Shown: positions 1-64,000 of the stretch, piece after piece | Numbering within the stretch: position 1 is the first letter of the stretch | How the letters are laid out: each line of letters opens with the position of its first letter | Assembly (NCBI RefSeq): GCF_004309355.1 | Contig: NZ_BJCC01000008.1 | Location: 102,877 to 166,876, forward strand | Direction: 5' to 3' | Length of the DNA: 64,000 bases | Origin: Enterococcus florum | GTDB lineage: Bacteria; Bacillota; Bacilli; Lactobacillales; Enterococcaceae | Notes under the pieces: model-generated | Databases searched by the model: none | Told to the model about the DNA's origin: nothing | The model's input: only the letters and a program-made list of their open reading frames with translations | Made by a program: the position numbers and the translations under genes

Positions 1-1075
1 CGCAGATAATGGAAGGAGCGCTTCAGCTGAAAGAGTGTCGCTGTTGAATTCAGTTCGATCTTTATCAAATAAGTCAACAGTGTCGCAATCAGCGTAAGAA
101 TCACTTGATTGATCGCGCCTTGTTCGCTTCGTGAGTAAAGCTGCTTGATCGTCAGATTCTGTTTTAAATGCTTGAAGAACAGTTCGATCTGCCAACGTGT
201 CTGATACATGTCGGCGATTTCAGTGGACGAAACATCAAAACGATTGGTCACGATTCGCAAGAGACGTTGCCCTTTCGTCAAAACAGTCACTAGTCGAAAA
301 CGTTCGGTGACATGATTATTTCCACCGCCTAAAATGACGTGCTGGTCACTGATGATTTGGCCATCTGTCGTCTTTCGATGGGTAGGTTCAATTTGTTCTA
401 AGACGGTGATCGTCGTATTGGATTTTGTCCGTGTCACAAAGAAATGGCCGTCATTGTGCAAGCGGTCAAGCAGCTTGTAATCAAAATAGCCACGGTCTAC
501 GACATAGGTGGATTCCGTTTTATCCACCAAGCATTCGAAGTGATTCCGGTCATGTTCTTCGGCATTGGTGATCGTAAAACGCTCTGGATATTGAGTGTCT
601 CTATCCAGATAACAGAGGTTCAAATGAAGCTTGATGCCTGCTTTTGTTTTCCGAAACGTTGCCCATGGAAATCGGGTTTTGTTCAGTGGAATCGTGGTCG
701 AATCAACGAGTTGAAGACTTGTTGTTTTCGAACTGGGTCGTTCTTTCGATACTTTCCGAGACAACTGTGTAAAGATCTCCATTAGAACATCTTGACTAAT
801 TTCAGCGGTTTTACGAGAGAGTGAGCTATAGCACAGAGACTCAATCTCGATTTCTTTACAGAGTCTGCGATCCATAAAAGCACGATCCATTTCGCGAAAG
901 CTTGGTAGTTCTTCATAAACGGCGTGTAACAGAATTTTGATTGCGGTGGTGAAATCCAGTTTTTACTATACGAATCAAATTGAAGAATCCAATTTTTGGC
1001 TTCTTTAGATAATTCGTCAAATTTAATTGCGGAAAACCATTTCTGAAAAGATGTTTTTGCGTTATACTTATCCAT
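1..1075 (-). pseudogene. IS4-family DDE transposase, frameshifted and cut by the window edge
   Basis: Reading from an ATG at 1075 (AAAGGA upstream) gives an N-terminus beginning MDKYNAKTSFQKWF. The frame is lost at a run of five T on the + strand (960-964); one more A on the coding strand would restore it. The continuing frame (LHAVYEELPSF onward) stays open to position 1. It shows the DDE core: Asp in LVDSTTIP, Asp in VVDRGYFD, and Glu in YQTRWQIELFFKHLK, the Y-(2)-R-(3)-E-(6)-K signature of IS4 transposases. Either the element is dead or the shift reflects slippage or a sequencing error. The sequence upstream of the shift is not a classic slippery heptamer, so programmed frameshifting is less likely. 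Confidence 0.75.
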
Positions 1076-1195
1076 GCGTTGGTCCTTTTTATTGGTCTTG
1101 GATAAGTCATCCAAGAGTAGTATAAAGGACTTTTTTGTTGTTGGATAGCGGTAAATCAAGGATTTAGTGATTGGGAATTCTTTGCAACACTAGTG
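1..1195 (-). mobile_element. IS4-family insertion sequence, right part (left end outside window)
   Basis: The block holds an IS4-type transposase reading leftward and off the window edge. On the right it meets a phage reading frame that starts abruptly at about 1197, which suggests the element inserted there. The exact terminal inverted repeat cannot be confirmed because the other end is not in the window. The boundary at about 1195 is inferred from where phage-like coding begins. Confidence 0.7.
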
Positions 1196-1196
1196 A

Positions 1197-1439
1197 AAAC
1201 AAATAAAAAAAGAAATACAAAATTTATTATCTACTTTAAGTTGCGAGCGCAGAGCTTCTGATGAGGGCGAAAGAGCGATCAGAAATTCAGGGAAAGTGAA
1301 ATGGTATCAGCGAAACAGAATGAAGTTGGAACGGCATTATATAAGTCGAACTGTTGCATTGAACTTTGCTTACGAGCAAGCAAAACATCTGGAATATGTA
1401 ATAGACGAAATGTTTGAGGAGATGGAGGATGGCGAATGA
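1197..1439 (+). pseudogene. 5'-truncated phage protein fragment
   Basis: About 80 codons are open from the IS boundary to a TGA at 1437-1439. The product is highly charged and alpha-helical (it contains WYQRNRMKLERHYI and ends EEMEDGE), typical of small phage early proteins. It has no start codon of its own and an in-frame TGA lies just upstream at the IS edge, so the N-terminus was probably removed by the insertion. Its stop overlaps the ATG of the next gene (ATGA), an operon-style junction. The family is not recognised. Confidence 0.45.
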
Positions 1440-1824
1440 TACCGAAATTTAGAGGAGATGTCACGATGGCGGTTGGATTCATGGTAGTTGCGTTAAGTTT
1501 GATGAAAATACTTGCTTCATCATGCCAGAGTTTGGCGGTGCTTCTACACTCTCATATGCACAAATATTTAATCATACAGCCCAGTACGTTGATATTGAGA
1601 CAATAGGACAATCAACTGGCCTTAAGGACAAGAATGGTACTGAGATTTATGTAGGCGATATTATCACAATCATCGATGATGAGGAAAAAGACACTGGTTT
1701 TGGTTGGAATGAAGAAGTCATCCTTCACAACGGTGCTTTTATGGCTGGTGATGACAATTTACTTGTGAATGTAAATTTCCGCAGTGTTATAGCCAATAAC
1801 ATCCACGAAATAAAGTTCCGCTAA
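1436..1824 (+). pseudogene. YopX-family phage protein, frameshifted near the N-terminus
   Basis: The gene starts MIPKFRG at 1436, the usual YopX opening. The frame then moves by two bases at about 1457-1458 and continues as CHDGGWIHGSCVKF and on to the YopX hallmark STGLKDKNGTEIYVGDII, ending KFR at 1824. YopX proteins (PF09643) are found in siphoviruses and prophages of Firmicutes and their function is unknown. A translation restart at 1522 (MPEFGG) would give a truncated 100-residue product. I infer it is a broken gene in a decaying prophage. Confidence 0.7.
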
Positions 1825-1876
1825 CCACGACTATCAAAGAGTAAATTTGAAGTATTATTTTTATTATTGATCATAC

Positions 1877-1903
1877 AAAAAAGAGTTGATAATTTATCAA
1901 CTC
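1877..1903 (-). terminator. Intrinsic terminator of the lipoprotein gene
   Basis: GAGTTGATAA (1883-1892) pairs with TTATCAACTC (1894-1903). On the minus strand the hairpin is followed by a U run (A run at 1877-1882 on the + strand). It lies just beyond the stop of the lipoprotein gene at 1910. Confidence 0.7.
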
Positions 1904-1909
1904 AAATAG

Positions 1910-2479
1910 TTATTCTGTAGGAGTATTATTATCAAAAAGCGTCGTACTCTCTGGATACATCTTGTAAATTTCGTGCCAAACAAGTGTTACATCGCCATAG
2001 CCAGATTCTTCTAGCCTTTGCTGCGCACGATCTGCTGCAATTTGATAGTCAGATTGAGATAAGCTGTCAACAAAAGCTGGATCAAATTTTCCACCCATAA
2101 TCATATCATTTCTTTGATCAGGAGTCATCCAATTATTTACTACTGGTGTCTCCGCATTTTGAGCAGGTTGTTCAACAGCAGGTGTTTGCGGTGTCTGGTT
2201 CGACTGGTTTGGATCGACATAAGCCGCCTCGGGTGTTTGTACTTGTTGCTGATTTTGGCTAGGCTGTTCAGTTGGCGACGTTTCTGGTGTTTGAATAGAT
2301 TGTGACGAACTAGACTGCTTTGATTCAGCAGCTTTGGTGGAAGACTCCTTTTTCTTTTTGATTGTTGTGCTTACGGTAGTTTCTTTTGACTTGGTAGTTG
2401 AAGCATCCTTTTTAGTATTACAAGCGGACAAAGAAAGAAGTGACAGCGACAACAATAGAATAGTCATTAACTTTTTCAT
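1910..2479 (-). CDS. Lipoprotein with Ser/Thr/Gln/Pro-rich linker
   Basis: The likely start is the ATG at 2479 (MKKLMTILLLS) preceded by GGGAGGG; the longer frame to 2563 lacks a good start site. The 189-residue product has a lipoprotein signal peptide with lipobox LSAC at about residues 17-20, then a long low-complexity linker of Ser, Thr, Lys, Gln and Pro to about residue 120. It ends in a small folded domain (WMTPDQRNDMIMGGKFDP onward). It should be anchored to the outer face of the membrane. It lies opposite to the phage genes around it. A lysogenic-conversion role is possible, but nothing in the sequence proves it. Confidence 0.7.
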   Translation of the reverse strand: MKKLMTILLLSLSLLSLSACNTKKDASTTKSKETTVSTTIKKKKESSTKAAESKQSSSSQSIQTPETSPTEQPSQNQQQVQTPEAAYVDPNQSNQTPQTPAVEQPAQNAETPVVNNWMTPDQRNDMIMGGKFDPAFVDSLSQSDYQIAADRAQQRLEESGYGDVTLVWHEIYKMYPESTTLFDNNTPTE

Positions 2480-2634
2480 GATACCCTCCCGATTTATGTC
2501 TTGTAACACAATTGTAACATTTGAAACGGATTTGTAAAGTGGTTTTAGTAAAAAAGTTTTCAATGAATCAATTTAGTGTGAGAAGGGTAAATTCTGAAAA
2601 AAATCTGCAAACTCAGCCTATCAAGAAGGTATTT

Positions 2635-3180
2635 ATGAATAAACAAGAAATTATTGATGGAATAAAAAGAATGCAAACTAACGCTATCAAGCGAAGCTCT
2701 GTTATTTCGAATCATTTATATGCGGAAGGATTGGCCGATGGTTGTTCTGACTGCATTAAATTTGTCGAACTACTAGACGAACCTCAGAAAGTCAAAGTGC
2801 CAGCAATCATCTATATGTGGCTTGATTATTGTAAATGGAATAACTATCCATTGAGGGCTGCTATGGATGAAGGCAATATGCGGAGTTATCAAAGAGCTAC
2901 TGATCGAGAGGGTTTGCCAAAATGGTTTGAAAGCAAGGAGAACCAAGACTTGTTTTCACAGGCTTGATCAAATGGTTATGAAGAGGAGGAACCAAAATAT
3001 TCAGTAATGGTTGCTGGAAAATATCTTATAAAAATGTTTCATGGCAGGCAGGATCACAAATTTGTCAGTCAAGCTGAATTGGAATTTTGGCATAGCAGTG
3101 CATACAAATTAACTCAGAAGGAAATCAAATCAATCGACGAACGTTACTGGCAGTTCGCAGTGTCAGTCGAGAAAGTGTAG
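2635..3180 (+). pseudogene. DUF1642-type phage protein interrupted by an in-frame TGA
   Basis: The start is ATG at 2635 (MNKQEIIDGI) with AGAAGG upstream. The region KVKVPAIIYMWLDYCKWNNYPL matches the DUF1642 pattern (VxVPxxVxxWIxYCK). The frame hits TGA at 2965-2967 where the family usually has Trp (the AWxxGY motif; here A-stop-SNGYE), then stays open and family-like to a TAG at 3178-3180, including the closing KEIKSIDERYWQFAV. This is a single TGG-to-TGA change in an otherwise intact phage gene. The truncated product would be 110 residues. Confidence 0.75.
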
Positions 3181-3188
3181 GTGTGATA

Positions 3189-3572
3189 ATGGAAGAGAAT
3201 ATCACGATTGAGTTCGTCAGAAATTGGATAGAGAAGCATCATTTAACAAGAAAATCGTATGAGTCAGTATTGACAGATGCGCTGACTAATAACGGACATT
3301 ACTACATTGACAATCCATATTTGAGAGATTGGATCAGAGAAAATACTGGAAAGTTTAGAAACATATTGCCATATGAACTTAACGAAAACCAGCAGATAGT
3401 TCTCGAGTGGTTGAAAGAAATGTTCACCGATACAGGTGATGGCTATTTTAGTGTTATTGGTTATCTTGCAAATCCAACGACCAGAGAAGACGAACAGGAT
3501 GTCGCCTATATTGCTCTATCTCGTTTGAATAATCTAGAAGAGATTCACGTCCCAGCAGCGTTCGCGGAATGA
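3189..3572 (+). CDS. Hypothetical phage protein
   Basis: This is a 127-residue acidic protein starting MEENITIEFVRNWIEKHH at 3189, eight bases after the end of the DUF1642 frame. It has no membrane segment or recognised motif. Position and size fit the small early genes of siphovirus-type prophages. It is one of the few frames in this stretch without an internal stop. Confidence 0.55.
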   Translation: MEENITIEFVRNWIEKHHLTRKSYESVLTDALTNNGHYYIDNPYLRDWIRENTGKFRNILPYELNENQQIVLEWLKEMFTDTGDGYFSVIGYLANPTTREDEQDVAYIALSRLNNLEEIHVPAAFAE

Positions 3573-3582
3573 GGGCTCTCAA

Positions 3583-3693
3583 TTGAAAAAAGCGATTAGA
3601 ATTTTAGAAAGCTGTCTAGCATTTAGAGCAAAAGGATTTGAGCGAAAAGGTATTGAAAAGGCAATTCAAATTTTGAAAGAGGGGGTTAAATAG
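3583..3693 (+). CDS. Small phage protein, 36 residues, TTG start
   Basis: A TTG at 3583 follows GAGGG. The peptide MKKAIRILESCLAFRAKGF and the remainder is basic and helical. Its TAG overlaps the GTG of the next frame at 3693, so the two look translationally coupled. No family is recognised. Confidence 0.4.
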   Translation: MKKAIRILESCLAFRAKGFERKGIEKAIQILKEGVK

Positions 3694-3953
3694 TGGGATT
3701 AATCACTCAACAACCAAACGGTAAGTATACGCGAATAAGCTATGTAGTCGATGCGCCAACACATTGGAATTGGACAGAGGAAGGATTAAGCAAATATTTA
3801 CATGAAACAAATTAGTATGACTTTGAGGGACAAACGGTTGATGAGTGGATGGAACGGTGGGGCAGAAGTTTCGAGACTGCTAAGAACTATATCCCTGACA
3901 TAAATCTGACAGAAAAAGAAATTGAAGATTGGTTGAAAGAGGTGGCGGAATGA
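3693..3953 (+). pseudogene. Phage protein with in-frame TAG
   Basis: Starting from GTG at 3693 the frame reads VGLITQQPNGKYTRISYVVD and has a TAG at codon 41 (3813-3815). It then continues for 45 codons (YDFEGQTVDEWMERWG onward) to a TGA at 3951-3953 that overlaps the next ATG. Coding character is similar on both sides of the TAG, so this is probably one gene carrying a nonsense mutation. It is the second such case within about 850 bases. Confidence 0.5.
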
Positions 3954-4111
3954 TTCATGCAGCCGAAATCGCTGAGAAACGAGTAGAAGCAATTGATGAA
4001 GACGAAATCAGCGATATCCTATATGATTTTGCTATAACTTGGTGCAGTGATGAGTTATCGGCTGAAAAAGAAATTGAATTTGCTCATAAAATTATCGATC
4101 TGATTATGTAA
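3950..4111 (+). CDS. Small acidic phage protein
   Basis: The ATG at 3950 overlaps the previous stop (ATGA). The 53-residue product (MIHAAEIAEKRVEAIDEDEI onward) is acidic and helical with a repeated EIxxxxxxF pattern. It is too short to assign and fits the same phage early cluster. Confidence 0.45.
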   Translation: MIHAAEIAEKRVEAIDEDEISDILYDFAITWCSDELSAEKEIEFAHKIIDLIM

Positions 4112-4490
4112 ATAGATCCGGTAACCGAAGCCATCACCTAGGTTTGAAAAGGAGATAAGTATGAATAGAGCATAAGTTACGAATAGCTTGAGCGACTTGG
4201 TTAGAAAAAAATACCAAGTAATTGTAATTTTTGGGCATAAATAGTAACCAAATGCGAATCCACAGTTTAAGTTTGGCAGATACACGTAGAAAGTTGTTTG
4301 ATGTACCGGAGGAAAAGTTCATGTTACATGGAATATGTAGGATGACTTTATTGTTTTGAGAAGCTAAACTAATTGGAAGCTTTAACAGAAAAATCCAAGC
4401 AATTCCTTAAAAGTCATCGCAATTGGAACAGATCAAACGGCAAAAGTACAAGGTAAAGAGTATAAATCTTAAATGATTATGAAGCATCAT
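4112..4490 (+). other. Degenerate phage-derived stretch, no convincing gene
   Basis: AAGGAG at about 4149 precedes ATG AAT AGA GCA TAA, an immediate stop, after which the same frame stays open as VTNSLSDLVRKKYQVIVIF. A second short frame of about 36 codons runs near 4251-4361. I read this as more decayed prophage sequence and do not call a gene. Confidence 0.4.
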
Positions 4491-4555
4491 GTAAAGGAAA
4501 CTTGACAAAAACTGAATAAAGAAGTTATACTATGTGTAAAGGAAGCTTGTCAAAA
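4491..4555 (+). promoter_or_regulatory. Promoter flanked by a 20-bp direct repeat (probable autoregulatory operator)
   Basis: The repeats are GTAAAGGAAACTTGACAAAA (4491-4510) and GTAAAGGAAGCTTGTCAAAA (4536-4555), identical at 18 of 20 positions. The first copy contains the -35 TTGACA (4502-4507) and an 18-bp spacer leads to TATACT (4526-4531). The second copy lies just downstream of the -10. Two regulator sites bracketing the promoter suggest repression by the XRE protein encoded next. Confidence 0.65.
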
Positions 4556-4571
4556 ATGAGAGGATCGAATT

Positions 4572-4778
4572 GTGAAAAATAGAGTGGAAGAGTTGAGAAA
4601 GGCACGCAAATTGAACCAAGACCAGTTTGCAAAAGCGATACGAGTCTCAAGGCAGACGGTTAGTTCCATTGAAACGGGCAAATACAATCCATCTTTAGAG
4701 TTGGCCTTTGCCATTTCAGATTTTTTTGACCTGTCTATTGAAGAAATTTTTATCAATGAGAGGAGTGCTGAAAAATGA
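4572..4778 (+). CDS. XRE-family (Cro/CI-like) transcriptional regulator
   Basis: A 68-residue single helix-turn-helix protein starting at GTG 4572. The HTH (residues about 5-60) is typical: NQDQFAKAIRVSRQTVSSIE followed by the conserved GKYNPSLELAFAISDFF. There is no extra sensing domain. The stop overlaps the start of the membrane protein gene by four bases, so the two are co-translated. Compact XRE plus membrane-protein pairs are common in Firmicutes. The repeats around its promoter suggest autoregulation. Confidence 0.85.
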   Translation: MKNRVEELRKARKLNQDQFAKAIRVSRQTVSSIETGKYNPSLELAFAISDFFDLSIEEIFINERSAEK

Positions 4779-5218
4779 AAAGAAATACACTGAGGGGTGG
4801 ATTCTTGTACGTCCTTGTTGGGGTCATCTTTTTGCTGTGTGGAATTTTTCTAGATACAAAACTAAATAGCCTATTTTGGGGATTTGCAGGGGCTGGGATC
4901 ATTCCTGGTCTAGCCATGATCTGTAAATATGTTTACTGGACACGTCCTCAAAACGTTGAAAAGTATGTCGAGAAGATGGATGAAGAAAAAATCAACCTGC
5001 GGGATGAACGCAAAGAAAAATTTAGAAACTTATCTGGTCGATATGCGTACCTATTGGGATTGATCACTATTTGTATTTCAATCGTAGTTTTTTCTATACT
5101 ATCGTCTTTAGGGGTTATTCAAAATTCAAAAATCTTACTTTTCTATTTGGGCGGATATGTGATTTTTCAGTATGTCGCAGGGATTCTTATCTTCAAACAT
5201 CTTGATAAAAAGTATTAA
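4775..5218 (+). CDS. Membrane protein paired with the XRE regulator
   Basis: A 147-residue protein with four predicted membrane segments: two near residues 8-28 and 33-53 and two near 95-115 and 120-142. They are separated by a charged cytoplasmic stretch rich in Lys, Glu and Arg (residues about 60-90). The start overlaps the XRE stop (ATGA). The function is unknown. The arrangement suggests a membrane partner that signals to, or is controlled by, the regulator. Confidence 0.7.
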   Translation: MKRNTLRGGFLYVLVGVIFLLCGIFLDTKLNSLFWGFAGAGIIPGLAMICKYVYWTRPQNVEKYVEKMDEEKINLRDERKEKFRNLSGRYAYLLGLITICISIVVFSILSSLGVIQNSKILLFYLGGYVIFQYVAGILIFKHLDKKY

Positions 5219-5361
5219 ACTAAAAAATTGAGTATCTTTGAAAAGACCGGAAGAATCGATTGTGCAAGAGAAAAGACACGATTGTGAATGGGCAGCGTGG
5301 GAAAACGAATCTGATTCCACTAACGACGGATTGTACGGACAAGGAAGGAAAATATGAAAAA

Positions 5362-5385
5362 AACCATCTAAAAACATAGATGGTT
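5362..5385 (-). terminator. Intrinsic terminator of the DUF4177 gene
   Basis: AACCATCTA (5362-5370), loop AAAACA, TAGATGGTT (5377-5385), with seven A just before it on the + strand giving a U tract on the minus-strand transcript. Confidence 0.8.
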
Positions 5386-5407
5386 TCAAATCGGTTAGTC
5401 AAACAAA

Positions 5408-5617
5408 CTAATTTGTTTCTTTTAGCTTTTTGAAGGTAATCAAGGTGGCAGCTTTAACTTGCATAGAAGTGGACATATACGAATAGGTAACTAAATCCCA
5501 ACCCTCTTGTGCACGTTTGTTAATCAATTGATCCAGTTCTAATAAATCGCCTTCCTCTGCTTTGTCCGTTAACCATTTAGTTTTTGTCGATAGAATTTCT
5601 GATTTGTACTCATACAT
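5408..5617 (-). CDS. DUF4177-like small protein
   Basis: The start is ATG at 5617 (MYEYKSEIL) with AGGAGG eight bases upstream; the longer frame upstream has no start support. The 69-residue product contains the DUF4177-type pattern INKRAQEGWDLVTYSY followed by a short closing strand (ATLITFKKL). The biochemical role of this family is not known. It is a monocistronic unit ending at a clear terminator. Confidence 0.7.
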   Translation of the reverse strand: MYEYKSEILSTKTKWLTDKAEEGDLLELDQLINKRAQEGWDLVTYSYMSTSMQVKAATLITFKKLKETN

Positions 5618-5833
5618 GATAAAACCTCCTGATTTATTATGTTCACATAATAGCAAGAAAAAAATGAAGAAGGCACGTTTTTTCTTAAGTGGTAGAAATT
5701 AGGGCCTGAACTGCTCAAATTTATGTTGAACCATTAATGGGTACATGAACAACTAACAGAGCGTTTCCATTTAAAGACCGAAAGTGAAGAAAAAACATGA
5801 GTAACATGATCTTTTAGTCGTTTGTAAATTTTT

Positions 5834-6490
5834 TTATCCAAACACAACTCCCGAATAGTCTAAAATTGCATGGATCAAAACTGGAACAAATAGAGTACCG
5901 CTCTTTTTATAAGCGAAAGCAAACAAAGCGCTACCCAAAATTCCTTGACCCAATAAATCATTGGAAATTTTAGCGATTAAGTCTGCAAAGGAACCGTTGG
6001 AAATAATGGTTGGCATAATGCTGTGCATAGCGCCGAAAAGCAAACCGCTAATGACAATTCCCGTTAGGAAATTAGATTGTTGCTCAATTTGTGTAAAGAG
6101 GAATCCTCTAAACATAAATTCTTCTGCGAAGGCGACAACTACCAGATAAAAGTAGGCTAAATAAATCCCTTTGATAGTGAAATCTCCATGAGCCAAGAAC
6201 ATAATCACATAGACTGCTAGCAATAGCAGAGTAACCAAACGAGATTGATTCGTGATTCCTACTATAGCCAAGGATTTTTTATTCATCCATATCAAACCAA
6301 GAATGACGAAGACAAATGATAGATTTACAACAGCGTCCATAAAAAATTTGAATCCAACATTTTGTGGAGTGATATCATTTAAAGAAATGAACCAACCTTT
6401 ACTCCATAAAAAGGAAGCACAAATATAAAAAAACAAGCCATAAAGAAATGTCAGACCCACAGCACCAAATACGATTTTTTTAGATTTCAT
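5834..6490 (-). CDS. CPBP-family (Abi/CAAX-like) intramembrane protease
   Basis: The start is ATG 6490 (MKSKKIVFGAVGL) with GGAGGG upstream. The 218-residue polytopic membrane protein carries the CPBP motifs: EEFMFRG (EExxxR) near residue 125, GLLFGAMHS (FxxxH) near 150 and HAILD near the C-terminus, which form the metal-dependent protease site. In lactic acid bacteria such proteins are linked to bacteriocin self-immunity or protein processing. No bacteriocin gene is visible next to it, so the substrate is unknown. Confidence 0.85.
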   Translation of the reverse strand: MKSKKIVFGAVGLTFLYGLFFYICASFLWSKGWFISLNDITPQNVGFKFFMDAVVNLSFVFVILGLIWMNKKSLAIVGITNQSRLVTLLLLAVYVIMFLAHGDFTIKGIYLAYFYLVVVAFAEEFMFRGFLFTQIEQQSNFLTGIVISGLLFGAMHSIMPTIISNGSFADLIAKISNDLLGQGILGSALFAFAYKKSGTLFVPVLIHAILDYSGVVFG

Positions 6491-7281
6491 TGTTTCCCTC
6501 CGTTTTTCGTATAACGCATTCCACATTGATAATCTGATGAGACTATGGAACCTTGAAATGATGGATCAGCGATTCCTGTTGGACTCAAAAGACATCTGCC
6601 AATTTTAAGCGGTTAGAAAAGTTAAGATCGAGAATATGAAGAATAGAGGAAGCTCGAATTTTATTCCTATGACCCGGATTTTATTTCCAAATGCTCGTTC
6701 TGATCTGCGTGCAGACTCATGCCTATATTTTTAAGCTAATCGGTTGTCCGTGCCAAAAAAAGTCCATTATTGTAACGAAGGAAGAGTGAAATGAACCAAA
6801 CGAGCTTTGATATGATTGCCATAGATGAGGAAAATTGATGAAGCCCTTTTACGATCATAAGCCTCCTGAAAAAGTATTTATGTAATTATATCGTATGCTT
6901 GAGTAAATACTCAACTGGTTTTAAGAGTCGCTAAACGCTATTCGTGCAGTTCAGCATCCTTTGAGTTGCATTAAACTGCCCTAGGGTACTAATTAAACTG
7001 AATAATTTTGTGGCAATGGATCAAAGGACTGTCGATAATCAGAATGCAACAGTTGCCGAAGATAATCGACCAAAAGTGAAAGAGTTCAGTGATTCTTCAC
7101 CACAGAAAACCGATAAAGAGATGGCAGGACTAAGAGGTCAAATAGAAAAAATAAAGCCCGAAAAAAGCGCTGAACAATGATAAGACTGAGTTAGAGTTAT
7201 GGAAAACAATAGATGCAACGTTCATACAGATGGAGTTATTCTCTCTGAAAAAAGAAGCGATGAAACTGATTAGCGGGGTTT
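6491..7281 (+). other. 790-bp region with no convincing gene
   Basis: No frame has both a good start site and family-like sequence. A 54-codon frame (7016-7180, MDQRTVDNQNATVAE onward) lacks a ribosome binding site and resembles the hydrophilic tail of a lost protein. A 16-bp palindrome TTGAGTAAATACTCAA lies at 6899-6914. The rest looks like eroded sequence. Confidence 0.4.
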
Positions 7282-7324
7282 TTGTATTCCTTCTTCAAAA
7301 ATGCTAAAATAAGAACATAAGTTC
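7282..7324 (+). promoter_or_regulatory. rarA promoter with LexA-like palindrome
   Basis: A -35 TTGTAT (7282-7287), 17-bp spacer and -10 TAAAAT (7305-7310) precede rarA. Two bases further on is GAACATAAGTTC (7313-7324), which keeps the GAAC-N4-GTTC core of the Gram-positive LexA box, with departures from the consensus in the spacer and one flank. This position would place LexA over the transcription start. The SOS link is an inference from the motif. Confidence 0.5.
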
Positions 7325-7358
7325 GATAGCGAACCAATTTCCGCTAGGAGGATGTGTG

Positions 7359-8684
7359 ATGAGACAAGGGTCGATTTTTGAAAAATCAAGAGAAAAGAGT
7401 GAACCACTGGCTACTCGGGTACGACCAGAAACGCTGGACGAATTTGTAGGGCAGGGCCATTTGCTAGGCGAAGGGAAGCTGTTGAGAGATATCATTGAAA
7501 ACGATCGTGTCTCATCCATGATCTTTTGGGGGCCACCGGGTGTCGGCAAGACGACCTTGGCTCGGATTATTGCCAATCAGACGGAATCGGAGTTTATCAA
7601 TTTCAGCGCCGTTACCAGCGGTATCAAAGAAATAAAAGTCGTGATGAAGGATGCGGAGCAGAATCTGACGTTTGGTGTAAAAACAATCGTCTTTGTCGAT
7701 GAGATCCATCGTTTCAATAAAGCTCAGCAGGATGCCTTTTTACCTTATGTCGAGAATGGCAGCATTATTCTGATTGGTGCCACCACCGAGAATCCGTCAT
7801 TTGAGATTAACTCGGCTTTGCTCTCCAGAAGCAAAGTCTTTGTCTTAAATCAATTAGAAGAAAACGACATTGTACAGCTGCTGAAGCAGGCGATTGCCAG
7901 CCAACGAGGTTTTCCTAGTCTGACCGTTAAAACGGACGACGAGGTTTTGAATTCTATCGCCTCATATGCCAACGGCGATGCGCGCGTGGCCTTGAACGCG
8001 TTGGAGATGGCTGTTTTAAATGGGGATAAAAATGGAGATACTGTCTCCCTGAAGCAGGACAAGCTGCTGGATCTGATCGAGAGAAAATCGTTTCTCTATG
8101 ATAAAAATGGCGAGGAACACTACAATGTGATTTCTGCCTTGCACAAGTCGATGCGAAACAGTGATGTTGATGCGGCGATCTATTGGTTGGCGCGCATGGT
8201 GGAATCTGGCGAAGATCCTTTGTACATCGCCAGACGGCTGGTGCGTTTTGCCAGTGAGGACATTGGGCTGGCCGATATTCGAGCACTGGAGTTAGCCAAC
8301 ACTGTTTTTCAATCCTGTCAGTTTTTGGGGATGCCTGAGTGTAATGTCCATCTGACGCAGGCTGTCATCTATTTGTCCTTGGCACCAAAGTCGAATGCGG
8401 TAGATGCGGCCTATCATCGGGCCAAAAAGGATGTTTATGAGACCTTCAACGAACCGGTTCCTTTGGTCATCCGCAATGCACCGACACAATTAATGAAGGA
8501 TCTGCGCTATGGTGAGGATTACCAATATGCCCATGATACCGAGGACAAGCTGACCTCAATGAAGACGATGCCGCCGTCCTTGGAAGGGCATCAGTACTAT
8601 TTGCCAACGATGCAGGGGAATGAAAAACGTTTCAAGGAACGCAAGGAAGCGATCGAGAAATGGCATTCTGAGCATGATCAATAA
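7359..8684 (+). CDS. rarA: Replication-associated recombination protein A (RarA/MgsA), AAA+ ATPase
   Basis: The ATG at 7359 follows AGGAGG with good spacing; the in-frame GTG at 7356 is less favoured. The 441-residue protein has Walker A GPPGVGKTTLA (near residue 50), Walker B VFVDEIHRF (near 105), and sensor 1 ATTENPSF, followed by the MgsA C-terminal domain (IYWLARMVESGEDPLYIARR). RarA acts at stalled replication forks as a tetrameric ATPase, interacting with SSB. Length and motifs are complete. It is monocistronic, with a LexA-like palindrome at its promoter and a terminator behind it. Confidence 0.97.
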   Translation: MRQGSIFEKSREKSEPLATRVRPETLDEFVGQGHLLGEGKLLRDIIENDRVSSMIFWGPPGVGKTTLARIIANQTESEFINFSAVTSGIKEIKVVMKDAEQNLTFGVKTIVFVDEIHRFNKAQQDAFLPYVENGSIILIGATTENPSFEINSALLSRSKVFVLNQLEENDIVQLLKQAIASQRGFPSLTVKTDDEVLNSIASYANGDARVALNALEMAVLNGDKNGDTVSLKQDKLLDLIERKSFLYDKNGEEHYNVISALHKSMRNSDVDAAIYWLARMVESGEDPLYIARRLVRFASEDIGLADIRALELANTVFQSCQFLGMPECNVHLTQAVIYLSLAPKSNAVDAAYHRAKKDVYETFNEPVPLVIRNAPTQLMKDLRYGEDYQYAHDTEDKLTSMKTMPPSLEGHQYYLPTMQGNEKRFKERKEAIEKWHSEHDQ

Positions 8685-8700
8685 AACAGAATAAATAGGG

Positions 8701-8729
8701 AAAGACTGGTCGGTGGATCAGTCTTTTTT
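8701..8729 (+). terminator. Intrinsic terminator of rarA
   Basis: AAAGACTG (8701-8708) pairs with CAGTCTTT (8719-8726) and is followed by T residues. Confidence 0.8.
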
Positions 8730-8779
8730 GTCATTATCTCCGCGAAGCTAGCCCCGTCCCTTCCCAGCAAATCAACTAA

Positions 8780-9014
8780 CTACATCAAATAAAAGGTATA
8801 CAAGCTAAAGAAAGTCACCGATTCTGAGAATGCATCAACTTGTGTTGCTCGATCTATTAATGCTGGAACCGTCCGCCCCCCGTCTGCCAGTGATACAGCA
8901 AAGGCTGCTTTTTCAGCTGATTCAAAAAGGGGAGATGGCAGGTCGAGATAGTCCACCGACAGCCTATACTGCATCAACTTCAACGAATTCCCCGCAGTAA
9001 AAAGATTAATCGAC
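8780..9014 (-). other. Possible gene remnant upstream of the AraC regulator
   Basis: The minus strand is open through 8780-9175. Its lower half reads like coding sequence, for example MQYRLSVDYLDLPSPLFESA with codon choice similar to neighbours, ending at a TAG at 8780. No ribosome binding site or credible start is visible and the upper half overlaps the promoter region of the next gene. I treat it as a probable fragment of a lost gene, family unrecognised. Confidence 0.25.
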
Positions 9015-9090
9015 CCGACTTTTTCTTGTGCTGGAATGTCGGATATGCAATAGTGGACTGTAGTACACTTTAACTGAGGAGGAAACGTAG

Positions 9091-9945
9091 ATGAATGCTT
9101 TGGAACAGATGACGAAGGCAATCGACTATATTGAAGAGAATCTGGATGGAGAAATCGATGAAAAGGAAATAGCACGCATTGCGTTGTGCTCGTCCTATCA
9201 TTTCAAACGGATGTTTTTATTTCTGATCGGCATGCCTTTGTCAGAGTACATTCGTCGTCGCAGACTGACGTTGGCTGCTCTGGATCTGCAAACTACCGAC
9301 GCCAAAGTCATCGACATCGCCGTCAAGTATGGCTATTCGTCAGCCGATGCCTTTTCGCGGGCGTTTCAAGCAATGCATCAGGTTACTCCTAGCCACGCAA
9401 GAAAAAAAGGCGTCCGTCTCAAGATTCAACCGCACGTTAGCTTCACATTATCATTGAGGGGGGTCTTGGAAATGAAATATCGAATTGTCGAAAAGGAAGC
9501 TTTTTCTGTCGTTGGCATAAAGGAGCGCTTTTCTTATGTCGATAACCTTGGAGCTAGTGTTGGGCAAATGTGGGGCAGTGTCACCGAGGAAATCATGGGG
9601 AAATTACGGTCTCTGGCTCGTGCGGATCCTGGCGGTCTGGTCGGCGCCTACAGCGAGATGTATGAGGACAATACAACGGACTATTATATCGGTGTAATCA
9701 CAACAGAAGAGTGTCCGGAAGGGTTCGTAAAACTGGCGATCGAAGCGCAAACTTGGGCAGTTTTCGAGATCGAAGGCCCCTTGCCTCAAGCCATGAGTGA
9801 TGTCTGGGGACGCATTTTTTCCGAGTTTTTCCCAACCACCGGCTACGAGCATACCCCAGCACCTGAAATCGAATGGTATTCTGCAGGTGATATGAGCAGT
9901 GAGAGGTATGAAAGCGAGATTTGGATTCCTGTTGTAGGAGGATAA
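9091..9945 (+). CDS. AraC-family regulator with GyrI-like effector-binding domain
   Basis: The ATG at 9091 follows GAGGAGG. Residues 1-105 hold the two AraC HTH motifs (AIDYIEENLDGEIDEKEIAR and IAVKYGYSSADAFSRAF), and residues about 125-284 a GyrI-like/SOUL-fold effector domain (MKYRIVEKEAFSVVGIKER to the end). This Rob/MarA-like architecture usually senses small amphipathic compounds or cationic drugs and activates efflux or detoxification genes. It is transcribed alone, so its targets are elsewhere. The 284-residue length fits the family. Confidence 0.92.
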   Translation: MNALEQMTKAIDYIEENLDGEIDEKEIARIALCSSYHFKRMFLFLIGMPLSEYIRRRRLTLAALDLQTTDAKVIDIAVKYGYSSADAFSRAFQAMHQVTPSHARKKGVRLKIQPHVSFTLSLRGVLEMKYRIVEKEAFSVVGIKERFSYVDNLGASVGQMWGSVTEEIMGKLRSLARADPGGLVGAYSEMYEDNTTDYYIGVITTEECPEGFVKLAIEAQTWAVFEIEGPLPQAMSDVWGRIFSEFFPTTGYEHTPAPEIEWYSAGDMSSERYESEIWIPVVGG

Positions 9946-9960
9946 ATATAGTGAAATAAG

Positions 9961-10003
9961 TCGTCGTATCATTACGAGAAAATGATGCGGCGATTTGTTT
10001 TTG
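9961..10003 (+). terminator. Intrinsic terminator of the AraC/GyrI gene
   Basis: CGTCGTATCATT pairs with AATGATGCGGCG (two G-U pairs) and is followed by a T-rich tract near 9994-10003. Confidence 0.65.
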
Positions 10004-10178
10004 TTCGGGGAGATAAGATGTTTGATTTCTGAACATTCTCATGCGGTCGTTACTGTCGAAACTAAGAGAAATCAAGAGTTTTGGTCGCTCTATCAACTAT
10101 CATTATGATAAAATACTTATAAAATTAAAAAGTTTGGGGGGAATTGAATAGTCTTAACTGATTATTTGGTGCAGAGTT

Positions 10179-11160
10179 ATGAAAAATAGAAAAGTGTTAT
10201 GGCAAACGTGTTTATTGGTTATGTTGTGTTTGCCGCTAGCGGGGTTTAAAACTGCTGAAAATGAAGAGACCTCACTGCCTGACAACTCGCAGTCGGAAGT
10301 CAACAGTACGGTCAATACACAGGCTTCATAAGTGGCAAGGCTATCTGAACGAAGATGGCATACAAGCAGAGAGTCACAAAGGCGGAAAGCGGAATTTTAT
10401 CAATCAGTCCATTACGGTCACAAAAGACAATTGGACGATCTGGAAGGATTTCAATTTTAAAAATGGCAACTCCACCAAACACTTGTATGCGAACACTTAT
10501 AAAGTGACGGGATGGTACCGCCATTACAATGGATCAAAATATCTTTCACTGTACGATGACAATGGGAACTGGCAAGGCTATTTGAATGAAGGTGGTGCAA
10601 AAGCTGCTGCTTCCTACGTTTTATTAAATGCACCCTATATCAATCAGAACAGTGCGGGCTTCCCAATGGGTTGTGAGGCGGCTTCTCTCTTGCAAGCCCT
10701 GCAGCAAAAAGGATACGCTCGGTCATACAATTTGAGGAGCTTTATCAAAGAAATGCCGATGTCGCCAAATAATAATCCAAACAATGGTTTCTCTGGCAAG
10801 CCCGATGATATTAAGCCGAATATTTATCATTCAATTTACGCTAAACCATTAGCTCAATGGGGAAACAAATATGGAAATGTCGCTGATATCAGCGGGACTT
10901 CTGTGGATGGATTGAAAAACGAGTTGCGCAAGGGCAATCCTGTTGTCGTTTATGTAACAGGAAATTACGCTAAACCGATTTATGGAAACTATTGGTGGGG
11001 AACGGGAATCGATAATGCTCATATTGTAACTTTGGATGGATTCAACCAATCCAACAACACGTACCATATCTCTGACCCAAATGCGGGCACATACTGGGTA
11101 TCAGCGAGCAGATTTGAAGCAAGCTATAATTTAAGAAAATCTGCCGTTGTAGTGAAATAA
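10179..11160 (+). pseudogene. Secreted C39-like cysteine peptidase, frameshifted after the signal peptide
   Basis: A signal peptide starts at ATG 10179 (MKNRKVLWQTCLLVMLCLPL) but that frame stops at TAA 10329-10331. The mature part continues in another frame from about 10327 (HKWQGYLNEDGIQAE). The latter has a GW-like repeat (WQGYLNE twice) and a C39_2-type peptidase domain with Cys in GCEAASLLQAL, His in NAHIVTLDGF and Asp in DPNAGTYW. The missing sequence in front of the first WQGYLNE repeat suggests a small deletion. As it stands the peptidase has no export signal, so I call it broken; an assembly error is the alternative. Confidence 0.7.
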
Positions 11161-11165
11161 AAAGC

Positions 11166-11200
11166 TAGCAAACCATTGTTTCTTGATGGTTGCTTTTTTG
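11166..11200 (+). terminator. Intrinsic terminator of the C39 peptidase gene
   Basis: AGCAAACCAT pairs with ATGGTTGCT and is followed by six T. Confidence 0.75.
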
Positions 11201-11414
11201 AGTAGCGAAAGTGAAGAAGAAGGATTTAGCAGCAAGAATCTTTTAGACATGAGTATATTAAGTTTAGAGGGATTTTGGGCAGCTGACTAGCAGTTTTCCG
11301 TTAAAATAAGGGTTTCGGAGGTCATTCTATTTTTCAGAGAATATCAAATTTTTAATGCTTTCCTTTTTGTCTGGGTGTATAATCATTGAAATACTTAAAT
11401 AATGGAGGTTTGTT

Positions 11415-11519
11415 TTGAAAATAAATCGATTGTTAAGAAAAGCGGGAGTTGTCGCGGTGTTATTGATCTTAGGATATTTAACAGCCATTTTTGTGTCTCG
11501 GGTGTTACTGCACAGATAA
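11415..11519 (+). CDS. Putative small membrane peptide, 34 residues
   Basis: A TTG at 11415 follows GGAGG with nine bases between. The peptide has a basic N-terminus (KINRLLRKAG) and one membrane segment (VVAVLLILGYLTAIFVSRVL), then a short basic end. Small single-span peptides like this are common in Firmicutes and often missed. It is supported only by the ribosome binding site and composition. Confidence 0.4.
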   Translation: MKINRLLRKAGVVAVLLILGYLTAIFVSRVLLHR

Positions 11520-11597
11520 GAGGCTGAAATTTGATCCTGATTTTCTAAGGCTTATCCTTATTTTAGAAGTTGAAAATGCTCTTGATTAAAGGGGATT

Positions 11598-11676
11598 AAG
11601 GATAGATGGACAAGTTCAATGACGTTCTTGCGAGAATTTCAAGATAGTTGTCCGTCTAGTTTGGTGTGTCCTTTTT
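11598..11676 (+). other. Long stem-loop ending in a T run
   Basis: TAGATGGACAA (11603-11613) pairs with TTGTCCGTCTA (11648-11658), with an outer AAGGA/TCCTT pairing and an inner TTCTTGCGAGAA hairpin, followed by TTTTTT (about 11671-11676). It may be the terminator of the small peptide transcript or the 3' end of a small RNA. The rest of 11677-11873 holds nothing I recognise. Confidence 0.4.
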
Positions 11677-11873
11677 TGTTTCAAATTATTGGAAAAGGAG
11701 CCGAGTCAAAGGTCATTAGCTAATAAGAATATAAAAGATTTTGAATTCAAATCAATACTACATATTGTATTTGTTATTGAAATAGGCTATTAAAACCACT
11801 AAATACAGGCTTTACATTACAAGGATTTAGAGGTAAGATTATCAAGGATTTCATAGACTTATTAAATGAAAGG

Positions 11874-12581
11874 ATGGACGAGACGATGTTGCTGATAGCT
11901 GGAACGATCGGAGCGGGCAAGACGGCCTTGACCAATAAGCTGTCTTTGGAAATGAATTCGAGACCGTTTTATGAAAATGTGGATGACAATGAAGTGCTGC
12001 CGCTGTTTTACTCGAATCCGGAGAAATATACTTTTTTGCTTCAGGTTTTCTTTTTGAATAAACGTTTTCTAGCGATGAAAGATGCGTTGAAACAAAAGGA
12101 CAATGTTCTGGATCGCTCAATCTATGAAGACAGTCTGCTGTTTCACTTGAATGCCGATCTGGGGCGGGTGACTCAGGACGAGGTGCAGCAGTACGACAAC
12201 CTGCTGGATACGATGCTGAAGGAACTGGAAAGTGTAGCTCCGCTGAAAAGACCGGATCTGCTAGTCCACATCAAGGTCTCCTTTGAGGTGATGCTAGAGC
12301 GGATCGAAAAGCGCGGCCGCGACTACGAGCAGGTGGCAACGAATCCGGATCTTCAAGACTATTATCGGATGGTGACGCAGCGCTATGATCAGTGGTATGA
12401 CAGCTTTGATTTGTGTCCGAAGATTCAGATTGATGGCGATCGTTATGATTTTGTCGCCGACCCGCAGGCAGCCGAAACGGTATTGGGTCAAATCAAAGCA
12501 AAAACGCAGGAGCTGAACCAAATGGAAATTCAACGTCCCAGCTACTGTACTGCTCGAAAGATCGAAAAAGGGATTTTTTGA
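11874..12581 (+). CDS. Deoxynucleoside kinase (dNK/dGK-dAK family)
   Basis: The frame opens at ATG 11874 with a second possible ATG at 11886 (MLLIAGTIGAGKT); neither has an ideal ribosome binding site. The product has P-loop GTIGAGKTALT, the substrate-site motif YENVDDNEVLPLFY, the DRS motif LDRSIYEDSLLF and the lid Arg-rich segment IEKRGRDYE. These match the lactobacillary deoxyadenosine/deoxyguanosine kinases, which phosphorylate salvaged deoxynucleosides in the cytoplasm. It is apparently monocistronic. Family assignment is firm; substrate preference is not determined. Confidence 0.92.
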   Translation: MDETMLLIAGTIGAGKTALTNKLSLEMNSRPFYENVDDNEVLPLFYSNPEKYTFLLQVFFLNKRFLAMKDALKQKDNVLDRSIYEDSLLFHLNADLGRVTQDEVQQYDNLLDTMLKELESVAPLKRPDLLVHIKVSFEVMLERIEKRGRDYEQVATNPDLQDYYRMVTQRYDQWYDSFDLCPKIQIDGDRYDFVADPQAAETVLGQIKAKTQELNQMEIQRPSYCTARKIEKGIF

Positions 12582-12732
12582 TCGTTTTCTTTTTTCACTA
12601 TAAAAGAATAGTATCGTTCAGGTCATCGATTTGGCCAGTTAATTACAGCAAATCTTCAGCCAAACTCTTGTGGAAGTATATCGTGTTGGTGTCGGTTTCA
12701 TGTTATACTAAATTCAACGAATTCAAGAAAAT

Positions 12733-12871
12733 AGGAGTGAAGCTGAGATGAGGTTAATGATTGAAAATACTTCGTACAAAGTCTTTTAGGGCAAATTTGT
12801 ACGAAGGCAAACGATTTTTTGCCCGTTAGACTTTGTCTTTTACCATTTTAAAAGACAAAGGAGAAAGAAAC
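12733..12871 (+). promoter_or_regulatory. Leader with translated peptide and competing stems (translational attenuator)
   Basis: Four segments can pair in exclusive ways. A:B is CTTCGTACAAA (12770-12780) with TTTGTACGAAG (12796-12806). C:D is CTTTGTCTTTTA (12831-12842) with TAAAAGACAAAG (12849-12860), a perfect 12-bp stem that takes up the first half of the downstream Shine-Dalgarno AAAGGAG (12857-12863). A:C is ACAAAGTCT (12776-12784) with AGACTTTGT (12828-12836), reinforced by GGGC/GCCC (12789-12792/12821-12824), and would free the Shine-Dalgarno. Segment A lies inside the leader ORF, so ribosome position would decide the fold. The layout resembles erm-type attenuation; the inducer is unknown. 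Confidence 0.65.
12748..12789 (+). CDS. Leader peptide MRLMIENTSYKVF
   Basis: AGGAG at 12733-12737 precedes ATG 12748; the 13-codon ORF ends at TAG 12787-12789. Its last codons (Thr-Ser-Tyr-Lys-Val-Phe) form the 5' arm of two competing stems. It has no run of a single amino acid codon, so control by drug- or ligand-induced stalling is more likely than amino-acid starvation. Confidence 0.55.
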   Translation: MRLMIENTSYKVF

Positions 12872-13354
12872 ATGACGTATGAAATGGACCTGTCCGCATT
12901 TGCTGAGACATTCTCGGAAAAGCCGTTAGTGATCGGCGGTTTGGCGATGGACTATTATGGTATTCGGCCTCGGGGAAAAGATATCGATCTGATTGTGACT
13001 GGCGAGGATTTTGCTCGGATTTCGGAGCAGCATCCTGGCAGACAAAGAGACAAATGGGGCGATTTGATTTTGACACTAGGGGAATATGAAATTTTACGCA
13101 GTATTTTTCGGTTTGATTATGCCTTCTTTTCAGAGGGGGCGATCGAACGGGAATACTGCAAAATCATCTCTTTGGAAAAACTATTTTTCATGAAGGTTTT
13201 GGCCTATGAAAATCAGCCAGAGGTAGAAAAGCATACACAGGATTATCAATTAATGCTGACCCATTTTTTTGAAAACTTCCAAAATAGGGAGTATGTGGAG
13301 ACAATGAATCAGCATATTGAAGATTATCTGAATGCGCCAGATGGAACGATCTAA
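12872..13354 (+). CDS. Nucleotidyltransferase-fold protein
   Basis: The ATG at 12872 has AAAGGAG eight bases upstream. The 160-residue protein opens with a nucleotidyltransferase core: VIGGLAMDYYGIR, then GKDIDLIV (the DxD pair) near residue 35, and a possible third acidic residue in FRFDYAFF near residue 83. Similar folds occur in lincosamide/aminoglycoside nucleotidyltransferases and in AbiEii/MNT-type toxins. No antitoxin partner is adjacent. The elaborate attenuator upstream hints at induction by a translation inhibitor, but resistance is not shown by the sequence. Confidence 0.65.
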   Translation: MTYEMDLSAFAETFSEKPLVIGGLAMDYYGIRPRGKDIDLIVTGEDFARISEQHPGRQRDKWGDLILTLGEYEILRSIFRFDYAFFSEGAIEREYCKIISLEKLFFMKVLAYENQPEVEKHTQDYQLMLTHFFENFQNREYVETMNQHIEDYLNAPDGTI

Positions 13355-13362
13355 AGGTGCGG

Positions 13363-13403
13363 CCCGAACAACATCTCTTGCTTGATGTTGTTCGGGTCTT
13401 TTT
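13363..13403 (+). terminator. Strong intrinsic terminator of the nucleotidyltransferase gene
   Basis: CCCGAACAACATC (13363-13375) pairs perfectly with GATGTTGTTCGGG (13384-13396), followed by TCTTTTT. Confidence 0.9.
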
Positions 13404-13460
13404 GTGTAGTTGTTTTGAAGAGGCGATTGCTTCATAATAGAAGTTAACGAGGAGGGTGCT

Positions 13461-13937
13461 ATGTTTCATTTGATGTTGATACTTCTGCCATTGCTTTTTT
13501 TGGTCATGATTTTATCGATCCTCTTATTTGGAGCGACCATGCTTTTGATCAGTTTATTTGGTGGGGCTGCGACGGTACTGTGGATCAAAAATCGAACTGC
13601 AAAAAGGCTGCTCTTCATCGGCTTTGCGATCGTGTCGTTAATCGGTGGAATGTGCTTGTTTCCCTTTGTAGGGATCTACGCGAATCTAACGATGCCGCTT
13701 TTTCGGACTATCACTGGCATCTTGCTCAGCCTGATCGTCTTTTTGGCGATGGGTGGAATTAAGATTTCGATGACAGTTCAGAACAAAACGGGAAGAACAT
13801 TCTTGTGTATTTTGTATGCTCTAGCCGGGGGGGGGGGGAGCAGCTTTATTGGCGATTTTTTTCTATTTGCGGAAATAGGAAGCTGGAAAGATTCAATGGG
13901 CCATCTTGATTGCCAGCAGTTGCTTCAGCAGGTTTAG
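13461..13937 (+). CDS. Small polytopic membrane protein with a G12 tract that shifts its frame
   Basis: The ATG at 13461 follows GAGGAGGG. Four hydrophobic segments fill residues 1-125. At 13827-13838 a run of twelve G encodes Gly residues. With twelve G the frame runs on as SSFIGDFFLFAEIG to 13937 and overlaps the convergent gene. With eleven G it would read GGGGAALLAIFFYLRK and stop at 13878, a natural fourth membrane segment with a basic end. I infer the eleven-G frame is the functional one and the present state is a frameshifted variant. The family is unknown. Confidence 0.6.
   Translation: MFHLMLILLPLLFLVMILSILLFGATMLLISLFGGAATVLWIKNRTAKRLLFIGFAIVSLIGGMCLFPFVGIYANLTMPLFRTITGILLSLIVFLAMGGIKISMTVQNKTGRTFLCILYALAGGGGSSFIGDFFLFAEIGSWKDSMGHLDCQQLLQQV
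13827..13838 (+). repeat. Homopolymer of twelve G inside a coding region
   Basis: Twelve consecutive G within the membrane-protein gene. Such runs are rare in low-GC Firmicutes and are prone to slipped-strand length change. The three possible frames differ in the C-terminus of the protein. Confidence 0.9.
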
Positions 13938-14318
13938 GTCCTTAGCTGTTCGTAGCTCTAAATAACAAGAGCGACCTTCCATGTAGGCTGTAGAGGAGAG
14001 AATTCGCTCGATGATTTCCTCAGGTAGATCGGACGTCTGTGCTGCTGCGACAGCTTTTTTTCCAAGCACAAAGGTGTTTCGGATAAATCCGTCCATCGGT
14101 ATCAGATAAAACAGAGTTCTTTTTTTGCACTTTATAGTGTAGCTCCAGCCAGCTTTTTTACTGTAGAATTTCCATTCCCCAGTAACCTTGTCCGGTGAAC
14201 AGACCTTTTGAGTGTGTTCAAATGCTTCTTGCCAAAGGGTATAGCTTTTGCCCAAGGCCTGCTTCAACGCTGCTTCGTCAGGCTGGATTTCTTTTTTCTT
14301 AAAAAAACTGGTTGTCAT
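13893..14318 (-). CDS. DUF3788-family protein
   Basis: A 141-residue protein from ATG 14318 with GGAGG upstream (AAGGAGG on the coding strand). The central region GEWKFYSKKAGWSYTIKCKK, then FVLGKKAV and AYMEGRSCYLELR follow the DUF3788 pattern. The family has no established activity. It is convergent with the membrane protein, whose present frame overlaps its 3' end by 45 bases. Confidence 0.85.
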   Translation of the reverse strand: MTTSFFKKKEIQPDEAALKQALGKSYTLWQEAFEHTQKVCSPDKVTGEWKFYSKKAGWSYTIKCKKRTLFYLIPMDGFIRNTFVLGKKAVAAAQTSDLPEEIIERILSSTAYMEGRSCYLELRTAKDLNLLKQLLAIKMAH

Positions 14319-14424
14319 TTGATTACCTCCTTTTCTTACTATTGTAGCAGATCAATATGACAGCTGATGACAAGTTTCTTTTTTGGTTAATGACAGGATA
14401 GAGTCGATTCGGAGGGATTGTCCT

Positions 14425-15324
14425 ATGCACATTCAGCGGTTGTTTAAGCTGACGATGTATTTATTGAATAAAAGGGCTGTGAAGGCTCAGGAGCTGGCGG
14501 ATTATTTTGAGGTTTCCGTGCGTACTATTTTTCGTGATTTGGATGTTCTCAGCAACGCAGGGATCCCTATTTATACGGTACAAGGAACAGGTGGCGGGAT
14601 ATTTATTGATCCGGACTTTGTTTTGAGCAAAGCGACACTGACGAAAGAGGAGCAGACTCGGCTTGTGGCTGCCCTGCAAAGCTGGACGGTAGCGGACCGG
14701 CAGGAGACGACTTTTTTGCTGGATAAATTAAGAGGATTGTTTCAAACAGACGGATCGGAGCTGATCGAGATCGATTTTTCTCGCTGGGGCCATTCGGATA
14801 AAGCAACCTACGATGCGGTCATGACGGCGATTACTCAGCATCGAAACCTAGCGTTTTCTTACATTGATTTGTACCAAGCGGAAAGTACACGCACTGTTTG
14901 TCCGCTCAAACTGTTGTATCAAGAGAGAGCTTGGTATTTGAAGGCTTACGAGGAATCAAAAGGCCATCGTATATTTAAACTGAATCGGATTAACGATGTG
15001 GTGATCTTAGAGGATTCCTTTTCTCGTTCCACTGTTCCTCTGGAGCAAACCTTTAAACAAGAGCCGCAAAAATTTGATTGTATTTCTTTGGAAGTATGTT
15101 GCACAGCAAAGGTTGCGGATCGTCTGTACGATGAATTTCCTTCGAAGTCAATTGTGAGGCAAGGGGGGAGCTATTTACTGAAGATAGAGGTCCCGCAAAC
15201 GCCATGGCTGGAAAGTTTTCTTTTGTCTTTAGGAACGGAGGCAGAGGTGATCCGTCCGTTGGAGCTGCGGAATCAGTTAGCCAAGACGGCTGAGGAATTG
15301 TATCAGAAGTATAGAACTACTTAA
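14425..15324 (+). CDS. WYL-domain transcriptional regulator (HTH_11 plus WYL)
   Basis: I choose ATG 14425 (MHIQRLFKLTMYLL) because GGAGGG lies at 14411-14416; the longer frame from 14383 is less supported. The N-terminal HTH_11 (VKAQELADYFEVSVRTIFRDLDVLS) is followed by a WYL domain (residues about 130-210, with the YQERAWYLKAY core) and a WCX-like C-terminal part. YafY-type WYL regulators sense ligands or nucleic acids and typically control neighbouring genes. The neighbours here are broken genes, so its original target may have been lost. The product has 299 residues, typical of the family. Confidence 0.9.
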   Translation: MHIQRLFKLTMYLLNKRAVKAQELADYFEVSVRTIFRDLDVLSNAGIPIYTVQGTGGGIFIDPDFVLSKATLTKEEQTRLVAALQSWTVADRQETTFLLDKLRGLFQTDGSELIEIDFSRWGHSDKATYDAVMTAITQHRNLAFSYIDLYQAESTRTVCPLKLLYQERAWYLKAYEESKGHRIFKLNRINDVVILEDSFSRSTVPLEQTFKQEPQKFDCISLEVCCTAKVADRLYDEFPSKSIVRQGGSYLLKIEVPQTPWLESFLLSLGTEAEVIRPLELRNQLAKTAEELYQKYRTT

Positions 15325-15375
15325 TAGATGATCAGAGCAAAAAAAGATAGCGATGTGAACGGTGGGTTCCTGTAG

Positions 15376-15394
15376 TGACCCGAAAAAGTTAGAC
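15376..15394 (+). mobile_element. Solo IS-end-like sequence
   Basis: TGACCCGAAAAAGTTAGAC matches the IS end at the right edge of the window (CGACCCCCAAAAGTTAGAC, 63953-63971) at 16 of 19 positions. No transposase is present, so it may be the scar of a deleted or excised IS3-like element just in front of the broken ABC gene. Confidence 0.4.
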
Positions 15395-15411
15395 TTTTTA
15401 GGAGTGGAGAG

Positions 15412-15885
15412 GTGTTAAGCGGTGTTTCAGTGGACATCCAGAAAGGAGAATTCGTGTCAGTCATGAGCCCTTCCGGTTCAGAAAAGTTGACCCTGCTGTA
15501 TGTATTGAACAGGATGGACACGATCGATCAGGGCAATGTCCAATTTATGGAACAGGAGTTGACGGCCTGTAAAGAAACCGAACTGGCGGATTTGCGTCGT
15601 CCGCACATGGGCTTTGTGTTTCAGTAGCCGATCTTTCTCAAAATTTTGACGATTCTGGGCTATATTATTTTACCAGTGATACGGAGACAACCGCAAAAAG
15701 TCTCTGAACTGACGGCACAAGCACAGGAGCTGCTGAAAAAAACCGGCATCGAGGATCTTGCGATGTGCATGGTGACACACGATGCCAAGGTGGCCGTTCA
15801 AAGTGAACGGACATTGTTTATGAAGGACGGCGAAATCGTGGATGAGCTGAAGCTTGCCAAGTTTGTTGGAAACGATAGCGATTAA
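15412..15885 (+). pseudogene. ABC transporter ATP-binding protein remnant (LolD/MacB-like)
   Basis: Two frames carry pieces of one NBD. The first (15412-15627) has a damaged Walker A, SPSGSEKLTLL in place of GPSGSGKSTLL, runs to the Q-loop MGFVFQ and stops at TAG. The second (15646-15885) continues with the helical segment and jumps straight to the H-loop MVTHDAKVA, lacking the LSGGQ signature and Walker B. The start codon region is also lost. It is clearly non-functional. Such NBDs normally pair with a FtsX-like permease, which is absent here. Confidence 0.85.
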
Positions 15886-16023
15886 CGGATCGCACAGGTG
15901 AATGAGAAGATGTTGTTGAGGATTTTAATATTTGGTTAAAAGGCTGTTATCCATTTTACCAGTGGCGCTGAGCGTTATTGGTGAATGGGACGAGCCTTTT
16001 TCTCATAAATTTTTCAAATAGAG

Positions 16024-16098
16024 CACAAAGGCTCACCGGAAGAGCTGGACACGACGGGGCAATACATTGCAGTCGATGGTGGATGGTTGACGATTTGA
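16024..16098 (+). pseudogene. C-terminal scrap of a short-chain dehydrogenase
   Basis: The 24 codons ending at TGA 16096-16098 read SPEELDTTGQYIAVDGGWLT, which matches the end of SDR-family reductases (TGQxIxVDGGW). Nothing upstream continues it. It is gene debris together with the ABC remnant. Confidence 0.6.
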
Positions 16099-16134
16099 TT
16101 TCCGAGAGCTGGCAGTGAGAAGAAAGAGCAAGAG

Positions 16135-16170
16135 AAACCGACCTTCAGCGATACGTTTGAAGGTCGGTTT
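16135..16170 (-). terminator. Hairpin terminator of the LicR-type gene
   Basis: AAACCGACCTTCA (16135-16147) pairs with TGAAGGTCGGTTT (16158-16170), immediately beyond the stop of the minus-strand regulator gene at 16172. Confidence 0.7.
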
Positions 16171-16171
16171 C

Positions 16172-18091
16172 TTATCGGATCGTAGTAAAGCACTGCATCA
16201 GGTTTTCGATGAAGGTATCAAAGGATTTCGACTGACTCAGTCGATGCACATTTTGCTCATCTGTACAGATCAGAGCCAAATCATCAAAAAGTTCTCGAAA
16301 TAGATGCCGATTGTGATAGTTAATGGAGAGCAGAAAAACCAATGTAACTACTTGGGAGCCCCACTGGATTCCTTTTGGAGCTGCAACAATGAAGATGCCG
16401 GTTTTTTTAGCATCCATTGTTAGCGTGTGAGGCAGAGCAACTGGACCGAAAGCGGTAGAAGACAGTTTTTCTCGTTCCATCAGCTGAGTAAAAAAATCGT
16501 TGCCGACAAAACCGTCCTGCTCCATTTGAGTGCACAGCTCCTGCAAGAGAGGCTCACTCGCCATTTTTTTCTCTCTATAGATAAAATGCTTTTTATCCAC
16601 TACTGACAAGAGATTTTTGCTGAATTGTTCTTTGCGTTTGATTTCCTTAAGTTCAAAAATCTTCTCAGATACTTGCTGCCGATCTTCTAGCGTGAAAAAA
16701 GGGTTGATCACGACATAAGGGGTGGTCGTGATTTGCTTTAATTTGATTGCGGAAATAATGAATTCCGTTTGAATATGCTGCAATTCTTTTTCATTGGTGA
16801 GAATGTTTGTAATATCGAGATCATCACCAAAATGGTTTTGTAGTTTCTTCATTACTTGGATGTTCATGTTGTAATAAAGCGGAACGAGCAGGGCACAATT
16901 GATTTTGGAAGTCCGTTGTTTCTGCACTTCCAGAGCGTAGCCTAAATGAAAGGCAATGTAGGCAATCTCGTCTTCAGTGATGGTGTGCGCCAACTCTCTT
17001 TGAATCACATGAGACACCTGAACAGCACAGTCATAAATCAGCGGGCATTCTTTTTTTAATGTCTCGGTCATTGGGTTTCGACAAGAATAGTCATTATCCA
17101 ATCGAAAGAGTAGGTTTTTGATGTGTAACGTAAAACGAATCAAGAATTCTGGTTCATTGTTGTCAATAAAATACAATTCTGATACTTTTGAAAGGATTTT
17201 TTTTACAAGATCGAGACAGCGCTGGTCAGCGACTTCACGCAATTCTTCTGCAGAGATTTGTGTGAAGTTGACGTTCGTACCATTTGCAGAGATCAGTAAG
17301 GCCAAATCACGGACTTCTTCTTTAGGAAAATGCAGGTTGTAATGGTCTGCTATTTTTCCCGCGATGTCTGCAGCAATCTGATTGATCAAAGGTGGAATCG
17401 AACTGGGCGTTTGATTGTCGGCTTCGGAGAATTGAAAGTTGCTTTTCATCCGATCAATCGCGATCGCCAGATGGATGATGATATTGATCAATGCATAATC
17501 ATTCGTAAAAAAATCATAATTGGAGAAAATTTCTGCAACGATCTCTTTGATATAGTCTAAATCAAAATCAGTAAAGCTTTCTTGCAGCTTTGTGATATCT
17601 ACAAAGTTTTGCTCCAGCTCAGAAAGCAAAATCGCGTGGATCAGCTGACGTTTGGCTTTTTCCGATCCGCGTAGTTGAATAGAATCGCTGTCTTGAATAA
17701 GCACAAGGGAATGCTCAGCGCATTTCCTTTTTATTTTTTTCAAATCCTTCATCAAGGTAGATTCGCTGACGAATAATTCTTCGACTAAGTCATAGATTGC
17801 AAGGGCTTCTTCTGTCGCGGTAAGCTTGAGCAACAGATAAGCCATTCGCTCAGGAGGCGTTTCCGGCGTGCCTACCTGGATATTTTCTTGGACATTCGCT
17901 AGACGGACAGGATCAACCCGATACCCTTTGTTGGAGGAGAGAATCAATCCGGGTTCGTTTTCTTGGATCTCTGAAATATAGGATTTGATTGTTCGCTTTG
18001 ACAAAGAAAACTTTTCCGCCAGCTGCGTGGAAGCTGTCCAGGAAGCTTGCTCGTTCAGGTAGCGTAGAAGCGGTAAATATTTTACTTTCAA
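16172..18091 (-). CDS. LicR/MtlR-type PTS-regulated transcriptional activator
   Basis: I choose the TTG at 18091 (MKVKYLPLLRYLNEQ) because AAGGAGAGG sits just upstream; the longer frame to 18121 would swallow that site. Of 639 residues, 1-60 form an HTH_11, followed by a second HTH, two PRD domains (each with paired His) near residues 180-400, an EIIB-like domain, and a C-terminal EIIA domain with the phosphorylatable His in VALPHTLT. Such activators are phosphorylated by HPr and the cognate EII and turn on divergent PTS genes. Here the target is the beta-glucoside operon starting at 18240. Confidence 0.93.
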   Translation of the reverse strand: MKVKYLPLLRYLNEQASWTASTQLAEKFSLSKRTIKSYISEIQENEPGLILSSNKGYRVDPVRLANVQENIQVGTPETPPERMAYLLLKLTATEEALAIYDLVEELFVSESTLMKDLKKIKRKCAEHSLVLIQDSDSIQLRGSEKAKRQLIHAILLSELEQNFVDITKLQESFTDFDLDYIKEIVAEIFSNYDFFTNDYALINIIIHLAIAIDRMKSNFQFSEADNQTPSSIPPLINQIAADIAGKIADHYNLHFPKEEVRDLALLISANGTNVNFTQISAEELREVADQRCLDLVKKILSKVSELYFIDNNEPEFLIRFTLHIKNLLFRLDNDYSCRNPMTETLKKECPLIYDCAVQVSHVIQRELAHTITEDEIAYIAFHLGYALEVQKQRTSKINCALLVPLYYNMNIQVMKKLQNHFGDDLDITNILTNEKELQHIQTEFIISAIKLKQITTTPYVVINPFFTLEDRQQVSEKIFELKEIKRKEQFSKNLLSVVDKKHFIYREKKMASEPLLQELCTQMEQDGFVGNDFFTQLMEREKLSSTAFGPVALPHTLTMDAKKTGIFIVAAPKGIQWGSQVVTLVFLLSINYHNRHLFRELFDDLALICTDEQNVHRLSQSKSFDTFIENLMQCFTTIR

Positions 18092-18169
18092 AAAATCCTC
18101 TCCTTCACCTGCATGGTGCAAATAAATATTTGTTTCACCATATGCATTTTCTTATAGTATAACTATAGA

Positions 18170-18183
18170 TGGTAGCGCTATCA
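18170..18183 (+). promoter_or_regulatory. cre site for CcpA
   Basis: TGGTAGCGCTATCA matches the cre consensus TGNAARCGNWWNCA at all but one position and is itself palindromic. It lies between the divergent regulator and the PTS operon, 57 bp before the EIIB start. Confidence 0.7.
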
Positions 18184-18239
18184 ATCTACTTTTAAAGTCT
18201 CTTAGAAAAAAACTATGCTTAAAAACGGGAGGAATCATC

Positions 18240-18551
18240 GTGAAAAAACTAAATGTATTACTCGTTTGCGGGTCTGGAGCAAGCTCTGGATTCATGGCAG
18301 CGAATATCAGAAAAGCGGCTTCCGCAAAAGGAATGGAATTAAAAATCACTGCTCGTGGAGAAAGCGAGATCGAAAACTACATTGATGAAATTGACGCATT
18401 AATGGTCGGCCCACATCTGGCCTATATTTTAGATGAGGTAGAGGAATTTGTAGGAGATGCACCGGTGAAGGTCATACTAATGAAACCCGACTATTATGCA
18501 ACATTAGACGGTGAAAAAGCCTTGGAGCATTTATTAGAAGAGATGAAGTAG
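18240..18551 (+). CDS. PTS EIIB, lactose/cellobiose family
   Basis: A 103-residue cytoplasmic protein, GTG start at 18240 after GGGAGGA. The phosphorylated Cys is in VLLVCGSGASSG near residue 11, in a P-loop-like turn. It transfers phosphate from EIIA to the sugar bound by EIIC. First gene of the EIIB-EIIC-EIIA-GH1 operon under the divergent LicR-type activator. Confidence 0.93.
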   Translation: MKKLNVLLVCGSGASSGFMAANIRKAASAKGMELKITARGESEIENYIDEIDALMVGPHLAYILDEVEEFVGDAPVKVILMKPDYYATLDGEKALEHLLEEMK

Positions 18552-18574
18552 ATTGAAAATAGGAGGGTTTAAAA

Positions 18575-19804
18575 ATGAATGCGTTGATCCACTGGTTAGA
18601 AACGAGTTTTACCCCGAGAATGAATAAGATCAATAATAATGTTTGGATTGTTACACTAAAGGATTCGATTATGCAGGCATTGCCGCTGATTTTCTTAGGT
18701 TCCATCTTTTGTATGTTGGCAATATTGAATGAGTATTTTCCTTGGCTGCCTAATTTTTGGATACCGTTTGGGTGGACAATGGGCATGATCTCGTTGATCA
18801 TTTCGTTCTTGATCCCTTTTAATTTAATGGAGAAAAAACGATTGCGCAAGCAACGGATCAATGCGGGGATGGCTGGTATCATTTTATTTCTTATCATTAT
18901 CACCCCGCAGGTCATCACAGACGGACAACCTGGATTTAATCACAGTGCTTTAGGTGCAGGAGGGATGTTCGTAGCTATCGTTGCTGGCTTGTTTGCCGGG
19001 TTTGTCCTAAATTTGTTCGGAAAGTTCTCCTTTTTCAGTGACGAGTCAGTCATTCCAGACTTTGTTCGTTCTTGGTTTGATGCGATGCTGCCAATCGGCA
19101 TCGTGGTTGTGGTTGGCTGGATAGTCGTCGATATTATTGGCTTTGATGTTTACAATTTTGTTTTAGCTATCTTTATGCCGTTACAAAATATTGTTGAGAC
19201 GCCGTGGGGATTTTCTTTGATGCTGTTTGTTGTTTGTTTCTTATATTCTTTGGGCATCTCTACCTGGGTATTGACGCCGGTCTTAAACCCAGTATTGCTG
19301 GCTGCAATTCAGGCTAATATCGATGGAACGGCTACCAATTTAGTAACTGACCCAACGATCTACTCCGCGTATCTGTGGATTGGCGGAATCGGTTGTACGA
19401 TGCCATTAGTGTTTATGCTGATACGCTCAAAATCAAAAAAATTAAGAGCCTTGGGAACAGCCTCCTTGGCACCAACGGTCTTTAATATCAATGAACCGAT
19501 CGTCTTTGGTTGTATCGCATGGAATCCGCTGCTGATGATTCCCATGTGGCTGCAAGGAATTATTTTACCTTTGATCGTCTGGCTGTTCACGAAGGTGATC
19601 GCCTTTGCACCAATCCCGATGGAAATGTTTCAGATGTGGTATTGTCCTTTTCCGATTGCAACTTGGCTGACGACTCGTTCTGTCTCAGGACTGTTACTCA
19701 TGCTGTTGATTTTTATCATTGCATTCGCGATTTGGTATCCATTCTTTAAAGCCTACGAAAAACAAGAAATGGAAAAAGAGGCTGAAGTTGTTGCAAAGGG
19801 GTAA
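18575..19804 (+). CDS. PTS EIIC, cellobiose/beta-glucoside family
   Basis: A 409-residue permease with about ten membrane segments. The EIIC signature NINEPIVFG lies near residue 310. The short N-terminal amphipathic segment and total length fit the CelB/LicC group. RBS AGGAGG precedes ATG 18575. It imports a beta-linked disaccharide or aryl/alkyl glucoside with phosphorylation at C6. Confidence 0.95.
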   Translation: MNALIHWLETSFTPRMNKINNNVWIVTLKDSIMQALPLIFLGSIFCMLAILNEYFPWLPNFWIPFGWTMGMISLIISFLIPFNLMEKKRLRKQRINAGMAGIILFLIIITPQVITDGQPGFNHSALGAGGMFVAIVAGLFAGFVLNLFGKFSFFSDESVIPDFVRSWFDAMLPIGIVVVVGWIVVDIIGFDVYNFVLAIFMPLQNIVETPWGFSLMLFVVCFLYSLGISTWVLTPVLNPVLLAAIQANIDGTATNLVTDPTIYSAYLWIGGIGCTMPLVFMLIRSKSKKLRALGTASLAPTVFNINEPIVFGCIAWNPLLMIPMWLQGIILPLIVWLFTKVIAFAPIPMEMFQMWYCPFPIATWLTTRSVSGLLLMLLIFIIAFAIWYPFFKAYEKQEMEKEAEVVAKG

Positions 19805-19832
19805 TTTTCAAATTTGGAAGAAGGGTTGATAG

Positions 19833-21627
<1,795 letters not shown>

Positions 21628-21652
21628 TTGAAAAAGTAGCGTGTTGAATAGA

Positions 21653-21695
21653 ACCGACCTCAAAATAGCAAACTTTTTGAGGTCGGTATTTTTTT
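21653..21695 (+). terminator. Intrinsic terminator of the beta-glucoside operon
   Basis: ACCGACCTCAAAA (21653-21665) pairs with TTTTTGAGGTCGGT (21674-21687), followed by seven T. Confidence 0.9.
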
Positions 21696-22112
21696 GGCTA
21701 TATAGTAGGCATTTATGCCAAGAAACCAAGCAAAAAAAGAAATCCTGCCAAACAAGTAATGAAGAGGAAACGAAGCTAAAATCGATTTCGTGCAAATGTA
21801 AGCGGCGATTTCAAGGACACAGTCCAGAAAAACACCTGCAGTCAGTTCTGTTGAAGAGGGAACATTTTTTTGGGCTGACCTTTGCAAAAGTAAATATCTT
21901 TACCATCAGATCAGTCTAAACAGGAAAAAGAAATCTGTTCTTTTATCTCTAAAAGAGGCTTTTTACATTCCTTGTGAATCTGTCGTTTTAGAGTCATCTT
22001 TCACTAACAAATTTGTGGAATTTTGCCAAAAGATTGGTCTGACGCAGTAAATTCAAGGTTGAGTTTTCTTGTTTAACCAGAGATCACAAAATACATTTTA
22101 TCTGTTTTCTTT
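21696..22112 (+). other. Intergenic region, no gene seen
   Basis: Open frames exist on both strands but none has a ribosome binding site or family-like sequence. The right part is AT-rich and leads into the WxL operon promoter. Confidence 0.4.
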
Positions 22113-22148
22113 TATAATACTGTTTATGAGAATAACGGCAGTTATTCT
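22113..22148 (+). promoter_or_regulatory. WxL operon -10 and inverted repeat
   Basis: TATAAT at 22113-22118 is followed by AGAATAAC-GGCA-GTTATTCT (22129-22148), a perfect 8-bp inverted repeat at the expected start of the transcript. It may be an operator or a 5' stabilising hairpin. No convincing -35 is visible, so the promoter may need an activator. Confidence 0.45.
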
Positions 22149-22173
22149 AAATAAGCAATAAGGAGAGAGCAAA

Positions 22174-22953
22174 ATGAAAAAATGGACATCTTTGATCACT
22201 TTGACCGCTTCGGCTGCAGCAGCAATGATGGCAGCAAGCCCGGCATTGGCTGCTGGAACAGGGGACAATAATATCTCGAGCAATACGAAGGCGGGGGAAG
22301 GTTATGTTGCCACTATGGCTGAAAACGAGGGTAAATCAACAGTCCAATTCACTATCACGCCTGGGGATCTGACCTTGGATCGCGTCCCTGATTTAAATTT
22401 CAGTCAGCATGATTCTAAAGGTAAAAACGTCAGCGTCAATGCGCTTGCCAGCAATGGGGTGGTATTGGATTTGGTTGACAATACCGTAGATACCAGTTCG
22501 GTCACTTCGAAAAATAAAACCGCATTTGACGGAAACAATGACGGGGGGCTGCAGGTCACTGATTATCGCTTTAATCAAACCGGATGGAACGTTCACGCTT
22601 CTTTGAGCGACTTTACGAAGGATGGTGGAGACGCAGACGGTGTTGAAGGTACACGTAAATTGGACGGTATCCGCTTGCTGTTGAAATTGGCTGCTCCTGA
22701 TAACACCAACGAAGAAGGTGCGAATATTTCAACCATCGAAGACGGCACTGCGATCGTTGCGGGTGGCGGAGCGGTTCCTGTTTTAAGGACCCAAGATGGA
22801 AAAACCGCCAATGGAACGACAAAAACAACAACTGCATCAGGGACTACTCTGGAGATTGCGAAACAGGCCGATGTTCAACCAGGCACCTATCAAGCGGATA
22901 TGACCTGGACCTTGTCAAACACAGCCACTCAAAAACCTGCAGGCACTCAATGA
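22174..22953 (+). CDS. WxL-domain surface protein
   Basis: The ATG at 22174 follows AAGGAGAG. A 259-residue protein with signal peptide (residues 1-27, ending PALAAG) and a WxL domain over most of its length. The first motif is GWNVHASLSDF and the distal one GTYQADMTWTLSNTA. WxL domains bind peptidoglycan non-covalently in enterococci and related bacteria. It is first gene of a four-gene WxL cluster, whose products are thought to form surface complexes. The stop overlaps the next start. Confidence 0.93.
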   Translation: MKKWTSLITLTASAAAAMMAASPALAAGTGDNNISSNTKAGEGYVATMAENEGKSTVQFTITPGDLTLDRVPDLNFSQHDSKGKNVSVNALASNGVVLDLVDNTVDTSSVTSKNKTAFDGNNDGGLQVTDYRFNQTGWNVHASLSDFTKDGGDADGVEGTRKLDGIRLLLKLAAPDNTNEEGANISTIEDGTAIVAGGGAVPVLRTQDGKTANGTTKTTTASGTTLEIAKQADVQPGTYQADMTWTLSNTATQKPAGTQ

Positions 22954-23978
22954 AAATCGGACATATGACGATGAAAAGAATCTGTTTATCGACTGTATTC
23001 GCGGGTATCGTTTTGGCTTTTCTGACTACGCCAACGATGGCACGAGCAGCTTCAACTGGTTTTGCGCTTTCAGCCAAGCTGCCGGAAAATCAAATTAGTG
23101 CCAACACTTTTTTTGATTTGAAAGTCGTTCCTGAGCAGCGGGAGGCACTGACTCTTGTAGTCAAAAATCTGGAGGATCAGCCTGTAACATTAGAGGTTTC
23201 ACCAAACCCTGCGTTCACCAACAACAATGGAGTGATCGAATACAGCCAGTACGACTATCCGAAAGATAGCAGTGCACAGTACACCTTGCCAGAGCTTTTT
23301 TCTGAACCTCAGGAGGTTTCATTAGCGGCAAACGAGGAAAAAGAGGTCACGTTTCAATTGACTGTTCCTAAGACACCTTTTAATGGAACGATCTTAGGTG
23401 GAATCTATGCCCTACGAAAAGCCGACGAAAAAGATAGAAATGCGCCAGCGATCCGAATCAACAATCAATTTGCAATGGTTTTGGGCGTTGCATTAACGGA
23501 GGACCCCTCGCAAACCATCCTGCCTCAGCTTCGACTGAATGCAGTTCAAGCGGGAGTAGTCAATGCCCGGACGTCAGTTACTGCGAACCTGCAAAATAGT
23601 CAGCCTCAAGGCTTCAGCTCGATGAGTGTAGAGGCCAAGATCTATCAAAAGGGCAGCAAGACGGTGTATCGAAAATCGAAGAAAAAAGACTTGGAGATGG
23701 CCCCGAATTCTAATTTTGATTTTGCGATCGACTGGCAGGATCAGCCGATCGAGGCGGGTAAGTATCAATTGACTTTGATTGCCAAATCCGGTACAGAGCG
23801 CTGGCAGTTTACACGTGATTTTTCAGTGACGGCGCAGAATGCGAAAAAGGTCAACGAGGAAGCCTTGAATTTGAAAAAACCGAGCTTTAACTGGTGGCTG
23901 CTCCTTCTCGCACTTCTGTTACTTTTAATATTACTGCTGCTAGCTTATAAATTAGGCAAGCGAAAACAAACCGAGTAG
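22950..23978 (+). CDS. WxL-associated DUF916/DUF3324 membrane protein (WxLIP)
   Basis: Start at 22950 (ATGA overlap) or at an internal ATG (22965/22971) before the signal peptide MKRICLSTVFAGIVLAFLTT. The 342-residue product has two Ig-like domains: residues about 45-165 (DUF916, peptidoglycan-binding side) and about 175-300 (DUF3324, host-binding region). A C-terminal membrane anchor (WWLLLLALLLLLILLLLAY) and basic tail follow. These proteins interact with WxL partners at the wall. Neighbours on both sides confirm the cluster type. Confidence 0.92.
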   Translation: MKIGHMTMKRICLSTVFAGIVLAFLTTPTMARAASTGFALSAKLPENQISANTFFDLKVVPEQREALTLVVKNLEDQPVTLEVSPNPAFTNNNGVIEYSQYDYPKDSSAQYTLPELFSEPQEVSLAANEEKEVTFQLTVPKTPFNGTILGGIYALRKADEKDRNAPAIRINNQFAMVLGVALTEDPSQTILPQLRLNAVQAGVVNARTSVTANLQNSQPQGFSSMSVEAKIYQKGSKTVYRKSKKKDLEMAPNSNFDFAIDWQDQPIEAGKYQLTLIAKSGTERWQFTRDFSVTAQNAKKVNEEALNLKKPSFNWWLLLLALLLLLILLLLAYKLGKRKQTE

Positions 23979-23991
23979 GAGGCGAAGGGTG

Positions 23992-24312
23992 ATGAAAAAC
24001 AAAAGAAACCTGATCCTTTTGACCATTTTCCTCTTTCTTCCACTGCTCTTGATGAGAGACCAGCAAGCAGATGCGCAGCAAAGTACGGTTCAGTTTACCG
24101 TTTCCCCGGGAGAACCGCTGCCCTCAATTCAGATTCCTAACGGGACCAGTGTGCCGGAAGTACATCAAAGCATGTGGAGAAGGTACCCGCAAACCAACGA
24201 TCAAAAGGATTGGCTGCTGCTTTTTTTGGGGATCGAACTGCTGCTTTTGTTCCTCTTCCTGATGATTGATTTGAAAAGGAGGCAGGCAGATCACCATGAA
24301 CAAAACAAGTAA
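23992..24312 (+). CDS. Small sortase-substrate-like protein of the WxL cluster
   Basis: The ATG at 23992 follows AGGAGG with nine bases between. A 106-residue protein has a signal peptide, a short exposed part (STVQFTVSPGEPLPS), then RYPQTND, a hydrophobic segment (WLLLFLGIELLLLFLFLMI) and basic tail (DLKRRQ). Small LPXTG proteins are standard members of WxL operons. Here the sorting motif is YPQTN instead of LPXTG, so anchoring by the housekeeping sortase is uncertain. It overlaps the next gene by 17 bases. Confidence 0.75.
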   Translation: MKNKRNLILLTIFLFLPLLLMRDQQADAQQSTVQFTVSPGEPLPSIQIPNGTSVPEVHQSMWRRYPQTNDQKDWLLLFLGIELLLLFLFLMIDLKRRQADHHEQNK

Positions 24313-26440
24313 AGGCCTTTGGACGTTTTTTCTTCTACTAATTAGTTGGACCGCTGTTCCTGCGGATGCGGCCATTCCAGCTCCACCGCCTGACACGATC
24401 CGCATCCAGCAGCAGACCGCTGATCAGTCGCTTTTCCGATCTGTTTTAGGCTATAACGGAACGCAGGCACCGCGGGTCAGCTTTACGACCTCATCAAAAA
24501 TCAGTTCGGATGGTTCGTATGTTCAAGTAATCGATGCACCTGACCAAACCGGGGGGATCTGGACCAATGATCAGCCGGGTGCCGATCTGCGGATGGATTT
24601 GACCAAAGACTTTGATGCGGAAATGTATCTCTACTTTGGCGATCGAAGTACCCAAGTCGGAGACGGCATGGCACTTGTTTGGCAAGCCGATCCACGTGGA
24701 ACTAATGCGATCGCAGTCAGCGATGGGCAGGGTGGATTGCCCCGTGGCGCACAGCTGGGCATGGCCGGAATCGAACGTTCAACCGATTCGAATGAGATCA
24801 ACAGCAAGTATGCCATTCAAAAGAGTTTTGCTTTGGAATTCGATATGTACAAAAACAGTGAGTACATGGATCAGGACGTTGCTGACAGCATGGGGGATAC
24901 CAATGCCGATATTGCCTTTGCGTTTCCAGGCGGCGGACAGGGGGACTTTTTGCCTAGCGGATATTCGGCACCGGTAATCACGCGTGAAGGATTTTTTCAA
25001 TGGACCAAGGTGTATCATACCTCGCAACACCACTATCAACCTCAGATCGTACCGATCACCAGTTTGACGGACGGCACGTGGAAACGATTTAAAATTAGCT
25101 GGAACGCCGAAACCAATACCTTTAGCTATGAGCTGCAGCTCAATCAAAACGAGGTCAAAACGGCCAGCATCAGCTTTGATCCAGTCGCTGTATTCGGCAA
25201 AAATAAGGATATCTATTGGGGCTTGACCGGCTCCACTGGAGCATACTATATGGAAGGTGCTTTGGCTTTTCGCAACATCGCTGGCTTATTGGACACAAAC
25301 ACCCAGATGACCATCACTGACCCAACAGGGAAGGATGTCAATGGCCAGGAAATCCCCGTGGATCTTCCACTTACGTATACGATCAAAGGTAATTATGTGG
25401 GTGGAAACTATGACCGATGGTCGAACTTAAAGATTTCTGTGCCTGTGCCGGATCAGTTGTCAGCAGATGACAAGACGTTTGCCGAAAGTCTAACTGGACA
25501 GATCGGCGATAAGACGTTTACCGCTGCCGATATCGATTCTTCAGTTGAAGACGGCCGCCTCAACATTCGCTTCAACGACCCCAGCTGGGCGATTCTGGCG
25601 GAGCAGCCCTTGAGTCTGCACTTTACACTGTTGCCGGAAAAAGCTGGACATGTCCAGCAGGCTGTGGAGATCCAAGGAGATTATGCGACGCGCTCCTCGC
25701 AGGTCTACCAATTTTCAGTGGTTGACAAGCCGCCGATGATTGATTTTGTGGGGATCGATCCAACGATACCTTTATCGATCAAAACTGATCAGCCTATAAC
25801 CATCCAAACCAAACTTGACCCAGGCAGAGGGACAATCGCCTCAGTCACTTATCAAATCAATAATTTGAAGGATCATACACTCAGCACTCCAGCAAAGCTA
25901 AGCCAAACAGCAACAATCGATCTAAAATCCCATCAGCTTGATACAGGGAACTATGAGGTACTTGTTTCTTTGACAAATAGTTATGGGAAAACTGCGACTA
26001 ATAGCGTGCAGCTGAATGTCGAGGCCGGCAATTTAACGTTGGATCAGGTTGCGGATTTTTCCTTCAGCTCGATACCTTATCCAGAGTTGGCAAAGGAGAA
26101 ACGCCTGACACTGCCACCGTCTGAAAAGCAGCCGATGCAGCTAAAGGTGACGGATCGTCGATACCAGCAGGATCCTTGGAAGCTGGTTGCCCGACTGACC
26201 GATTTTACTATTGATGGAAAAGCAGCGCCGATCGAGGCAATCTTGACCATCCAATTGCCTGACACAAAAGAAATTGCTTTGAAAAAGGATCAACCGATCG
26301 TTGTTTATGAAAACCCCAAAGGCGGCTCGTGGACTTCTTCAATTGATCAGGCTCAGCTCAACTTTTCTTCGTTAAAGGCGGTCCTTCCTGGTGCGTATCA
26401 GGCCACTATCGAATGGCAAGTCGTTGATGCGAATCATTAA
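24296..26440 (+). CDS. Large WxL protein with L-type lectin-like domain
   Basis: A 714-residue secreted protein: signal peptide 1-25, an L-type lectin-like beta-sandwich (residues about 45-335, with GDGMALVWQADPRG and FALEFDMYKNSEYMDQD), one or two Ig-like modules (about 345-570), and a C-terminal WxL domain (PWKLVARLTDF and GAYQATIEWQVVDA). It would be held on peptidoglycan by the WxL domain and may bind glycans through the lectin part. It is the last gene of the cluster and a terminator follows directly. Confidence 0.9.
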   Translation: MNKTSKGLWTFFLLLISWTAVPADAAIPAPPPDTIRIQQQTADQSLFRSVLGYNGTQAPRVSFTTSSKISSDGSYVQVIDAPDQTGGIWTNDQPGADLRMDLTKDFDAEMYLYFGDRSTQVGDGMALVWQADPRGTNAIAVSDGQGGLPRGAQLGMAGIERSTDSNEINSKYAIQKSFALEFDMYKNSEYMDQDVADSMGDTNADIAFAFPGGGQGDFLPSGYSAPVITREGFFQWTKVYHTSQHHYQPQIVPITSLTDGTWKRFKISWNAETNTFSYELQLNQNEVKTASISFDPVAVFGKNKDIYWGLTGSTGAYYMEGALAFRNIAGLLDTNTQMTITDPTGKDVNGQEIPVDLPLTYTIKGNYVGGNYDRWSNLKISVPVPDQLSADDKTFAESLTGQIGDKTFTAADIDSSVEDGRLNIRFNDPSWAILAEQPLSLHFTLLPEKAGHVQQAVEIQGDYATRSSQVYQFSVVDKPPMIDFVGIDPTIPLSIKTDQPITIQTKLDPGRGTIASVTYQINNLKDHTLSTPAKLSQTATIDLKSHQLDTGNYEVLVSLTNSYGKTATNSVQLNVEAGNLTLDQVADFSFSSIPYPELAKEKRLTLPPSEKQPMQLKVTDRRYQQDPWKLVARLTDFTIDGKAAPIEAILTIQLPDTKEIALKKDQPIVVYENPKGGSWTSSIDQAQLNFSSLKAVLPGAYQATIEWQVVDANH

Positions 26441-26447
26441 CCTAGTG

Positions 26448-26475
26448 AACCCTCTCTTTTTTGAGAGAGGGTTTT
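26448..26475 (+). terminator. Intrinsic terminator of the WxL operon
   Basis: CCCTCTC (26450-26456), loop, GAGAGGG (26465-26471), then TTTT. Confidence 0.85.
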
Positions 26476-26562
26476 GCATGGTTCGGCTAATTTTAGAAAA
26501 GAAATATGCTAGAATAAAGGTGATTATACGAGGAAATCTTTCACATCAAGGAGTTGAAAAGG

Positions 26563-26865
26563 ATGGGGAACACATTTACTGCAACAATCGAACGTTTTGA
26601 GATGCAGGGCGGCTGGCATTTTGTTCCTGTGCCAGAGACGTTGAGTGAACCGCTGGGCTATTTGGCAGCTCATTTTGGGTTTATCCCGATTACAGCCAAT
26701 GTGGGGGATACTAAATGGGACACTTCGATGCTGCCAAAAGGGGACGGCACTTACTTTATTGCGTTACCGGCAAAGGTACGGTCGAAAGAAAAGCTGTCGT
26801 TGGGACAGGAGATTGATACGTCCTTTGAAGTCAGAACACGGGAAAAGAAAAAGGAACTGTTTTAA
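26563..26865 (+). CDS. DUF1905-family protein
   Basis: I choose ATG 26563 (MGNTFTATIERFEMQGG), nine bases after AAGGAG; the in-frame TTG at 26554 directly abuts that site. The 100-residue product has the DUF1905 layout: GWHFVPVP near the start, then GTYFIALPAKVRSKEKLSLG and a final beta strand. The family is a small beta-barrel of unknown function. It is transcribed alone. Confidence 0.88.
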   Translation: MGNTFTATIERFEMQGGWHFVPVPETLSEPLGYLAAHFGFIPITANVGDTKWDTSMLPKGDGTYFIALPAKVRSKEKLSLGQEIDTSFEVRTREKKKELF

Positions 26866-26878
26866 CGTTTATTAACGA

Positions 26879-26917
26879 AGCAAGGATCGACTGTACAAAC
26901 CGATCCTTGCTTTTTTG
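26879..26917 (+). terminator. Intrinsic terminator of the DUF1905 gene
   Basis: AGCAAGGATCG (26879-26889) pairs with CGATCCTTGCT (26901-26911), followed by TTTTT. Confidence 0.9.
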
Positions 26918-27144
26918 ATGTTTAACGATCAAGTGAACCTATTTGAAGAGATTGATACGTTTGGCTTGATATCATTTGCGATAGTTTTTGTAGTATCGTG
27001 TCTTACTTTATACCTCATTATTTTTCTAACATTCTGATCGATTCTCTTTGGTATTTTTTGTTCTTAAATTCAAGTTTGAAAGGATTTCTATTTCAACAAA
27101 CTTAGCTGGTAGACTTTTTTCCTTGAAAAAAGTCTAAAAACTGC

Positions 27145-27207
27145 TTGACAAATTGTAAACGCTAACATACACTTTAGGTGTTCATTTGTTCTTATATTGT
27201 TCAAAAT
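27145..27207 (+). promoter_or_regulatory. Promoter, perfect cre site and two-part operator of the Gat-type PTS operon
   Basis: The -35 TTGACA (27145-27150) is followed at 17 bp by TACACT (27168-27173). TGTAAACGCTAACA (27154-27167), a perfect cre, fills the spacer. Downstream, TGTTCATTTGTTC (27179-27191) and TTGTTCAAAAT (27197-27207) are the reverse complements of motifs in front of the second operon (30433-30469). They are therefore likely binding sites of the SorC-type regulator encoded between the operons. Confidence 0.75.
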
Positions 27208-27230
27208 ATCAAAAAAGAGGAGGAAACATC

Positions 27231-27527
27231 ATGGATCAGTACAAAGTGCTAATCGCGTGTGGGAGTGGTATCGCAACAAGTACCGTGATCGCTAACCGGG
27301 TGAAAGATCTGCTGCAAGACAACGGATACAAAGTTAAGGTGGATCAGGTAAAGGTTGTTGAGGTAGAAAAAATGGCACCTCATTACGATTTGATCGTAGC
27401 CAGTACTCAAATTCCAAGCACAGTAACAACACCTTACGTGTTTGCTATCAACTACTTAACGGGTGTGAATAAAGAGGGGACTGACCAAGAGATTTTGAAC
27501 AAGATGCAAGAAATTGCGTCACAATAA
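27231..27527 (+). CDS. PTS EIIB, galactitol family
   Basis: The ATG at 27231 has GAGGAGG upstream; the longer frame from 27186 overlaps the operator. A 98-residue protein with active-site Cys in VLIACGSGIATSTVI near residue 9 and a GatB-like fold. First gene of an EIIB-EIIC-EIIA operon. Confidence 0.93.
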   Translation: MDQYKVLIACGSGIATSTVIANRVKDLLQDNGYKVKVDQVKVVEVEKMAPHYDLIVASTQIPSTVTTPYVFAINYLTGVNKEGTDQEILNKMQEIASQ

Positions 27528-27539
27528 GGGGGAATCGCA

Positions 27540-28784
27540 GTGGAAATTTTAAACTGGATCTTAGGATTAGGTGCGTCGGTGATGCTTCCGATTATTATGT
27601 TCTTCTTTGGGTTGATCATGGGAGCTGGCTTATCACGTTCTTTTAAATCGGCTATTACGATTGGAATTGGATTCACGGGAATCAACTTAGTCATTAATTT
27701 ATTAACATCCGAGTTGGGACCTGCTGCACAGGCAATGACTGAGCGCTTGGGATTGGACTTGAAGATCATCGATATTGGCTGGCCAGCGATGGCGTCTATT
27801 TCATGGGCGTGGGTTGCTTCAGCATTGGTTATTCCGATCGTTTTGGTGATCAATTTTATTATGCTGACATTGAAGCTGACGAAAACGATGAATGTCGATT
27901 TGTGGAATTATTGGCAATTTGCTTTTGTAGGAGCTGCGGTCACGGCGATTAATGGAAGTGTAATGTGGGGATTAGTCGCAGCCGGATTATCTTCTATCAT
28001 TGCTTTAGTGCTGGCTGATTATACGCAACCTTACATTGAAAAATTTTTCGGAATGCCGGGAATCTCACTGCCGCATTTGACGGCGTTGGGATTCATGCCG
28101 ATCATCATTCCTTTAAACTGGGTGTTGGATCGGATTCCGGGGATCAATAAACTTTATGCAGATCCTGAAACGATTCGTAAACGTTTCGGGGTATTTGGAG
28201 AACCTATGTCGATGGGGCTGATCATTGGTTTATTGCTGGGGATCTTTGGCGGTTTAGGGATCGAGAAGGTCTTGCAATTGGCGATCACAATGGCATCCGT
28301 TATGTATCTGATGCCGAAAATGGTTGCTATCTTGATGGAGGGATTGATTCCAATATCTGAAGCGGCTCGGGATTTCATGACGAAGCGCTTCGGCGACCGT
28401 CAGATTTTTATCGGTTTGGATGCAGCTGTATCTCTCGGGGAACCTTCTGTCATAGCTGTTGGCTTGCTGCTGGTACCAATCACGATTGGTTTGGCGTTCA
28501 TCGTTCCGGGCAATCGTATTCTGCCTTTTGCAGATTTAGCCGTGATTCCTTTCATTGTTTGTTTGATTACTGCGATGTCTAAAGGAAACGTCATTCGCTC
28601 GCTGATTACTGGAACAATCGTCATGACGCTGGTGTTATTGTTTGCCACCAATCTATCACCCGCTGAGACCATCATGGCAATGGATGCAGGTGTCCAAATT
28701 CCGGAAGGGGCAACACAGATTGCCAATTTGGACCGTGCGAATTTTATTACCTGGGCATTGGTTCGGATATTTTCATTATTTTAG
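27540..28784 (+). CDS. PTS EIIC, galactitol family
   Basis: A 414-residue permease starting at GTG 27540 (GGGGGAA upstream). It has about ten membrane segments and the GatC pattern (VMLPIIMFFFGLIMGAGLSR; LGEPSVIAVGLLLVPI). GatC-type transporters import polyols and some pentoses or deoxysugars with phosphorylation. The catabolic genes nearby (DeoC, a GatD-like dehydrogenase) point to a polyol or deoxysugar substrate, but the identity is open. Confidence 0.93.
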   Translation: MEILNWILGLGASVMLPIIMFFFGLIMGAGLSRSFKSAITIGIGFTGINLVINLLTSELGPAAQAMTERLGLDLKIIDIGWPAMASISWAWVASALVIPIVLVINFIMLTLKLTKTMNVDLWNYWQFAFVGAAVTAINGSVMWGLVAAGLSSIIALVLADYTQPYIEKFFGMPGISLPHLTALGFMPIIIPLNWVLDRIPGINKLYADPETIRKRFGVFGEPMSMGLIIGLLLGIFGGLGIEKVLQLAITMASVMYLMPKMVAILMEGLIPISEAARDFMTKRFGDRQIFIGLDAAVSLGEPSVIAVGLLLVPITIGLAFIVPGNRILPFADLAVIPFIVCLITAMSKGNVIRSLITGTIVMTLVLLFATNLSPAETIMAMDAGVQIPEGATQIANLDRANFITWALVRIFSLF

Positions 28785-28800
28785 GTAGAGGAGTATAGGA

Positions 28801-29265
28801 ATGGGCAAAAAATTATTTTATGAAGAGCTAGTTTTTCTGGATAAAAAATACCACGACCAAGCTGAGTTCTTTCGCTCTATTTGTGCAGATCTTCAGCAGT
28901 TAGGCTGGGTGAAGAGCTCTTTCTACCAAGCCATTACAGAACGAGAGGCGGCATTTTCGACGGGATTGGAAACACAGCCCTTTTCTGTAGCGATCCCGCA
29001 CACGGATGCCGAGCATGTCGAAAAGAATTTTATCGCATTTGTTAGAGTTGTTGAACCAATTTCCTTCGTACACATGGGAATACCCGATAAAATGGTTGAG
29101 GCACAAATGTTGTTTGTCTTGGGAATCGCTGACGCCTCTAATCAGGTAAAGATTCTCAGCAACATGATCGAGCTGCTATCAAATGAAGCGATGATGAAGC
29201 AATTGATCAGTGCACAAGATCCAGCAGACATCGTCCAGATCATGAATCAAGCAGTGAGTCTCTAA
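28801..29265 (+). CDS. PTS EIIA, fructose/galactitol type (EIIA-2)
   Basis: A 154-residue EIIA-2 domain with active-site His in FSVAIPHTDAEHV near residue 65. It passes phosphate from HPr to the EIIB encoded upstream. GGAG lies just before ATG 28801. No terminator is visible before the regulator gene. Confidence 0.92.
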   Translation: MGKKLFYEELVFLDKKYHDQAEFFRSICADLQQLGWVKSSFYQAITEREAAFSTGLETQPFSVAIPHTDAEHVEKNFIAFVRVVEPISFVHMGIPDKMVEAQMLFVLGIADASNQVKILSNMIELLSNEAMMKQLISAQDPADIVQIMNQAVSL

Positions 29266-29310
29266 TGAAAAGTCCGCTTGAAACCTTTAAGGGCAAAAGT
29301 GTTGTGTTTT

Positions 29311-29319
29311 TGTTATAAT
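29311..29319 (+). promoter_or_regulatory. Extended -10 promoter of the SorC-type gene
   Basis: TGTTATAAT is an extended -10 (TGnTATAAT) 42 bp before the regulator start; no clear -35 is present, and no copy of the two-part operator was seen here. Confidence 0.45.
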
Positions 29320-29360
29320 GTTTTGGGGGAATATTACATTAGTTTTGGAGAGAAAATATT

Positions 29361-30293
29361 ATGGATAACGAAAAAAGATTATTGATTGAGGTTAGCGATT
29401 ACTACTACCATGAAGGTAAAACGCAACAACAGATAGCCAATGAACTAGGGTTGTCACGCATGAAAATTTCTAGATTGCTGCAAAAGGCCAAGGACAAAGG
29501 CATCGTTAAAATATCGATCGATTATGGCGGCGTTTATTTAGAAGTTGAAAAACAGCTAAAAAGGAACTATTCGCTCGACAAAGTCATTGTTGTGCCAAAT
29601 ATCGAAAATAATCTGAAACGTGAGCTAGCCAATGCAGCAGCATTTTATCTAAATAATACGTTACACAAAGAGGATCTAGTTGCCGTTGGATGGGGGACAA
29701 CGATCCACGAGATTATTCAATACTGCGAGGGAGATTTCAAGAAACAAATTTCATTTTCTCCTATCATTGGCGGACATGGAAAAAGTCAGCTGAATCTTCA
29801 TGCGACCACTATCTGTTCTGATTTGGCGGCTGCTTTGAATGGTGAGGCCTATTCATTACTCGCTCCAGCTTTTGTAAATTCGAAGAAGGATAAAACCGCT
29901 TTAATGAAGGATACTTTTATCAACGAGGTTATTTCAAGGACAAAACAGGCAAATAAAGCGCTATTTAGTTTGGGTTCTCCTTCATTTGACCGCAGTACGA
30001 TCCATAAAGCTGGTTATTTCAGCGAGGATGAACTGAAGCGTATCAAGGCCAGTGGAACTGTCTGTGATTTAGTCTCAATTGCTTTTCTTAATGAAAAAGG
30101 GGAGACGATACTAGAAGAGATTACAGATCGCAGCATCGGGATCGATTGGAAAGATCTGAAAAGTATCCCTGAGAAAGTCTGTGTTGTTGGTGGCTTTGAA
30201 AAGCACAAGACAACTAAGATAGCGATTGAGGCGGGCTTTGTCGATGTGTTGATCACGGATATTGATACAGCAGAATTTTTATTACAAGGATAA
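29361..30293 (+). CDS. SorC/DeoR-type sugar-binding transcriptional regulator
   Basis: A 310-residue protein with an N-terminal HTH (GKTQQQIANELGLSRMKISRLL, residues 17-39) and a C-terminal SorC-type sugar-phosphate-binding domain (residues about 55-310, with VGWGTTIHEI and GHGKSQLN). Members of this family (SorC, DeoR of Bacillus, CggR) bind phosphorylated sugars and control neighbouring catabolic operons. It sits between two operons carrying the same operator motif, so it probably controls both. A terminator follows. Confidence 0.92.
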   Translation: MDNEKRLLIEVSDYYYHEGKTQQQIANELGLSRMKISRLLQKAKDKGIVKISIDYGGVYLEVEKQLKRNYSLDKVIVVPNIENNLKRELANAAAFYLNNTLHKEDLVAVGWGTTIHEIIQYCEGDFKKQISFSPIIGGHGKSQLNLHATTICSDLAAALNGEAYSLLAPAFVNSKKDKTALMKDTFINEVISRTKQANKALFSLGSPSFDRSTIHKAGYFSEDELKRIKASGTVCDLVSIAFLNEKGETILEEITDRSIGIDWKDLKSIPEKVCVVGGFEKHKTTKIAIEAGFVDVLITDIDTAEFLLQG

Positions 30294-30332
30294 AGGCTTG
30301 AGGTCGATGGTTCATCGATCTCGGGCTTTTTT
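30293..30332 (+). terminator. Intrinsic terminator of the SorC-type gene
   Basis: GAGGTCGATG pairs with CATCGATCTC around a GTT loop, extended by AAGGCT/GGGCTT, followed by six T. Confidence 0.85.
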
Positions 30333-30402
30333 GTGCGCTGATTAGAAAGAATTGGAACAATCGTTAAAATGAACGATATATGAGAAAAAGAACGAAGCGG
30401 TA

Positions 30403-30469
30403 TTGACAAGTCTTTTTGAAAGCGGTATTATGATTTTGAACAAAAGAACTTGTAATGAACAAATGAACA
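30403..30469 (+). promoter_or_regulatory. Promoter, cre site and two-part operator of the aldolase/dehydrogenase operon
   Basis: The -35 TTGACA (30403-30408), 17-bp spacer and -10 TATTAT (30426-30431) make a near-consensus promoter. TGAAAGCGGTATTA (30417-30430) matches cre at 13 of 14 positions and overlaps the -10. ATTTTGAACAA (30433-30443) and GAACAAATGAACA (30457-30469) follow, identical to the inverted copies at 27179-27207 but with 13 instead of 5 bases between them. Confidence 0.75.
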
Positions 30470-30491
30470 ACAATAACAAAGGAGGATATAG

Positions 30492-31385
30492 ATGGACTAT
30501 GTTGATTTAACTGACGAGGTCAAATTGTCTAGAGTTGTCTTGGGTTTTTGGCGGTATCTTGATTGGAAATTAAGCAAATCAGAGTGTATTGCCTTTATTG
30601 AACAGGTATTGGATCTGGGAATCACGACAATGGACCACGCGGATATCTATGGAGATTATACGGTAGAAGAGGCTTTTGGAGAGGTATTGGCAGGACGAAA
30701 TGATCTGAAGAAGCAGATGCAGGTAGTCACTAAATGTGGCATCGTTTATCCGTCTGCAGCGGCGAGAGTGAAATATTACAATACCTCGACCGAACACATT
30801 ATCCGGCAAGCCGAAAGTTCTTTGAAAAAGATGCAGATCGAAGCGATCGACGTGTTTTTGTTGCATCGTCCTGACTGGTTTGGCGATCCGGAAAATGTTG
30901 CTGAAGCTTTCTACCAGTTGAAGAAAGCTGGAAAGGTCAAATCATTCGGTGTTTCCAATTACTTGCCCCATGAATTTCGCATGCTGCAAAGTTATTGCGA
31001 GGAAAAATTGGTGACTAATCAAGTAGAGGCCTCTGTTTTATGTATGGATAATTTTGAAAACGGCACGATCAATTTGTGCCTTGAGAATCGAATTCATCCA
31101 ATGATCTGGTCTCCTTTGGCAGGGGGAAGGATATTTACCAGTGATCAAGCACATGTCAAAGCATTGAGAAAAGTGCTGACCGTTATTCAAGAGGAGGTTG
31201 GCGCACAATCGATCGATGAGATTGCTTTTGCTTGGCTGCTTTCGCATCCTGCAGGGATGATCCCGATCACAGGCTCCGGAGAGATCGACTTTGTCAAGAA
31301 ACCAGTTGAAGCCTTGAAGTACCCATTGACTCCTGAACAATGGTATATGATCTGGACTGCGGTCCATGGTGTAAAAGTTCCGTAA
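30492..31385 (+). CDS. Aldo/keto reductase (YdhF-like)
   Basis: A 297-residue (beta/alpha)8 AKR with the catalytic tetrad recognisable: Asp and Tyr in DHADIYGDYTVEEAFG, Lys in VVTKCGI, His in VFLLHRPDWFGDP. The C-terminal NADPH-binding part includes IPITGSGEIDFV. It resembles E. coli YdhF. In this operon it may reduce an aldehyde released by the aldolase encoded next, an inference from order only. GGAGG lies before ATG 30492. Confidence 0.92.
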   Translation: MDYVDLTDEVKLSRVVLGFWRYLDWKLSKSECIAFIEQVLDLGITTMDHADIYGDYTVEEAFGEVLAGRNDLKKQMQVVTKCGIVYPSAAARVKYYNTSTEHIIRQAESSLKKMQIEAIDVFLLHRPDWFGDPENVAEAFYQLKKAGKVKSFGVSNYLPHEFRMLQSYCEEKLVTNQVEASVLCMDNFENGTINLCLENRIHPMIWSPLAGGRIFTSDQAHVKALRKVLTVIQEEVGAQSIDEIAFAWLLSHPAGMIPITGSGEIDFVKKPVEALKYPLTPEQWYMIWTAVHGVKVP

Positions 31386-31421
31386 CAATGATTCATTCTA
31401 AAAACAAGGAGACTAACATTT

Positions 31422-32078
31422 ATGGAAATGACAAAAAAAGAATTTGTAAAATATGTAGATCATTCATTACTTAAACCCCATTTGACTAAAAAAGAAGTCA
31501 TCGAAGGATTAGAATATGCGAAGGAGATTGGTTGTGCCTCCGTCTGCATTAACCCGCACAATTTAAAACTTGCACAGGAGATTTTAGCAGGAACAAAAGT
31601 AAAGATTGGAACAGTGATCGGTTTCCCTTCTGGTGCACACACGACGTTTTCGAAAGTTGTTGAGACAAAGGACGCTTATAGTAACGGAGCAGTCGAAATG
31701 GACATGGTGATTGACATCGGTGCATTAAGAAACGGGGAGTATGAAAAAGTACAAAAAGATATTGAGGCGGTCGTTAATGCCAGTCCGGCTATCGTTAAAG
31801 TGATTCTTGAAGATGCTTATCTGACTAAAGAAGAAATCAAAAAAGGAGCTGAACTGGTGGAAGCGGCTGGAGCTGCCTACGTCAAGACCTCAACGGGGTT
31901 TGCTGCATCCGGCTCCACTGTCGAGGATCTAAAGATCATGCGGGAAGCTGTTTCTAAAAAAGTAAAGGTCAAAGCAGCAGGGGGACTGAACAATTTGCAG
32001 GATTGTTTAGCAGCAATCGAAGCAGGAGCTGACCGAGTCGGTATTAGTAAGACGAAAGCGATTTTAGCAGAGTTTTAG
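31422..32078 (+). CDS. deoC: Deoxyribose-phosphate aldolase
   Basis: A 218-residue DeoC: Schiff-base Lys in AAYVKTSTGF near residue 152 and the second catalytic Lys in VKAAGG near residue 183, with MVIDIGALRNGEY also conserved. It cleaves 2-deoxyribose-5-phosphate to glyceraldehyde-3-phosphate and acetaldehyde in the cytoplasm. No other nucleoside-salvage genes (deoD, pdp, cdd) are nearby. Its place among PTS and dehydrogenase genes suggests use in sugar or polyol catabolism rather than nucleoside salvage. Confidence 0.95.
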   Translation: MEMTKKEFVKYVDHSLLKPHLTKKEVIEGLEYAKEIGCASVCINPHNLKLAQEILAGTKVKIGTVIGFPSGAHTTFSKVVETKDAYSNGAVEMDMVIDIGALRNGEYEKVQKDIEAVVNASPAIVKVILEDAYLTKEEIKKGAELVEAAGAAYVKTSTGFAASGSTVEDLKIMREAVSKKVKVKAAGGLNNLQDCLAAIEAGADRVGISKTKAILAEF

Positions 32079-32089
32079 AAGGGGGGATA

Positions 32090-32118
32090 GGGGAAATCAT
32101 GGTGATTTCCCCTCTTTT
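32090..32118 (+). terminator. Internal hairpin between deoC and the HAD gene
   Basis: GGGGAAATCA (32090-32099) pairs perfectly with TGATTTCCCC (32103-32112), followed by TCTTTT. It may reduce expression of the two downstream genes relative to deoC. Confidence 0.7.
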
Positions 32119-32173
32119 GCCAGACAGAGAGTGGGTACACGTTGAATGTGAACAACACTGCGAGGTGGAGCCA

Positions 32174-32812
32174 ATGAAATTTATAGATAATTATGACCTG
32201 TTCATTTTTGATTTTGATGGGACGATCGCGAATACATTACCATTGTATTTTGAAAGCTTTCGCAAAGTTCTTGCATCCTTTAATCAGAAGGAATTTGACG
32301 ATCAGGAAATCGAATCGTGGTTCGGTCCGAATGAATTGGGAATACTAAAGCAGCGGCTGAAAGACCAAAACGATCTTCCAAAAGCTGAAAAAATGCTCTA
32401 TTCGGTTTATCAAGAGGACCATGAAACCTTAGTCAAAACAGACAAAAATATTCTAATCATGTTAAATCGACTCAAAAAGTACAAAAAACAAATCGCCATG
32501 GTTACCGGAAAATGCCAAAGAACGTATGAGTATTCAGCTCGTGCATTGAATTTGGAGGAAACCTTTCAATATGAGATCACTGGAGATGATGTGAAGAATC
32601 CTAAGCCAAACAGTGAGGGATTGGAAAAAGTCATTGCTTATTTTCAGATCGATTTAAAACGAGTCCTTTATGTTGGAGATTCAGATATGGACATTTTAGC
32701 CGCCGAACATGCGGCGATCGACTCAGTAGGAGTGACTTGGTTTAACCCTCACAAAGCGTTCAAAAATACCCCAACTTATCTGAGTACATCACCGTTGGAT
32801 CTGATCAATTAA
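32174..32812 (+). CDS. HAD-superfamily phosphatase
   Basis: I choose ATG 32174 (MKFIDNYDLFIFDFDGTIAN) with GGTGGAG upstream; the longer frame starts inside the hairpin. A 212-residue protein with HAD motifs DFDGT (I), the Thr/Ser of MVTGK (II), Lys and DD-like VLYVGDSDMDI (III/IV), and an alpha-helical cap, as in the phosphoglycolate phosphatase group. In the operon it may dephosphorylate a pathway intermediate or a dead-end sugar phosphate. Confidence 0.88.
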   Translation: MKFIDNYDLFIFDFDGTIANTLPLYFESFRKVLASFNQKEFDDQEIESWFGPNELGILKQRLKDQNDLPKAEKMLYSVYQEDHETLVKTDKNILIMLNRLKKYKKQIAMVTGKCQRTYEYSARALNLEETFQYEITGDDVKNPKPNSEGLEKVIAYFQIDLKRVLYVGDSDMDILAAEHAAIDSVGVTWFNPHKAFKNTPTYLSTSPLDLIN

Positions 32813-32823
32813 GGAGAAATACA

Positions 32824-33888
32824 ATGAATGCGCTTAAATTATATGCCAAAAGAGACCTTCGATTTGAAGAACAACCGTATCCTAAAATCGAAAAAGGGAC
32901 CGATGTTATCATTCAAATCAAAGCTGCCGGCATTTGCGGATCAGACATCTCTCGTTACAAAAAGCAAGGGCCCTATGTCCCAGGGATGGTGTGGGGACAT
33001 GAATTTTCAGGAATAGTGGTGGAAACCGGCAGTCAAGTTAAGGAAGTCACAGTTGGTTCCCGTATTTCTGGAGTTCCTACACTTACTTGCGAAGATCAGT
33101 CGATCAACCTTTGTCGCTACTGCCGGAAAGGAGAATATGCGCGTTGTGAACAGTTGACGGTAGTGGGGGCTTACTATCCTGGCGGATTCGCAGAATACAT
33201 TAAACTGCCTGAAAAAAATTGCGTACTTTTGCCGGATTCGGTGGATCTCGAGACAGCAGCAATGTTGGAGCCTGCTGCGGTCGTGCAGCATGGATTATTC
33301 CATACGAATTTAACAATAGGCGACACGGTCGTAGTAGTAGGGTGTGGAACTATTGGATTGTTGGCGATTCAACTCTCTGTTATTTATGGAGCGCGAAGGG
33401 TCATCGCTGTGGACATTTCTGAAACATCGCTACATCGTGCTCAGGCCAACGGAGCCACAGTATTGATTAATGGAAGAACGGAGAATATCTTGCAAAGAAT
33501 CATTGAGCTTACAGAAGGCGATATGGGCGATGTTGTCGTAGAAGCAGCGGGATCGATTGATTCTTCTGCGCAGGTTTTTGCTTATGCGAAAAAGGGAGGC
33601 GGAGTCGTTTTCTTAGGGATTCCCTATAGCGATATCCAAATCGAGCGATTCTATTTTGAGAAAATCGTCCGAAATGAATTAACGATCTGGGGCTCTTGGA
33701 ATTCTGTTTCTGCTCCATTTCCTGGGAAAGAATGGGAGACGATCATCCATTTAATCGAAAAAAAGAAACTGCAACCGGAACGATTGATCACCCATCGGAT
33801 AAAGCTGCAGGAAGGACCGAAAATTTTTGAAGAGCTGATGAAGGAAGAAACTTCTGACTCCTTTGGGAAGATTCTTTTTGTACCATGA
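32824..33888 (+). CDS. Zinc-dependent polyol (galactitol-1-phosphate-type) dehydrogenase
   Basis: A 354-residue medium-chain dehydrogenase. Catalytic Zn ligands appear in GICGSD and GHEFSG, the structural Zn cysteines in CRYCRKGEYARC, and the NAD site in VVVVGCGTIGLLAIQ. Closest in style to GatD and sorbitol dehydrogenases, which oxidise a polyol or polyol-phosphate at a secondary hydroxyl. With the Gat-type PTS this suggests oxidation of an imported polyol-phosphate. Last gene of the operon. Confidence 0.9.
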   Translation: MNALKLYAKRDLRFEEQPYPKIEKGTDVIIQIKAAGICGSDISRYKKQGPYVPGMVWGHEFSGIVVETGSQVKEVTVGSRISGVPTLTCEDQSINLCRYCRKGEYARCEQLTVVGAYYPGGFAEYIKLPEKNCVLLPDSVDLETAAMLEPAAVVQHGLFHTNLTIGDTVVVVGCGTIGLLAIQLSVIYGARRVIAVDISETSLHRAQANGATVLINGRTENILQRIIELTEGDMGDVVVEAAGSIDSSAQVFAYAKKGGGVVFLGIPYSDIQIERFYFEKIVRNELTIWGSWNSVSAPFPGKEWETIIHLIEKKKLQPERLITHRIKLQEGPKIFEELMKEETSDSFGKILFVP

Positions 33889-33920
33889 GTGATAGGAGTA
33901 AAATAAATAGGTAATATCAA

Positions 33921-33970
33921 ATCCGTATTGCAAGATTACTCTACGTAATCTTGTAATACGGATTATTTTT
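33921..33970 (+). terminator. Strong intrinsic terminator of the deoC operon
   Basis: ATCCGTATTGCAAGATTAC (33921-33939) pairs with GTAATCTTGTAATACGGAT (33945-33963) with one mismatch and is followed by TATTTTTT. Confidence 0.92.
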
Positions 33971-34014
33971 TCTTGCTATGATGAAATTGCCGTAATAATT
34001 TTCGTATCCATTTA

Positions 34015-34218
34015 CTAATTTTTAGGAGGACTTTCTTTCGCTGGGTATTTGTCATTTTTTGGATCAAAGCCATATTGAGTGAGTTGAAAATCTGCGTGAA
34101 TCATTTTTGTAAAGCGACAAATACCATCTTTTGGAAAGATGGTCAAAGGAGTTAAAATATGTACTAGATCGTAGGTGTCTTGTGAAGAAATATTGAATCC
34201 ACATGACTTAGGCTCCAA
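34015..34218 (-). other. Possible gene fragment in a 430-bp gap
   Basis: A minus-strand frame of 67 codons (SCGFNISSQDTYDLVHILTP onward, ending KESPPKN) reads like coding sequence, but its only start is a TTG without a ribosome binding site. An in-frame stop lies just upstream. I treat it as a likely C-terminal remnant of unknown family. The rest of 33971-34400 shows nothing else. Confidence 0.3.
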
Positions 34219-34400
34219 CTCTATTTTCTGCCGTTCTCATCCTCAGAGGTAGAAGAAGGGCTGGCCGTTTCTGTAACTTGAAAGCTTTATGAGAGGAACT
34301 TTATGCGAAGTGGCGTTCCATTCAAACGATCATGAATTGTCTCGACCTTTCGTGTTTTTTAGTGTAGCATGATTGAGTAGTTCAAAAAGGAGAGGACACG

Positions 34401-35108
34401 ATGGCGGCAATTATCTTTGATGTGGATGACACCTTGTATGACCAATTAACCCCATTTCAGCTGGCTTTTACTATGAATTTTCCGAATACTGAAATTCCGG
34501 TAGAACAGCTTTTCAAGTACAGTCGGATCTATAGCGATGAAGTTTTTGAACTGTCAGAAAACGGGTCAATCAGCAAGCTGGACATGCAGATTTATCGTAT
34601 CAGAAAGGCCTTGGCCCATTACGATATTCAGATAACAGATGAGCAGGGCGCAAAATTTCAGGCAAACTATCAGTATTACCAAAGTCAGATCCAGCTAGAC
34701 CCAGCCATGCAGGAAGCGCTAGACCTGTGTGTGGCGCATCATTTTCCCATTGGGATCATCACCAATGGGCCAGCCGAACACCAGAAAAAGAAAATCAAGC
34801 AGCTGGGCCTGAACCGCTGGGTGCCAACAGAACAAATGCTGGTCTCAGGCGAGTGGGGCGTTGCCAAACCGGATATTCGTATTTTCGAGTTGGCTGAAGC
34901 AGTGATGGATCTGAAGAAAGAAACCACCTATTATGTAGGCGATTCCTATGAAAATGATGTGGTTGGTGCAAAGAACGCTGGTTGGAAGGCCGTTTGGATC
35001 AATCGACGGAATCATGCGGAGTCTTCAGAGATCAAAGCGGATATTCTGATTGATCAAGAAACCACCATTAAAAATTTTCTTCTGTCGCTTGTGTTGACGG
35101 GAGCGTAA
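34401..35108 (+). CDS. HAD-family pyrimidine nucleotidase-like protein (YjjG-like)
   Basis: ATG 34401 follows AAAGGAGAGG. A 235-residue HAD hydrolase with DVDDTLYD (motif I), IITNGP (II), GVAKPDIRIF (III, Lys) and YYVGDSYENDVVGA (IV), plus an all-helical cap. This pattern fits YjjG/YfnB nucleotidases, which dephosphorylate non-canonical nucleoside monophosphates. It appears to be transcribed alone. Confidence 0.88.
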   Translation: MAAIIFDVDDTLYDQLTPFQLAFTMNFPNTEIPVEQLFKYSRIYSDEVFELSENGSISKLDMQIYRIRKALAHYDIQITDEQGAKFQANYQYYQSQIQLDPAMQEALDLCVAHHFPIGIITNGPAEHQKKKIKQLGLNRWVPTEQMLVSGEWGVAKPDIRIFELAEAVMDLKKETTYYVGDSYENDVVGAKNAGWKAVWINRRNHAESSEIKADILIDQETTIKNFLLSLVLTGA

Positions 35109-35597
35109 ACTATGTAAAGACTGATGAATGTATGAGTGCCGTTGGAATTCATCGGTTTTTGCTTTTTTGGAAAGGATCAAACTTTGCAAGGAAATGTGAT
35201 GTTCACCAATTGTGACCCAGCCTATACTTTCAGTATGATAAGAATCTGTTATCAAAAAAAGGAAGTGAAGAGGGATTTAAGCTGGAATAATGATGGATCA
35301 AAGCAGCCGTTGAGAGGCTATTCGGTTTACAGGCAACAGGTGAAAACGCAACTCTTCTTGAAATCGGCCAATGTCCAAAACTGTGTGCAAGCAATCTTAG
35401 AGTTGTCACAAGATATTGCTAGTCGAAACTAGGTAAATGCAGACGATTTGGGCGGCTACGTAAATGGAGGAAAGGCTGGTTGATGGAAATTAAGAGTAAC
35501 GTAACTTGTTAAATTGGACATGAGTGTTCAGTTTAACAGTTTTTTTTGGTCCAAAATACCGATCAAGCTCATGTCGAACCTGACCGGTAACATTTTT
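35109..35597 (+). other. Intergenic region with terminator-like hairpin
   Basis: No gene is convincing; a 98-codon frame (35136-35432) lacks a ribosome binding site and family-like sequence. GTTAAATTG (35508-35516) pairs with CAGTTTAAC (35529-35537), followed by eight T (35540-35547), an intrinsic terminator facing rightward. Confidence 0.5.
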
Positions 35598-36362
35598 TTA
35601 AGAGAGAGGGGTATCGTGGCGTTTTTGCTGGTTTCGGAATTTTAACGGACTGATATGTACATACTTTTTAAAGGTCTTGCAATAATATGAGGAGTCCGTA
35701 AATCCAGAACTGCTGGCTATTGCATAAATGGGAAGATCTGTATCAATTAGTAAATCCTTGGATTTTTCTAAACGATACAGTAGCAAGAACTCACTAAAGC
35801 TAATGTTCATTTCTTTTTTGAATAGTCGGCTGAAATACTGCGCGTTCAAATAAAGCGTTTTGGCTAGTTCGCTGACTTGAATGTTTTCCAGATAATGCTT
35901 CTCAATATAAAGCAAAGCTTGCTGAATAAATTCATTCTGGGTAATCTGAGAGGTTTCCGGCATAAAGGTGGTATGGCCTTGATTGGTTTGAAAATTAAGC
36001 AAGATTCGATCGATGGCGTCGGTCAGCTTTTTCGTCCGAATCGGCTTAACTAGGTATTCTACGACTCGACAATTAATCGCCTCTTGAGCATGCTGAAAAT
36101 CAGAATAGGCAGTCAAAATGATCGTTTGAACATCTGGTAAAAATTCCAGAATTTTGCGTTGGGCAGACAGGCCATCCAGTTCGGGAATACCAATATCCAT
36201 TAGAATGATATCGGGCTTAAAAATTTTGGCCTTTCGAATGGCTTCTTTTCCACTTGAGGCGATACCAACAATGCTAATGTTCGTATAAGTCTCAGTAATG
36301 ATGGTTTCTAATGCTTCTTTTTCAAAATTTTCATCTTCAACAATGAGCAATTTATACTTCAT
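35598..36362 (-). CDS. AraC-type response regulator of the microcompartment locus
   Basis: A 254-residue protein: REC domain (residues 1-120, phosphoacceptor Asp in IILMDIGIPELDG, switch Lys in YLVKPIR) and a C-terminal AraC DNA-binding domain (residues about 150-245, two HTHs: IQVSELAKTLYLNAQYFSRLF and IYAIASSSGFTDSSYYCKTF). Its ATG follows the kinase stop directly (TAAATG), so they are co-translated. Divergence from the BMC operon makes it the likely activator of that operon. Confidence 0.93.
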   Translation of the reverse strand: MKYKLLIVEDENFEKEALETIITETYTNISIVGIASSGKEAIRKAKIFKPDIILMDIGIPELDGLSAQRKILEFLPDVQTIILTAYSDFQHAQEAINCRVVEYLVKPIRTKKLTDAIDRILLNFQTNQGHTTFMPETSQITQNEFIQQALLYIEKHYLENIQVSELAKTLYLNAQYFSRLFKKEMNISFSEFLLLYRLEKSKDLLIDTDLPIYAIASSSGFTDSSYYCKTFKKYVHISPLKFRNQQKRHDTPLS

Positions 36363-37613
36363 TTATGCGCGCTCCCTTTTCTTTAGCTGTCGAATATCAG
36401 TAAACGCAGGAAAGACAATTTTAACAGTTGTCGAAAACCCCTTCTCTTTTTCTATTTTCAGACCATACGTTTCACCAAAGTAATCTTTTAACCGCAGATG
36501 GGAATTGTTAACACCCAGTCCAGGATGCTTTTTACTGGCAGAATAGTCCAAAATAGTCGACTGGACAAAGCCAGACATGCCTACTCCGGTATCGCTAACG
36601 CTTACGACAATAGATTCTTCTTCCAGTGAGATGGTTATTTTTACATTGCCGCCTTCCAGCAGAGGTTCGATCCCATGAATGATGGCGTTTTCAACAATAG
36701 GCTGCATAATCATGTTCGGGATGCAAAATTGAAGCAGCTCTTCCGGTGCATGAATGGTATAGTCGAGTCGATTTTGGTATCTCGTTTTTTGAATATAAAG
36801 ATAACGTTTGATATTGGCAAGTTCACTTTCCAGGGTAGGAAATTCTTCTGTTTGCCGCAAATTATAACGCAGCAGATCGGACAAGGTGTAAATCATTTCC
36901 TCGGTTGCTTCTGCTTTTTCTTTAAGGGCGATTCTGGCAATTGTGTTTAAAGTGTTGAAGAGAAAATGAGGATTGATTTGTGCCTCGATCGTTTTCAGTT
37001 CTGCACTCTTTAATCGTTTTTCAAAGGCCAGCTTCTCTTGATACTCCTTCACAAATTGCTTTTGAGCAATTGATTTCAAGCCCATTTCCTTCAGGTAATT
37101 GGCAATTAATTCATAAAGGTCAATGCAATCTTGTAAAAAGCTTTCTTCGACAATCGCAATCTGATCGATAGCCGCTTGTAATTTTGTCTCGGGCAGCTCT
37201 AGCTTTTTGGCAAGGCTTTTCACATCAAAATTCTTCCGAGGATCCTCTTCGCTGTCTGGATCGTTGATCAGAACTTGTGCCCCTAGCACCGCTCCTAAAA
37301 GCTCTCCATCAACGATGATCGGCACACAGCAATCCTTCAACCCAAGGTGACAATCATACATAATCGAGCGATTTTCGGAGAAGGATTTCTTCTCAGCTCG
37401 TGCATCGCAGGCCACACATTGCTGCGCTCCTACTTTTGAGGAACGTACTAAATTGCAAAATGGTGTAAAGTTGTTTAAATCTCCTACAGGATTCCCTTCG
37501 GAGTCGACAGTGACTACTGAGACATCTACTAATTTAGAGAGTTTATACTGTACGTTTTGCAAAAGATCGATATCAATGACATCTGTCAAGTGCAGCTTTT
37601 CCTTTGAGTACAC
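36363..37613 (-). CDS. PocR-domain LytS-type sensor histidine kinase
   Basis: GTG start at 37613 after GGGGGG. Residues about 10-175 form a PocR domain (FCNLVRSSKVGAQQCVACDA, YDCHLGLKDCCVPIIV) with conserved Cys residues. A coiled coil follows, then a His_kinase domain with phospho-His in AQINPHFLFNTLN, and an ATPase domain with N-box ENAIIHG and G-box DTGVGMSG. No membrane segment, so it senses a cytoplasmic ligand. PocR senses 1,2-propanediol in Salmonella, and PocR-domain sensors accompany pdu-type loci. This supports a diol as inducer. Confidence 0.92.
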   Translation of the reverse strand: MYSKEKLHLTDVIDIDLLQNVQYKLSKLVDVSVVTVDSEGNPVGDLNNFTPFCNLVRSSKVGAQQCVACDARAEKKSFSENRSIMYDCHLGLKDCCVPIIVDGELLGAVLGAQVLINDPDSEEDPRKNFDVKSLAKKLELPETKLQAAIDQIAIVEESFLQDCIDLYELIANYLKEMGLKSIAQKQFVKEYQEKLAFEKRLKSAELKTIEAQINPHFLFNTLNTIARIALKEKAEATEEMIYTLSDLLRYNLRQTEEFPTLESELANIKRYLYIQKTRYQNRLDYTIHAPEELLQFCIPNMIMQPIVENAIIHGIEPLLEGGNVKITISLEEESIVVSVSDTGVGMSGFVQSTILDYSASKKHPGLGVNNSHLRLKDYFGETYGLKIEKEKGFSTTVKIVFPAFTDIRQLKKRERA

Positions 37614-37843
37614 ATTGATCCCCCCAGACGAAGTTGAATGATTTCCCTCATTATATCAAATTTTTTTAGCGAATTGTATGACTCGATAAGGAACATGAGA
37701 GAGACAATTCTATTATATAAAGTCATATTAGTTATATTTTTTTAAGTCTATTCTGACCAATTATTCGTCCAGTCAAGCAAATAAAAGGAAACGCTTTCCC
37801 TCTAAACTGATAGGTGAACAAAAAATTTTTAGGAGGTTATGTT
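37614..37843 (+). promoter_or_regulatory. Divergent control region of the BMC locus with cre-like site
   Basis: The 230-bp AT-rich gap between the kinase gene and the first shell gene must hold both promoters. AGGAAACGCTTTCC (37786-37799) fits the cre consensus at 12 of 14 positions and lies 45 bp before the first shell start codon, so glucose repression is likely. I could not identify a response-regulator repeat with confidence. Confidence 0.6.
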
Positions 37844-38122
37844 ATGAGTCAGGAAGCTTTGGGCATGATTGAAACGAGGGGATTTATCGCTTCAGTCGAA
37901 GCCGCTGATGCAATGGTGAAGGCCGCCAACGTTCAATTAGTAGGTTCAGAAAAAATTGGATCTGGATTGGTAACGATGCTGGTCAGAGGAGATGTCGGTG
38001 CCGTGAAAGCAGCGGTGGATGCAGGTGCAAGTGCTGCGAATGCGGTAGGAGAAGTCGTGTCTACCCATGTGATCCCTAGGCCGCATACAGATATCGAATC
38101 GGTCATTTTGAAAAATCAATAA
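37844..38122 (+). CDS. BMC-H shell hexamer (PduA/J-like)
   Basis: I choose ATG 37844 ([20 protein letters not shown]), eight bases after AGGAGG. The 92-residue single BMC domain shows the family core: [15 protein letters not shown], the Lys-containing pore segment [16 protein letters not shown] and the closing HVIPRPH. It forms hexameric facet tiles with a small central pore. It is very like the second standard BMC-H of this operon (51211-51483), differing mainly in the tail. First gene of the 15-gene operon. Confidence 0.96.
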
Positions 38123-38140
38123 GGTTGAGGAGGAAGAAAA

Positions 38141-38914
38141 ATGAATGAAGAATTATTAGAAAGAGTCCTATCTGAAGCACAGAAAAGGGTAAATGATTCA
38201 GCACCTGTTCCGAGCAGTCAAAAGGTACACTTAACAGAATTTGTGGGCACCGCCATGGGAGATACGATTGGTATGGTGATCGCCAACATCGATATGCAGC
38301 TGCATGAACATTTAGGCCTAGACAAAAAATATCGTTCGATCGGTTTTTTAAGCGCTCGGACAGGCGGTGCTCCTCATATTATGTCAGCAGATGAAGCCGT
38401 GAAGGCGACAAATACGGAAATTGTGAAAATCGAAATGGCTCGAGACACCAAGGGTGGAGCAGGACACGGTGCGACTATCATTTTTGCTGCGGAGGATGTT
38501 TCTGATGCGCGTCGGGCTGTCGAAATCACTTTGGCTTCGGTAGAGCGAAACTTCGGCAATGTTTATGGCAATGATGCGGGACACATTGAGCTGCACTACA
38601 CAGCCCGAGCTAGTCAGGCATTGGAGATGGGCTTCACGGCACCCGTTGGCAAATCCTTCGGTATTATCGTTGGTGCGCCTGCTGCGATTGGTTTGCTGAT
38701 GGCTGATACTGCTGTAAAAACTGCGAACGTGAATATTGTAACCTTTGCCAGTCCAGATCAGGGAACAGCCCGTTCCAATGAAATTATTGTGACAATTACT
38801 GGTGATTCAGGTGCCGTCAAGCAAGCGTTGCTTAGTGCACAGGAAGTTGGATTAGCTTCGCTAGAGGCATTAGGCGGAGCAGCACCGTCATCATCGACAC
38901 CAACCTTGTTTTAG
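38141..38914 (+). CDS. pduB: PduB-like BMC-T trimeric shell protein
   Basis: A 257-residue protein with two fused circularly permuted BMC domains. Segments VHLTEFVGTAMGDTIGMVIAN, YRSIGFLSARTGGAPHIM, DTKGGAGHGATII and GHIELHYTARASQALEMGF are near-identical in pattern to Salmonella PduB. The N-terminal tail (ELLERVLSEAQKRV) is an amphipathic helix; in PduB this extension ties shell to enzyme core. The PduB type fits a diol compartment. Confidence 0.95.
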   Translation: MNEELLERVLSEAQKRVNDSAPVPSSQKVHLTEFVGTAMGDTIGMVIANIDMQLHEHLGLDKKYRSIGFLSARTGGAPHIMSADEAVKATNTEIVKIEMARDTKGGAGHGATIIFAAEDVSDARRAVEITLASVERNFGNVYGNDAGHIELHYTARASQALEMGFTAPVGKSFGIIVGAPAAIGLLMADTAVKTANVNIVTFASPDQGTARSNEIIVTITGDSGAVKQALLSAQEVGLASLEALGGAAPSSSTPTLF

Positions 38915-38927
38915 GCAGAGGTGGCAG

Positions 38928-39596
38928 ATGAAAAGTATACAATTTTCTGATGAGCAGTTGTCTAAAGTTGCCCACAAACTATTGCAGCAAATCAAGGAAA
39001 CACAAAAAAGATCAGAAAAGAACCAAATTCCAGTGGGGATTTCCAATCGACATATTCATCTCAGTCAACCGGATTTTGTCACCTTATTTGGATCTGGTGC
39101 GGAATTATCCCCTAAAAGTTACTTGTCTCAACCAGGTCAGTTCGCGGCGAATCAAACGGTCACGGTGGTTGGTACAAAAAAGACGATCCACCATGTTCGG
39201 GTATTAGGCCCGTTTCGTTCAGTGTCTCAGCTTGAGATTTCTCGTACGGATTCCTTTCAATTGGGGATCAAGGCACCAGTAAACGAATCAGGAAACTTAT
39301 CAAATGCGGGGTCTGCACTGATTGTTGGACCTAAAGGGGTCATTCACTTAGAACAGCACGTGATTACTGCTAAACGTCACATTCATATGTCTCCAGAGGA
39401 TGCCAAACGATTCAATGTAGTTCAAGGAGAAGCCGTAGCTGTCAAAACAGTCGGTGAGAGACCAGCAGCCTTTTACGACACAATTGTACGCATCAACGAT
39501 CACTTTCGATTGGAATGTCATTTAGACATGGATGAAGCCAACGCAGCTGGTTTAGGCAATAAGAATGCTTTTGTCGAAATCATCAAAGACAGGTGA
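38928..39596 (+). CDS. pduL: PduL phosphate propanoyltransferase
   Basis: A 222-residue PduL with the two metal/phosphate-site motifs ISNRHIHLSQPD (near residue 40) and TAKRHIHMSPEDA (near residue 147). The N-terminal segment FSDEQLSKVAHKLLQQI is an amphipathic helix followed by a polar linker, a typical encapsulation peptide. It converts acyl-CoA plus phosphate to acyl-phosphate and free CoA inside the compartment, recycling CoA for the aldehyde dehydrogenase. Confidence 0.96.
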   Translation: MKSIQFSDEQLSKVAHKLLQQIKETQKRSEKNQIPVGISNRHIHLSQPDFVTLFGSGAELSPKSYLSQPGQFAANQTVTVVGTKKTIHHVRVLGPFRSVSQLEISRTDSFQLGIKAPVNESGNLSNAGSALIVGPKGVIHLEQHVITAKRHIHMSPEDAKRFNVVQGEAVAVKTVGERPAAFYDTIVRINDHFRLECHLDMDEANAAGLGNKNAFVEIIKDR

Positions 39597-39601
39597 GACA
39601 A

Positions 39602-40342
39602 ATGGATGCAGAAGAATTAGAAGGGTTATTAGCAAAGGTATTAGCTGAACTTGCCAAAAGACCATTTCTTCAGGTGTTGGTGGTGGGTTTTGGCAGCAAT
39701 CAGCAGGAGGAACAGATTTTTTCCTTGCTGAAAAGACATAGTCAGCGATGTCAGTATCGTTTTGCCTTTTCTTCAGCCTATCAATCCTTTTTCAATCAGG
39801 AGATATGGCAAGAGATTGGCACTGTAATTTCCAGAATTGACGAACATGTACTTGAAGAAATACAGCAGACAGATTTGATCCTGATTCCTTATTTGACTAG
39901 AAGCAGCTTAGCCAAGCTTGCCGTGGGGATGGCAGACAATTTGCCGCTAACGCTGATTAATCAAGGACTATTAATGGCTAAACCGATTTTGGCTTCGAAT
40001 CATTGCTGGCTTACTACGAATGAGTATGCCGCTTTTAGAGAAATCGACCAAAATACAGAGATGAAGAAGCTTTATCAAGGATACGAAGAACAGTTGAAGG
40101 TACTGGGTGTTGAAAGTTTATCGCTGTCGAGTTGGAAGAACGCCTTTGAACGATACTTGGCAAAGAAACCGTCAAATTTAAAGAATCCGTCGATTGAAAC
40201 ACCACTAAAAACCGTATTAACTTTAAGTGATGTCAAGAAAAATCCGCTAGATTATTTCGACTCTTCCCAAAAAATGACCGATTTGGCACGAGAGTTCCTG
40301 AAAAACTACGCAGGAGAAGGGGGACAAAATAGTGGAATATGA
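39602..40342 (+). CDS. Flavoprotein-like microcompartment protein with N-terminal encapsulation-type helix
   Basis: ATG 39602 (AGGTGAG upstream) is preferred over the in-frame GTG 39593. A 246-residue protein opens with DAEELEGLLAKVLAELAKR, an amphipathic helix of the encapsulation-peptide kind. A Rossmann-like part follows (FLQVLVVGFGSNQQ; LILIPYLTRSSLAKLAVGMA) resembling the HFCD/flavoprotein fold. Flavoprotein-like genes occur in several glycyl-radical BMC loci, with unproven function. It overlaps the aldehyde dehydrogenase gene by 11 bases. It may be a redox helper within the lumen. Confidence 0.6.
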   Translation: MDAEELEGLLAKVLAELAKRPFLQVLVVGFGSNQQEEQIFSLLKRHSQRCQYRFAFSSAYQSFFNQEIWQEIGTVISRIDEHVLEEIQQTDLILIPYLTRSSLAKLAVGMADNLPLTLINQGLLMAKPILASNHCWLTTNEYAAFREIDQNTEMKKLYQGYEEQLKVLGVESLSLSSWKNAFERYLAKKPSNLKNPSIETPLKTVLTLSDVKKNPLDYFDSSQKMTDLAREFLKNYAGEGGQNSGI

Positions 40343-41816
40343 TAAAGATTTACAATCGATTCAAGAGGCCCGTTTAGTGATCGAAGCAGCTAAAAAGGCC
40401 CAAAAGAAATTGGCAGCGATGTCCCAGGAGCAGCTGGACGTCATCGTTGAAAAAATGGCCGCTAAAGCCAGTGAAAATGCAGCTTATCTAGCTAAGCTGG
40501 CTTGTGAAGAAACTGGTTTTGGCAATCCTACAGATAAAACACTGAAAAATAAATTTGCCAGCGATGTCGTCTGGTCAACGATCAAGGATTTGAAAACAGT
40601 CGGCATTTTAAAAGAAGACACTGAGCAGCAAGTGATGGAAGTAGCCGTACCAATGGGTGTGATTGCCGGGTTGATTCCTTCAACGAATCCTACCTCAACG
40701 ACTATTTATAAAGCCTTAATTGCTATCAAAGCAGGAAATGGGATCGTGATCTCTCCTCATCCTGGGGCGAAGAACGCTATTTTAGAAACAGTCAAACTGT
40801 TGCGTCAAGCTGCTTCAGAAGCGGGAGCACCGAACGGAATCATTGGTGCTTTGACCACATTGACGGCCAAGGGAACGGAAGAGCTAATGAAGCACAAGGA
40901 TACTGCACTAATATTAGCGACAGGTGGAGAAGCCATGGTTCGGGCAGCCTACAGCTCAGGAAATCCAGCCATCGGGGTAGGACCGGGGAACGGTCCAGCT
41001 TTCATTGAACGAACGGCGGATGTCAAAAAGGCGGTTGCTGATATCATCGCCAGTAAAATCTTTGATAACGGTGTAATCTGCGCTTCCGAGCAATCGATTG
41101 TTACAGAAAGTGTAATTGCTCAGCAGGTAGTGGAAGAGTTGAAGAAGAAACAGGCTTATTTTCTTTCAGAAGCGGAAAGCAATGCTTTAGCAGAGTTCAT
41201 TTTACGAGCAAATGGCACTATGAATCCACAAATAGTTGGAAAAACAGCGCCAATTGTTGCAAAAATGGCGGGGATCTCTGTTCCTGAGAATACAACAGTG
41301 TTAGTGTCGCCGCAAGAAACCGTGGCTTCAACGAATCCTTACTGTAAAGAGAAACTTTGCCCGATTCTGGCTTTCTATGTTGAAGAAAACTGGTTGGATG
41401 CCTGCAATCGTTCGATTGAACTATTGAATGTTGAAGGTCAAGGCCATACCTTGTGTATTCATTCTCAGGACAAAGAGGTCATTAAAGAATTTGCTCTAAA
41501 TAAACCTGTTTCCAGAATATTGATCAATACACCGGGAGCCTTAGGCGGGATTGGCGGTACGACAAATCTTGCCCCAGCATTGACCCTAGGCTGTGGAGCT
41601 GTGGGGGGCAGTTCGACTTCTGACAATATCACACCTTTTAATCTGATCAATATTAGAAAAGCTGCCTATGGGGTAAAATCCCTGGAAAGCTTGCGAGCAG
41701 CAGCGCAAGAACCAACAACCCTCCCGACTTCTAGCAATGGTTTGAAAGTTGACCTTTCTGATAACGAGGTACGAAAACTCATCGAAGCAGCCTTGCAGAA
41801 ATTAGCTACGACTTAG
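40332..41816 (+). CDS. CoA-acylating aldehyde dehydrogenase (PduP/EutE-like)
   Basis: GTG start at 40332 after AGAAGGGGG. The 494-residue enzyme has catalytic Cys250 in [13 protein letters not shown] and the cofactor segment [21 protein letters not shown]. It oxidises the aldehyde with NAD and CoA to acyl-CoA. After a linker ([14 protein letters not shown]) the last about 20 residues ([20 protein letters not shown]) form an amphipathic helix, a C-terminal encapsulation peptide. In PduP the peptide is N-terminal, whereas glycyl-radical BMC dehydrogenases often carry it at the C-terminus, as here. Confidence 0.95.
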
Positions 41817-41829
41817 AAAGGAGCGGGGA

Positions 41830-42936
41830 ATGAAAGAATTTAATATTTTGTCCAACGTCATCTTTGATACTTCTTTAAAAGAGTATTTTAGCCAAAGCAG
41901 TTATCAAAAAGCGATGATTGTTGCTGATCCCATGATGGTCAAATTAGGCTTCGTGGAAACAATCAGCCAACAGTTCCATCAGGCTGGCAAACGTTTTTCA
42001 TTGTTTGCGGAGATTACTCCTGATCCGACAATCGAGACGATTTCTCAAGGAGTTTGGCAAATGAACCAATTTCAACCAGATTGCCTGATCGCAATTGGCG
42101 GCGGATCAGCAATTGATACGGCGAAAGGGATGGTGCTGGCGAATTATAAGTTGTCACCGACCTATCAGAAACCGACACTGATTGCGATTCCTTCCACCAG
42201 TGGGACAGGTAGTGAAGTGACTTCCTTCACGGTAATTACTAACGGTCAGGATAAAAAGCCTTACGTTGATCAGTGTTTAGTTCCAGATGTCGCGATTTTA
42301 GATGTTGAGTTAGTTAAAACCGTTCCACCAAAAATCACTGCTGATACTGGAATGGATGTTTTGACCCATGCTCTGGAAGCTTATGTGTCAACGAATGCCA
42401 GTGTCTTTACGGATGCTTTAGCGGAAAAAGCTGTGCAGCTAGTTTTTGAAAATCTGTTGCTGGTCTTTCGGCAACCTGAGGATCTGATTGCTAGACAAAA
42501 AATGCACGAAGCCTCAGCTTTAGCCGGAATGGCCTTCACAAATAGTTCATTAGGGATTAATCATAGCTTGGCTCATGCAATTGGCGGCATTCATCATTTA
42601 TCTCATGGAAGAATCAATGCGATTTTACTGCCGAAAGTGATTACTTATAATGCCCAATCGGCAAATGGAGCTAAATATCAGCAGCTGGCTAAACATTTAG
42701 GTTTGCCGGCAGAAACCGCAGCAGAAGGAACCGCGAATTTGGTTTTAGCGATTGAATTATTAAATGAAGCCTTAGAAATTGAATCAAGCTTTAGTTGTTT
42801 TGGAATTTCTGAAGCAACGTATCAAAACGCAGCGTCACAAATTGCCGAATTTGCCTTAAAGGATGACTGTACCAAAACCAACCCACGTTCGGTTACCGCA
42901 GCATCACTAGCGGCGATTTATCAATCTCTTTACTAA
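41830..42936 (+). CDS. Iron-dependent alcohol dehydrogenase (PduQ/EutG-like)
   Basis: A 368-residue type III ADH: NAD site CLIAIGGGSAIDTAKGM, TSGTGSEVTSFTVI, and metal-binding His in NHSLAHAIGGIHHLSHG. It reduces the aldehyde to the alcohol and regenerates NAD for the aldehyde dehydrogenase inside the compartment. Length is typical. No obvious encapsulation helix is present at either end. Confidence 0.94.
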   Translation: MKEFNILSNVIFDTSLKEYFSQSSYQKAMIVADPMMVKLGFVETISQQFHQAGKRFSLFAEITPDPTIETISQGVWQMNQFQPDCLIAIGGGSAIDTAKGMVLANYKLSPTYQKPTLIAIPSTSGTGSEVTSFTVITNGQDKKPYVDQCLVPDVAILDVELVKTVPPKITADTGMDVLTHALEAYVSTNASVFTDALAEKAVQLVFENLLLVFRQPEDLIARQKMHEASALAGMAFTNSSLGINHSLAHAIGGIHHLSHGRINAILLPKVITYNAQSANGAKYQQLAKHLGLPAETAAEGTANLVLAIELLNEALEIESSFSCFGISEATYQNAASQIAEFALKDDCTKTNPRSVTAASLAAIYQSLY

Positions 42937-42954
42937 AAATAGAGGAGTTGTCCT

Positions 42955-43746
42955 ATGGAAAATAGAACCTTTGGAGAATGCCTGGCGGAAGCTATTGGAA
43001 CCTTCATTTTTGTCTTAATCGGTATCGGATCCGTTGCGATTCTAGTGGTTACGGAAACAGCCATGTCTTACTGGGAACTGGCAATTGTCTGGGGACTAAG
43101 TGTTACCTTAGGAATTTATATTGCCGGCTTTGTCTCCGGGGCGCATTTGAATCCGGCAGTAACCATTTCTCTGGCAGTATGGAAGAAATTTCCAGCCAAA
43201 AAAGTGGTCCCTTACATCGCAGCCCAACTAATCGGCGCATTTTTAGCAGCGGCGGTAGCCTTTGCACTGTTCCATTCAGTGATTGGTGATTTTGAAGCAG
43301 CCAATAATATTACCCGCGGCGCAGCAACGGGTGCAGCTACAGCGGGAATTTTTGCTACGTCCGCTGGAGCAGGAATCAGTATGATCAATGCCTTTTTTGT
43401 AGAATTTGTGATTACCATGATTTTAATGCTGGTGATTTATGCGGTAACAGATGCTTCGAATGGAGGAGCACCTTCAAGCGGAATACCGGCCTTAGCAATT
43501 GGTTTAACGGTAGCTGTTTGTGGCCTGGCATTTGGGACCCTGACCGGATTTGCCATGAACCCAGCACGAGATTTAGGCCCTAGATTGTTTACCTTAGTTG
43601 CCGGCTGGGGAACCACTGCCTTAGGTGAAAACATGTACGGCTTAATTGTTCCCATCTTTGGCCCGGTTCTAGGCGCGATTACAGCTGGATTTATTTACTT
43701 AAAATTGTTAGTCCCGTATTTCCCAAAAGTAGAAATTGAAAATTGA
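42955..43746 (+). CDS. Aquaglyceroporin (PduF/GlpF-like diol facilitator)
   Basis: A 263-residue MIP-family channel with six membrane segments and the two NPA boxes, SGAHLNPAVTIS and FAMNPARDLGPR. The Asp after the second NPAR is typical of glycerol-type channels. It would let a small uncharged polyol enter by diffusion, consistent with 1,2-propanediol or glycerol as substrate and hard to reconcile with choline. An alanine-rich extracellular loop (near residues 115-140) is unusually long. Confidence 0.94.
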   Translation: MENRTFGECLAEAIGTFIFVLIGIGSVAILVVTETAMSYWELAIVWGLSVTLGIYIAGFVSGAHLNPAVTISLAVWKKFPAKKVVPYIAAQLIGAFLAAAVAFALFHSVIGDFEAANNITRGAATGAATAGIFATSAGAGISMINAFFVEFVITMILMLVIYAVTDASNGGAPSSGIPALAIGLTVAVCGLAFGTLTGFAMNPARDLGPRLFTLVAGWGTTALGENMYGLIVPIFGPVLGAITAGFIYLKLLVPYFPKVEIEN

Positions 43747-43759
43747 GAGGAGTTTTAAC

Positions 43760-46285
43760 ATGGTAGAAAAAAGTACACGTATTGATAAATTAATTGATGA
43801 TTTATATTCGGTTGATCCACGGATTGAATCCGAACGCGCAATGCTGGTGACAGAATCTTACAAGGAAACAGAAAATCAGCCGATCATTATTCGCCGAGCG
43901 AAGGCCTTAGAAAAAATAGTCTGCAACATGAGCTTAGTAATTCGTCCAGATGAATTAATTGTCGGTAATTTAACTAAATCACCTCGTGGCACGCAGATTT
44001 TCCCAGAATTTTCGAATCAATGGCTGGCCGATGAGTTTGACCGTATCGAGCAACGAACCGGCGATCTGTTTAGAATTTCTGACCAGGTGAAGCAGGAGCT
44101 TTCTGGAGCTTTCCAATATTGGAAGGGGCGTACCACTAATGAATTGGCAACCGAATTAATGTTTGATGAAACCAAAGATGCTATGAATGCTGGCGTGTTT
44201 ACTGTTGGCAATTACTACTTCAATGGCGTTGGACATATTTCAGTTGATTATGGCAAAGTTTTACAAGTTGGCTTGAAAGGTATCCGTGAGGAAGCACAAG
44301 CTGAACTAGCTGCTTTAGATTTTGGTGACCCGGAAGCAGTAACCAAATCTCACTTTTTAGAAGCAGTGACTATTTCAGTTGATGCAGTCGTTCATTATGC
44401 CAATCGCTTGGCTAATTTAGCAGCTGATGAAGCCAATCGTACAAATGATATGCAGCGAAAAATCGAGTTGGAAAAAATTTCAGCCAATCTGCGTAAGGTA
44501 CCCGAATATCCAGCGACTAGTTTCTATGAAGCCTTACAGTCCTTCTGGATCATCCAAGCGGTTATTCAAATTGAGTCTAACGGACATTCGATTTCGCCGA
44601 TGCGTTTTGATCAGTATGTGTATCCCTTCTATCAAAAGGATGTGGAAGGTGGCGTGATCTCCGAAGAGTGTGCGCAGGAATTGCTGGATTGTTTATGGGT
44701 TAAATTCAATGATGTCAACAAAATCAGAGATGAAGCCTCAACTAAAGCTTTCGGCGGCTATCCAATGTTCCAAAATCTGATTGTTGGTGGTCAGAATGCA
44801 CGAGGAATCGATGCGACGAATCCATTATCGTTTGCCTGCTTAGAAGCAACGGCTCATACGAAATTACCTCAGCCGTCATTATCAATTCGTGTATGGAATA
44901 AGACACCTGAAACATTGCTGCAAAAGGCTGGCGCAGTTTCGCGCATGGGCTTAGGAATGCCGGCCTACTATAGCGATGAAGTAATCATTCCAGCTTTGGA
45001 AAATCGGGGAATCAATTTGCAAGATGCCCGCGACTACGGCATTATCGGTTGTGTAGAGCCGCAGGTTGGCGGAAAAACCGAAGGCTGGCACGATGCGGCA
45101 TTCTTCAATATTCCAAAGGTCTTGGAAATCACTTTAAACAATGGCTACAGCAACGGCAAAAAGGTTGGTTTGCAAACCGGCGATGCGGCCTCTTATCAAA
45201 GCTATGAACAATTAGAACATGCCTTCAGACAGCAAATGGAGTATTTCGTGAAATTGCTGATTAATGCGGATAACTCAGTTGATGTGGCTCATGGTCAACG
45301 AACTCCGTTGCCGTTCCTGTCTTCTATGGTTGATTGCTGTATTAAGAAAGGAAAATCGCTGCAAGAGGGCGGTGCGAAATACAACTTTACCGGACCTCAA
45401 GGAGTAGGAATTGCTAATGCTGGCGATTCATTGATGGCGATTAAGAAAGTCGTCTTTGAAGAAGGCAAGCTGACCTTGCCGGAGTTGAAAAAAGTATTAG
45501 ACAGCAACTTTGGTCAAGGTGCAGCAGTCAGTGCAGCAGCTCCAGCTGAAAGCCTGACAAATGTTGATTTGACTAACCTGACGAGCGAAAAACTGGTAGA
45601 CCTGTTAAAAGACTTATTAGCTGAGCAGCAAACCCAAACAACCGTAGCAGCACCTGAGGCTCCTAAAGCTGGGAACAAGGATGGTGAATACATTCGCCAG
45701 CTGTTGATTAACGGCGCGCCAAAATTCGGTAACGATAACGATGAAGTTGATGAAATCGTACGGGATGTCGCCCTAATCTACTGTGAAGAAGTTCAAAAGT
45801 ACACCAATCCACGGGGCGGTACTTTCCAACCAGGATTGTATCCAGTATCTGCTAACGTTTCTTGCGGTATGGAAACACAAGCCTCTGCCGATGGACGTTA
45901 CGCAGGTGAACCTTTAGCTGATGGCGTTTCACCTACTTCTGGCCGCGACCAAAATGGTCCAACGGCTGCATTGAACTCGGTGGCGAAGCTGGATCATCAT
46001 ATTGCCTCGAATGGCACGCTGCTGAATCAGAAATTCCATCCATCGGCGTTGCAGGGAGAAGAAGGCTTGCGTAACTTATCTGCTTTAGTTCGCGGCTACT
46101 TCGACCAAAAAGGGATGCATGTTCAGTTTAACGTAATTAGTCGTGAAAAATTAATTGATGCTCAAAAGAATCCAGATAAGTACAAAAATCTAGTGGTACG
46201 GGTGGCTGGCTACAGTGCGCATTTTGTTTCATTAGATAAATCCATTCAAGAGGATATTATTGCCCGAACAGAACAAGTATTCTAA
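43760..46285 (+). CDS. Glycyl radical diol dehydratase with internal encapsulation-peptide-like insert
   Basis: ATG 43760 (MVEKSTRIDKL) follows GAGAGGAG. The 841-residue enzyme has thiyl Cys431 and Glu433 in GCVEPQ, Asp445 in GWHDAAF, His159 in GVGHIS, His276-Ser277 in NGHSIS, and glycyl Gly817 in RVAGYSAHF. These match, in order and spacing, the residues recalled for Clostridium butyricum glycerol dehydratase (H164, H281, C433, E435, D447). Residues about 586-641 are an extra segment: Ala-rich linker, helix LTSEKLVDLLKDLLAEQQ, second Ala/Pro linker. Without it the length (about 785) equals glycerol dehydratase. It should dehydrate 1,2-propanediol to propanal or glycerol to 3-hydroxypropanal, without B12. 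Confidence 0.93.
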   Translation: MVEKSTRIDKLIDDLYSVDPRIESERAMLVTESYKETENQPIIIRRAKALEKIVCNMSLVIRPDELIVGNLTKSPRGTQIFPEFSNQWLADEFDRIEQRTGDLFRISDQVKQELSGAFQYWKGRTTNELATELMFDETKDAMNAGVFTVGNYYFNGVGHISVDYGKVLQVGLKGIREEAQAELAALDFGDPEAVTKSHFLEAVTISVDAVVHYANRLANLAADEANRTNDMQRKIELEKISANLRKVPEYPATSFYEALQSFWIIQAVIQIESNGHSISPMRFDQYVYPFYQKDVEGGVISEECAQELLDCLWVKFNDVNKIRDEASTKAFGGYPMFQNLIVGGQNARGIDATNPLSFACLEATAHTKLPQPSLSIRVWNKTPETLLQKAGAVSRMGLGMPAYYSDEVIIPALENRGINLQDARDYGIIGCVEPQVGGKTEGWHDAAFFNIPKVLEITLNNGYSNGKKVGLQTGDAASYQSYEQLEHAFRQQMEYFVKLLINADNSVDVAHGQRTPLPFLSSMVDCCIKKGKSLQEGGAKYNFTGPQGVGIANAGDSLMAIKKVVFEEGKLTLPELKKVLDSNFGQGAAVSAAAPAESLTNVDLTNLTSEKLVDLLKDLLAEQQTQTTVAAPEAPKAGNKDGEYIRQLLINGAPKFGNDNDEVDEIVRDVALIYCEEVQKYTNPRGGTFQPGLYPVSANVSCGMETQASADGRYAGEPLADGVSPTSGRDQNGPTAALNSVAKLDHHIASNGTLLNQKFHPSALQGEEGLRNLSALVRGYFDQKGMHVQFNVISREKLIDAQKNPDKYKNLVVRVAGYSAHFVSLDKSIQEDIIARTEQVF

Positions 46286-46304
46286 CAGGCATGAGGTGAA
46301 TGGT

Positions 46305-47222
46305 ATGAACGGGATCAAAGAAAAAACCGGGATGATTTTTGATATTCAGCGCTTCTCGGTCCATGATGGGCCTGGAATTCGCACAATTGTTTTTTTCAAA
46401 GGTTGCCCTTTGCGCTGCGATTGGTGCTGTAATCCGGAAAGCCAAGTTTTTACTAAGCAGCTGATGGTGATTCAAAAAAACTGTATCCACTGTGGTATGT
46501 GCGCACCGATCTGTCCTCATGGGGCAATCTCGTACACGCCAGAAGTAACGATTGATCGGGATAAATGTACCAATTGTGGCAAGTGTACCGATGTCTGCTT
46601 TAGCGAAGCCTTAACGATGACCGGACAGGAAATGACCGTAGGAGAGCTCATTACTGAATTAAAAAAGGACGAGGTTCATTACCGTAAATCCAACGGCGGC
46701 ATCACCTTATCAGGGGGTGAAGCCTTGTCTCAGCCGGAAATGGCAACGGCACTTTTAGCAGCCTGCAAGGAACAGGGCTGGCATACGGCGATTGAGACCA
46801 CAGGTTACGCTAAACGTGAAGTGCTGGAAAAGCTATTACCTTTTACCGATTTAGTTTTATTGGATATCAAGCATTTAAATAGTGTGAAGCATCAAAAATA
46901 TATTGGAAAACCCAATGAGCTGATCCTAAAGGCGGCTCAGGTGATTGCGGAATTTCCAGGAGTGGAGCTGGTGATTCGAATTCCGGTGATTCCAGAATTT
47001 AACGACAGTCCTGAGGAGATTGCTGCCATCGCTTTGATCGCGAAGCAGCTTCAAGCGACTAGAATCAATTTATTGCCGTATCATCCTTATGGTTCGAACA
47101 AATATGGTCATTTGGACATGACTTATTTAGCAGCAGATATTGATACACCCTCGACGAGCAAGATGACGATTTTGCAGGAGCTGGTGGAAGGTATCGGCGT
47201 ACCATGTAAGATTGGCGGATAA
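46305..47222 (+). CDS. Glycyl radical enzyme activase (radical SAM)
   Basis: I choose ATG 46305 (MNGIKEKTGMIFDIQRF) with GAGGTGA upstream. The 305-residue enzyme has the radical-SAM cluster motif GCPLRCDWCCNPES (CX3CX2C), then an inserted ferredoxin domain with two 4Fe-4S motifs (CIHCGMCAPICP and CTNCGKCTDVCF), and GGITLSGGE for SAM binding. It abstracts H from Gly817 of the dehydratase using SAM and one low-potential electron. It directly follows its target gene, as in all known pairs. Confidence 0.96.
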   Translation: MNGIKEKTGMIFDIQRFSVHDGPGIRTIVFFKGCPLRCDWCCNPESQVFTKQLMVIQKNCIHCGMCAPICPHGAISYTPEVTIDRDKCTNCGKCTDVCFSEALTMTGQEMTVGELITELKKDEVHYRKSNGGITLSGGEALSQPEMATALLAACKEQGWHTAIETTGYAKREVLEKLLPFTDLVLLDIKHLNSVKHQKYIGKPNELILKAAQVIAEFPGVELVIRIPVIPEFNDSPEEIAAIALIAKQLQATRINLLPYHPYGSNKYGHLDMTYLAADIDTPSTSKMTILQELVEGIGVPCKIGG

Positions 47223-47242
47223 ATGGAGGAGGGGAAAAGAGC

Positions 47243-50200
47243 ATGGAACAAGTTGTAGATGGCAATCAGGCCGCTGCCTATATTGCCTATGCTTTTTCTG
47301 AGGCAGTTAGCCTTTTTCCGATCACCCCTTCTTCTAAAATGAGTGAACTGATAGAGGTTTGGTCGAAGCAGGATAAGCAAAATATTTTTGGCAATCCAGT
47401 GGAACCGCTAGTGATGGATTCAGAAGCGAACGTAGCTGGTTCACTGCACGGTCTTTTGAAAGCGGGAGTTTTAAGCAGCACCTTTACTTCGTCGCAAGGT
47501 CTTTTATTGATGATTCCAGGATTGTACAAATTGACAGGCGAGCTGTTGCCAGGAGTCATTCACGTGGCGGCGCGCTCTGTTTCCACCGCGGCTTTGAATA
47601 TTCAGGGAGATCACAGTGATGTGATGGCGGTCAGACAAACTGGTGCCGCGATGCTTTCAGCCAGCAGTGTACAGGAAGCAGCGCTTTTTGCAGCGGTGGC
47701 TCACTTGGCTGCAATACGTGGGCGTTTACCCGTCATTCATTTCTTTGACGGTTTTGATACCAGCCATGAGCTGCGAAAAATACAATTACCTGATTACTCC
47801 GAATTAGCCGCCTGTATCGATCAGCAGGCAGTTCGTCTTTTTAAAAATCAGTCAGGCTCGAATTTTTCACCAAAGCTTAGTGGGACGGCTCAAGGTCCAG
47901 AGCTCCATTTTCAGCAGCAGGAGGCAGCTAATCTTTTCCAGCTTGCAATGAGTAAGGTGGTTGAAGACACGATCCAGCAGTTGAATCCGCTCTTTGGCAC
48001 AAACTGTTCTTCAGTGGATTATTATGGCAGTTCAGCAGCAACGTCGGTCATTGTGCTGATGGGTTCAGTGAGCGCCTTAGCGAAGGAAGCGGTGGAGGAA
48101 TGTTTAAACCATGATGAACAGGTGGGGTTACTGACTGTTCATTTGTATCGACCGTTTCCTAAACAACTTTTTTTAGAAAAACTACCGAAAAGTGTTCAGC
48201 AAATTGCAGTTTTGGATCGTACCAAAGAGCCTGGTTCTTCTGGGGAACCTTTACTGCTGGATGTTCAAAGAGTTATTTCAGAAGCAGACCGTTCCATCGA
48301 AGTAATCGGTGGAAGGTACGGCTTAGGCGGTAAGAAAACGACTGTGAATCAGCTGCTGGCGATTTTTTATGAGTTGAAAAAGGAGCACAAGAAATCAGAG
48401 TTTACGATTAGCATCAACGATGACGTGACGAAGCTTTCTTTAGCTCCTTGTGCGGTGGAGAGAAGCAAAAAAACTGATTTGACGAGTATTGAATTTTTAG
48501 GTGTCGGCTCAGATGGTACCTTATCTAGTGCAAAAGATTTCGTCCAGTTAATTGGGGCAGAAACTAGTTTGGACGTGAAGGCTGATTTTGTTTATCCAGC
48601 GACGAAGTCTCGCGGGTTCACCACTGCACGATTATTTTTCAGTCCACAGAAAATTGGCGGCATCGATGAAACCGAACCAGTCGATTATCTGGTTTGCCAT
48701 GAACTAAGCTATTTGAATGATTTTAATCCACTAGAGAAAATAAAAACGAAAGGAACTTTGCTGCTGAATACTAGCTATCGCCAAGAAAACCTTACGCAGC
48801 ATTTAAGCAACCAAGTAAAACGGACAGTCGCAAAAAAAGAATTGACGGTGTATTTGATTGATGCCAATCGGATTGCTCGTAGCTATCAGCTAGGGCCTAA
48901 AATTGCCCCATTAATGACAGCGAGCTTGCTGGAAAAGGGTGATTTTCAAGGAAAGTCAAGCTATCGAAAACGGATCGCTAAGCATTCTTTTATGCAGGAT
49001 GAAGACTATTGCCAAGCGGTTTTTCAGGCGATGGATGCCGTCCTGGAAACTATAGATACCTTACTGGTGAATCCAAGCTGGCGAACCTTATCTGACGACA
49101 CAATAAATTCAGTTAGCCCAAAGCGTTCCAAATTTCAACAGGAAATTATTGCTCCGATTCAAAGGCGTGGCGGGGATGAACTTTCCACCAGTGATTTACT
49201 GCTTAATGGAATGGCCGATGGCTCGATTCCGCTAGGCGGCAGCAGCTATTTGATAACGTCACCGGCGGAAGAAGTTCCTTGTTGGCAAGCAGAAACCTGT
49301 CGTCAGTGTAATATCTGTTCGACATTTTGTCCTCACGGTGCGATTCGCCCATTTGTAACTTGTTCAGAAAATCAAGGAACCTATAAGGGCAAACAGAATT
49401 TAGATTATCAAGTACTGATCAACCCTGAGAAATGTACCGGCTGCGGCTTATGTGTAGAGGCTTGCACGGCTAAAGCTTCTGGGACCTTAAAGATGAAGTC
49501 GTTGAGTCAGATAGAGTGGGATGCTGGAAAAAGGTTATGGGAAAAAAGTGAAACAGCTAACCAAAACAAGCAGCTTGTGACCGATAAACTAACCATTCGG
49601 GAAAGTCAATTTGTCGAGCCAGTACTTAAATATTCTGGGGCCTGTGCCGGCTGCGGAGAGACACCTTATGTAAAATTATTAACTCAATTGTTTGGAGAAC
49701 GATTGAATATCGCAAATGCTACCGGCTGTTCCTCTATTTGGTCAGCCAGTGCTCCGTTTTCGGCTTTTCATTTAACTGAACAGCAAACCGGTCCAATCTG
49801 GTCCAGTTCACTTTTTGAAAATAATAGCGCCTTTGGTCTAGGTATGGAGCAAGGCTTCAAGCTTCGACACAAGCAGGCTTATCGTTTGCTGCAGGAAGTA
49901 GCAACTGCTGAAAACTATTCGGTGACTATTCGCCGGATGGCAGAGGACTTGGTTGCCTTGGAGGGGAAGAATCTGGCAGCTGTTCAACAATTTGCAGAAT
50001 TAATTAAAAACGCCAAAGATGAGCGTTTGCAACGGCTTTATCAGCTGAAGGGTTCTCTAGTGAAGCAAACCCAGTGGCTGATTGGCGGTGATGGCTGGGC
50101 TTATGATATTGATTTTGGGGGACTAGATCATCTGATTTCCTGTGGTGCAGACTGCAACATTCTAATTTTAGATAATGAAGGCTATGCCAATACAGGTGGT

Positions 50201-50704
50201 CAACTGTCTAAAGGGACACCATTTGGGGCGAAGGTGAAATTTGCTTCTAAAGGAAACCGAAGACCGAAGAAAGACTTTGGCTTTTATGCGATGCAGTACG
50301 GTGAGGTTTTTGTTGCTCAAGTTTCTTTATTTTCACATCCTTCTCATACCCAAAAGGTTTTACAGGCAGCAGAGGCGTATCCTGGAACTTCAATTGTGAT
50401 TGCTTACAGTCCTTGCACGATGAACAACAGCAGTTTATCTGCTGTCCAAAGCAGCAAAGAAGCAGTAAAAAGCGGCTATTGGCCATTGTTCACCTATTGC
50501 GACGGCCAAATGAAGCTCTATAGTAAAGCACCTAAGGCTGATTTATTCGCAGACTTCTTACAAAAACAACCGCGTTTTCAGCATTCAGAATTTACGCAGG
50601 CGGAAGTTGATAAAGTCTTTGTAGTAGCAAAACAACGTTACTTCAATTATCAGCTGTTAAAAGAACTTGGCAACAGGGCGAGTGGAAAGGAGGAGATGAC
50701 TTGA
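47243..50704 (+). CDS. nifJ: Pyruvate:ferredoxin (flavodoxin) oxidoreductase
   Basis: A complete 1153-residue single-chain PFOR: domain I with VDGNQAAAYIAYAFSEAVSLFPITPSS, the 2x4Fe-4S ferredoxin domain with CRQCNICSTFCPHG and CTGCGLCVEACTAKAS (residues near 690-750), and the proximal cluster/TPP domain with CAGCGETPYVKLL and NATGCSSIWSASAPF. It oxidises pyruvate with CoA to acetyl-CoA and CO2, giving two electrons near -500 mV. In this operon it most likely feeds the activase through ferredoxin or flavodoxin. No encapsulation peptide is visible. Confidence 0.95.
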   Translation: MEQVVDGNQAAAYIAYAFSEAVSLFPITPSSKMSELIEVWSKQDKQNIFGNPVEPLVMDSEANVAGSLHGLLKAGVLSSTFTSSQGLLLMIPGLYKLTGELLPGVIHVAARSVSTAALNIQGDHSDVMAVRQTGAAMLSASSVQEAALFAAVAHLAAIRGRLPVIHFFDGFDTSHELRKIQLPDYSELAACIDQQAVRLFKNQSGSNFSPKLSGTAQGPELHFQQQEAANLFQLAMSKVVEDTIQQLNPLFGTNCSSVDYYGSSAATSVIVLMGSVSALAKEAVEECLNHDEQVGLLTVHLYRPFPKQLFLEKLPKSVQQIAVLDRTKEPGSSGEPLLLDVQRVISEADRSIEVIGGRYGLGGKKTTVNQLLAIFYELKKEHKKSEFTISINDDVTKLSLAPCAVERSKKTDLTSIEFLGVGSDGTLSSAKDFVQLIGAETSLDVKADFVYPATKSRGFTTARLFFSPQKIGGIDETEPVDYLVCHELSYLNDFNPLEKIKTKGTLLLNTSYRQENLTQHLSNQVKRTVAKKELTVYLIDANRIARSYQLGPKIAPLMTASLLEKGDFQGKSSYRKRIAKHSFMQDEDYCQAVFQAMDAVLETIDTLLVNPSWRTLSDDTINSVSPKRSKFQQEIIAPIQRRGGDELSTSDLLLNGMADGSIPLGGSSYLITSPAEEVPCWQAETCRQCNICSTFCPHGAIRPFVTCSENQGTYKGKQNLDYQVLINPEKCTGCGLCVEACTAKASGTLKMKSLSQIEWDAGKRLWEKSETANQNKQLVTDKLTIRESQFVEPVLKYSGACAGCGETPYVKLLTQLFGERLNIANATGCSSIWSASAPFSAFHLTEQQTGPIWSSSLFENNSAFGLGMEQGFKLRHKQAYRLLQEVATAENYSVTIRRMAEDLVALEGKNLAAVQQFAELIKNAKDERLQRLYQLKGSLVKQTQWLIGGDGWAYDIDFGGLDHLISCGADCNILILDNEGYANTGGQLSKGTPFGAKVKFASKGNRRPKKDFGFYAMQYGEVFVAQVSLFSHPSHTQKVLQAAEAYPGTSIVIAYSPCTMNNSSLSAVQSSKEAVKSGYWPLFTYCDGQMKLYSKAPKADLFADFLQKQPRFQHSEFTQAEVDKVFVVAKQRYFNYQLLKELGNRASGKEEMT

Positions 50705-51192
50705 ACAGAGAATCTTTAGGAATGGTTGAGGTTCGAGGCTTGGTAGCGGCAATCGAAATTGCGGATGCGATGGTTAAAGCGGCCAATGTTTGTTTAGGCG
50801 AGCTGATTAAGACTAAGGGGAATGGTTGGATGACAGTGACGGTCTTCGGGGACGTCGGTGCAGTCAACGCTGCAGTTGATTGCGGCAAGCATTTAGCCGC
50901 TCAAAAAAGCAGTTTAATTTCCAGCAAAGTCATTCCACGACCGATTGACAATATTTTTATGGATAAAGCAGAGCCGGAAGTCGAAGAATCAGTTGAGGAA
51001 CCAGCTAAAGAAGCGGTGATTGAAACCGCCGCAGAGCCAGCACAATCGGCTGAAACCGAGACGCCAGCAGAAAAAGCTGGGAACAGTAAAGAAACGGCCA
51101 CGACTGAAAAATCGAAAAAAACAGAAAACAAACTGAAATCTGAGGAATCTGCAAAGAAGAACGCAGGAAAAAAAGCGAAAAAGTCGAAGTAA
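50701..51192 (+). CDS. BMC-H shell protein with long charged C-terminal tail
   Basis: TTG start at 50701 after AAGGAGGAG, overlapping the PFOR stop. Residues 1-83 are a BMC domain (LGMVEVRGLVAAIEIADAMV; GDVGAVNAAVDCG; SKVIPRP). Residues about 84-163 are low-complexity: first Glu/Ala-rich (EPEVEESVEEPAKEAV), then Lys-rich (ending KKNAGKKAKKSK). The tail is disordered and splits into an acidic and a basic half. PduK/EutK-type shell proteins also have C-terminal extensions, but theirs are folded or Fe-S binding. Cys residues in the domain (near 30 and 59) are uncommon. Confidence 0.92.
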   Translation: MNRESLGMVEVRGLVAAIEIADAMVKAANVCLGELIKTKGNGWMTVTVFGDVGAVNAAVDCGKHLAAQKSSLISSKVIPRPIDNIFMDKAEPEVEESVEEPAKEAVIETAAEPAQSAETETPAEKAGNSKETATTEKSKKTENKLKSEESAKKNAGKKAKKSK

Positions 51193-51210
51193 TTTAGAGG
51201 AGGAAAAGCA

Positions 51211-51483
51211 ATGAATGATGCATTAGGAATGGTAGAAACAAGAGGATTTATCGGAGCAGTTGAAGCAGCGGATGCCATGGTGAAATCAGCCAACGTTCAA
51301 TTAGTCGGCTACCAACAAATTGGCTCCGGTTTAGTAACGGTATTAGTTAGAGGGGATGTTGGCGCTGTGAAATCAGCAACCGATGCTGGATCAGCAGCAG
51401 CATCCAATGTTGGTGAGGTAGTTTCAGTTCACGTCATTCCTAGACCCCACACTGATGTAGAAAGTATTTTACCTAAGCTGTAG
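51211..51483 (+). CDS. BMC-H shell hexamer (PduA/J-like)
   Basis: A 90-residue BMC domain ([54 protein letters not shown]) with AGAGGAGG before ATG 51211. It is the second standard hexamer of the operon and closely matches the product of 37844-38122, suggesting duplication. It forms facets together with the other BMC-H. Confidence 0.96.
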
Positions 51484-51564
51484 CACAATTGAGGGCAGTT
51501 CTTGTCCTCAATAATGAATAGAAAGCTTCTATTTATTATTAAGGACAAGAAAGAAGGGATCTTT

Positions 51565-52404
51565 ATGAGCCAGAATTTATTGACAGCCAATCACTTATTA
51601 ACGGCTGTCAATCAAACCTTGAATCAACCTTGCAGCAAGCTGAGCGAAAATCAAAAGTTGAAGGCAGGTATTGACCTTGGAACCTCCTCGATTGTTTTAG
51701 TAGTTTTAGATGAAAGCAACGAGCCGATCGTCTGTTTATCGGAGGAAGCTGAAGTCATTAAGGACGGCCTGATCGTCAACTTTTCTGAAACAGTGCAGAT
51801 TGTCAGACGGTTAAAACAGCAGGCAGAAGCTTGGCTAGAACGACCTTTGCTGTCGGCTGCCGGGGCCATTCCACCCCAAACCTTTGGGAACAATAAAAAG
51901 GCAGTAGGGCATGTCATTGAAGCTGCTGAAATAGAGGCCACTCAGATTTTTGACGAGCCGGAAGCCGCCGCAGCTGTTCTAAGGGTAGCCAATGGAGCAG
52001 TGATTGATATCGGTGGTGGAACCACTGGCATCAGTATTTTTGAAAAAGGCCGACCGGTTTATTCCGCAGATGAACCGACAGGCGGCCATCACATGAGTCT
52101 GGTTTTAGCCGGCAGTTATCAAGTGGACTTAGCACAAAGCGAGACGATTAAGCGCGATCCTGCTGGGCAAGCGCAAAATTTTCAAATCTTGCGGCCAGTG
52201 GTGGAAAAAATGGCGACGATTACCCATCGTTTTCTCATGGAGTATGGCAAGCCGGTGGAAAGTCTTTACTTAGTGGGGGGCGCAACCATGTTCCCTCAGT
52301 TTGAGAAAGTATTCGAAACAATTACTGGTGTTGAGACCTTCAAGCCAGTGCATCCGCGCTATGTAACGCCCACCGGTATTGCAATGTTAAGTCAATTATT
52401 TTAG
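51565..52404 (+). CDS. eutJ: EutJ-like actin/Hsp70-fold chaperone
   Basis: I choose ATG 51565 (MSQNLLTANHLL) with AGAAGGG upstream; the longer frame has no such site. The 279-residue product has the Hsp70/FtsA-like ATPase motifs AGIDLGTSSIVLVVLD, FDEPEAAAAVL, VIDIGGGTTGISIF and YLVGGATMF. EutJ proteins are present in many BMC loci and are thought to help enzyme folding or reactivation, although their role is not proved. A glycyl radical enzyme has no B12 to exchange, so an assembly role is more likely. Confidence 0.93.
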   Translation: MSQNLLTANHLLTAVNQTLNQPCSKLSENQKLKAGIDLGTSSIVLVVLDESNEPIVCLSEEAEVIKDGLIVNFSETVQIVRRLKQQAEAWLERPLLSAAGAIPPQTFGNNKKAVGHVIEAAEIEATQIFDEPEAAAAVLRVANGAVIDIGGGTTGISIFEKGRPVYSADEPTGGHHMSLVLAGSYQVDLAQSETIKRDPAGQAQNFQILRPVVEKMATITHRFLMEYGKPVESLYLVGGATMFPQFEKVFETITGVETFKPVHPRYVTPTGIAMLSQLF

Positions 52405-52419
52405 AAAGAAGATGAGCCC

Positions 52420-52683
52420 ATGTATATAGGAAAAGTAGTCGGAAATGTAGTATCTACCAAAAAGGAAGAGTCCTTAACAGGCTATAAACTAATGATTGTT
52501 GAGCGGATTCAGCGAAGCAATCAAGAAAAGCTGGAAGAGATTGTTGCCGTCGATCTTGTAGGAGCCGGTCGGGGAGAATTTGTGCTGATCGTCAAAGGCA
52601 GCTCAGCTCGTATGGCTGCAAAAAATCAGGAAGCGCCAATTGATGCTACTATTGTGGGTATTATTGACACTTTTGACGACTAA
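52420..52683 (+). CDS. eutN: BMC-P pentameric vertex protein (EutN/CcmL type)
   Basis: An 87-residue EutN/CcmL-fold protein: MYIGKVVGNVVSTKKEESLT, YKLMIVERI, VAVDLVGAGRGEFVLIVKGS and the closing DATIVGIIDTFD. It caps the vertices of the compartment. It is the only BMC-P gene in the locus. Confidence 0.95.
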   Translation: MYIGKVVGNVVSTKKEESLTGYKLMIVERIQRSNQEKLEEIVAVDLVGAGRGEFVLIVKGSSARMAAKNQEAPIDATIVGIIDTFDD

Positions 52684-52700
52684 AAGGGAGCGAAACATAT

Positions 52701-53855
52701 ATGAATTATTTAACCTCTGAATCAGTCACTCAAGGCCATCCTGATAAGCTTTGTGATCAAATTTCTGATCATCTTTTGGATGCTTTTTTAGCTAGTGATC
52801 CGCACTCCCGTGTTGCCATTGAATGTATGATTTCCAATAATTTACTGGTAATAGCCGGTGAGGTTACCAGCCAGTCAAAGGTGAATGTGGAGGCAATCGC
52901 TAGGAAAGTATTGTCCGAGGTGGGATATACGAGCCAGCAAATCGGTATTGACGCAGAAAAATGTATTGTTTTAACCAATCTTCACCAACAATCTCCTGAC
53001 ATTAGTCAAGGTGTCAGCCAAATGACTGGTGACATTGGGGCTGGTGATCAAGGCAGTGTCTACGGGTATGCTTGTGATGATACGGATGATCTTATGCCTT
53101 TGCCAATCCATTTAGCTCATGAAATAGTCAAGCAATTGGATACTTTGCGTCAAAATGGACAGCTGCCCTTTTTACTGCCGGATGGGAAAGCCCAGGTGAC
53201 ATTCCTTTACGATGAGAATCGGCAACCCCTTAGGATTTCAGATGTGGTGCTTTCAGCGCAGCATAAAGAAGACATTTCTATAGATGATTTGCGGAGTCAA
53301 CTAAAGACTAAGATCATTCAACCAGTTCTACCACCGCACTTATTAACCACAAAAACACGCTATTTAATTAATCCTACTGGGCGGTTTGTTGTGGGTGGGC
53401 CGTTCGGCGATACTGGACTTACTGGACGAAAGATTGTAGTGGATACATACGGCGGTATAATCCCTCATGGGGGAGGTGCCTTTTCTGGGAAGGATGGTAC
53501 TAAGGTAGATCGTTCAGGTGCTTACATGGCGCGCTATATTGCGAAAAACATTGTTGCTGCTGGGCTTGCCCAGCGTTGCCAGGTAGCTTTATCCTATGCA
53601 ATTGGCTATGAAGAGCCAGTGGCAATTGATCTTGAGACCTTTGGAACGAATAGAGTCTCAGAGGCCGATCTAAAACTTGCTGTGCTGAAAACCTTCGATC
53701 TGTCACCAAAAGGAATAATCGAAATGCTGCAATTGAATCAGCCGATATTTAAACAAACTTCGGTGTATGGTCATTTTAATCGTTTCGGCGGATTTACCTG
53801 GGAGAAAGTGGATCAGGTAGAAAGATTGAAGTTTTTGGTGATGAGGAGTTATTGA
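52701..53855 (+). CDS. metK: S-adenosylmethionine synthetase within the BMC operon
   Basis: A 384-residue complete MetK: ESVTQGHPDKLCDQISD (ATP/Mg), GAGDQGSVYGYACD, GGPFGDTGLTGRKIVVDTYG, GGAFSGKDGTKVDRSGAYM. It makes SAM from methionine and ATP. Only 17 bases separate it from the eutN-type gene, so it is the last gene of the operon and no room exists for the SMK-box riboswitch found upstream of many Lactobacillales metK genes. SAM is consumed by the activase. The housekeeping metK is presumably elsewhere. Confidence 0.96.
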   Translation: MNYLTSESVTQGHPDKLCDQISDHLLDAFLASDPHSRVAIECMISNNLLVIAGEVTSQSKVNVEAIARKVLSEVGYTSQQIGIDAEKCIVLTNLHQQSPDISQGVSQMTGDIGAGDQGSVYGYACDDTDDLMPLPIHLAHEIVKQLDTLRQNGQLPFLLPDGKAQVTFLYDENRQPLRISDVVLSAQHKEDISIDDLRSQLKTKIIQPVLPPHLLTTKTRYLINPTGRFVVGGPFGDTGLTGRKIVVDTYGGIIPHGGGAFSGKDGTKVDRSGAYMARYIAKNIVAAGLAQRCQVALSYAIGYEEPVAIDLETFGTNRVSEADLKLAVLKTFDLSPKGIIEMLQLNQPIFKQTSVYGHFNRFGGFTWEKVDQVERLKFLVMRSY

Positions 53856-53908
53856 TAGCATTATTAATAATTTATGATCAACCACAGAAATTCAGACTTA
53901 TAAAGACT

Positions 53909-53935
53909 GAACACATTTGTGTTCGGGTATATAAT
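53909..53935 (+). promoter_or_regulatory. Promoter and operator of the RelBE-type module
   Basis: GAACACATTTGTGTTC (53909-53924) is an inverted repeat with a 4-bp centre, just upstream of TATAAT (53930-53935). Toxin-antitoxin complexes usually repress through such operators. Confidence 0.6.
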
Positions 53936-53958
53936 GTAAGTGTAGAGGAGGCGGCAAC

Positions 53959-54457
53959 ATGGCAACAATAACAGTACGTGCAAGTGAAGAAGAGAAAGAT
54001 TTTTTTAGTTCAAATGGCAGAATTTGAAGGAAAAAGTCTCTCTGAGTTACTAAAATCCAAAACACTAGAATCTTTAGAAGATGCATATGATGCCCAAGTA
54101 AGTAACTTAGGTGACTTAGCTGACAAGGAATACCTAGAGGCCCCAGTTTCGAGACCATTGGAAATAACTAAAAAATTTCATAAACAGATAAAGAAGATGG
54201 ATCGATTTGCAGCAAAAATCATTCTAATGTGGTTATCTAAATACTTAGAAGGATGTGAGGATGCGAAAGTTTTTGGTAAAGAGCTTGTCGGAAATTATGC
54301 CGGGAAGTTACGCTATAAAGTCGGGGATTATCGCGTAATCTGTACACTTGATAATCAAAAGTTAATTGTTTTAGCATTAGAGCTGGGTCATCGGCGTGAA
54401 GTCCACAAGAAACAAAGAATCACTCTAGCCAAACATTCTTATTTTGCATTAAATTAA
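53959..54457 (+). pseudogene. Collapsed RelB/RelE-type toxin-antitoxin module (frameshift and fusion)
   Basis: ATG 53959 (GAGGAGG upstream) begins a RelB-like antitoxin, MATITVRASEEEKD, but seven T (53998-54006 area) push it out of frame; six would give DFLVQMAEFEG. The other frame continues the antitoxin to PVSRPLE and then joins directly to a RelE/ParE toxin body, ITKKFHKQIKKMDRFAAKII to ALELGHRREVHKK, with no toxin start codon. So two genes are fused after a deletion, and the front is frameshifted. It is probably inactive. Confidence 0.75.
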
Positions 54458-54460
54458 ACG

Positions 54461-54506
54461 AAACCTTCTTATAAGGGAGTGAAACCCTTGCATGAAGGTT
54501 TTTATC
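54461..54506 (+). terminator. Intrinsic terminator of the RelBE-type module
   Basis: AAACCTTC (54461-54468) pairs with GAAGGTTT (54494-54501), with an inner AAGGG/CCCTT stem, followed by T residues. Confidence 0.75.
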
Positions 54507-54513
54507 TTTACAT

Positions 54514-54551
54514 AAAAAACTGCAACAGCTGTTCACAAATAACTGTTGCAG
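54514..54551 (-). terminator. Intrinsic terminator of the sortase-substrate gene
   Basis: CTGCAACAG (54520-54528) pairs with CTGTTGCAG (54543-54551); the A run at 54514-54519 gives a U tract on the minus-strand transcript. Confidence 0.8.
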
Positions 54552-54565
54552 CTCAGTATTTAGAG

Positions 54566-55615
54566 TCAGTGACGAGCAAGTTTCTTTCTCCAAGTAATCA
54601 GCCCAGCGGAAATGACGAATACCATTCCGATTACAGTCAGGTATACTGTATGTTGTTCGCCAGTTTTTGGATATTGTTTTTGTGTGGATGTTTGCTGATC
54701 GACTGTGAGGTCAGCTTTTTTAGGTGTGTCAGCTGTTTGATTACTGTTTGTTGCTATATTTGTTATCTCATCAGGCTTTTTAGGGCCGTTATCAATTGGC
54801 GCGTTGCCTACAGGAGCTGCCTGAATCCAGTTGACGAATCCAGAGAATAGATTGCCATTTATAGAAGCTATCCTTTCTTGGTCAGGAGCAATAAAGTTTA
54901 GGATATGCACCAATTCCTCTTTGGAAAGATGACTAAGTTCAACAAATCCATTGCCTTTAGGGTAAAGAGCCTGAATGTAATCGTACAATTGATCAATATT
55001 CTGAATTAGTTCGTCGGTCGTTTTATATTGGCTAGGGTTGAAAGCTAAAACCTTCTCAACTTTTTCAGGAGAGATCACATTTTCTTTGTAAGCCTTGCGC
55101 AATACTCTGACGTAGCTGCCGAAATCCATTCCAGTGATGTCGTAATTGTAACGTTCAAAAATTTTCCATGCAGTGCTCAGTTGCTGATCCGTGTAATTGT
55201 CCAATTCAACTTGACTGATTCCATAAGCATTATCTTTCAAATGATCACGAATAACCGCCGGCGTGTATTCTTTTTCCTTTTCTGTTTCAGTTTCTTTTGT
55301 TTCTACTTCATTAATCTTGGTTTCAAGTGATTCGGATTGCTTCGTTCCTTCAGTTTCTTGGGATTCTTTTGTTTCGGTCTCAGCATTCTTCGTTTCAGAA
55401 GAATTGATGGTAACTTCTGGTTCAAGTCCCTCAATTTTTGCTTCAGTATCCTTAACGACCGTACTAGGGTCGATCGTTTCTTCCGCTGCAGGAATACTTT
55501 CAAGCGTCTGTTCTTGGGTAGCTGCAGTTGGATTAGGGACGGATTCGGTCGTTTCAGCGAACGCTGTAAGGGGGAAGGTCAAGGCCAACAAACTGAATAA
55601 AGCAAATTTTTTCAT
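54566..55615 (-). CDS. Sortase-anchored surface protein with YPKTG signal
   Basis: A 349-residue protein: signal peptide (MKKFALFSLLALTFPLTAFA), a Glu/Thr/Ser-rich low-complexity stalk (about residues 25-115), a folded helical domain (about 118-265, YTPAVIRDHLKDNAYGISQV onward) and a Thr/Gln-rich spacer. The sorting signal is YPKTGEQ, with membrane segment VYLTVIGMVFVISAGLITW and RKK tail. Tyr replaces the usual Leu of LPXTG. The folded domain resembles unannotated regions of other enterococcal surface proteins. Function unknown, possibly adhesion. Confidence 0.85.
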   Translation of the reverse strand: MKKFALFSLLALTFPLTAFAETTESVPNPTAATQEQTLESIPAAEETIDPSTVVKDTEAKIEGLEPEVTINSSETKNAETETKESQETEGTKQSESLETKINEVETKETETEKEKEYTPAVIRDHLKDNAYGISQVELDNYTDQQLSTAWKIFERYNYDITGMDFGSYVRVLRKAYKENVISPEKVEKVLAFNPSQYKTTDELIQNIDQLYDYIQALYPKGNGFVELSHLSKEELVHILNFIAPDQERIASINGNLFSGFVNWIQAAPVGNAPIDNGPKKPDEITNIATNSNQTADTPKKADLTVDQQTSTQKQYPKTGEQHTVYLTVIGMVFVISAGLITWRKKLARH

Positions 55616-55959
55616 CTAAATCACTCCTTGTAATCTTTTTGTAATATTATTGTAACACAAGAAATCTATTTGTAAAATAGAAAGTTTAATCTTTTCAATC
55701 TTTTTTTGCTGACTGTCTTTTGAAAGATTGTTTAGGTTTAAAAACGACTTTCGTGCTTTTTAATGTTAGATTGGTTTTATGAAACATGAATTAATCTTAA
55801 TTATTACGTCAAAGTCTATTTTTGAGAATAATCCATCCTATAAAACTCATTTGTAAAAAACTGCCAAACTAGCCGGAAATTGAACCATTAAGGAAATTCC
55901 ATCATCCACTCCCACCAATCTGATATACTAAACTCAGAAAAAATAGGAGGTGTCTCACA
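55616..55959 (+). other. AT-rich intergenic region
   Basis: Contains the leftward promoter region of the surface protein and, near 55945, AGGAGG for the small gene at 55960. No other gene is seen. Confidence 0.5.
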
Positions 55960-56109
55960 ATGGAAAAAGACGACGGAAGCTCTTTAGGGATAGGAATCTC
56001 CTTAGGGCTGATCTATGGGCTCGTTTTCGATAATCTGGCACTGGGATTGGCATTAGGTGTCGCACTTGGCAGTGCAGGCGTATTTGTTCGTAAGAAGAAA
56101 AAGAAGTAA
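55960..56109 (+). CDS. Small Gly/Leu-rich membrane protein, 49 residues
   Basis: ATG 55960 lies nine bases after AGGAGG. The peptide has an acidic start (MEKDDGSS), a glycine-zipper-like hydrophobic stretch (LGIGISLGLIYGLVF; ALGLALGVALGSAGVF) and a tail RKKKKK. The GxxxG-like spacing suggests packing of helices in the membrane. A terminator follows, so it is a complete small transcription unit. Function unknown. Confidence 0.7.
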   Translation: MEKDDGSSLGIGISLGLIYGLVFDNLALGLALGVALGSAGVFVRKKKKK

Positions 56110-56132
56110 TCAAAAGATTGTGTTATTAGTCT

Positions 56133-56166
56133 AAAAAAGCGTCTGCTTACGGCCAGATGCTTTTTT
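56133..56166 (+). terminator. Intrinsic terminator of the small membrane protein gene
   Basis: GCGTCTG (56139-56145) pairs with CAGATGC (56154-56160), flanked by A and T runs. Confidence 0.85.
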
Positions 56167-56221
56167 GAGTTGACAACTGATATGTACTGTTATACACTGT
56201 TTACAAAGAGAGGAATTGGCC

Positions 56222-56596
56222 ATGAAACTTATTATTCAGCACTCATCGATGATCCCAATCTATGAACAGTTGGTTGAGCAGATCAAAGGGGCAATCATTC
56301 AGGGGACTCTGAATGAAAATGATCCGCTGCCTTCGGTGAGAGCTTTAGCAAAAGAATTAAAAATCAGTGCTTTGACTGTTAAAAAAGCTTATGATGCATT
56401 GGATCAAGAGGGGATGATCCAAACGGTTCATGGCAAAGGCAGCTTCGTCAGCGGGGTTAATCCGTCGATAAAATGGGAGGAACAGGTCAAGTCGATCCAA
56501 GAAGAGCTGGAATTAATTGTCGCAAAAGCCAAAAGAATCGGTATCAGTGAAGGTGAGCTGTTGGAACTGGTGCAGCTGATATTGGAGGAATCATAA
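56222..56596 (+). CDS. GntR-family regulator (YhcF/YtrA-type)
   Basis: I choose ATG 56222 (MKLIIQHSSMIPIYEQLVEQ) with AGAGGA upstream. A 124-residue protein with a winged HTH (LPSVRALAKELKISALTVKKAY) and only a short helical C-terminus, as in YtrA-type GntR repressors. These repress their own operon, which typically encodes an ABC transporter responding to cell-envelope stress. It overlaps the ATPase gene directly downstream. Confidence 0.92.
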   Translation: MKLIIQHSSMIPIYEQLVEQIKGAIIQGTLNENDPLPSVRALAKELKISALTVKKAYDALDQEGMIQTVHGKGSFVSGVNPSIKWEEQVKSIQEELELIVAKAKRIGISEGELLELVQLILEES

Positions 56597-57462
56597 TGCT
56601 TACACTAAAAAATGTAAAAAAAACGTATCGAGAGTTTCAATTGGATTGTTCATTGGAGATTTTACCGGGACAAATCATTGGTTTAGTTGGTCGCAACGGG
56701 GCGGGCAAAAGTACGACATTCAAAGCAGCACTGGGACTGATCTCCTATGAGTCTGGGGAGATCCAACTGTTTGGCAAGCCGATTGAAAAATTGAAGGATC
56801 ATGACCGACAGAAATTAGGGATTTCTTTAGCGGAATCCGGCTTCAGCGAATTTCTAATGATTAAGGATATTATTCCAATGCTCAACACGTTTTATACCCA
56901 TTTCCAGAAGGAATTCTTTGTAGACAAATGTACGGCTTTTCAATTGCCCTTTGATAAACCGATCAAAGAATTTTCTACAGGAATGAAAGCACGGCTCAAG
57001 GTCTTAGTGGCGATTAGTCACCATGCATCATTGTTGATTTTAGACGAACCCACTGCGGGGTTGGATGTGGTCGCAAGGGATGAGATCTTAAACTTGTTGC
57101 AGGATTATCTTGAAAAGGATGAGACTCGTAGTATTTTGATCAGCTCACATATTTCGAAGGATTTGGAGCAGCTTTGCGATACCTTGTACTTTATTGACCA
57201 GGGAAAAATTATTTTGAAGGAAGACACAGATGTTTTGCTGGATCAGTACGGTGTTGTGAAGGTGACAGCTGAACAGTTTCTTTGGATGGAGAAAGAATAC
57301 ATCATTGCACTGATTTCAACAAGCTTTGGTTATCAATGTTTGACAGATCAACGAGAGTTTTATCGCGAGAATCATCCTGATTATGTTGTGGAAAAAGCAA
57401 ATATTGATGAAATCGTACGCATGGTTATGGGAGGGGAGAAACATGAAGGGTTTGTATATTAA
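56596..57462 (+). CDS. ABC transporter ATP-binding protein
   Basis: A 288-residue NBD: Walker A GLVGRNGAGKSTTF, Q-loop, signature FSTGMKARLKV (degenerate LSGGQ), Walker B LLILDEPTAGLD and H-loop ISSHISKD. The FSTGM signature is typical of the YtrB/BcrA-like group. It overlaps both neighbours (GntR stop and permease start). With the next gene it forms a half-known envelope-stress or peptide exporter. Confidence 0.94.
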   Translation: MLTLKNVKKTYREFQLDCSLEILPGQIIGLVGRNGAGKSTTFKAALGLISYESGEIQLFGKPIEKLKDHDRQKLGISLAESGFSEFLMIKDIIPMLNTFYTHFQKEFFVDKCTAFQLPFDKPIKEFSTGMKARLKVLVAISHHASLLILDEPTAGLDVVARDEILNLLQDYLEKDETRSILISSHISKDLEQLCDTLYFIDQGKIILKEDTDVLLDQYGVVKVTAEQFLWMEKEYIIALISTSFGYQCLTDQREFYRENHPDYVVEKANIDEIVRMVMGGEKHEGFVY

Positions 57463-58099
57463 GGATATTCGAATGTTGATGAAGCACAAGCTCCTTTTTC
57501 TAGCGATGATTAGTTTGACTGTCATCAATTCATTGAATTTGGAGAATGCAGCGATCGTTCCTAGCTTGATGCTTTTCTTTTTCACATCACTGGCCTTTAC
57601 AACGATTACTTATGACGAGATGGATCACGGGATGACCTTCCTATTCACATTACCGATTTCACGAAAAAAATATGTAATTGAGAAATATGGATTGTCATTC
57701 GTGATTTGCTTGATTGCTGTCGGGCTCTCATTTTTCTTGGTTAGCACTATGTGTTGGGTGCAAGGAGAGACCTTAAACATGTCCTTGTTTTTTCTTACAT
57801 TGGTTTTGCTATTTATCGTAGGGATGCTCTACATTAGTTTGATGCTTCCGATTTACCTGAAGTTTGGGGGAGACAAGAGCCGACTGATCATGATTGCGGT
57901 GATGGGCGTCATTTTCTTTTTCAGTTTCTTAGGCGGAAATTTGATTGATGTTTTAAACCTTGATTTCACTGGAGTGCTGCAAAAACTGATTCAGACTCCC
58001 GCTGAACGACTAGTAGGAATCAGCGGTCTGATCACGCTTTTCATTTTATTCCTTTCTTTCAAATTATCCGTTCGAATCATCCAACGTAAAGAGTTATAA
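57443..58099 (+). CDS. ABC-2 type permease
   Basis: I choose ATG 57443 (MKGLYIKDIRMLMKHKLLFL) with GGAGGGGAG upstream; the longer frame lies within the ATPase gene. The 218-residue protein has six membrane segments and the ABC-2 pattern, with the cytoplasmic segment TLPISRKKYVIEKYG. It is the membrane partner of the upstream ATPase. The substrate is unknown. Confidence 0.9.
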   Translation: MKGLYIKDIRMLMKHKLLFLAMISLTVINSLNLENAAIVPSLMLFFFTSLAFTTITYDEMDHGMTFLFTLPISRKKYVIEKYGLSFVICLIAVGLSFFLVSTMCWVQGETLNMSLFFLTLVLLFIVGMLYISLMLPIYLKFGGDKSRLIMIAVMGVIFFFSFLGGNLIDVLNLDFTGVLQKLIQTPAERLVGISGLITLFILFLSFKLSVRIIQRKEL

Positions 58100-58568
58100 T
58101 GGCTGTACGATTTGACTGAAAAGGAAAGAACGCAGCTAGCAGAAATACTCACCGCTCCGTTTGAAAAGAAATACGAATCAGGAGGCATTTAAGATTCCGA
58201 TCACTTTGGATGGCTAGTCAGTAGATCGCCAGTTGTTGGAGACTTTATAGGCGTCTTGCAAATTCCATCCATACAAAACGCTGTGCCTAGGACAGTCACT
58301 AATTTTTTTGCCACCCAGAAGTTCTACAAGAAACAAGCGTTCGTGAAGTGTACGATGGCTGATTTACTAGGGGACTAAGAAGTCATCGCCGTTGACAATG
58401 TCTTTTTCAAAAAGAATTTAGCGGAATAATGAGGAATGAACAAACAGCTGGAGAATTCTGGCTGTTTTTTTCTGTTTTCTTTTCCTAGGGCTTGACTTAA
58501 ACTAAGGGTGAAGTGATATAGTAAGCGAATTGGCGCAAGGAGATTTTACATAGAACGGAGTTGGACAG
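58100..58568 (+). other. Gene remnants and promoter of the exporter operon
   Basis: A frame ending at TAA 58189-58191 (LYDLTEKERTQLAEILTAPF) and another near 58230-58380 (QKFYKKQAFVKCTMADLLGD) look like pieces of lost genes but have no starts. Near 58447-58473, AACAGC pairs with GCTGTT followed by seven T, a terminator. TTGACTTAAACTAAGG (about 58492) may provide the exporter promoter. Confidence 0.4.
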
Positions 58569-60320
58569 ATGTCCATTTTTAGAAAACTGAGATGGTTTTT
58601 CATCCAAGAGAAAAAAAGGTACATGATCGGTGTCGCAGGGTTGATTATCGTGGCGATCTTCCAAGTGTTTCCGCCGAGAATCATCGGGATCATCATTGAT
58701 GAGATCGACACGTCGACGGTCAATTTTCAACGAATTGCGTTGTGGGTCAGTCTATTGATTGGCTCAGGTGCGGCCCAATATGTGTTTCGTTATATTTGGC
58801 GGACCAATATTTGGGGCGGTGCAGCCCTATTGGAAAAACATCTGCGTCAGCGGTTGTTCAATCATTTTACTAAGATGGATGCGGTCTTTTATCAGGAGCA
58901 TCGCACGGGAGATTTGATGGCTCATGCGACCAATGACTTGACGGCGATCCAAAACGTTGCTGGGTCAGGGATCTTGACTTTTGCGGATTCATTTATCACA
59001 GGGGGAGCCACGGTGGTTGCGATGATTTTGTTCGTGGATTGGCGGCTGACCTTGATCGCGTTGCTTCCGCTTCCGCTTTTGGCCTTGATGTCGAAGATTT
59101 TAGGAGAAAAGCTGCACGATGCCTTTCGCGATGCGCAGGAATCCTTTTCACGGATTAATGACAAAGCCCAAGAAAGCATTACTGGGATGAAAGTACTGAA
59201 AACATTTGGCTTGGAGCAAGCGGATGTGCAGGACTTTGGAAAAAAGATCGACTATGCGATCGCCAAAAACAAGCGGGTCAATTTTTTGGATGCGCTGTTT
59301 GATCCGATGATTACGATTATCGTCGGTTTTTCCTATGTCGCGGCGATTGTTGTGGGCGGAATGTTCATCATGCGGGGCATCTTGTCGATCGGACAATTGG
59401 TTTCCTTCATCAGCTACATCGCGATGCTGATCTGGCCGATGTTTGCGATCGGTCGTTTGTTCAACGTGCTGGAGCGGGGAAATGCCAGCTATGATCGGGT
59501 CGCCGAATTGCTTGGCAAGCAGACCGCGATCGTCGAAAAAGCCGAGTCTATTCAAGAGTCGGCAAAAGGCGAATTAGCTTTTGCGATCGATACTTTTCAG
59601 TATCCAGACGAGCCAACGCCGATTTTACAAAACGTTGCTTTTGAAATGAAGGATGGACAAACCATCGGTATCGTCGGGAAGACGGGGGCAGGGAAAACCA
59701 CGATGCTGAAGTTATTGATGCGAGAATACGATGATTATCGCGGGTCGATCGTTTTTGGTGGTCATGATATTAAGGATTATTCATTACATGCTTTGCTGGA
59801 TTCGATCGGCTATATCCCACAAGATCATTTTTTGTTTTCCACTACGATCCTGGAAAATATCCGGTTTGCTGATCCCACATTGCCACAGGAAACGGTTGAA
59901 CACGCTGCTGCACTTGCAGCTATTGATCAAGACATTCGTGAGATGCCTAATGGCTATGACACCTTAGTCGGTGAACGAGGCGTTTCTCTTTCAGGTGGGC
60001 AAAAACAACGGATCTCGATTGCTCGTGCCTTGATCGTTCAGCCGGAGCTGTTGATTTTAGATGATGCATTGTCTGCAGTGGATGCGAAGACTGAAGAGGC
60101 TATTTTGTCGAATATTCGCAGCTCGCGCAGTGGAAAAAGCACGATTATCGCGGCCCATCGGTTGAGTAGTGTCATGCATGCTGACGAAATCCTTGTTTTG
60201 GATCAAGGGGAAATCATCGAACGAGGAACGCATGACGAGTTGCTGAAGCAGCATGGGTGGTACCAGCGTATGTGGGAGCGGCAGCAGCTGGAAGCCAAAA
60301 TTGAAGGAGGAGAGAGCTGA
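58569..60320 (+). CDS. Heterodimeric ABC multidrug exporter, degenerate-site subunit (BmrC/EfrC-like)
   Basis: A 583-residue TMD-NBD half transporter: six membrane helices (residues 15-310), Walker A GKTGAGKTTML, signature LSGGQKQRISIARAL, Walker B LLILDDALSAVD. Asp replaces the catalytic Glu after Walker B, the usual mark of the non-hydrolysing site in BmrCD, LmrCD and EfrCD. Its stop overlaps the partner's start. Likely role is export of drugs or lipophilic cations. Confidence 0.94.
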   Translation: MSIFRKLRWFFIQEKKRYMIGVAGLIIVAIFQVFPPRIIGIIIDEIDTSTVNFQRIALWVSLLIGSGAAQYVFRYIWRTNIWGGAALLEKHLRQRLFNHFTKMDAVFYQEHRTGDLMAHATNDLTAIQNVAGSGILTFADSFITGGATVVAMILFVDWRLTLIALLPLPLLALMSKILGEKLHDAFRDAQESFSRINDKAQESITGMKVLKTFGLEQADVQDFGKKIDYAIAKNKRVNFLDALFDPMITIIVGFSYVAAIVVGGMFIMRGILSIGQLVSFISYIAMLIWPMFAIGRLFNVLERGNASYDRVAELLGKQTAIVEKAESIQESAKGELAFAIDTFQYPDEPTPILQNVAFEMKDGQTIGIVGKTGAGKTTMLKLLMREYDDYRGSIVFGGHDIKDYSLHALLDSIGYIPQDHFLFSTTILENIRFADPTLPQETVEHAAALAAIDQDIREMPNGYDTLVGERGVSLSGGQKQRISIARALIVQPELLILDDALSAVDAKTEEAILSNIRSSRSGKSTIIAAHRLSSVMHADEILVLDQGEIIERGTHDELLKQHGWYQRMWERQQLEAKIEGGES

Positions 60321-62095
60321 TGGAAAAGAAAGTGATCAATCAAACGATCCCGCTCAAGGAACAACTATCGATTGTTAAGCAGCTATTTGCCTTTGCTCGT
60401 CCTTTTTACCCGATGTTTCTTGGCGCAATCGGTTTTGCTTTGCTTTTGTCGATCACGAATGTCTTGCTGCCGCGAGTGATCCAGACTTTTATTGACAATT
60501 ATTTGACCAATCAATCCGCCACGATGCAAATTATTTTCGGGTTCGCGGGGCTGTATTTTTTAGGAACGGTAATTAAAGCGGTCGTTCAGTTTTTCCAAAG
60601 CTATCTATACTCGATTGCTTCATTGAAGACGTTTCAGCACATTCGTTTCCGGTTGTTTGAAAAGCTGCACACATTAGGCATGCGGTATTTTGATCGTGTG
60701 CCAGCAGGGTCAACTGTTTCACGAGTGACCAACGATACTGAGTCGTTGTTTGAATTTTGGCAGGTGTTTTTAATGGTCGCAACGGGGATTTTTGCGGTGA
60801 CTTCGTCTTTTCTAGGGATGTTCCAGATCAATCGCAAAATTGCCCTGATAAACCTGTTGTTTTTACCAATTTTGCTAGTTGTGGTGGCAACCTATCAAAA
60901 ATTCAGTTCGCGAACCTACCGCCAAATGCGAGAGCGTCTGAGTCAGCTGAATACGAAGATCAACGAGTCGATCTCTGGAATGCAGATTATTCAGCAGTTC
61001 AAACAGGAACAGCGGTTGAGTCAGGAATTTGAGGACATTAATCAAGAATATTTGAAAACCAGATTGGCGATGGTCAAAATCAATTCGTTGCTGTTGGCAC
61101 CGATTATCAACTTATTGTACATTCTGGCTGTGGCGATGGCATTGACCTTGTTTGGGATCGAAGCAACGATTACGCCGCTGGAGGTCGGGCTGGTTTATGC
61201 GTTCACGAGTTATGTTCAAGCCTTTTTCAACCCAATGACTCGGATGATGGATTACTTGAGTGTCTTTTCGGATGGTTTGGTGGCTGGCGGCCGGATCTTG
61301 GCAATTATGGATGAGCAAGAACTGGCACCAGCCCAACACCCAGATGCCAACAAGGTGATTACGGAAGGCAAGATTGAGTTTCGCGATGTCAGCTTCTCTT
61401 ATGACGGCGAACACCGTGTGTTAAAGAACATCTCCTTTACCGTCAATCCTGGGGAAACCGTGGCGTTGGTTGGACATACTGGAAGTGGAAAAAGTTCGAT
61501 CATCAATGTGTTGATGCGGTTTTATGAATTTTACGAAGGTCAAATTTTGATCGATGGTTTTGATATTCGGGAGTTTCCAATGGTGGAATTGCGCGATAAA
61601 CTAGGTCTCGTATTGCAAGATGCTTTCATGTTTTATGGCAATGTGGCCGACAACATTCGCATGTTTAATCGCCAGCTGAGCGAAGAACAGATCGAGGCAG
61701 CTGCGACCTTTGTTCAGGCGGATGACTTTATTCAAAAATTACCGGGCGGGTATCAAGCCAAGGTGGTCGAACATGGTGCAGGCTTCTCTAGTGGACAAAA
61801 GCAGCTGCTTTCCTTTGCCCGCACGATGGTGACCGAGCCTAAAATCCTCGTGTTGGATGAAGCCACTGCCAATATTGATTCAGAAACAGAAGGATTGATT
61901 CAGGAAGGATTGGCAAGAATGCAGGAGGGACGGACGACAGTGGCGATCGCCCATCGGTTATCGACAATCAAAAATGCCGACTTGATTCTAGTATTGGACA
62001 AAGGCCGGATCGTAGAACGAGGAAACCACGATGAACTGCTGCAGCAGGAAGGACTTTATGCGGATATGTATCGACTTCAGGCTATGAATCATTAA
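60320..62095 (+). CDS. Heterodimeric ABC multidrug exporter, catalytic-site subunit (BmrD/EfrD-like)
   Basis: A 591-residue half transporter: Walker A GHTGSGKSSII, signature FSSGQKQLLSFARTM (degenerate), Walker B ILVLDEATANID with the catalytic Glu. Complementary asymmetry to the upstream subunit (canonical signature with no Glu there, Glu with a degenerate signature here) makes one functional ATP site per heterodimer. Overlapping start and stop codons ensure balanced synthesis. Confidence 0.95.
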   Translation: MEKKVINQTIPLKEQLSIVKQLFAFARPFYPMFLGAIGFALLLSITNVLLPRVIQTFIDNYLTNQSATMQIIFGFAGLYFLGTVIKAVVQFFQSYLYSIASLKTFQHIRFRLFEKLHTLGMRYFDRVPAGSTVSRVTNDTESLFEFWQVFLMVATGIFAVTSSFLGMFQINRKIALINLLFLPILLVVVATYQKFSSRTYRQMRERLSQLNTKINESISGMQIIQQFKQEQRLSQEFEDINQEYLKTRLAMVKINSLLLAPIINLLYILAVAMALTLFGIEATITPLEVGLVYAFTSYVQAFFNPMTRMMDYLSVFSDGLVAGGRILAIMDEQELAPAQHPDANKVITEGKIEFRDVSFSYDGEHRVLKNISFTVNPGETVALVGHTGSGKSSIINVLMRFYEFYEGQILIDGFDIREFPMVELRDKLGLVLQDAFMFYGNVADNIRMFNRQLSEEQIEAAATFVQADDFIQKLPGGYQAKVVEHGAGFSSGQKQLLSFARTMVTEPKILVLDEATANIDSETEGLIQEGLARMQEGRTTVAIAHRLSTIKNADLILVLDKGRIVERGNHDELLQQEGLYADMYRLQAMNH

Positions 62096-62100
62096 TCGAA

Positions 62101-62146
62101 AAAATCACCGTTTGCCCTATCTCTATAGCGGCAGACGGTGATTTTT
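62101..62146 (+). terminator. Bidirectional terminator between the exporter and transglutaminase genes
   Basis: AAAATCACCGTTTGCC (62101-62116) pairs with GGCAGACGGTGATTTTT (62130-62146), giving A/T runs on both sides of the stem for both convergent genes. Confidence 0.85.
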
Positions 62147-63953
62147 AGTTTTTCTTCAAACGCTCGGTGATTGAAACCAGGTCGTTTAGTTCAGAAGTAC
62201 TGAGCGGTTCAAATTCTTTTTTGTTGTAAAGCATCAATTCATAACAGTCAATGAAAGAAATGAACCTGCCAGTAAACAAAGATTCAGCCGCCTCAACTCT
62301 TTTTCCGTATGCTCGTAAGGTTTCAGAAGGCTGGCGCGGAATGCTTTTTTCTACTTGTTTTAAAATCAACGGATAGATTCTGCGTGCCGGTTCCTTGGAA
62401 AAACGGTTGAACCAGCTGATTTGAAGGCTCAGCAGGTAGCGTCTGCCAACAAAGAACCCGGCAGCAATCACGCCGGCAAGTGCAAGCAGCACAGTCAACG
62501 TGCGATTTTCCGGTGATCTCTGATCCGTTTCCTGATCTGCAGATTGTTCTTCAAAACTTGATTCTGCTGCTTCACTGGAAATCGTATCTTGATCCACCTC
62601 ATCTGTGCTTTCTTCAGCTGTGTCTGCTGGTGCAGAGCTGTTTTCCGTTGAAGGTCGGTCCGGGTTAGAAAAGCTGGGAGTCGGTTCAAACGGCAGCCAG
62701 CCATAACTATCAAAATAGACTTCCACCCAAGAGTGAGCGTGTTGGTTTCGAACAGTGTACACCGTCGTATCACTATCGACCTGTCCAGCGTCGCCTGGGG
62801 CGAAGCCTTTCGTCCAACGGGCAGGAATCCCGACTGAACGCAGCAAAACGACCATCGCCGTTGAGAAATTGTCACAATAACCGACCTGCGAGTCAAACAG
62901 AAAGTGGTCGACATAATCCTGATTTTCCGGTGGAAAATCCGTATCAACTTTGGAATAACGCAGATCGCTGTTGTTTTTCAAATGGTTCTCGATCGCAGTA
63001 ACTTTGCCAAGCATCGTTTCTTCATTGGCCGTCAGACTCTCAGCTAAATCTCTAATTCTTGCTGGCAATTCATTCGGCAGCTGCAAGTAATCGACTTGAC
63101 TTTCTAGCGGCAGCTGCGGCTGGATCATTGCTAAATCGCTTAACTGATAGTCAGGAGTCGACCACTGATTTAAGATCTCCTTTTCACCGTTGTTGGAGTC
63201 GATGAAGTTGACCCTGCCTGTTTCTTCCAAAAAGACAAAACCAGTCGTACCTTCTGTTGCTTGGACGATGCTCCGACCATAAGGGAGCGGTACGTAGATC
63301 CCATGATTGAAAAAATGAACAGTGCTTTCCTCGGGTTCACTGAAGGCATGCTGATAAAAGGTTGTACCGTGTTCCAATGGGCTGCGGCGACTAAATTGCG
63401 ATTGCTCCGGTGCTGTGTTTTCCCAACCCCTTCCAGAATAGAAATCTTTGCTTTCGACTCGCCAATAGCTGGATCGCTGCTGGGTCGCCTCGAATAAAAT
63501 GGTGTTGTCGTCCAATAAAGGACCGCCCAATTGCCCGTCATTTTCACTAAATCCAGTGCGAGACGGCCCGGAAGGAGTCACATGCTGCAGCGCCTGGTAA
63601 AATCCCCGGGCATTCAAGGCATTGCGTACGGGAGCCGACCAGTTCGTCAGCGTGGTGCGAATTCCTGTGCTGGGGGCGTAAAAGGCCAGCACTCCTAGTA
63701 GGACAAGAACTACGGAAAGGCCGATCAGCCATTTGCCAGCAAGCAGCTGTTGGCGTTTAAACAGCAGGGATAGAATTCCACAGCCAAACACTACGACGAG
63801 CGGCAGGCTCAAATCAACGGTATTAAACACATTCAGCACTAGCAAATAGCTGATCAGCAGGAGATAAGCAAAATAAAAGCGTTCAAACTGAATCATCATG
63901 ACGGCTAAAAGAATTACCAGTAAAAAAAGCAGGGGAAAAGCTACGATTGTACC
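62145..63953 (-). pseudogene. TgpA-type transglutaminase-domain membrane protein, N-terminus removed by IS insertion
   Basis: The frame covers about 600 residues: four or five membrane segments, an extracellular region with a transglutaminase core (Cys in GYCDNFSTAMVVLLRSVGIP, His in NQHAHSWVEVYF, acidic residue in WLPFEPTPSF), a Ser/Glu-rich linker, another membrane segment and a cytoplasmic tail (DUF4129-like). TgpA proteins normally start with more membrane helices (about 720 residues in all). Here the frame runs into IS sequence at 63953, so the first 100 or so residues are gone. Often it sits beside a MoxR ATPase, not visible here. Confidence 0.8.
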
Positions 63954-64000
63954 GACCCCCAAAAGTTAGACCAAAAATCTAATATTTTGGGGGTCGATTT
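63953..64000. mobile_element. IS3-like element end cutting the TgpA gene
   Basis: CGACCCCCAAAAGTTAGACC begins at 63953, typical of the ends of IS150-group IS3 elements as I recall them. An inverted repeat GACCCCCAAAA (63954-63964) and TTTTGGGGGTC (63985-63995) lies within the first 45 bases. The element continues outside the window, so no transposase or target duplication can be checked. Confidence 0.6.

What the first reader, a model, noticed from the sequence alone, without database searches (positions are those of the whole stretch)
12733..12871. Leader peptide and mutually exclusive stems controlling a nucleotidyltransferase-like gene
A 13-codon ORF with its own ribosome binding site overlaps the 5' arm of two alternative stems. 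One alternative lets a perfect 12-bp stem hide part of the downstream Shine-Dalgarno; the other frees it. This is the architecture of antibiotic-inducible translational attenuators (erm and relatives), here in front of a protein with a nucleotidyltransferase DxD motif. It could be an inducible resistance or stress system that has not been described.
Basis: partly seen in the sequence, partly recalled or inferred. Interest (0 to 1): 0.75.

Follow-up and report, generated by a model that had tools for sequence, protein, structure and literature searches.

The report
Shared ribosome-controlled RNA switch
In front of an uncharacterised gene in an Enterococcus relative lies a tiny leader gene whose RNA is predicted to fold in two mutually exclusive ways, and because the same layout stands before two other unrelated gene families in distant bacteria, it is likely a shared switch that would turn genes on when ribosomes stall.

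Summary
Window 12748-12789 is a 13-codon ORF (MRLMIENTSYKVF) with its own ribosome site; its 3' half is arm 1 of an 11-bp hairpin and also pairs with the strand that otherwise closes a 12-bp stem at the downstream Shine-Dalgarno. Shuffled leaders never matched all three pairings (0 of 300 for each of 14 leaders). The same element precedes NTase homologues in two other Enterococcus species and Clostridium oryzae, Mef-like MFS genes (11 intact loci) and small Mor-like HTH genes (8 intact loci, one family of Bacilli). Hairpin 1 and the anti-sequester helix covary. In 14 NTase/MFS leaders the ORF behaves like coding sequence; in the HTH class the motif is read in other frames. Best reading: a translational attenuator family of erm-like logic but different topology, in which a ribosome stalled early in the leader would free the gene's Shine-Dalgarno. 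Stalling, inducer and gene function are untested. Equilibrium folding does not show the switch in the window's own leader; the model needs ordered, co-transcriptional folding. No Rfam family matched in the window or nine member loci. The NTase model resembles TM1012, MenT1, ANT(2'')-Ia and LnuA, so resistance is one option among several.

The parts
12733..12737 (+). Shine-Dalgarno AGGAG of the leader ORF
   Evidence: sequence; an SD-like purine run is present upstream of 14 of 14 distinct NTase/MFS leaders, the weakest being AAGG
12748..12789 (+). leader ORF MRLMIENTSYKVF plus stop
   Evidence: coding-like substitution pattern over 14 leaders
12770..12780 (+). arm 1 of hairpin H1
   Evidence: covariation
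12796..12806 (+). arm 2 of hairpin H1
   Evidence: covariation
12778..12784 (+). arm 1b, 5' strand of the alternative (anti-sequester) helix, part a
12789..12795 (+). H1 loop segment GGGCAAA, 5' strand of the alternative helix, part b
12818..12824 (+). pre-3 segment TTTGCCC, 3' strand of the alternative helix, part b
12828..12834 (+). arm 3 (AGACTTT), 3' strand of the alternative helix, part a; overlaps the 5' strand of H3
12831..12842 (+). 5' strand of the 12-bp SD-sequestering stem H3
   Evidence: swap test
12849..12860 (+). 3' strand of H3 (arm 4), reaching into the SD
12859..12863 (+). Shine-Dalgarno AGGAG of the NTase gene
12872..13354 (+). nucleotidyltransferase-fold gene, 160 aa, GG..DxD motif
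13361..13398 (+). intrinsic-terminator-like hairpin after the gene
   Evidence: 1 found, 0.6 expected in shuffles

Best explanation
The leader is likely a ribosome-controlled translational attenuator: a short ORF with its own Shine-Dalgarno overlaps RNA arms that are predicted to form either a hairpin plus a stem closing the gene's Shine-Dalgarno, or one long alternative helix that would leave it open, and the same layout stands before NTase, Mef-like MFS and Mor-like HTH genes. Proposed steps. (1) With free translation or none, H1 (arm 1:arm 2) would form first because it is local, and arm 3 would later pair with arm 4, which carries the Shine-Dalgarno. (2) A ribosome held early in the leader (about codon 4-5 in the P site) would cover the 5' half of arm 1, abolish H1 and leave arm 1b and the loop free. 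(3) These would pair with pre-3 and arm 3 before arm 4 is made, so the gene is translated. In four of 14 ribosome-free folds (Monoglobus, G871, G965, G982) arm 1 also pairs directly with the Shine-Dalgarno, so a ribosome on arm 1 would open both locks. Shown: the ORF, the pairings beyond chance, covariation and recurrence. Inferred: stalling, folding order, inducer and gene function. That the inducers are drugs which arrest soon after initiation is a guess.
For: The three pairings together beat all dinucleotide shuffles in 14 of 14 leaders (0 of 300 each); singly, shuffles as good were at most 1 (H1), 7 (ALT) and 16 (H3) of 300. Swap test, own against cross-species duplexes, 14 leaders: H1 -16.7 against -11.5, loop:pre-3 -11.5 against -7.7, H3 -16.8 against -12.9 kcal/mol, each p about 5e-5; loop:pre-3 again in MFS alone (p 1.5e-4) and HTH alone (p 1e-4). 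H1: 96.8% of cells paired, 14 cells with two-sided changes against 3.7 in shuffles (0 of 500), slid controls 21-47% paired. Nascent RNA ending at arm 3 with nt 1-25 covered folds into the alternative helix in 14 of 14 leaders (13 of them drawn). The distance from start codon to arm is gap-free in 15 of 15 NTase/MFS leaders. Frame 0 of codons 2-7: mean BLOSUM 1.12 and no stops; other frames -0.47 and -0.10 with 7 and 5 stops; 0 of 2000 column shuffles reach it.
Against: Equilibrium folding gives no clean switch. Mean SD openness over 14 leaders is 0.33 without a ribosome, 0.26 with one on codon 1, 0.47 at codons 4-5 and still 0.43 at all later codons, so it does not single out an early stall; window 0.60 to 0.72, the other three NTase leaders stay at 0.20-0.23. 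Without a ribosome the nascent RNA already favours the alternative helix in 10 of 14, and in full-length RNA it is the best fold in 5 of 14 whether or not nt 1-25 are covered; the window keeps H3 in both. So the model needs H1 to form first. NTase leaders alone (n 4): no swap test significant (p 0.26-1.0); 1b:3 is not significant within a class; H3 not significant in the 8 HTH leaders. In one search the number of pairs with two-sided changes (4) is reached by 80 of 500 shuffles. Arm 2 and the test positions were chosen by looking, and relatedness is not corrected. In the HTH class the motif is read in other frames, so there is no common nascent peptide. L005, L006, L007 and L015, also NTase homologues, lack the leader. 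T in codon 3 was asked for by the pattern for 7 MFS loci. No drug data.
Confidence: 0.68

Rival explanations
1. A ligand- or protein-binding RNA (riboswitch-like or protein-bound leader): the conserved core GCUCYAUGCAARGUCU and its pairings are sensed by something other than the ribosome, and the ORF is incidental or secondary.
For: The nucleotide core is kept while the reading frame over it changes in the HTH class. H1, loop:pre-3 and H3 are RNA features that do not need translation.
Against: A start codon with an SD-like run and an open frame through arm 1 is found in 14 of 14 distinct NTase/MFS leaders, with a coding-like substitution pattern. No Rfam family reaches its gathering score in the window or in nine loci scanned. 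The loop differs in length and sequence between members, unlike a usual ligand pocket (inference).
Confidence: 0.17
2. General translation-state sensor: any slowed or absent ribosome on the leader, including amino-acid or initiation limits, sets the structure; no drug-specific nascent-peptide arrest is involved. (A sub-case of the best explanation, so the odds overlap.)
For: The HTH class has leaders of different length, start position and frame over the same arms. Codons 9-10 of NTase/MFS leaders change non-synonymously where the stem demands it. Masking at any codon from 4 on gives similar SD openness.
Against: The NTase/MFS leaders keep a fixed run of 12 codons with M-[KRLI]-[LI] at the start ([LI] is partly imposed by the pattern), and codons 2-7 are more alike than column shuffles allow.
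Confidence: 0.3
3. Fortuitous secondary structure, or a transcription terminator remnant, with no regulatory role.
For: AT-rich intergenic DNA often folds; some R1/R2 hits looked like ordinary terminator hairpins (L019, L021, L091).
Against: Shuffle, swap and covariation tests and recurrence before three gene families. No terminator-like site is listed between leader and gene.
Confidence: 0.05

Closest known systems
erm-type translational attenuators (ermC and relatives)
   Same: Leader ORF, gene's ribosome site closed by RNA structure, opening by a ribosome stalled on the leader (PMC5418344, passages read).
   Different: The alternative here pairs arm 1b and the H1 loop with pre-3 and arm 3 instead of arm 2 with arm 3; the genes are not 23S methylases; no drug response is known. 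The erm arm scheme is recalled, not taken from a call.
uORF attenuators of ARE-ABCF genes (CplR MR[I/M], VmlR2 MK[L/Q], VmlR MIN, LsaA MAGN)
   Same: Short uORFs, two of which begin M-[RK], and for cplR an SD held in a stem until a ribosome stalls on the uORF (PMC10201436, passages read).
   Different: Those uORF consensuses have 3-4 residues, and cplR has a terminator with a U run; here the ORF is at least 12 codons in the NTase/MFS class, no terminator lies between leader and gene in the window, and the genes differ.
uORFC-6-1 motif upstream of hflX (PMC8632094, section 25 read)
   Same: A structured RNA with covariation placed downstream of a uORF start codon in Firmicutes.
   Different: Conserved Arg-Leu-Arg peptide and mainly hflX as the target gene; not compared at sequence level here.
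Antibiotic and toxin nucleotidyltransferases: ANT(2'')-Ia, LnuA, TM1012, MenT1 (for the gene product)
   Different: 14-20% sequence identity in those four rows; no Pfam or NCBIfam family at cut-off; the substrate is unknown.

Membership tests
erm-type translational attenuator | Leader ORF with its own Shine-Dalgarno overlapping the 5' arm of the stems | tested here: met
erm-type translational attenuator | Mutually exclusive stems, one of which sequesters the gene's Shine-Dalgarno | tested here: met
   predicted, beyond chance and covarying over the family; in the window only part of the SD is closed
erm-type translational attenuator | Alternative pairing is arm 2 with arm 3 (scheme recalled) | tested here: not met
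   nascent folds with the leader masked pair arm 1b with arm 3 in 14 of 14
erm-type translational attenuator | Drug-dependent ribosome stall on the leader induces expression | not testable with these tools
   needs toeprinting and reporters
ARE-ABCF uORF attenuators | Downstream ABC-F gene | tested here: not met
   window gene is an NTase fold; the one MFS and one HTH protein scanned are MFS and weakly Mor
ARE-ABCF uORF attenuators | Short uORF stalled soon after initiation | not testable with these tools
   M-[KRLI]-[LI] starts are compatible
Any Rfam 15 family | Match at gathering score | tested here: not met
   0 matches in the window and 0 in nine member loci
Intrinsic transcription attenuator | Terminator hairpin with U run between leader and gene | tested here: not met
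   window only: one terminator-like site, after the gene
Antibiotic nucleotidyltransferase (ANT(2'')/Lnu) | NTase fold with GG and DxD | tested here: met
   AF2 model pLDDT 88.5, Foldseek and VIA-align matches, invariant G22 G23 D37 D39 in 30 sequences
Antibiotic nucleotidyltransferase (ANT(2'')/Lnu) | Sequence membership in a named resistance family | tested here: not met
   no NCBIfam match up to E 1 and no Pfam match at cut-off; DUF2204 only weakly, best E 0.0092 in 13 of 30 homologues
Antibiotic nucleotidyltransferase (ANT(2'')/Lnu) | Modifies an antibiotic | not testable with these tools
   needs enzyme assay

The most novel reading that the evidence does not exclude
An undescribed family of ribosome-operated RNA switches, found in Bacilli and Clostridia, uses the leader hairpin's own loop as the anti-sequester strand and keeps its RNA core (GCUCYAUGCAARGUCU) while the leader frame over it changes. 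It would act as a frame-independent ribosome-stall sensor that has been put before efflux pumps, an orphan NTase and small HTH regulators, and would mark these genes as a hidden translation-stress regulon.
Probability: 0.43. Interest if true: 0.85.

Novelty: new variant of a known kind. Interest (0 to 1): 0.72.

Why it matters
A leader shared by unrelated genes points to a common trigger. If the trigger is a ribosome-targeting drug, the orphan NTase and HTH families become candidate inducible resistance or stress genes, and the element is a search handle for more of them. The frame change over a kept RNA core would also allow a direct test of whether such switches read the nascent peptide or only the ribosome's position.

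Tried and rejected
Single-query search of genome contigs, viral contigs with A1, plasmids and phages by tblastn with the C. oryzae NTase and by blastn with the E. pallens leader (both), the G432 leader (plasmids only) and the L085 leader (both) gave no member; the 8 phage hits are 22-29 base matches. Viral pattern scans: 10 stretches, judged chance on inspection, and 0. A profile of A1 matched no solved chain by sequence.

Pattern and model hits that I rejected: 14 of 398 genomes matched; 2 are intact members (G000, G432), 1 a remnant (G316), 5 were read and rejected, 6 (L039, L040, L042, L045, L046, L048) were judged from the matched string only., 18 of 148 genomes (20 places): 2 MFS, 1 MFS remnant, 2 HTH, 15 rejected., 10 of 80 genomes: 6 MFS members, 4 rejected. 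The backwards control patterns also match often, so a pattern match alone was never counted; 4 of 60, one (L019) rejected; 3 of 398, L021 rejected; 3 of 295, L032 rejected; 4 of 40, one remnant, three rejected; 8 of 40 genomes (9 places): G807 MFS, G316 remnant, 6 HTH, and L091 rejected. L008-L011 are short weak matches and were dropped.

Macrolide +x+ arrest motif (recalled): not present in the window leader. Phenicol-type arrest at Ala/Ser/Thr near codon 8-9 (recalled): such a ribosome would cover arm 1b, so it fits the proposed order badly. Peptide conservation of SYKV/APCKV: it can follow from the RNA arms, so I do not use it.

Papers: 10 searches; in the titles and abstract starts listed I saw nothing on this element (one search listed 10 of 29). 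Passages seen in PMC5418344, PMC10201436 and PMC6429828; section 25 of PMC8632094 read whole; a term search of PMC11109978 found no occurrence. Subscription papers are not held.

On checking, two statements of my draft were mended: 'several' ribosome-free nascent folds is 10 of 14, and the four leaders with arm 1 on the SD are Monoglobus, G871, G965 and G982.

Full report
What is there. At 12748 a 13-codon ORF, MRLMIENTSYKVF, follows AGGAG. Its 3' half forms an 11-bp hairpin H1 (12770-12780:12796-12806); a 12-bp stem H3 (12831-12842:12849-12860) reaches the Shine-Dalgarno of the gene at 12872. The alternative helix pairs 12778-12784 with 12828-12834 and the H1 loop 12789-12795 with 12818-12824. 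The fold beats 200 of 200 shuffles.

Same leader in relatives. Of eight NTase loci with DNA, four have the leader: window, Enterococcus sp. 665A (MRLVIVIASYKVCG), E. pallens (MRLVIAAASYKVCGQFV), Clostridium oryzae (MKLAVDYASYKVF). L005, L006, L007 and L015 have none. In the genus 3 of 20 genomes carry the gene.

Same leader before other genes. A covariance model from these four (R1) found a leader MLLINVSAPCKV before an MFS gene in G432. Its protein, the only one of the class scanned, fits TIGR00900 (E 7.4e-49) and Mef(A) (E 4.8e-31), both far below the cut-offs. More followed: G624, Subdoligranulum and Monoglobus plasmid-collection records found by protein, and pattern hits G807, G871, G952, G965, G935, G982, G943: 11 intact MFS loci; G432 and G624 share the same leader up to arm 2 and one was dropped from the tests. 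Two remnants keep the leader without an intact MFS gene beside it: L038, with only a C-terminal piece, and L079. A third class appeared in one unnamed family of Bacilli (f10; I take it for Paenibacillaceae, which no call says): 8 intact loci (L062, L069, L085-L090) before an HTH gene of 87-91 aa (weak Pfam Mor match, E 1.4e-4, below cut-off, tested on L062 only). The gene of L089 starts with GTG, not ATG.

Is it RNA structure? For 14 distinct NTase/MFS leaders the species' own arms pair better than arms swapped between species for H1, loop:pre-3 and H3 (each p about 5e-5); MFS alone keeps this for all three (p 7e-4, 1.5e-4, 5e-5). Four NTase leaders alone are too few (p 0.26, 0.58, 0.42). HTH alone: loop:pre-3 p 1e-4, H1 p 0.018, H3 p 0.42. 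Arm 1b:arm 3 gives p 0.0013 over the 14 but nothing within a class. H1 has two-sided changes at 4 of 9 pairs and in 14 cells (3.7 in shuffles, 0 of 500), though the number of such pairs is reached by 80 of 500 shuffles. Limits: arm 2 was picked as the best partner of arm 1, the shuffle test used positions found by looking, and neither test corrects for relatedness.

Is the ORF read? In 14 leaders codons 2-7 are gap-free, without stops in frame 0, and more alike as amino acids than 2000 column shuffles; the other frames have 7 and 5 stops. The shuffle breaks relatedness, and the search pattern asked for T in codon 3 for 7 MFS loci, so this is support, not proof. In the HTH class the motif lies in other frames: by the script's top-ranked candidate 7 of 8 read it as S-M-Q and one (L089) as L-Y-A-K; L086 has a further candidate in the L-H-A-K frame behind a G-rich stretch, and its top-ranked one has no SD. 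So the shared thing is the RNA core.

How it may work. Folding nascent RNA that ends at arm 3, with nt 1-25 of the leader covered, gives the alternative helix in 14 of 14 leaders, but without a ribosome also in 10 of 14. With arm 4 present it is the best fold in 5 of 14, masked or not; the window keeps H3 both ways. Mean SD openness is 0.33 free, 0.26 with a ribosome on codon 1, 0.47 at codons 4-5 and 0.43 further on, with little effect in NTase leaders. The switch therefore rests on folding order (H1 first), which is inferred. In four of 14 free folds arm 1 pairs with the SD itself.

Known or new. No Rfam match in the window or nine member loci. Closest in logic are erm leaders (PMC5418344) and ARE-ABCF uORFs such as CplR MR[I/M] and VmlR2 MK[L/Q] (PMC10201436; passages); uORFC-6-1 before hflX is another structured uORF (PMC8632094). 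I saw this element in none of the ten search listings, but only open papers are held. I rate it a new variant of translational attenuation; the recurrence and the pairings are firm, the drug claim is open.

Noticed in passing
L062, L069, L085-L090 (about 1400-1800): Small Mor-like HTH genes in one family of Bacilli carry the same RNA element, often with an extra inner hairpin AACAACGGCGGTTGTT in the H1 loop; the role of these HTH proteins is unknown.
   Followed up: partly
L038:1501-1760 and L079:1501-1620: Leader elements with a conserved leader ORF but no intact MFS gene beside them (L038 keeps only a C-terminal piece).
   Followed up: partly
window 13827-13838: A run of 12 G inside a small membrane-protein-like ORF (13461-13937); possible slippage site or assembly doubt.
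   Followed up: no
window 15412-15885: ABC-transporter-ATPase-like sequence (by eye) split over two ORFs; looks like a decayed gene.
   Followed up: no
window 11874-12581: Deoxynucleoside kinase gene (Pfam dNK E 6e-39) next upstream of the leader, same strand.
   Followed up: partly
window 12701-12709: TGTTATACT looks by eye like an extended -10 before the leader; the promoter scan did not list it.
   Followed up: no
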